IMG/VR virus record: IMGVR_UViG_3300037459_000263
Coordinates: 1-20,118 of that record
Length of the DNA: 20,118 nucleotides
Source of the DNA: a virus
Strand: one strand, 5' to 3'
Below are positions 1 through 20,118 of this stretch, one piece after another (position 1 is the first letter of the stretch; every line of letters begins with the position of its first letter). A model generated the notes under the pieces. It saw nothing but the letters and a program-made list of their open reading frames with translations. It had not been told where the DNA came from and made no database searches. A program made the position numbers and the translations under genes.

Positions 1-1053
1 CCTCTCTTTGTCGCGCCCCGCATTGTTGATCGCCGCCAGGTCGTCGTCGTCCACCGGCGTCATGTCCACTATATCGTCGAGTCCCTTTAGTTCCTCCTCT
101 ATTCCGGCCAGCTGGAGCGCGTCCTCTTCGGTCCTGTAGCCGATGCGCTCCCCGGTCTCGAGGAACTCCGGGTCGAGCTCGCCCTTCTGTATCTTCTCCT
201 TCACCAGGTCTTCGTTGAAGTAGTTCTGGCCAGTCTTGTGGTCCACCCACACCTTGGAGGCCGCCTTGCGGTGCACGTCGGACTGTATCTCTTCGACGAG
301 TCTCACGCGTATCCTGCCCTGGCCGTACCCGGACGGCGCGAGCATGTCGTGCGACGTCGTCCTGGACCATACCAGGGCGTCAGGCGTGAAGTGGCTCGTG
401 CCCTCCAGGCCAGGCATCCTGGTGATACTCTCGTCGTACGTGCTGCCCGGCGACACGTGGTGGAAGACTGGAGTCCCCTCGGCGCTGGCGAAGTCCACGC
501 CGTACATCGGGGCGGCCTTCCTTGCAACGCGGTCCAGGGGTAGGGCACTGCGCGTGGGCGCCTCCAGACCCACCGCCTCCCACGTCTCAGAGACCGGGTT
601 GGACCGGAGGCCGGCTATGTCCGCGTCGCTGTCGTGGATCCTGGTCGCCTGGTCGTCGTACAGCTCCCTGGCGACGTCCACCTTGTACCTGGGCCTGCCG
701 GCCTGTAAGTATCTTCGGACCTCGTCCTTGCTCACCCTCTCGCCCGCCCGCAGGTCTAGGAACTGCTCCAGGCCTCCGGACTGAGCCAGCTCCTCCTTCT
801 TCAGCGGGAACTGCACGCCCTCGCGCCTCAGCATACGTCCCGGCTTCAAGTACTTCCGCCACTGGTCAGCCGGCACCTCGTCGAACGGCGCGTCCGCGAT
901 CAGCTCGTCCAGCGTGGAGAACATGCCAGGCTGCACGGTCTTGCCCCTGTTGTATTTGTCCCACAGCACAGAGGCGGCCTGCTTCAGGCCCGCGACCTTG
1001 CCGCCCGCCTGGAACATCCTGGGCTCAACCAGTTCTGCGAAGTTCACTGACAT
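1..1053 (-). CDS. Large phage virion polyprotein, N-terminal part (runs off the window)
   Basis: An ATG at 1053 opens a frame of 351 codons with no stop before the window edge, so the C-terminus is missing. The start overlaps the stop of the preceding gene by one base (TGATG). No Shine-Dalgarno is visible, so translational coupling is likely. Residues 45-130 (including 'LDELIADAPFDEVPADQW' and 'KKEELAQSGGLEQFLDL') match a module I recognise from very large phage polyproteins. Around residues 195-265 lies a second recurrent module, with HF and W residues before the conserved LVEEIQSD block at residues 252-259. Proteins with these two modules are often very long and sit beside ejection proteins. 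They are treated as structural or injected polyvalent proteins, but the biochemical role of the modules is not known to me. Arg codons here are half AGG. I infer an ejected multidomain protein; enzymatic domains may lie beyond the window. Confidence 0.8.
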   Translation of the reverse strand, partial: MSVNFAELVEPRMFQAGGKVAGLKQAASVLWDKYNRGKTVQPGMFSTLDELIADAPFDEVPADQWRKYLKPGRMLRREGVQFPLKKEELAQSGGLEQFLDLRAGERVSKDEVRRYLQAGRPRYKVDVARELYDDQATRIHDSDADIAGLRSNPVSETWEAVGLEAPTRSALPLDRVARKAAPMYGVDFASAEGTPVFHHVSPGSTYDESITRMPGLEGTSHFTPDALVWSRTTSHDMLAPSGYGQGRIRVRLVEEIQSDVHRKAASKVWVDHKTGQNYFNEDLVKEKIQKGELDPEFLETGERIGYRTEEDALQLAGIEEELKGLDDIVDMTPVDDDDLAAINNAGRDKER

Positions 1054-4013
1054 CACGGCGGCGTCGTTGGCGTCGTGTCCGGCGCCTCGTCCTCACCCAT
1101 CAGGTACGTGCCGAGCGCGCCCAGCACCGCGCCGATTCCTGCCGCCTTGCCGCGGCGTCCTCTGACTGCCTGGTGCGCGAGCCGTCCGGCCTTGCCCAAC
1201 CGTCCGACGCCCGGCCTGGGTCGCGGCCTCGTGCCGCGTCGCTCCTCCAGCTCGGCGTGCTCGCGCAGCCTGGGGATCAGCTCGTCCATCTCTTCTATGT
1301 CGCCGCGGCGGAACACCTCTATCAGCTCGTCCGCCTCGTCCTCGCCCATCTCGGGGCTCGTGTTGAGGAAGTCGACGATGAACCGCAGGTACGAGTCCTG
1401 CCTGGGCGCGATCCTGGAGACCACGGTCGCGGGCATGTCCAGGTCCTGGGCCGCCCTGGCCTCGCGACCCCGCTCGGCGGCTCCGATGCGGCTCTTCTCT
1501 GTGGCCCACAGCCTCATCTCGGCCTCGAGCGCCGCCTGGAACATCCTGAACTCTCGCGGCTTGTCGAAGAACGGCTCCAGCCGCTTCATCATAGCGTCCG
1601 AGCCCACCAGCTTGCGGGCCGCGTCTATGTCGCCCGACGGCCCCTCGACCATCTCCATGATCTTCTGCGTCATGCCTGTGCGGAACGCGTTGCGCTCGGC
1701 GAAGCTCATCTCGCTGGACAGCCGCCTCAGCTCCTCAGGCTGCTGCCTGTGGAAGTCGCGGCCCTCCTGCAGCGCGTCGAGCACTTCCAGGTCGCCGGCG
1801 TACTGCTGCCTGGCCTGCCTGTACTCCTCAGGGGCGATGCTGTCGACCTCGTCCCGGTACTGCTTCCTCAGCTTCCTCAGCTCCCGGCCGTAGTCTGTCG
1901 GCTGGCCGAAATTGTCCACCGCGGCCCCCGTCTGGGCCTGCTGGTCGAATCCACGCTTGACCAGGTCGAGGAATTCGAGATCCAGGCTCCTCACGACCCC
2001 CGTGGCGTCCACGGGACCTATGTCTGTGCCTCTCATCCTGTAGATCTTCATCGCGTACCGTACGGCGTTCTGGCCCTCCTCGGTCTCGTTGAGGATCCTC
2101 GTTAGCAGCTCGGTCTCCCTCAGCCCCCGGCCAGTCTTGTAGGCCGCCTCGTAGAGCGGCGCCGCCCTCTCGTACAGGCGGTCGGTCAACTGGTCCATGG
2201 TGCCGAAGTACTCGTTGGCCTTCAGGCCGCGGTTGACGTGATCCAGCACGCGGCCTGGGGTTCCGGCACGGCGCTCCTGCAGCCCGGTGATGGCCTGCTC
2301 TGCCTCGGCGCCTCCGCTGACCAGCGCCGTCCTCTGCATCGCCCTGGCGTGCCTGTCGACCACGTCGCCGAACTCGGCCGGGACGCCCATGCGCCGCTGC
2401 CGCTTGACCTCCTGCGCCATCTCGACGGGGGTCTGCCCACCGACGGCCTCGCCGCGCTCGATGGCGTCGGCGATCAGCCGCTCGGACTTGGTCAGCGGGT
2501 CCTGCACGCGGCCGGCTATCGCCTCGGCCGTCAGGCCTAAGGCAGCGCCGCCGGTCACGCCCGCACCGAACTCTAACCCCGTCTCGACCTTCTTCATCAA
2601 TTCTATGTCGGAAGGCTCTCGTCCGGTGATTCCCGACGTATCACCAGCCGTGGAGAAAATGTCTCCCATCGTGGGGTCGTCGACCTGTTGCCGCACCTCC
2701 CCGGGTTTGCCGACGACCGGCACGTTGACCACCGTGCCGTCGTCCAGCGTCACCTCCTGCATCACTACGCGGCCGCCCTCTTGGAACTCTGGCGTGCCGC
2801 CGGCGTCCCTGACCTTCTGCCTGGCCTCCTCTATCTGTTCGGGCGTCATGTCGCCCAGGTCCTGCGCGGTGGCCTCCTCATCCCCCTCACCTACCGCTTT
2901 GCCGAGCAGCGAGTCCCAGTCGGCTGAGCCCGGGCCGAAGCTGTCGCCGGTGAAGGCGTACTGCACCTCGTAGGCCGGCACGGCTACCATGCCGTCCGCG
3001 CCCCTGATGGGGCCGAGCGTGCCGTACTCGTCGATGCGCTGCGCCGCGCCCAGCTTGGCCATGTATGCCCGCTTGAGTTGCTCTATGAGAGCCCCAAGCC
3101 TCCTGGAGTTGACCGCCTCGTCCAGCCTCGGGTTGTAGACGCGAGCGATCAGCCGCTCGCCTTCCTTCTCGGTGAACTGGGCGCCCAGGATCGGCCTCAA
3201 CGACCTCTGCACCGTGGACTCGACCAGCTCCCTTATGTCCGCGCCCTCCGGCAAGAAGATGTCCATCAGCGGCTTGCCGATCACCGGCAGGTTCGCCAGC
3301 GTGCCGACCGCCGGCCCTGTGATGAATGGGTTGCCCGACTCCAGCGCCTGCTGCGCGTACATCAGCTCGTTGATCGCCTTCACCGAGTCGGCGGATCCGC
3401 CAGACACGAACGGGATGTACTCCTTCCTGATGAACTCCGTATCCCGCAGCTTCCAGACGTCCTCTATGCGTCCCATGGACGGCGGCATCACCGGCTTGCC
3501 AAGCGCCTTGAACGCCTGCTCCGCCATGCTCCCCTCCATCGTGCGGCGCATCTTGGCCAACTGCATCTCCGCGGAGGTGGTGGCCTGGCCGGACTGGGCC
3601 ATCATCATCTCGAGCTCGTCCATGCCGGTCATGCGCTCGCGCTCGAACTCCGTCTTGCGGCGCAGCGGGTCGCGGAGGTTCTCCGCCACCTTGCCCATCG
3701 TCTCGCCGAACGCGCCCGTCCTGGTCGGCGCGCCGAACGCCGCGGAGGCGGCTAACCACATCTCCGCCGGGTCGACACCCCTGGCGCTCCTGAGGCGCTC
3801 CTGGGCTCGCTTCAGCACCTCCAGTCCGGAGGCCTCGCGCTGACGCACCTGCTCGATGAGCTCCTCTTCTGTGGTCCAGTCTTCCTGGCTGGCCCTCCAG
3901 TCCCCGAGTATGTCCAGGGCCTGCTCCTGCTGCATCTGGGTGCTGTAGTATGGCATAGCGATGGCCTGGGTGAGCGCGCCCACCCCGCCGTCGCCTGTCA
4001 GTCCGTTTGTCAT
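1053..4013 (-). CDS. Internal virion / DNA-ejection protein (986 aa)
   Basis: This long protein, rich in alpha-helix and charged residues, lies in a run of four ejection-type genes. The N-terminal 450 residues include 'LRPILGAQFTEKEGERLI' followed by 'YNPRLDEAVNSRRLGALI', a pattern found in environmental podovirus virion proteins. A low-complexity acidic stretch follows. Residues 565-845 form a helical module ('APLYEAAYKTGR', 'ARQQYAGDLEVLDALQEGRDF', then a block around 'KKLVGSD'-like residues) that recurs in many phage and prophage proteins annotated as DNA transfer or hypothetical. The C-terminus is basic (RRGTRPRPRPG), then has a short hydrophobic stretch (GIGAVLGALGTYLM) and a Thr/Pro tail. 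The ATG at 4013 has a purine-rich AGGAGTAGGAA just upstream. The likely role is an internal capsid protein that enters the cell with the DNA, like P22 gp16/gp20. The role is inferred from module, size and neighbours, not from catalytic residues. Confidence 0.8.
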   Translation of the reverse strand: MTNGLTGDGGVGALTQAIAMPYYSTQMQQEQALDILGDWRASQEDWTTEEELIEQVRQREASGLEVLKRAQERLRSARGVDPAEMWLAASAAFGAPTRTGAFGETMGKVAENLRDPLRRKTEFERERMTGMDELEMMMAQSGQATTSAEMQLAKMRRTMEGSMAEQAFKALGKPVMPPSMGRIEDVWKLRDTEFIRKEYIPFVSGGSADSVKAINELMYAQQALESGNPFITGPAVGTLANLPVIGKPLMDIFLPEGADIRELVESTVQRSLRPILGAQFTEKEGERLIARVYNPRLDEAVNSRRLGALIEQLKRAYMAKLGAAQRIDEYGTLGPIRGADGMVAVPAYEVQYAFTGDSFGPGSADWDSLLGKAVGEGDEEATAQDLGDMTPEQIEEARQKVRDAGGTPEFQEGGRVVMQEVTLDDGTVVNVPVVGKPGEVRQQVDDPTMGDIFSTAGDTSGITGREPSDIELMKKVETGLEFGAGVTGGAALGLTAEAIAGRVQDPLTKSERLIADAIERGEAVGGQTPVEMAQEVKRQRRMGVPAEFGDVVDRHARAMQRTALVSGGAEAEQAITGLQERRAGTPGRVLDHVNRGLKANEYFGTMDQLTDRLYERAAPLYEAAYKTGRGLRETELLTRILNETEEGQNAVRYAMKIYRMRGTDIGPVDATGVVRSLDLEFLDLVKRGFDQQAQTGAAVDNFGQPTDYGRELRKLRKQYRDEVDSIAPEEYRQARQQYAGDLEVLDALQEGRDFHRQQPEELRRLSSEMSFAERNAFRTGMTQKIMEMVEGPSGDIDAARKLVGSDAMMKRLEPFFDKPREFRMFQAALEAEMRLWATEKSRIGAAERGREARAAQDLDMPATVVSRIAPRQDSYLRFIVDFLNTSPEMGEDEADELIEVFRRGDIEEMDELIPRLREHAELEERRGTRPRPRPGVGRLGKAGRLAHQAVRGRRGKAAGIGAVLGALGTYLMGEDEAPDTTPTTPP

Positions 4014-4022
4014 TTCCTACTC

Positions 4023-4976
4023 CTAGCCTCCCATCTGGGAGAGCCCGTAGATGCCCGTGCCGACGGACGCCAACTGCGACAGCGGCGACGGCTGGTATAT
4101 GTCCGCAGGACCGGTCTGCTGGTACTGCGTGTATCTCTCGCTCGGCAGGCCCCTGATGACGCCGCTCATCCAGTCTATGGTCTCGCGTGGGTAGTTCTGC
4201 TGCCTCATGAAGTCCTGATAAGCCAGGTCCATGCTCTGTTGCCCCATGCCGCGCTGCGTCCGGCCGACGGCCTCCATGGCCGCGGCGTCGCCGTAGCCCA
4301 TCCTGGAGGCGAACTCGCCGAGTCTGCCGTACTCCTGGGCGCCCCTGATGCCGAGTTCGCCCTCGAGTCCCGCGGCCTGCAGGTTCCTGGCCGCGTCGGC
4401 GCCGTAGAGCTCGCCGGCCTGGCCGTACGCCTGGCTGAGCGCGCCGAGCTGCGCCTGCTGCAGGTCCGCCGAGATGTCCCTGGCGCCGCGTATCCCCATG
4501 TCCATCATGCGGTCGCTGCCGAAGTGTCCGGCCCGGGTGAACGCGCCCTGCAGCCCTGGGAGGAACTGCTCCTCCATCTGTCGCTGGGACAGTGAGGCCT
4601 GCCGGTCCAGCACGTGCTGGATGTATGGGTCCATGTACTCGCCGACCGCGCTGGGGAATCCCCTGGTCCCGGCGCCGATCTGTTCGCCGGCCTGGGTGAG
4701 CCCGCCGCTGAGCGACTCGCCGGCCTGGCCGAGGTAGGGCTGCCAGGCGCCGATGTTCGCCTTGGTCATGCCGAAGGCCTCCTCCTCTTCCGGGGAGAAT
4801 CCCGCTATGCGCGGTCCTTCGTATGCCTGGTAGGGCTCAGCGCCTATCACGTTGGCGCGGGCTATGAGCCCCTGCGTGTAGTCGGACATCCACTTGGGCA
4901 TGCCCTCGACGGACTGCCCGTACGTCGTGGTGGACGGCGGCGGCTTACCCTCGAAGAGGAAATCTCCTATTGGCAT
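4023..4976 (-). CDS. Internal virion / ejection protein (317 aa)
   Basis: This protein belongs to a recognisable family of phage ejection-type proteins. Its central block has 'MDPYIQHVLDRQASLSQRQM', then 'FLPGLQGAFTRAGHFGSDR', then a helical Ala/Gln/Gly-rich repeat-like region with several AQ, AG and YG pairs. It ends in the family's usual short Gly- and Ser-rich tail (LSQLASVGTGIYGLSQMGG). The role is inferred: packaged in the capsid and released with DNA to help form the channel across the cell envelope. The ATG at 4976 follows directly on the stop codon of the 792-residue gene, with no gap. It has the strongest Shine-Dalgarno of the window (AAGGAGGG about 8-10 bases upstream, inside the previous gene), so this start is well supported. 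The next gene follows after 9 bases. Confidence 0.82.
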   Translation of the reverse strand: MPIGDFLFEGKPPPSTTTYGQSVEGMPKWMSDYTQGLIARANVIGAEPYQAYEGPRIAGFSPEEEEAFGMTKANIGAWQPYLGQAGESLSGGLTQAGEQIGAGTRGFPSAVGEYMDPYIQHVLDRQASLSQRQMEEQFLPGLQGAFTRAGHFGSDRMMDMGIRGARDISADLQQAQLGALSQAYGQAGELYGADAARNLQAAGLEGELGIRGAQEYGRLGEFASRMGYGDAAAMEAVGRTQRGMGQQSMDLAYQDFMRQQNYPRETIDWMSGVIRGLPSERYTQYQQTGPADIYQPSPLSQLASVGTGIYGLSQMGG

Positions 4977-7355
4977 CTAACTACCCTCCTTGAGTTTGCT
5001 TTTTATCATCTTCATCTCTTTCTCTGTCATCTGCGCACCCAACGTTGTCCTGAGGAGTTTCTTCAGACCGGCTCTCGTCAGGCTCTTGAGCTCCCTGTCT
5101 GTCGCCTGCGCGCCCAGCATCTTCTTGAGATCCCGGAGCGCGTCGTTGCTGGCCCTCTTCTTAATCCCCTTGGCCGTGCCGCCTTTGCGCATACCTTGTA
5201 TGACCTTGTCACCGCCGTCCAGCGACCTCAGCTGCGCAGAGATCTCCCTGACGCGCTTCTTGTTGCCAGACGTGATGGCGGTCTCCAGCTTGGTGGCGAG
5301 CCTCTTCAGGTCCTTCATGGCAGACCCGGACCTCACCTCGCCTCCCTCCTTCAGCCCCAACTTCTCCATCTCCTTCTCGCTTCGGCTCTTGTAGCGCTCG
5401 ACCTTGGCGACCATGGCCTCGTCGTCGTCCTTCTTCCCAGGCTTCTTGGGAGGCTCCTTGGGAAGCTTCTTCTTGCCGTACTTTCGCTCCCACATCTTGT
5501 ACCTGGCGGTGCCCCTCTTGTGGGGGTTATCCTTGGGAGGCACGTAGCCGCCCTCCTGCATGTAGCGCGCGGGCTCCTTGGCCTTGTGGCTGAATCCGCC
5601 CTTGGCCAGGTTCTTGCCCTTGTGCTTGCGCAGGTTCTCGCGCATCTTATCGAGCCGCTCCGCGCCGGCGTCCGTGCTGCCGTCGCCCAGCAGCGCGACA
5701 GACTCCGAGTCTATCACGTACTCACCGTCGCTGAGGACCGCCGGTATGTCGTCGCTCCTGCCGCTGCCTGGCCCGCGCACGTGCCCGCCCTCCTGGTACT
5801 TCGCGATGAGTCCGCCGAGCGCCGCTGGGACCGGGTTGCCCTGCTGTCCCACCGGTGGGTACATCATGTTCGTGGCCGGGTCGAAGGTCCAACCCTGCTG
5901 CTGCAGCGCCGCCCTCCTCGCGCCGCCGCCGCCGCGTCCGCCTGGCATTCCCGCCGCACCCATCGGACCCCCGAGCCCTGGCAGAGCCTGGCCCTGGGCT
6001 CCTATGTCCAGCGCCGTGTTGCCGGTGCCCTGGCCCTGCGGCAGCGCGTTGGGGTCGAAGAACTGCGCCTCGCCCTCCTGCTGAGCGCCGGCCTGGCCGT
6101 AGGTGAAGTAGTCTATGTCGGGGGACTGCTGCTGCCTGTCGAACGACAGCTGTGGCAGGCCCTCCTCGAAGCGCGGCGGCAGTGCCCCCGGACCTTCTGC
6201 GGTCTCCCCGCCGGACTTGCTCATCATATAGGCCAGCCCGAGGCCGCCGGCGGCCGTCTTCCACGGGTTCTCCTTCATCCAGTCCACGGCCGTGCCGAAT
6301 ATGTTGCCGGCGCCGCCTCCTGCGGGCTGCTGCGGACCTACCGGAGCCCCAGGAGGAGCCGGGGGACCCATCTGCGCGGAGCCGGGGTCGCCGAACGGGA
6401 TGTCGGCCCGCGTCGGCCCGAAGTCGGCGGCGGTTGGTTGCATGAGGTCGCCTGTCAGGGGATCGACGCCGCCGAAGCCTGTCTCCTGCGCCGCCTGCGC
6501 CGCGAGAGGCTGGCCGAACTCGTCCACAGGCGGCCGCTTGAAGAACTCGCGTCCCGCCCCCGTCAGTTTCTCCTCCATCGCCCGCATGGGGTCGCCCATC
6601 AGCGAGGTCGTCGCCTGGCCGAGCGCGCCCGCGCCGAACTCGCCGCCGGCCAGCTTGGATCCCGTGCCGCCTATGAGCGCGTCGCCGGCTATCCTGGCGG
6701 TCGCGCCCTTCAGTCCCAGCTTCGTGCCGATGCCCTTGCCGACGCCGCCGGCCGTCAGCCCGGAGACGAGGCCAGATATGGCACCCTCCTTGCCGCCGCT
6801 GAGCGCGCCGATGCCGGTGCGGAGCACCGTGTTACCGATCGTCGCCGCCGCCTGGCCGGTAGCGCCGAGCATGCCGCCGAGCGCGGAGCCAAGTCCAGGC
6901 ACGAAGATGTTGAGCGCGATGGGCGCGAGGAAGCTGAAGAGCGGACTCTTGACGATCTTCTTGACCGTCTTCTTGATGCCCTTCCACAGCTTGGAGAGGA
7001 ACCCGTACGACGGGATGCCGTCCGCGCCCATCTCCGGCGGTCCCCACATGGAGGTGATGGCGTCGTACTCGTCCGGCGAGACGTTGAGTAGCATCTCGTC
7101 CTCGCCGGTCGACATGTCCGCGCGTACCTCTGGGGACTGCTGCGCCATGATCTGGCCCAGCCCGCCCTGATCGTAGCTTTGGACGGCGCCGCCCAGGTTG
7201 TACATGCGGATCTGTTTGGTCTTGCCGCCCTTCGGCCCGCCTAGCTCCTCGGCCGCGGTCGTCATGAGCATGTCCAGCGCCCCAGGTATCTGAGCCATGG
7301 CCTGGAGCTGGTCGGTCATGTCCTTGCCGCGTTGGTGTTCTGTTGTCCGTGTCAT
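4977..7355 (-). CDS. Large internal virion protein with membrane-active segment (792 aa)
   Basis: Residues 115-205 carry a basic amphipathic stretch (KLWKGIKKTVKKIVKSP) followed by long Gly/Ala-rich hydrophobic segments, a layout typical of phage proteins that insert into membranes during DNA ejection. Residues 300-520 are Pro-, Gln- and Gly-rich and probably flexible. Around residues 525-560 lies 'SDDIPAVLSDGEYVID' with a following LLGDGSTDAGAERLDKMR, a motif that recurs in tape-measure and internal virion proteins of many phages. The C-terminal 200 residues are very Lys-rich and contain a repeated L-LGAQ-T--E motif ('KKMLGAQATDRELK' and 'RTTLGAQMTEKEMK'). The ATG at 7355 has AGGA about 7 bases upstream. 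An in-frame ATG 12 codons on is less likely, because its AAGGA is only one base away. I infer an ejection protein; the motifs are directly visible. Confidence 0.8.
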   Translation of the reverse strand: MTRTTEHQRGKDMTDQLQAMAQIPGALDMLMTTAAEELGGPKGGKTKQIRMYNLGGAVQSYDQGGLGQIMAQQSPEVRADMSTGEDEMLLNVSPDEYDAITSMWGPPEMGADGIPSYGFLSKLWKGIKKTVKKIVKSPLFSFLAPIALNIFVPGLGSALGGMLGATGQAAATIGNTVLRTGIGALSGGKEGAISGLVSGLTAGGVGKGIGTKLGLKGATARIAGDALIGGTGSKLAGGEFGAGALGQATTSLMGDPMRAMEEKLTGAGREFFKRPPVDEFGQPLAAQAAQETGFGGVDPLTGDLMQPTAADFGPTRADIPFGDPGSAQMGPPAPPGAPVGPQQPAGGGAGNIFGTAVDWMKENPWKTAAGGLGLAYMMSKSGGETAEGPGALPPRFEEGLPQLSFDRQQQSPDIDYFTYGQAGAQQEGEAQFFDPNALPQGQGTGNTALDIGAQGQALPGLGGPMGAAGMPGGRGGGGARRAALQQQGWTFDPATNMMYPPVGQQGNPVPAALGGLIAKYQEGGHVRGPGSGRSDDIPAVLSDGEYVIDSESVALLGDGSTDAGAERLDKMRENLRKHKGKNLAKGGFSHKAKEPARYMQEGGYVPPKDNPHKRGTARYKMWERKYGKKKLPKEPPKKPGKKDDDEAMVAKVERYKSRSEKEMEKLGLKEGGEVRSGSAMKDLKRLATKLETAITSGNKKRVREISAQLRSLDGGDKVIQGMRKGGTAKGIKKRASNDALRDLKKMLGAQATDRELKSLTRAGLKKLLRTTLGAQMTEKEMKMIKSKLKEGS

Positions 7356-7359
7356 AGTC

Positions 7360-7599
7360 TCATCCTAACAAGTCTTGCGTCAAGAAGAATAGGCTGGCCC
7401 ACTCGCGCCAGTCGTCGAAGTCGTACGGCACCGGAGCGTCCCTGCCCACCTCGTCGGGGTCGCCGACCAGGTTCATGGCCCAGTCCTGCCACTTGTCCGG
7501 GTCCCGCAGCTTCTGCATCGTACCAGTCCCAACCTCGAAGAACTGGTTCATGTTGTCTGTCCAGTCGAGGACGTCCATGTAGTACGGATTCAGTATCAT
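7360..7599 (-). CDS. Small conserved phage protein, function unknown (79 aa)
   Basis: This short gene starts at the ATG at 7599, which overlaps the stop of the nozzle gene in an ATGA, and ends four bases before the next start. A much longer open frame covers it but only the last 79 codons are likely to be real; the upstream part lies antiparallel to nothing and out of frame within the nozzle gene. The protein is acidic and has no signal peptide or membrane segment. It shows two similar tryptophan patches, DKWQDWAMNL (residues 36-45) and DDWREWASLF (residues 62-71), suggesting a small internal duplication. Similar small W-rich proteins sit between nozzle and ejection genes in environmental podoviruses. 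A role in the virion or its assembly is inferred from position only. Confidence 0.75.
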   Translation of the reverse strand: MILNPYYMDVLDWTDNMNQFFEVGTGTMQKLRDPDKWQDWAMNLVGDPDEVGRDAPVPYDFDDWREWASLFFLTQDLLG

Positions 7600-9149
7600 G
7601 ACTCCGTCCTCTCCCCGGCGACGTCCAGGTGCGCCAGCGTCTCGCCGAATTCGTAGTCGCCCCCAACCACGTTGGAGGTGAACTTGAAGCTCATGAGCCT
7701 GCGGATCGTCTTCAGCTTGATGGTCTCGTCCGTGCTCTCCGCCGGGGTCTCGAGGAACGTCTGCGCGGCGTCCTCCACGAACGGCGCCTTGGAGTTCACC
7801 CGGCCGCGCACGTTCAGCGTCATGTCTTTGGACTGCACGAAGTCCGGCTCCATCCTGGCGATCCTCAGCTCCATGTTGCTCGGCTGCTGCTGGTCGACAG
7901 GCATGCCGATCTCCGCCGTCTCGAAGAACGACTCTATCGCCACGATGCTGGAGCCGTCGATCTGATCTACTCCAGTCTCGTGCTGCCAGAGCGTGAACGC
8001 GTCTTCGGTTGGAGCGCCGACGTCGTCCGCGTCTACCAGGAACGGCTTGTTGTACACCCGCGCGTAGATCCCGGCGGTCCTGCCGGGTACGTTCCCCGGG
8101 CTGCGCTCGGTGGGCAGCTCCGTGTCGTACCAGGACCCCTCCTTCACATTGAAGATGATGGCGTGGGTGCACTCCGTCGCGCCGCCCCTCGGGTAGCACC
8201 ACCATATCTCGTGGAACCTGGGGACCTTGAACGCGAACACCTTCTGCCGCTCGCTGAAGTTTAGGTTGTCGAAGAAGAAGTTTATGTTGAAGTCGTTCGG
8301 CACGTCGCGCACGACGCCGTTGAACATGAGCCACCTGTCCACCCCAGGCCAGAAGAACGTGCCGTCGTACTCGATGACTGACTGGCTGGACAGTATGCTG
8401 ACGTCTGAGGCGAGCGTGTCGAACTGCCACACCGTGGTGCCGCCTACGAACGACGCGCGTATGAGCGCGTCTAGGGACCAGAATATGCCGGCAGGACCCT
8501 GGCCCGCTCCGCGGAGTGGGTGGCCGGCGACTATCTTCTGCTGCGTGATGAACGCCTCTATGTCGACGGTCGTGGGGTCGTTGACCGCCGACCAGCCGAT
8601 CTGTCCGCTGTTGCCGAAGAAGAACAGGAACGGGCCGAGCGTCACGATCCCGCCGCTGAACTCCTTCGTGGGTCCGGGGTTCGACAGCGCCTCCGTCAGG
8701 ATCGCGGAGTCGACCGCGGCCCCCAGGTAGGCCGGGGTCTCGAACGTGTTGTCTATGTTGACGAGGTTCCTACCGGGGTGCGCGATCACGTCCGTCGTAG
8801 CTGTGACCCCGTCGAAGAAGTGATCGAACTGCCAGAGGGCCTGCGGGTCTGAGAACCCCACCGGCGTCCTGTCGTTCTGCGCGCTGAGCGAGCCGCTGCC
8901 GGTCACGATGTACTGGCTGAGGTTGCTCGCGCCGCCTATGTGCAGGTAGCGCAGGCCGTTGGCGCTGAAGCTGGTCATGCCCCTGGCGAGCTCGGGGACC
9001 GTGCTGGTCACGGCCTGGTAGCCGCCGATCTTGCGGGGACGCCCGCGCTGGAACCGACACCACTGCCCGTCGGTGTAGCTATCTCCCTCCAACACCGTGC
9101 CGTCCCGCTTGATGCCGGGGGCAGAGCTGATTTTGACTGGGCTCGTCAT
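7596..9149 (-). CDS. Tail nozzle / packaged-DNA stabilisation protein, P22 gp10-like (517 aa)
   Basis: The N-terminus (GIKRDGTVLEGDSYTDGQW then CRF-RG-PRKIGGY) is a hallmark of the gp10-like tail protein of environmental podoviruses. Its length is close to that of P22 gp10 (about 470 residues). The rest is beta-rich with repeated short hydrophobic strands and conserved-looking stretches such as 'NSGQIGWSAVNDPT' and 'FFWPGVDRWLMFNG', as expected of a beta-propeller hub. In the P22 family this protein sits below the gp4 adaptor, closes the channel after packaging and carries the fibres. The start overlaps the preceding 125-residue gene by one base (TAATG) and no good Shine-Dalgarno is seen, so translational coupling is likely. 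Its GC content (about 63% in a counted line) contrasts with the fibre region upstream. Confidence 0.85.
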   Translation of the reverse strand: MTSPVKISSAPGIKRDGTVLEGDSYTDGQWCRFQRGRPRKIGGYQAVTSTVPELARGMTSFSANGLRYLHIGGASNLSQYIVTGSGSLSAQNDRTPVGFSDPQALWQFDHFFDGVTATTDVIAHPGRNLVNIDNTFETPAYLGAAVDSAILTEALSNPGPTKEFSGGIVTLGPFLFFFGNSGQIGWSAVNDPTTVDIEAFITQQKIVAGHPLRGAGQGPAGIFWSLDALIRASFVGGTTVWQFDTLASDVSILSSQSVIEYDGTFFWPGVDRWLMFNGVVRDVPNDFNINFFFDNLNFSERQKVFAFKVPRFHEIWWCYPRGGATECTHAIIFNVKEGSWYDTELPTERSPGNVPGRTAGIYARVYNKPFLVDADDVGAPTEDAFTLWQHETGVDQIDGSSIVAIESFFETAEIGMPVDQQQPSNMELRIARMEPDFVQSKDMTLNVRGRVNSKAPFVEDAAQTFLETPAESTDETIKLKTIRRLMSFKFTSNVVGGDYEFGETLAHLDVAGERTES

Positions 9150-9526
9150 TACGGGCTCGCTATCTCGTCACGGATCGCAGTCCGCAGTTGGTCGAACGTA
9201 CGAGGAGGAAGACCTTCGATGGCTCGCAAGATATTCAACTCGTTCATTATCAATTTAGCGAATGCTCTAAGAACTTCGCGGTCGTCGAACTCAGCTTGTT
9301 GTCTTGCAACTTTCACACCTGTTTCTTTCACTGCCCACGCTGCATCTCTCGCCACTTGGTTCGCGGTATAATCTGCGAACGCCGCATCGAGATCCGTCTG
9401 ACTAACATCGTGCACTTCAAGTTCATCAGTCGTTTCGTGGTGCGAGACGTTTTCCAGCCCCGACGAACCTGCCAGATCAGCAATCGCCGCGAAATTGTGA
9501 GCACTTGTTACAATAACTCTAGCCAT
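9149..9526 (-). CDS. Fibre-associated 125-aa protein, copy B (function unknown)
   Basis: I recognise this as the kind of small protein that often follows fibre genes in environmental podoviruses, but no function is known to me. The N-terminal half is polar with 'DLDAAFADY', and the C-terminal half is helical and ends with ELNILRAIEGLPPRT then Q-R-AIRDEI. A second gene in this window (14650-15027) has the same length and the same C-terminal signature, so the two are paralogues, and each lies directly downstream of a tail fibre gene. A role as fibre chaperone, attachment or tip protein is inferred from that pairing only. The ATG at 9526 has AAGGA six bases upstream; the gap after the fibre is 12 bases. 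The stop overlaps the nozzle start. GC is lower than in the nozzle gene. Confidence 0.85.
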   Translation of the reverse strand: MARVIVTSAHNFAAIADLAGSSGLENVSHHETTDELEVHDVSQTDLDAAFADYTANQVARDAAWAVKETGVKVARQQAEFDDREVLRAFAKLIMNELNILRAIEGLPPRTFDQLRTAIRDEIASP

Positions 9527-9538
9527 CGTATTTCCTTC

Positions 9539-11836
9539 TTATGAAGTATCAACGCAAAGGAACATCCAGTCACGATCTACGTTGCCTCCGCCTCCGCCTT
9601 GACCCATGTCTGGATTACCAAGTTGGACTATAAAAGAGTTAGTAAACCGATTTAGTACCGAGCCCATGATCATCCCGCTTGGACCATTGGCGGTTCCTAT
9701 ACCCGTTACTACGATGTGAAGATCCTTTATATCTGATAGACCAAGACTGTGAACTACCGAGTAAGTACCTAGACCGGTTCTAGACGCCGACCAGCCGGCC
9801 GGTAAAACATTTCCAAAACCAAAGTTATCTACGAATCCAGAAAAGACGATCGTTCCTCCACCACCGAGATCTGCCGTGGTCAGTACTCGCTCGAATCCCG
9901 CTCCGGTGTTTTGGTTGTTAGCCTGAGCGCCACCTTGTGCAGGAGTCCGCGTCCTGAAGACTTCCACTCCCTCATCAAACAGTGCGACGTCGTTGTCCGG
10001 ATTACCTTGAAGAATATTCCGTAGTACGCCGCCGGCATCTTCAGCTTGGAGTTCTACATTTCCGCCATGAATTTCATTTCTTATTAGCAGAATATCGTCG
10101 CCTATATATCCTATTCGCCCACGATCCGACAGGTCCTGATGATCAAACACTAATTGACGATCTTCGGTGTCGGTATTGCCATCACTTCTTACGGCAATCT
10201 TGCCGAGTGACTGTGCTTCAAAACGACAGATGCCTGCGGCGAATAACTCTGTGATCCCATCGGGATCACCTCTAACAAGTAGGTTGGTTACACCAACAGC
10301 ATTTTCGGCAGATATTGTGACAAGACCACCGTGCAAGAGGTTTGCAATTATAAGCTCGATTGAAGCGGTAGGCTGACCGATCAGCACCGCCGGGGTTCCG
10401 TCTGAGTGGGCGAACTCAAGCAGACGAACCTCTGCGTCCACGTTGCCGTCACTCCGCAACTGCGCGACGCCGAGGAGCTCAGCCCTCACGCGCACGTTGG
10501 CGGCGGTGTCTACCAGTTGAGTAGGAGGATCTGCCGCTCCGACAAGATCTTCAATCGTCGCCTTCTTTATGGCGTCAGAGTCGTCGATGTCTTGGAACGT
10601 CACGAAGTCTAAAATTTCAGGAACTTCTGTCGGTATGCTGGCGTAGTCGAGGTTGTGCGTCCTGTCACTGCTGAGGTCGCCCCCTCCGGTTATTCCGACG
10701 CCGGTGTCGATCAGTCGCGTGAGTGGAGGCACACCGAGGTTCGTCCTGGCCCCAGGCGCGGTAGTCGCACCCGTGCCGCCCTGGGCGATAGTGATGGGGA
10801 AGGTGACGGTGCTGGATTCAGCGTCCAGCACGTCGGTCCCGTCGCAGTACAGGATCGCTCGGGTGTCCTGCGGAATCTCGACGGGGAGGGCCTGGCCCGC
10901 TACTTGGACAAACAGGGAGAACGCGCCCGTCGTGGAGTTGTCCACCCAGTATTCTTGGATCGTGCTGGGGACGATTATGTTCCTGTCGCCGGTCAGCGAA
11001 CCGATGAACCGATACGACACGCGATCGAGCTGGACGCCGGACAGCACGAAGTCGCCGGAGCCGGAGACGTCTATCTCAGTGAAGTCGAAGCCGGTGTCCA
11101 GCGACGAGGTCAGTCCGATAGTGAACCAGTCTGTGCCGTCCGTCACGAACGTGCCAGACACGCCCGGGTTCAGCATCAGACTCCCGCCGTCGTCGATGAC
11201 GCCTGACGGGGTTGTCACCGTCAGCACGCCGGATCCGTCGTTCCTTATGTAGGTGAACCAGTCAGAGCCGACGACCCCAGGGTCTGGCAGGTTGAAAGTG
11301 CCGACGCCGGCGTTCCAGATGTTCAGCTGCGCGCGGTCCGCGTCGTCTAGGTTCAGAGGCGTCTGTCCTGCGCCGATCAGCGTGGGCGGGATGGTCTGGT
11401 TCAGCGTCGTGCTGATTGCCTTCAGGCCTGCCCCCGCGAGCGCGGACGCGTTCGCCACCGACACCGTCGCGCCGAGTTGGAACGTCCTCCACACTCCGGC
11501 CGCAGTGCTGTTGTCCGTCAGGTAGATGAACCACGCCTCGCCGCCGGCGAGCGAGATGATCGTGCCACCGCCGCTGTCTCTTATCGTGACAGTGTTAGAT
11601 CCTATGTTCGTGAACAGAGTCGTGTACCCGGTGGACACCTGGCGGGCGTCGTCGAAGTCGACGTTGAGCCCAGGCTGCGTGGCGTCAATATCGATGATGT
11701 CCACCGCGACGTCGTCGCCGCCGATCTGCTGCTCCACCGGCCACTGGAGCTGGATGTCACCGCTGATTGTCAGTTCCAGGTAGGTCTTCTGTGCGGGGTT
11801 GATGGACCCGCCGCCGAATACCTCGTTGTAGGTCAT
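9539..11836 (-). CDS. Tail fibre protein 2 (765 aa)
   Basis: The first 140 residues (MTYNEVFGGGSINPAQKTY, later 'GGEAWFIYLTD') resemble the conserved virion-anchoring region of environmental podovirus fibres. Two or three beta-repeats follow, each with 'DGTDWF' or 'DGTDVL' near its end (to about residue 340). Next comes ITIAQGGTGATT and TNLG, the classic phage fibre motif, and 'ITGGGDLSSDRTHNLD'. Residues 458-630 are a tandem duplication of about 85 residues. A linker with 'TGAGFERVLTTADL' is shared with the other fibre. The tip has 'LPAGWSASRTGLGTYSV' and a Gly-rich segment before a final DWMFLCVDTS. I infer a receptor-binding fibre attached to the nozzle or adaptor. GC drops sharply near 10,380, so the distal 280 residues look exchanged. 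The ATG at 11836 is one base after the adaptor stop, with GGGAG upstream. Confidence 0.85.
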   Translation of the reverse strand: MTYNEVFGGGSINPAQKTYLELTISGDIQLQWPVEQQIGGDDVAVDIIDIDATQPGLNVDFDDARQVSTGYTTLFTNIGSNTVTIRDSGGGTIISLAGGEAWFIYLTDNSTAAGVWRTFQLGATVSVANASALAGAGLKAISTTLNQTIPPTLIGAGQTPLNLDDADRAQLNIWNAGVGTFNLPDPGVVGSDWFTYIRNDGSGVLTVTTPSGVIDDGGSLMLNPGVSGTFVTDGTDWFTIGLTSSLDTGFDFTEIDVSGSGDFVLSGVQLDRVSYRFIGSLTGDRNIIVPSTIQEYWVDNSTTGAFSLFVQVAGQALPVEIPQDTRAILYCDGTDVLDAESSTVTFPITIAQGGTGATTAPGARTNLGVPPLTRLIDTGVGITGGGDLSSDRTHNLDYASIPTEVPEILDFVTFQDIDDSDAIKKATIEDLVGAADPPTQLVDTAANVRVRAELLGVAQLRSDGNVDAEVRLLEFAHSDGTPAVLIGQPTASIELIIANLLHGGLVTISAENAVGVTNLLVRGDPDGITELFAAGICRFEAQSLGKIAVRSDGNTDTEDRQLVFDHQDLSDRGRIGYIGDDILLIRNEIHGGNVELQAEDAGGVLRNILQGNPDNDVALFDEGVEVFRTRTPAQGGAQANNQNTGAGFERVLTTADLGGGGTIVFSGFVDNFGFGNVLPAGWSASRTGLGTYSVVHSLGLSDIKDLHIVVTGIGTANGPSGMIMGSVLNRFTNSFIVQLGNPDMGQGGGGGNVDRDWMFLCVDTS
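9947..10465 (-). repeat. Tandem duplication of an 85-residue module in fibre 2
   Basis: Two adjacent coding copies, 10211-10465 (85 codons) and 9947-10198 (84 codons), share the pattern RSDGN-D-E-R-L-F-H-D, a later HGG-V, then AE-A-GV and G-PD with LF--G. The copies are similar at protein level but diverged at DNA level, so the duplication is old or came from separate modules. The copies differ in GC around 10,380. Confidence 0.75.
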
Positions 11837-11837
11837 G

Positions 11838-12482
11838 TCACGCTCCCTTTCTCGTAGAAGCCCTATCTAGGATCTTCTGTATGTCTTCGCCGTTCAGCAG
11901 CCCCAGGTCACGATCGTACGTGGCCTGCCACGTCGGTATCCGTTTGTCGTTCACCAAGAACCTCGTCGCCTGGAGCAGCGCCCCGTGGAGCAGCGCGTTC
12001 GGAGCGAAGTCTGACGTCCAGTTCGTCTGGTTCGTGTCGTCCAGCAGCGCCGGCAGTTGCCAGTACAGGACCTCGAACGGGTACTCGAAGTCCGGCGTCG
12101 GGCTGAACAGCCAGTTGAAGTAGTCGTAGTCCGCGTAGAACCTGGGCTGCTCCCTCAGGTCCTCGTCCGGCCAGTAGAGCCTGTTGTACTCGTAAGAACG
12201 TGGGAACAGAGGGGTTCTCACCTGCTCTGCCCCCACGCCGAAGTTCATGCTGACCGTCTCTCTCCAGCGGTCCGGCTTCTGATAGACTGACGTGCCCGCA
12301 GCCATCGTGCTGGTGACGACGTTGATGAATCCCTGTATCTTCAGAGCTCGAGCTATGTCGCGCTCGGCCAGGTTGATCAACCTGGGGAGCTGTTCGAACA
12401 CCGTCGGGTCGACGGACGTCCCACGCTCCAGGTAGTCTCTGAGATCGTCCTGCAGAGAATCAAATGTCATCGCGGTCGGCAT
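11838..12482 (-). CDS. Head-tail adaptor-like protein, SU10 adaptor type (214 aa)
   Basis: The protein begins with a helical region containing 'FDSLQDDLRDYLERG' and 'LPRLINLAERDIARAL', then a beta-rich middle, then the signature VLYWQLPALLDDTNQTNW and 'APNALLHGALLQATRFL', ending with WQATYDRDL. I recognise this combination from phage adaptor proteins of the type described for phage SU10. That family forms a ring between portal and nozzle. It would thus be the second connector-like protein of this window, beside the 358-residue gp4-like protein. ATG at 12482 is preceded by AGGAG with a six-base spacer; that sequence lies across the stop of the previous gene, three bases upstream. The family assignment is from memory of the signature. 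Confidence 0.7.
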   Translation of the reverse strand: MPTAMTFDSLQDDLRDYLERGTSVDPTVFEQLPRLINLAERDIARALKIQGFINVVTSTMAAGTSVYQKPDRWRETVSMNFGVGAEQVRTPLFPRSYEYNRLYWPDEDLREQPRFYADYDYFNWLFSPTPDFEYPFEVLYWQLPALLDDTNQTNWTSDFAPNALLHGALLQATRFLVNDKRIPTWQATYDRDLGLLNGEDIQKILDRASTRKGA

Positions 12483-12485
12483 GTT

Positions 12486-12835
<350 letters not shown>

Positions 12836-12839
<4 letters not shown>

Positions 12840-13249
12840 TGGTCAGCTCCTCTGACAGCGGATATTAGGTTGGCGATCAAAGGCCTCGCGCGCTCGACCC
12901 AGCCGTTCAGCTCGTTCATGACTCGGACGAATCTGTCCTCACCTCTGCCGCTGGCCTCGAACTCTACCCTGATCACTGTGAACTCTAGCGTAGCATCCAG
13001 CAGGGAGTCAGCCACAGGCTTGGCCTGCGCGTCTGCCCTGGCTATCGCGCGCACGGCGCTGTCTGGGATGCTGCCGCTGGAGACTAGCTTGGCGGCCTGC
13101 TCCTCTATGATGACGAACGTGCCGTACGTGGCGAACGCCCTCTGCTCCGTCGTCTCCGCCCTATCTATGGGGTCTGTTATCGCGCACGCCTGCAGCGCGA
13201 GTACGACCACAGCCAGGTAGAACGACTGCCATGATGGTATAGGTTTCAT
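12836..13249 (-). CDS. Phage lipoprotein in lysis cassette (137 aa)
   Basis: The N-terminus is a short charged start, a hydrophobic stretch (YLAVVVLALQAC) and a lipobox LQAC with Cys at residue 22, so export and lipidation are expected. After cleavage the mature protein would be about 116 residues, helical and mixed in charge, with no catalytic motif visible. Similar small lipoproteins ('CA-TDP...' followed by a helical domain) accompany holin genes in many environmental phages. A role as outer-membrane spanin is possible, but the mature part is longer and less Pro-rich than classic o-spanins, and I do not claim it. The start overlaps the preceding membrane protein by four bases (ATGA at 13246-13249) and the stop overlaps the next gene in the same way. 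Confidence 0.82.
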
Positions 13250-13479
13250 CCTACTGTACCTCCTCCGTCGCCCGATCCTGTGACTCTGTTCACCAGGCGT
13301 CGGGCGGAAATCGCCTGGAAGTCTTTACCGAATGTGATCGCGCCACCGACCAGCAGTATGGTCCACTGAAGCCCAGAGATGTCACCCAAAGAGGTGACGC
13401 TCTCCCCACTCAGCAGAGCCAGTGCCGCTGTCAGCACGGCGATCATAGTCGCGATGAATGCTCCGATTATCGTGTTCAT
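13246..13479 (-). CDS. Putative holin (77 aa, two membrane segments)
   Basis: This very small protein has a first hydrophobic segment at about residues 4-24 (IIGAFIATMIAVLTAALALL), a short polar loop, a second at about 36-52 (GLQWTILLVGGAITFG), then a basic region (SARRLVNRV) and a Gly-rich tail. Two membrane helices, tiny size, charged C-terminus and position in a run of lysis-type genes fit a class II holin, which would make holes in the inner membrane at the end of infection. The C-terminal 'KDFQAISARRLVNRVTGSGD' resembles holin-like genes of other environmental phages. ATG at 13479, ten bases after the DUF5675 gene. Function is inferred; topology is not tested. Confidence 0.72.
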   Translation of the reverse strand: MNTIIGAFIATMIAVLTAALALLSGESVTSLGDISGLQWTILLVGGAITFGKDFQAISARRLVNRVTGSGDGGGTVG

Positions 13480-13489
13480 ACTCTCCCTC

Positions 13490-13969
13490 CTACTTCGCCC
13501 CGTACTTGGGACGTATTGTCAATCTGTGCGTGCTCTCCATGCCCAGCTGCTCCCGCAGGATCTTCATCGCATCGCCGCTGCTCGAGACCGACCTCTCGTA
13601 GTTCCCTGACTTGCGGTTCTTCATGATAGCGCGCAGCAACCCGGGCGCAATGCAGCCGACGACGTCGCTGACGTAGTTCGCGACATGGATCAAGACCAGG
13701 TACCGTCCGACGCCGTGAGGCCTGTCCTCCTTGAGCCTGTACACCCCCAGCTCGGGGTTCGACAGGATGTACACCTCACCCCTGTTCGGCCTGGTCCAGG
13801 GCTCGAGTATGTACCTGCCGTCCGGTACACAGGACTGGAACGGCTTTCCTCCAGCATCATCCCAATGCACCCACGGACGTTCAATAGTAGCCAGATCGAA
13901 ATCAGCAACACTAAGAACACCCTCAGTCTCCGTGGACGCATAGCTGAACCTGTCGAGCGTGAGTTCCAT
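13490..13969 (-). CDS. DUF5675 family protein, possible cell-wall-acting lysis protein (159 aa)
   Basis: The sequence fits DUF5675: an N-terminal region with TLDRFSY and 'LATIERPWVHWDD', then 'CVPDGRYILEPW', then the family core LIHVANYVSDVVGCIAPG with His95, Gly105 and Cys106, and a final SSSGDAMKIL-like block. The paired His and Cys before a Gly resemble the layout of L,D-transpeptidase-type (YkuD) active sites. That comparison is my inference, as the family has no assigned function that I know. DUF5675 genes often occur in phage lysis cassettes. Here it lies between two membrane-protein genes and is the only enzyme-like candidate in the cassette. Its ATG overlaps the previous stop by one base (TGATG). 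Confidence 0.78.
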   Translation of the reverse strand: MELTLDRFSYASTETEGVLSVADFDLATIERPWVHWDDAGGKPFQSCVPDGRYILEPWTRPNRGEVYILSNPELGVYRLKEDRPHGVGRYLVLIHVANYVSDVVGCIAPGLLRAIMKNRKSGNYERSVSSSGDAMKILREQLGMESTHRLTIRPKYGAK

Positions 13970-14349
13970 CAGCTCGTGTCTGTGTCCGCCTGGAGTGCGG
14001 TCTTCGCTTCCTCCAGAGCATCCATCTGAATCTCCAAGTCTGCCAGATACGACGCATCCTCAGCGGTCCAGTCGTCGACCGGGGGGTTATCCCTGCGAAA
14101 CCTCAGCGCCGCCATCTCCTTCCTCGTGGCGTTGATGTCTCTCTGCAAGAGGGCGACGAACGCGTTGTTGATCGGATCCACCTGCGTCGCGACCGTCTGC
14201 TTGATCGACTCCTGCATCTCCTCGGCCAGCGCGTCCACCAGTATGGGCTGGAGGATGAACCAGAAGATGGGCACGAGGCCAGCGTAGGTGACGATCTGGT
14301 TGACACCTATGCGGATCCCCGCCTCTTTGACCTCTGCCTTGCTCGCCAT
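13969..14349 (-). CDS. Membrane-anchored helical protein, lysis cassette (126 aa)
   Basis: An N-terminal charged segment leads into one hydrophobic helix at about residues 19-39 (IVTYAGLVPIFWFILQPILV). A long helical region follows, ending in an acidic coiled-coil-like stretch (YLADLEIQMDALEEAKTALQ). Single anchor plus helical body resembles an inner-membrane spanin or a one-helix holin, but no specific family is recognised. Its neighbours (DUF5675 protein, two-helix holin candidate, lipoprotein) support a lysis or envelope role. The start at 14349 is one base after the previous stop, and its own stop overlaps the next ATG. Confidence 0.75.
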   Translation of the reverse strand: MASKAEVKEAGIRIGVNQIVTYAGLVPIFWFILQPILVDALAEEMQESIKQTVATQVDPINNAFVALLQRDINATRKEMAALRFRRDNPPVDDWTAEDASYLADLEIQMDALEEAKTALQADTDTS

Positions 14350-14350
14350 A

Positions 14351-14638
14351 TCACTTCTCCGCTTGTTTCCCAGTGTCTACGGTCTTCAGGTCTGGCTTCT
14401 TCTCACCGTCTCCCTCCGGTGGAGTTTCGCTGCCTTCCGCCTTCTTGGTCGGCGCGTTCACGACAAGCACCTGGCCGCTCGCGATGGCGGTCAGCAGGGA
14501 ATTCAGCGCCCCTATAATTCCACTGACGGCCATCGGACCCGGCACGTTGACCGCTCCCTGAGTCTGCAACAGCTGTGCTCCCGCGGCTGCGGCTTTCTGT
14601 GTCTGTTCGTGACTGAGATTTATCGTTTGCTGGTCCAC
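14351..14638 (-). CDS. Small hypothetical protein, GTG start (95 aa)
   Basis: Function not recognised. The initiation codon is GTG at 14638, supported by AAGAGGA with a six-base spacer. The N-terminal half is Ala-rich and probably helical (SHEQTQKAAAAGAQLL), the middle is mildly hydrophobic (MAVSGIIGALNSLLTAIASG), and the last 30 residues are Lys-, Pro- and Glu-rich and likely disordered. GC rises here to about 63% in a counted line, so it marks the end of the lower-GC fibre region. It is the first gene of the lysis-like run. Confidence 0.72.
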   Translation of the reverse strand: MDQQTINLSHEQTQKAAAAGAQLLQTQGAVNVPGPMAVSGIIGALNSLLTAIASGQVLVVNAPTKKAEGSETPPEGDGEKKPDLKTVDTGKQAEK

Positions 14639-14644
14639 TGTATT

Positions 14645-14651
14645 TCCTCTT
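14645..14651 (-). promoter_or_regulatory. Ribosome binding site for the GTG-started 95-aa gene
   Basis: AAGAGGA on the minus strand overlaps the TAA stop of the preceding gene and lies six bases before the GTG. A very similar leader (AAGAAGGAAATACG before ATG) precedes the 125-residue copy B gene at 9526. Confidence 0.7.
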
Positions 14652-15027
14652 ATAGGTTATCTATCTTGGTACGGATCGCCGAACGAGCTTGCGCTATCGT
14701 CCGGTCGGGTAAGCCCTCTATTGTTCTGAGTATGTTCAGCTCGTCGATCAGCAGTTCAACGACTGCCCTCCAGAGACGTTTGTTGTCATACAAATCCTTA
14801 TCGAAATCTCTACCAGCCGTATTTCTCGCTGCCTGAGTCGCGGCGTCGATGTTCGTCTGGTCGGCTACGTAATCAGCGAACGCCGTGTCGAGAGTCGCTT
14901 GATCAGCACTCTCGCATTCCAACTCGCTACTGTCTGGATGCCAGATGTTGAGGAACGGATCGGCCGCCGCCAGCTCCGCGATCTTTACCCAGTCGTGGGA
15001 GAGGGTCGCTATTATTTTGAATCCCAT
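14650..15027 (-). CDS. Fibre-associated 125-aa protein, copy A (function unknown)
   Basis: This is the paralogue of the protein at 9149-9526, with identical length. Shared features are an N-terminal beta-like start, a D-FADY block in the middle (LDTAFADY here, LDAAFADY there) and the C-terminal signature ELNILRTIEGLPDRT with AIRTKI. The N-terminal third is diverged. The gene lies directly behind fibre 1; its ATG overlaps the fibre stop by one base (TAATG) and AGAGG sits eight bases upstream. A counted line within it has 47% GC, below the 63% of the next gene. Role unknown. Pairing with fibres suggests assembly, attachment or receptor contact, which is inference. Confidence 0.85.
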   Translation of the reverse strand: MGFKIIATLSHDWVKIAELAAADPFLNIWHPDSSELECESADQATLDTAFADYVADQTNIDAATQAARNTAGRDFDKDLYDNKRLWRAVVELLIDELNILRTIEGLPDRTIAQARSAIRTKIDNL

Positions 15028-18000
15028 TACAGTAACCTCTTAGCGGTGACGGTGACTTCTTCGGCGGTGAATATCCCGGTTCCACCTGTCTCTATTTTCA
15101 TCAGTTGCAGCGTCAAGAAATCGCCTGCTGCCAGCACGACAATGAATGAACACTGCAAGCGGCCAAAGACTTCATTACCAATAGTCGACGCATCCTCATA
15201 CGCAGTTTGAGACGCGAGTGATCCTGGGAGATCAACCCCTGCGTCATTCAAACGCATCCGACCGAAAGCCTGTATATTATCGTTGCCTGCGGCAGAGGGA
15301 TCGATGTCTGCGCCATAAGTGAATTCGTAGGTTCCCGCCACCGTAGCTTCAATCTGGTCGGTGGTGCCGCTATGTTCGAGGATCGCGCCGTCTGTCTCGA
15401 TGTCAGTCGTATCCAACGTGACATCTGCGAATGCTGTAGTTAAAACGTATGAAGTCGTGCGTCGAGCCTGCACCGCGTCGTTCGCAACACCGAGTTTGAA
15501 ATCAATCCCGGTGTCATCCGTGAACATCGGGATGTTCGGTACGTCATCACGCACCCAGAACTGTCCCAGTCCTGCAAAGTCAGCGTTGGCAGCCGTCTTC
15601 TCTGTGATGTAGATGCTCTCGTCGAATTTGTAGCCGACGCTCACACCAGTGAAGTTCAGGTCTGCGGTCAACGTGGAAACGATATTGCCGTCTGTACCAT
15701 CGTGATCAATTACTACTGAATCAGTAGCAACTGCATCAAGAACGATGAGTCGATTGCCTCCAGCAACTGTGATGTCACCTGCGACTACGACGTTATTGTC
15801 GAATGAGTATTGGGTAGCGACTCCGGTAAAGTTCAGTGCTGTTGAACCGACCGAAGCAATAGTTCCGGCTGCTCCATTGTGACTGATAGATACGGAGTCA
15901 GCCAGACTAGCATCGCGGATCGAAAGTACTCCTGCCGCTGTGACTTGGATCTGCGTTTCTTCAATAAATGACGCGCCATCAAACCGAAGCATTGAATTCG
16001 TAACAGTTCCGGAGATACCCGGTGAAGGACCATCGTTGTAGAGCGTATCCCAGTCTGTAGAATCGCGACCTAAGAAAATTCCAATTTCTCCAGCCGCGAT
16101 TGTTATCGCCGTATCCACTCCAGCACCAAAATCATCACCAGACGCCGGAAACAACTGAAGATCGTTGACTCCGTTATTGATAACGACGAGCCGTTCACCA
16201 GCATCAACATCGAAAGCTGTCAGCGCGTCACCTACATTCGCAACTGTCGTAATCTCATTGTATGAACTGAGCAGTGCGAGTCCGCCTGCTTGGGTCTGTG
16301 TAACACTTGCGACCAGTGCGACCTGATTCTCATTCCTCTGGATGATGTGACTGGCATCTTCCGCGAACCGTACTCCCTCAATACCGCCAGCCGCTAAGGT
16401 AACTATGTCTATGCCGCCCCAACCCATTCCGGTATTAGTATCGCCATTAGCGGCTAAGACAGAAGGAAAGTTTGCCGTAGCACCGACACTTACAATCTTT
16501 CCACTGTTTCCGATGAATCCAGTAATGCCGGACGTATCTACAACGATGCGTGTGATGCCGTTAACTGAAAACCCAAGAAAATCCTCTGCGAGTCTGAACA
16601 TTCCCAAGTCTGTCTCACCAGAGAAACTATACGATGGAGCGCCAGCCGTTCCATCTGGAGCTAAGAGTGGGAACGAAATTCCGCTCGCAGCGTTATTAAA
16701 AAGAGTATCCCAATTCGTAGAGTCTCGGCCGAGGAATATCCCGATCTCCCCCGCTCTGATTGTGATCGCCGTGTCGACCCCCGCACCAAAGTCATCACCG
16801 ACAGCGGGGAATAACTGAAGATCATTCGCTCCGTTGTTGACAATGGTAAGGCGAGAACCCTCTAGAACTGGGAATGCTGTGAGGGCATCACCTGAGTTAG
16901 CGACAGTCGCAATTTCGTTGTAAGAACTGAGTAGCGCAAGACCTCCAGCTTGCGTCTGAGTGACGCTTGCAACTAATCCAGTTCCGCTGGCGTTTATCTG
17001 AGTTATTCCAAACCCTGATTCCGCGTACCGAACCGCCAGAATAGTACCTGCGACGAGCGCGATAGTGTCGTCCACAGTCTGCATGACGCCAGTGTCACCA
17101 TCACCGAACCCAAGATCTGGAGCAACAACATTGTTCTGAACGGCTCCGGGAGCAACAACGAATTGATTGGCTCCGGGATCTCCGACAGCCTGGGCGATCG
17201 TCACCGCCCCGGCCGACAGGCCCAAGATGTCAGCGCCTACGCGGAACATGCCGATGTCGGTGTCAGAAGCGAAACTGTACGACGGGGCGGGCGCTGAACC
17301 ATCTGAGAGCAACAGAGGATCAGGAAGAGTAACTAAATCAGATGCTGTCAAGACACGTTCCAATCCCGCACCTGTCAACGTGTTGTTGGCTAACAGTCCG
17401 CCTGACGCAGGAGCGACTCCCCTCGCAAGTTCAATGCCACCACCGATGAGCGACGGTTCGTTGAGCGCATTACTTCCAAGACCCGTATCTGAATCTGATC
17501 TTCTTGGAACGAATACTGGATTCGTAGCAGACGGTACTTCGTTCACCATAGCAGGGCCGGTCCCCGTCTCTGCATTGAACGAATCTAACTCCCAGAAAAA
17601 CCTAAAGACGCCAGCCACCGACACCTTGAAGTTGTCGTCAAGCGGCTCGGAGAATCCCGTGTCACCGTCGCCGAAAGCAAGTGATGGAGTCGCGGCAGCA
17701 TTCTGTGTCACCCCCGGAGCGATGATGAACTGATTCGCACCGACAGATTCTTTAGCCTGTGCAATCTGTACTCCACCAGCGACTAACGACAGTTCGTCAC
17801 TACCGTCGCGACCTAGGCCGGTATTAGAATCTCCCTGATCAGGCAAGACGGTGGGGACGTCACCTTGCGATATGATATTCTCGAGCGACGGCCCGTTGCT
17901 GAACTGTGAAAAGAACCTCGCAGTGGAGAAGTTCCACGCACGACTGCCTCCGCCGATCCAGACAACCTGATTAGAACCAGTCCACCTAAATCCAGTGTCA

Positions 18001-18485
18001 AGGTCTCCGAGAGAAGTAAGATCAGGGACTGATGATTGGCCCGACTGAGCTATCGCGAATTGATTCTGGGCTCCGTTGATCGCGCGAGCGATCTCCACGC
18101 CATCCGCTGCGAAACTTAGCTCGCCTACTGCGTTTAGATACATCCCGCTGTCGGGGTCGCTGGCGAAGCTGTAGGACGGTGCGCCGACGGAGCCGTCTGG
18201 AGCCAGCAGCGGGAACGAAAGACCAGCCGCGTTGATCGTCAGCGTGCCGTTCGGTCCGGTGTCGACGAGCGTGATGTTAGTCCCCTCGGTCAGCACCCTC
18301 TCATTCGGCAGAGCCGCGTTCGGATCGACCGTGATGAATGACGCATCCAGGCCGGAAGCGGACGAAGCGATGTCAGCTACAGTTGTTCGGGTACTATTAC
18401 CATCCGCGTTTTCTAACTCCATCAACTCGTCCCCGACGAGGGGGAGAGCGTTCGGTGGAAGGTCGATGATCTTTATGCCTGCCAT
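15027..18485 (-). CDS. Tail fibre protein 1 with C1q/TNF-like tip (1152 aa)
   Basis: The N-terminus (GIKIIDLPPNALPLVGDELM, then STRTTVADIA and ALPNERVLTEGTNITLVD) matches the anchoring region of environmental podovirus fibres. The shaft is built of repeats: 'APSYSFASDPDSGMY' near residue 102 with variants near 399 and 615; GD-DTG repeats between them; a 95-residue module present twice (residues 504-598 and 724-818); and two tandem copies of a unit with LNFTGV near residues 860-960. The linker 'TGAGLERVLTASDL' is shared with fibre 2. Residues 1005-1152 (TTSYVLTTAFADVTL, later TYEFTYGADI, ending in VTVTAKRLL) look like a C1q/TNF-type jelly-roll, a common receptor-binding tip. No autoproteolytic chaperone domain is visible. 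ATG at 18485 is one base past the previous stop. GC is mixed, about 47-57% with richer islets. Confidence 0.85.
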   Translation of the reverse strand: MAGIKIIDLPPNALPLVGDELMELENADGNSTRTTVADIASSASGLDASFITVDPNAALPNERVLTEGTNITLVDTGPNGTLTINAAGLSFPLLAPDGSVGAPSYSFASDPDSGMYLNAVGELSFAADGVEIARAINGAQNQFAIAQSGQSSVPDLTSLGDLDTGFRWTGSNQVVWIGGGSRAWNFSTARFFSQFSNGPSLENIISQGDVPTVLPDQGDSNTGLGRDGSDELSLVAGGVQIAQAKESVGANQFIIAPGVTQNAAATPSLAFGDGDTGFSEPLDDNFKVSVAGVFRFFWELDSFNAETGTGPAMVNEVPSATNPVFVPRRSDSDTGLGSNALNEPSLIGGGIELARGVAPASGGLLANNTLTGAGLERVLTASDLVTLPDPLLLSDGSAPAPSYSFASDTDIGMFRVGADILGLSAGAVTIAQAVGDPGANQFVVAPGAVQNNVVAPDLGFGDGDTGVMQTVDDTIALVAGTILAVRYAESGFGITQINASGTGLVASVTQTQAGGLALLSSYNEIATVANSGDALTAFPVLEGSRLTIVNNGANDLQLFPAVGDDFGAGVDTAITIRAGEIGIFLGRDSTNWDTLFNNAASGISFPLLAPDGTAGAPSYSFSGETDLGMFRLAEDFLGFSVNGITRIVVDTSGITGFIGNSGKIVSVGATANFPSVLAANGDTNTGMGWGGIDIVTLAAGGIEGVRFAEDASHIIQRNENQVALVASVTQTQAGGLALLSSYNEITTVANVGDALTAFDVDAGERLVVINNGVNDLQLFPASGDDFGAGVDTAITIAAGEIGIFLGRDSTDWDTLYNDGPSPGISGTVTNSMLRFDGASFIEETQIQVTAAGVLSIRDASLADSVSISHNGAAGTIASVGSTALNFTGVATQYSFDNNVVVAGDITVAGGNRLIVLDAVATDSVVIDHDGTDGNIVSTLTADLNFTGVSVGYKFDESIYITEKTAANADFAGLGQFWVRDDVPNIPMFTDDTGIDFKLGVANDAVQARRTTSYVLTTAFADVTLDTTDIETDGAILEHSGTTDQIEATVAGTYEFTYGADIDPSAAGNDNIQAFGRMRLNDAGVDLPGSLASQTAYEDASTIGNEVFGRLQCSFIVVLAAGDFLTLQLMKIETGGTGIFTAEEVTVTAKRLL
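16032..16316 (-). repeat. 95-codon module in fibre 1, copy 2
   Basis: This encodes residues 724-818 and matches the copy at 16692-16976 over its full length, with about 80 of 95 residues identical by eye. Both begin LVASVTQTQAGGLALLSSYN and contain 'DDFGAGVDTAITI' and 'GEIGIFLGRDST'. Differences cluster in the middle (after LTAF). Confidence 0.88.
16692..16976 (-). repeat. 95-codon module in fibre 1, copy 1
   Basis: This encodes residues 504-598, the partner of 16032-16316, offset by exactly 660 bases. The segment between the copies holds another PSYSF unit, so the duplicated block may be a larger shaft segment of about 220 residues. Confidence 0.88.
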
Positions 18486-18486
18486 T

Positions 18487-18849
18487 CTATAACTCCCAAG
18501 GTGGCACGCCGCCGTCCGGCGCCTGCCCTATTTCTCTAAACTGACCGGACGATGTGATTCTGAAGTTGTTCGGCGTCGTTCCACGAAGGTAGAAAATAAC
18601 CTGCGTCGAGTCCGGCTGGATCACGTCGTCCAGCGGCCTGTCGGGCCTGACGAACAGCAGGTTGATCTCCTCTGTCGGCCTGGCCGCCAAGCGGTACGGG
18701 TCGTAGTCGTCCAGGTCGTCGATGCAGACCTTCAGCCCGACGGCGTTCGGGTCGTCGTACAGCTCCCCCAGGGGCATCTTCCTGCTGCACCTGGCGCAGA
18801 TGCCGAGCCCGAAGGTAGACTGGCCTGAGGGGTCTATGAATACTGCCAC
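18487..18849 (-). CDS. Small cysteine-containing virion-type protein (120 aa)
   Basis: The protein has a CARC pair (Cys18, Cys21) followed by a third Cys at 42 (LKVCIDDLDDYDPYRLA). This is the layout of small zinc-ribbon-like proteins found beside gp4-like connector genes in many podoviruses. Relatives as I remember them often carry a fourth metal ligand near the third; here that place is Asp-rich, so metal binding may be incomplete. The C-terminal half (IQPDSTQVIFYLRGTTP) is beta-like. The start is GTG at 18849, with GAGG seven bases upstream. The stop is one base before the fibre 1 start. Function is not known to me; a structural role is inferred from context. Confidence 0.75.
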   Translation of the reverse strand: MAVFIDPSGQSTFGLGICARCSRKMPLGELYDDPNAVGLKVCIDDLDDYDPYRLAARPTEEINLLFVRPDRPLDDVIQPDSTQVIFYLRGTTPNNFRITSSGQFREIGQAPDGGVPPWEL

Positions 18850-18853
18850 GTCG

Positions 18854-18860
18854 TCACCTC
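18854..18860 (-). promoter_or_regulatory. Ribosome binding site for the GTG-started 120-aa gene
   Basis: GAGGTGA on the minus strand, whose last three bases are the TGA stop of the connector gene. A four-base spacer leads to GTG at 18849. It decides the start of a gene that has no ATG at this position. Confidence 0.65.
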
Positions 18861-19930
18861 GTGTACACCGAGATCCTGGGCGCGAGCCTCACGGGCGCGC
18901 CGTCGTCCTCGCCGGTCCACGCGTCCTTCATCTCCCTCGCGGCGTCCATGTCTAGCATCTGTATGCGGGAGATGTCTGCCTCCGGTATCTCGCGGACCAG
19001 GTCCTTCGCCAGGTCGGCGATGACGGCCTTGTACCACCGCTGCGGCACCTCGATCTCCTGGAGCATCGTACCGACGTCCTGGATCTGTCGCTTGACGTAC
19101 AGCACGTACTGGAAGAACGTGAACTCCGTGTCTGGGATGGGCCAGATGGTCAGGATGTTCTGCCCACCCTGCGCCGCGGCCTGCTTGTCGTACCAGTACT
19201 CAGTCGGCCTGGAGAGGAACGTCTTGTCCGGCAGGTCGCTGTACGTATCGCGGCTGACCTTCGGCATAGGTATCTCGTTGCCCCTGTTGCCGAGGAAGAA
19301 CTCGGCGACGTCCAACACCGTGGTGCCGTTCGCCTGCAGCCGGATGAACTGGAACGGGATCTGCTGCTCCAGGTCTATCCATATCCAATCTCCGGCGATG
19401 GCGGCGAGCTCCGTGTCGGTGAACAGGTCGGTGAACGTGATGCCGTCCTGCGACCCCTGGATCGAGATGTCCCAGGTCGCGGTGGCGTTGAAGAAGATTC
19501 CGTAGTTGTCCACCTGGACCTGGTTGCCTGAGCCGAAAGTCGTCTGGATGAATCCCCCGGGCGTGGTCTGCGTGGTCGCCGTGTCCAGGTCGCTGTCGAA
19601 GGCGGCGTCCGCGTCGCCCTCGCTGGCGGAGTTCGTCTCGCCGAGCGTCCGCTGCAGGTCGCGGAGGTTCATGTTGAGCATGTCCACCGTGCCGACCGGC
19701 AGCGGCACCGATCGCTCGCCCCTGTATACGGGCAGGATGACCTTCTCGATCGTCCACATCGGGATGCCGTAGCTCGCCAGGGCGGACAGGTTGAGGAACA
19801 GCAGGTCGAGCGCCGTTTCTATGTCCTCCGGCGTGATCTGCTGTGGCTTCATCTTGCACTTGCGGAAGGCGTGGTCTATCACCTTCTGCGTCTCGAAGAC
19901 TGTCTGTCCTACTGTTCCGCTGGTCGCCAT
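18854..19930 (-). CDS. Head-tail connector protein, P22 gp4-like, with inserted binding-like domain (358 aa)
   Basis: Residues 1-95 are helical (KVIDHAFRKCKMKPQQITPE, 'LNLSALASYGIPMW', then RGERSVPLPVGTVDMLNM) and resemble the gp4-type connector fold. The C-terminal third has the family signature 'SRDTYSDLPDKTFLSRPTEY', 'LTIWPIPDTE', IQDVGTML and IEVPQRWYKAVIADLA. Between them, about residues 120-215, lies a beta-rich segment (FIQTTFGSG, 'WDISIQGSQDGITF', FQFIRLQANGTTV) that looks like a discoidin or galactose-binding-like domain. It is larger than P22 gp4 (166 residues), mainly because of this insert. The expected role is to join the portal to the nozzle after DNA packaging. The start ATG at 19930 directly follows a TAG at 19931-19933 in the same frame. 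Confidence 0.78.
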   Translation of the reverse strand: MATSGTVGQTVFETQKVIDHAFRKCKMKPQQITPEDIETALDLLFLNLSALASYGIPMWTIEKVILPVYRGERSVPLPVGTVDMLNMNLRDLQRTLGETNSASEGDADAAFDSDLDTATTQTTPGGFIQTTFGSGNQVQVDNYGIFFNATATWDISIQGSQDGITFTDLFTDTELAAIAGDWIWIDLEQQIPFQFIRLQANGTTVLDVAEFFLGNRGNEIPMPKVSRDTYSDLPDKTFLSRPTEYWYDKQAAAQGGQNILTIWPIPDTEFTFFQYVLYVKRQIQDVGTMLQEIEVPQRWYKAVIADLAKDLVREIPEADISRIQMLDMDAAREMKDAWTGEDDGAPVRLAPRISVYTR

Positions 19931-20118
19931 CTATCCGACTCCGTGTCCTCTGGGTTTGGCTCCGCGCTCGTGCTGGCGTATCTTGCTGTCGATCTTCCTG
20001 TCGATCTTCCTGTCGATCGCGCCGAAGATCGGGCCACCACGAGCCTTAGCTACTTTCCCGAGGCCACCCCCTTGCCGCGGTTCTTCATGGCTCCCTTGTA
20101 GCCGCCTGGGTCGTCCGT
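19931..20118 (-). CDS. End of an upstream gene, probably expressed through a -1 frameshift (partial)
   Basis: The N-terminus lies outside the window. The zero frame (20050-20118) encodes TDDPGGYKGAMKNRGKGVAS-GK and stops at TAG 20050-20052. Its third codon positions are GC-rich (about 19 of 22), as in the neighbouring genes. The -1 frame continues without stop for 40 residues (VAKARGGPIFGAIDRKIDRK and on to HGVG) and ends exactly one codon before the connector ATG at 19930. Joined through the -1 frame, the product reads GKGVASGKVAKARGG, a type of basic Gly-rich C-terminus common in phage virion proteins. No ATG or GTG starts the -1 frame inside this stretch. The alternatives are a sequencing indel, or that the -1 frame alone is the gene; its upstream codons fit the neighbours less well. 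Confidence 0.6.
   Translation of the reverse strand, partial: GRPRRLQGSHEEPRQGGGLGKVAKARGGPIFGAIDRKIDRKIDSKIRQHERGAKPRGHGVG
19986..20018 (-). repeat. 12-bp direct repeat encoding Ile-Asp-Arg-Lys
   Basis: The unit CTGTCGATCTTC occurs twice in tandem and a third time in part, on the plus strand. On the minus strand it encodes IDRK-IDRK-ID in the -1 frame of the upstream gene. The unit also pairs with an upstream GAAGATCG (20024-20031) to make an 8-bp inverted repeat. Confidence 0.8.
20053..20059 (-). promoter_or_regulatory. GGGAAAG slippery heptamer before a stop codon
   Basis: On the minus strand the zero frame reads TCG GGA AAG TAG, which places the heptamer G GGA AAG in the correct phase for -1 slippage directly before the stop. 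The same heptamer is the known slippery site between lambda genes G and T. Slippage would add 40 residues. Confidence 0.55.

What the first reader, a model, noticed from the sequence alone, without database searches (positions are those of the whole stretch)
9149..18485. Two 'fibre plus 125-residue gene' units in one late operon
Seen: each of the two fibre genes is followed directly by a gene of exactly 125 codons, and the two share the C-terminal signature ELNILR-IEGLP-RT with AIR--I. Inferred: the pair is a duplicated functional unit, in which the small protein serves the fibre (chaperone, attachment or tip). Two fibre-partner sets suggest a phage able to bind more than one receptor or surface. 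I know of no described function for this small family.
Basis: partly seen in the sequence, partly recalled or inferred. Interest (0 to 1): 0.7.

Follow-up and report, generated by a model that had tools for sequence, protein, structure and literature searches.

The report
Two matched phage tail-fibre tip chaperones
Each of this virus's two tail fibres is followed by a small helper protein of a family with no database entry; across related viruses the helper's front half changes together with the fibre's tip while its back half is often kept, so it most likely helps that particular tip fold (or caps it).

Summary
Two 125-residue genes, each directly behind a fibre gene on the minus strand, are full-length paralogues (40% identity, E 1e-27). 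Neither matches Pfam or PHROGs. Relatives in IMG/VR contigs, two Nitrosovibrio/Nitrosospira prophages and one isolate sit beside fibre or fibre-tip genes: 25 of 25 type-A units directly behind one, 16 of 19 type-B loci within 520 bp of a lectin-like (Laminin_G_3) tip gene. Each protein is a ~62-residue N-domain plus a ~50-residue helical C-body. The modules are shuffled: one C-body carries at least three unrelated N-domains, and one N-domain (type B) carries this C-body or DUF4376. DUF4376 proteins are experimentally shown intermolecular fibre chaperones (Alteromonas phage V22, Campylobacter CJIE1). In syntenic fibres the partner's N-domain changes when the tip changes, and the partner is missing in one phage whose fibre-2 tip is unrelated. 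Best reading: a new family of two-module, tip-specific fibre chaperones (possibly transient caps) working like Mu Tfa, DUF4376 and Pam3 gp25 proteins, two per phage because it has two fibres with different tips. Contact with the fibre was not modelled; no fold match to Tfa was found.

The parts
15027..18485 (-). Fibre 1 (1152 aa), tip family T1
   Evidence: PHROGs tail fiber 2e-8; tip alignment A10; anchor and shaft shared with relatives whose tips differ
14650..15027 (-). Partner 1 (125 aa), type A N-domain + helical C-body
   Evidence: 40% identical to partner 2; AF2 model mean pLDDT 92.5, pTM 0.67; TAATG coupling to fibre 1
14842..15027 (-). Partner 1 N-domain (~residues 1-62), beta-alpha-beta-beta-alpha; proposed tip-binding module
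   Evidence: Strands 3-6, 28-30, 35-38 and helices 13-19, 43-55; similarity tracks the tip
14653..14805 (-). Partner 1 helical C-body (last ~51 residues); proposed oligomerisation body
   Evidence: Found behind at least three unrelated N-domain types
9539..11836 (-). Fibre 2 (765 aa), tip family T2
   Evidence: PHROGs tail fiber 0.0083; tip alignment A11, weak match to solved tail protein gp13 9occ_G, E 0.0035
9149..9526 (-). Partner 2 (125 aa), type A N-domain + helical C-body
11838..12482 (-). SU10-type adaptor protein, conserved marker directly upstream of the slot-2 fibre
   Evidence: Pfam PF24175, 7.9e-26; a 214-aa gene holds the same place in relatives
7596..9149 (-). 517-aa virion structural protein directly after partner 2; in L016 a 521-aa gene follows fibre 2 with no partner between
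   Evidence: phrog_3287, 1e-33

Best explanation
Each 125-residue protein is an intermolecular chaperone (and perhaps transient cap) dedicated to the tip of the fibre encoded just upstream. Inferred mechanism: the N-domain recognises the C-terminal tip of its own fibre; the helical C-body brings copies together, probably as a trimer, so that three fibre chains are held in register and folding starts from the tip; the partner is then released or stays loosely as a cap. The phage carries two because it has two fibres with unrelated tips. Shown here: paralogy, family-wide fibre or tip-gene neighbourhood, two-domain predicted structure, shuffling of N- and C-modules, and exchange or absence of the partner when the tip differs. 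Inferred: physical contact, trimerisation, chaperone activity and release.
For: Adjacency: 25 of 25 type-A units with an upstream gene in view lie directly behind a fibre gene, and 16 of 19 type-B loci lie within 520 bp of a Laminin_G_3 tip gene, either upstream or downstream, against 0 of 26 type-A loci within 5 kb. Modularity: N-types A, B and C are unrelated to each other (hhalign probability 0.35-2.4%), yet carry one C-body; type B also carries DUF4376. Swaps: slot-1 fibres with the window's anchor but a different distal end have a type-B partner with the same C-body; L016 fibre 2 keeps residues 1-468 (45%) but has an unrelated distal part and no partner; L005 has a different tip and diverged N-domain but the same C-body; L006 and L016 keep tip and N-domain with another C-body. 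Numbers: tip~N given C r=0.66, p=1e-4; tip~C given N r=0.09, p=0.21; head~N given C r=0.29; the four tip labels need only the minimum three changes on the N-tree. Mechanistic precedent: V22 gp27 is required for fibre binding (PMC7289586); A5 gp9 co-elutes with its fibre (PMC10579305); a DUF4376 gene is needed by the CJIE1 H-fibre and DUF4376 is described as the conserved C-terminus of Tfa (PMC7882524); Pam3 gp25 has an N-terminal tip-binding domain (1-55) and a C-terminal helical trimerising domain in a 3:3 cryo-EM complex (PMC9608196). The AF2 model has the same layout.
Against: No Foldseek match with E<=0.001 in PDB or BFVD and no sequence match to solved Tfa or gp25. The C-body is not detectably related to DUF4376 (hhalign 4.6%). 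The tip/N-domain correlation could partly reflect physical linkage: the neighbouring fibre segment also correlates (0.55 given C), and the bootstrap gives only 0.90 for N exceeding C. On the same type-A rows the C-tree needs 4 label changes against 3 on the N-tree, a small difference. A5 fibres function without their DUF4376 partner (PMC10579305), so a strict chaperone need cannot be assumed. Trimerisation and fibre contact were not modelled. In seven type-B loci (L046, L051, L057, L059, L061, L062, L090) the partner precedes the tip genes and no long fibre gene was called just upstream.
Confidence: 0.72

Rival explanations
1. The small protein is a permanent part of the fibre tip, an adhesin or adhesin-carrying cap (as Mu Tfa remains bound and S16 gp38 sits on the tip), so host recognition needs both proteins in the virion.
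For: Same linkage data: the N-domain follows the tip. Mu Tfa stays on the fibre and S16 gp38 is a tip adhesin (PMC7289586; PMC10579305).
Against: The C-body is conserved and shared between unrelated tips, which suits a common assembly role better than receptor binding; Pam3 gp25 is absent from virions (PMC9608196). No data on virions here.
Confidence: 0.15
2. The protein anchors or connects the fibre to the tail (attachment factor).
For: Late-operon position next to fibre, adaptor and virion structural genes.
Against: It does not follow the fibre's N-terminal anchor: head~N given tip is 0.12; fibres with the same anchor have partners with unrelated N-domains or no partner.
Confidence: 0.05
3. 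Passenger gene: the association with tips is only linkage within a mobile host-recognition cassette, and the protein has an unrelated function.
For: Adjacent segments recombine together; fibre residues -200 to -100 also correlate with the N-domain (0.55 given C).
Against: Type-B N-domains keep company with Laminin_G_3 genes whichever side they lie on, in unrelated phages including a 469-kb jumbo phage; the crossover falls inside the small gene, between its two domains.
Confidence: 0.08

Closest known systems
DUF4376 tail-fibre chaperones (Alteromonas phage V22 gp27, A5 gp9; Campylobacter CJIE1 chaperone)
   Same: Encoded directly downstream of a fibre; N-terminal part facing the fibre tip plus a helical C-terminal body; type-B N-domain occurs fused to DUF4376 in Sinorhizobium phage Phosso (L044) and in L045
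   Different: The window's C-body is ~50 residues and has no detectable relation to DUF4376; whole protein 125 residues against 195-240
Tfa family (phage Mu gpU / Tfa)
   Same: Variable N-domain that follows the fibre C-terminus and a conserved C-terminal domain (as described in PMC7882524 and PMC9608196)
   Different: No Pfam match and no significant fold match
Pam3 gp25 chaperone
   Same: N-terminal small beta-containing domain of ~55 residues, then an all-helical domain; its fibre has a TNF-like domain (PMC9608196)
   Different: gp25 is at least 162 residues; no sequence similarity found
Intramolecular chaperone domains (T5 L-shaped fibre, K1F tailspike)
   Same: Helical body at the fibre tip that drives trimer folding (PMC10579305)
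   Different: Here a separate gene, so no autoproteolytic release; no sequence similarity found

Membership tests
Tfa / Caudo_TAP tail fibre assembly proteins | Sequence match to a curated tail-fibre assembly family model | tested here: not met
   No Pfam family at E<=1 for either window protein
Tfa / Caudo_TAP tail fibre assembly proteins | Gene directly downstream of a fibre gene | tested here: met
   25 of 25 type-A units
Tfa / Caudo_TAP tail fibre assembly proteins | Variable N-domain matched to the fibre tip, conserved C-terminal domain | tested here: met
   Shuffling and tip linkage, (indirect: by covariation, not by binding)
Tfa / Caudo_TAP tail fibre assembly proteins | Fold of Mu Tfa N-domain (5YVQ) | tested here: inconclusive
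   Not among Foldseek or VIA-align matches, which cannot exclude it
DUF4376 fibre chaperones | C-terminal DUF4376 domain | tested here: not met
   No Pfam hit in the window proteins; C-body against DUF4376 profile 4.6%
DUF4376 fibre chaperones | Shares an N-domain family with proteins that carry the window's C-body | tested here: met
   Type-B N-domain occurs with the window's C-body and with DUF4376; the window's own type-A N-domain has not been seen with DUF4376
Intermolecular fibre chaperones (functional class) | Fibre needs the partner for correct folding | not testable with these tools
   Needs co-expression
Intermolecular fibre chaperones (functional class) | Physical complex with the fibre tip | not testable with these tools
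   No multimer prediction offered

The most novel reading that the evidence does not exclude
A plug-in chaperone platform: one small helical body shared by several unrelated tip-reading domains across many phages, with crossovers inside the chaperone gene letting a phage swap fibre tip and matching reader while often keeping the body, and the partner staying on the tip as a cap that controls when the fibre can bind.
Probability: 0.3. Interest if true: 0.6.

Novelty: new variant of a known kind. Interest (0 to 1): 0.45.

Why it matters
It assigns a likely role to a family that Pfam and PHROGs lack and extends the known Tfa/DUF4376 principle (tip-specific N-module, common C-body) to a new body used by at least three N-modules. 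It gives a way to spot fibre tips and their helpers in metagenomic phages, and suggests why recombinant fibres from such phages may fail to fold unless the small downstream gene is co-expressed. The natural swaps make the idea testable: N-domain exchange should change which fibre is helped, C-body exchange should not.

Tried and rejected
Single-sequence tblastn of both window proteins and of the L029 member in 50,697 phage genomes found nothing; only the type-B branch reached an isolate, Phosso. Foldseek against PDB and BFVD gave no match with E<=0.001; VIA-align gave only middling matches of the N-domain (best Z 5.6, FMRP KH0 domain) and of helices: common small-domain arrangements, not used. 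A 'Tail fiber assembly protein' of Pantoea phage LIMEzero appears at E 0.97 for the type-B model: not significant. Profile searches of solved structures with the partners gave nothing. Tip family T3 matches GP-PDE domain protein 9eul/9euf at 1e-11 and T2 matches gp13 9occ_G at 0.0035; T1 none. A paper search for the GP-PDE structures found nothing relevant. The attachment-factor idea was rejected. A scan of 274 bacterial genomes of one class with the type-B profile found only the prophage already known. The C-domain-only scan also re-found earlier contigs; duplicates were removed by sequence.

Full report
What is there. The window is a phage late region, nearly all on the minus strand. Fibre 1 (15027-18485) is followed by partner 1 (14650-15027) with overlapping stop and start (TAATG), then lysis-type small genes, an SU10-type adaptor (11838-12482; Pfam 7.9e-26), fibre 2 (9539-11836), partner 2 (9149-9526; 12-nt gap and an AAGGA site) and a virion structural protein (7596-9149; phrog_3287, 1e-33). 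The two 125-residue partners are 40% identical over their whole length (E 1e-27; score 210 against a maximum of 67 in 2000 shuffles). They match no Pfam or PHROGs family significantly.

Family. Searches of IMG/VR with single sequences and profiles, of bacterial genomes and of isolate phages gave 42 distinct proteins that carry the C-terminal signature plus members with other C-terminal parts. AlphaFold2 models partner 1 with mean pLDDT 92.5 and pTM 0.67: a small N-domain (strands 3-6, 28-30, 35-38; helices 13-19, 43-55) followed only by helices (57-82, 84-103, 111-124). A type-B relative is also a beta-containing N-domain plus helices (mean pLDDT 84.6).

Modules are shuffled. One C-body ('DELNxLRxxxxLPxRTxAQLxTAIRxKI') is found behind at least three mutually unrelated N-domains: type A (window), type B ('VLNRxTKxF..WIINPDLSAV..KYWxIxGDxV') and type C (L092-L094), plus a different-looking one in L099. 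Profile comparison finds no relationship between N-types A, B and C (probability 0.35-2.4%), while the two type-A subgroups are clearly related (99%). Conversely type B carries this C-body, a version with a ~24-residue insert, or DUF4376; type A carries this C-body or unrelated or diverged ones (L016, L006). The C-body and DUF4376 show no relationship (4.6%).

Neighbours. All 25 type-A units with an upstream gene in view lie directly behind a fibre gene. Of 19 type-B loci, 16 lie within 520 bp of a Laminin_G_3 lectin-like tip gene, whether upstream or downstream; the other three (L059, L061, L062) are Nitrosospira-type prophages with another protein in that place; none of 26 type-A loci has such a gene within 5 kb of held sequence. 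The type-B/lectin pairing also occurs in the 469-kb Sinorhizobium phage Phosso. The L099 neighbour is a tail fibre by PHROGs (8e-41).

The partner follows the tip. Over 18 type-A units, identity of the fibre's last 130 residues correlates with the partner's N-domain given the C-body (r 0.66, p 1e-4) but not with the C-body given the N-domain (r 0.09, p 0.21). The signal fades towards the fibre's N-terminus. On the N-domain tree the four tip labels need three changes, the minimum; on the C-body tree four, and seven (minimum four) once the lectin-linked members are added. These statistics are modest (bootstrap 0.90 for N over C) and linkage contributes. The individual swaps weigh more. In slot 1, relatives with the window's fibre anchor (L043, 66% over residues 1-86) but another distal end plus lectin gene have a type-B partner with the same C-body. 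In slot 2, L016 keeps fibre residues 1-468 (45%) but has an unrelated distal part and no partner gene. L005 shares fibre 2 up to residue ~650 and the C-body, but has another tip and a diverged N-domain; L006 keeps tip and N-domain with a different C-body.

Known parallels. DUF4376 proteins include demonstrated fibre chaperones: V22 gp27 is required for functional fibres (PMC7289586); A5 gp9 binds its fibre, is not needed for its function, and is proposed as a transient cap (PMC10579305); the CJIE1 H-fibre needs its downstream DUF4376 gene, and DUF4376 is described there as the conserved C-terminus of Tfa, whose variable N-domain binds the fibre C-terminus (PMC7882524). Pam3 gp25 has an N-terminal domain (1-55) that grips the fibre tip and a helical C-terminal domain that trimerises, in a 3:3 cryo-EM complex (PMC9608196). 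The window proteins share the layout, gene position and N/C logic, but not detectable sequence, and no fold match was found.

Conclusion. The small proteins most likely are tip-specific intermolecular chaperones, possibly transient caps, one for each of two fibres with unrelated tips. They work like Tfa/DUF4376/gp25 proteins but are not shown to be members of those families. The partner genes are old paralogues; the fibres are not demonstrably duplicates, sharing one 49-residue module. Whether the phage recognises two receptors is plausible and untested.

Noticed in passing
window 13490-13969: DUF5675 protein (Pfam 4.2e-13) inside the small-gene cluster between the two fibre units, beside short membrane-type genes; probably part of the lysis region.
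   Followed up: no
window 12836-13249: 137-aa protein with a lipoprotein-like start (LALQAC), possibly a spanin component.
   Followed up: no
window 18854-19930: 358-aa protein with a weak discoidin-like (F5/8 type C) stretch at residues 101-202, E 0.0011, below Pfam's cut-off, upstream of fibre 1.
   Followed up: no
window 15027-18485 and 9539-11836: A 49-residue module (GG..ANN..TGAGFERVLT.ADL, 51% identical) is shared by the two otherwise different fibres and recurs in fibres of relatives.
   Followed up: partly
L092:3491-4678 and L099:3400-4758: Genes just upstream of partner genes start with signal-peptide-like sequences, unusual for phage fibres; the L099 one matches a PHROGs tail fibre at 8e-41.
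   Followed up: no
L046, L051, L057, L059, L061, L062, L090: The type-B partner lies before, not after, a ~160-aa gene (often MASGDxL...) and, in four of the seven, a Laminin_G_3 gene, with no long fibre gene called just upstream; gene order in this module is not fixed.
   Followed up: partly
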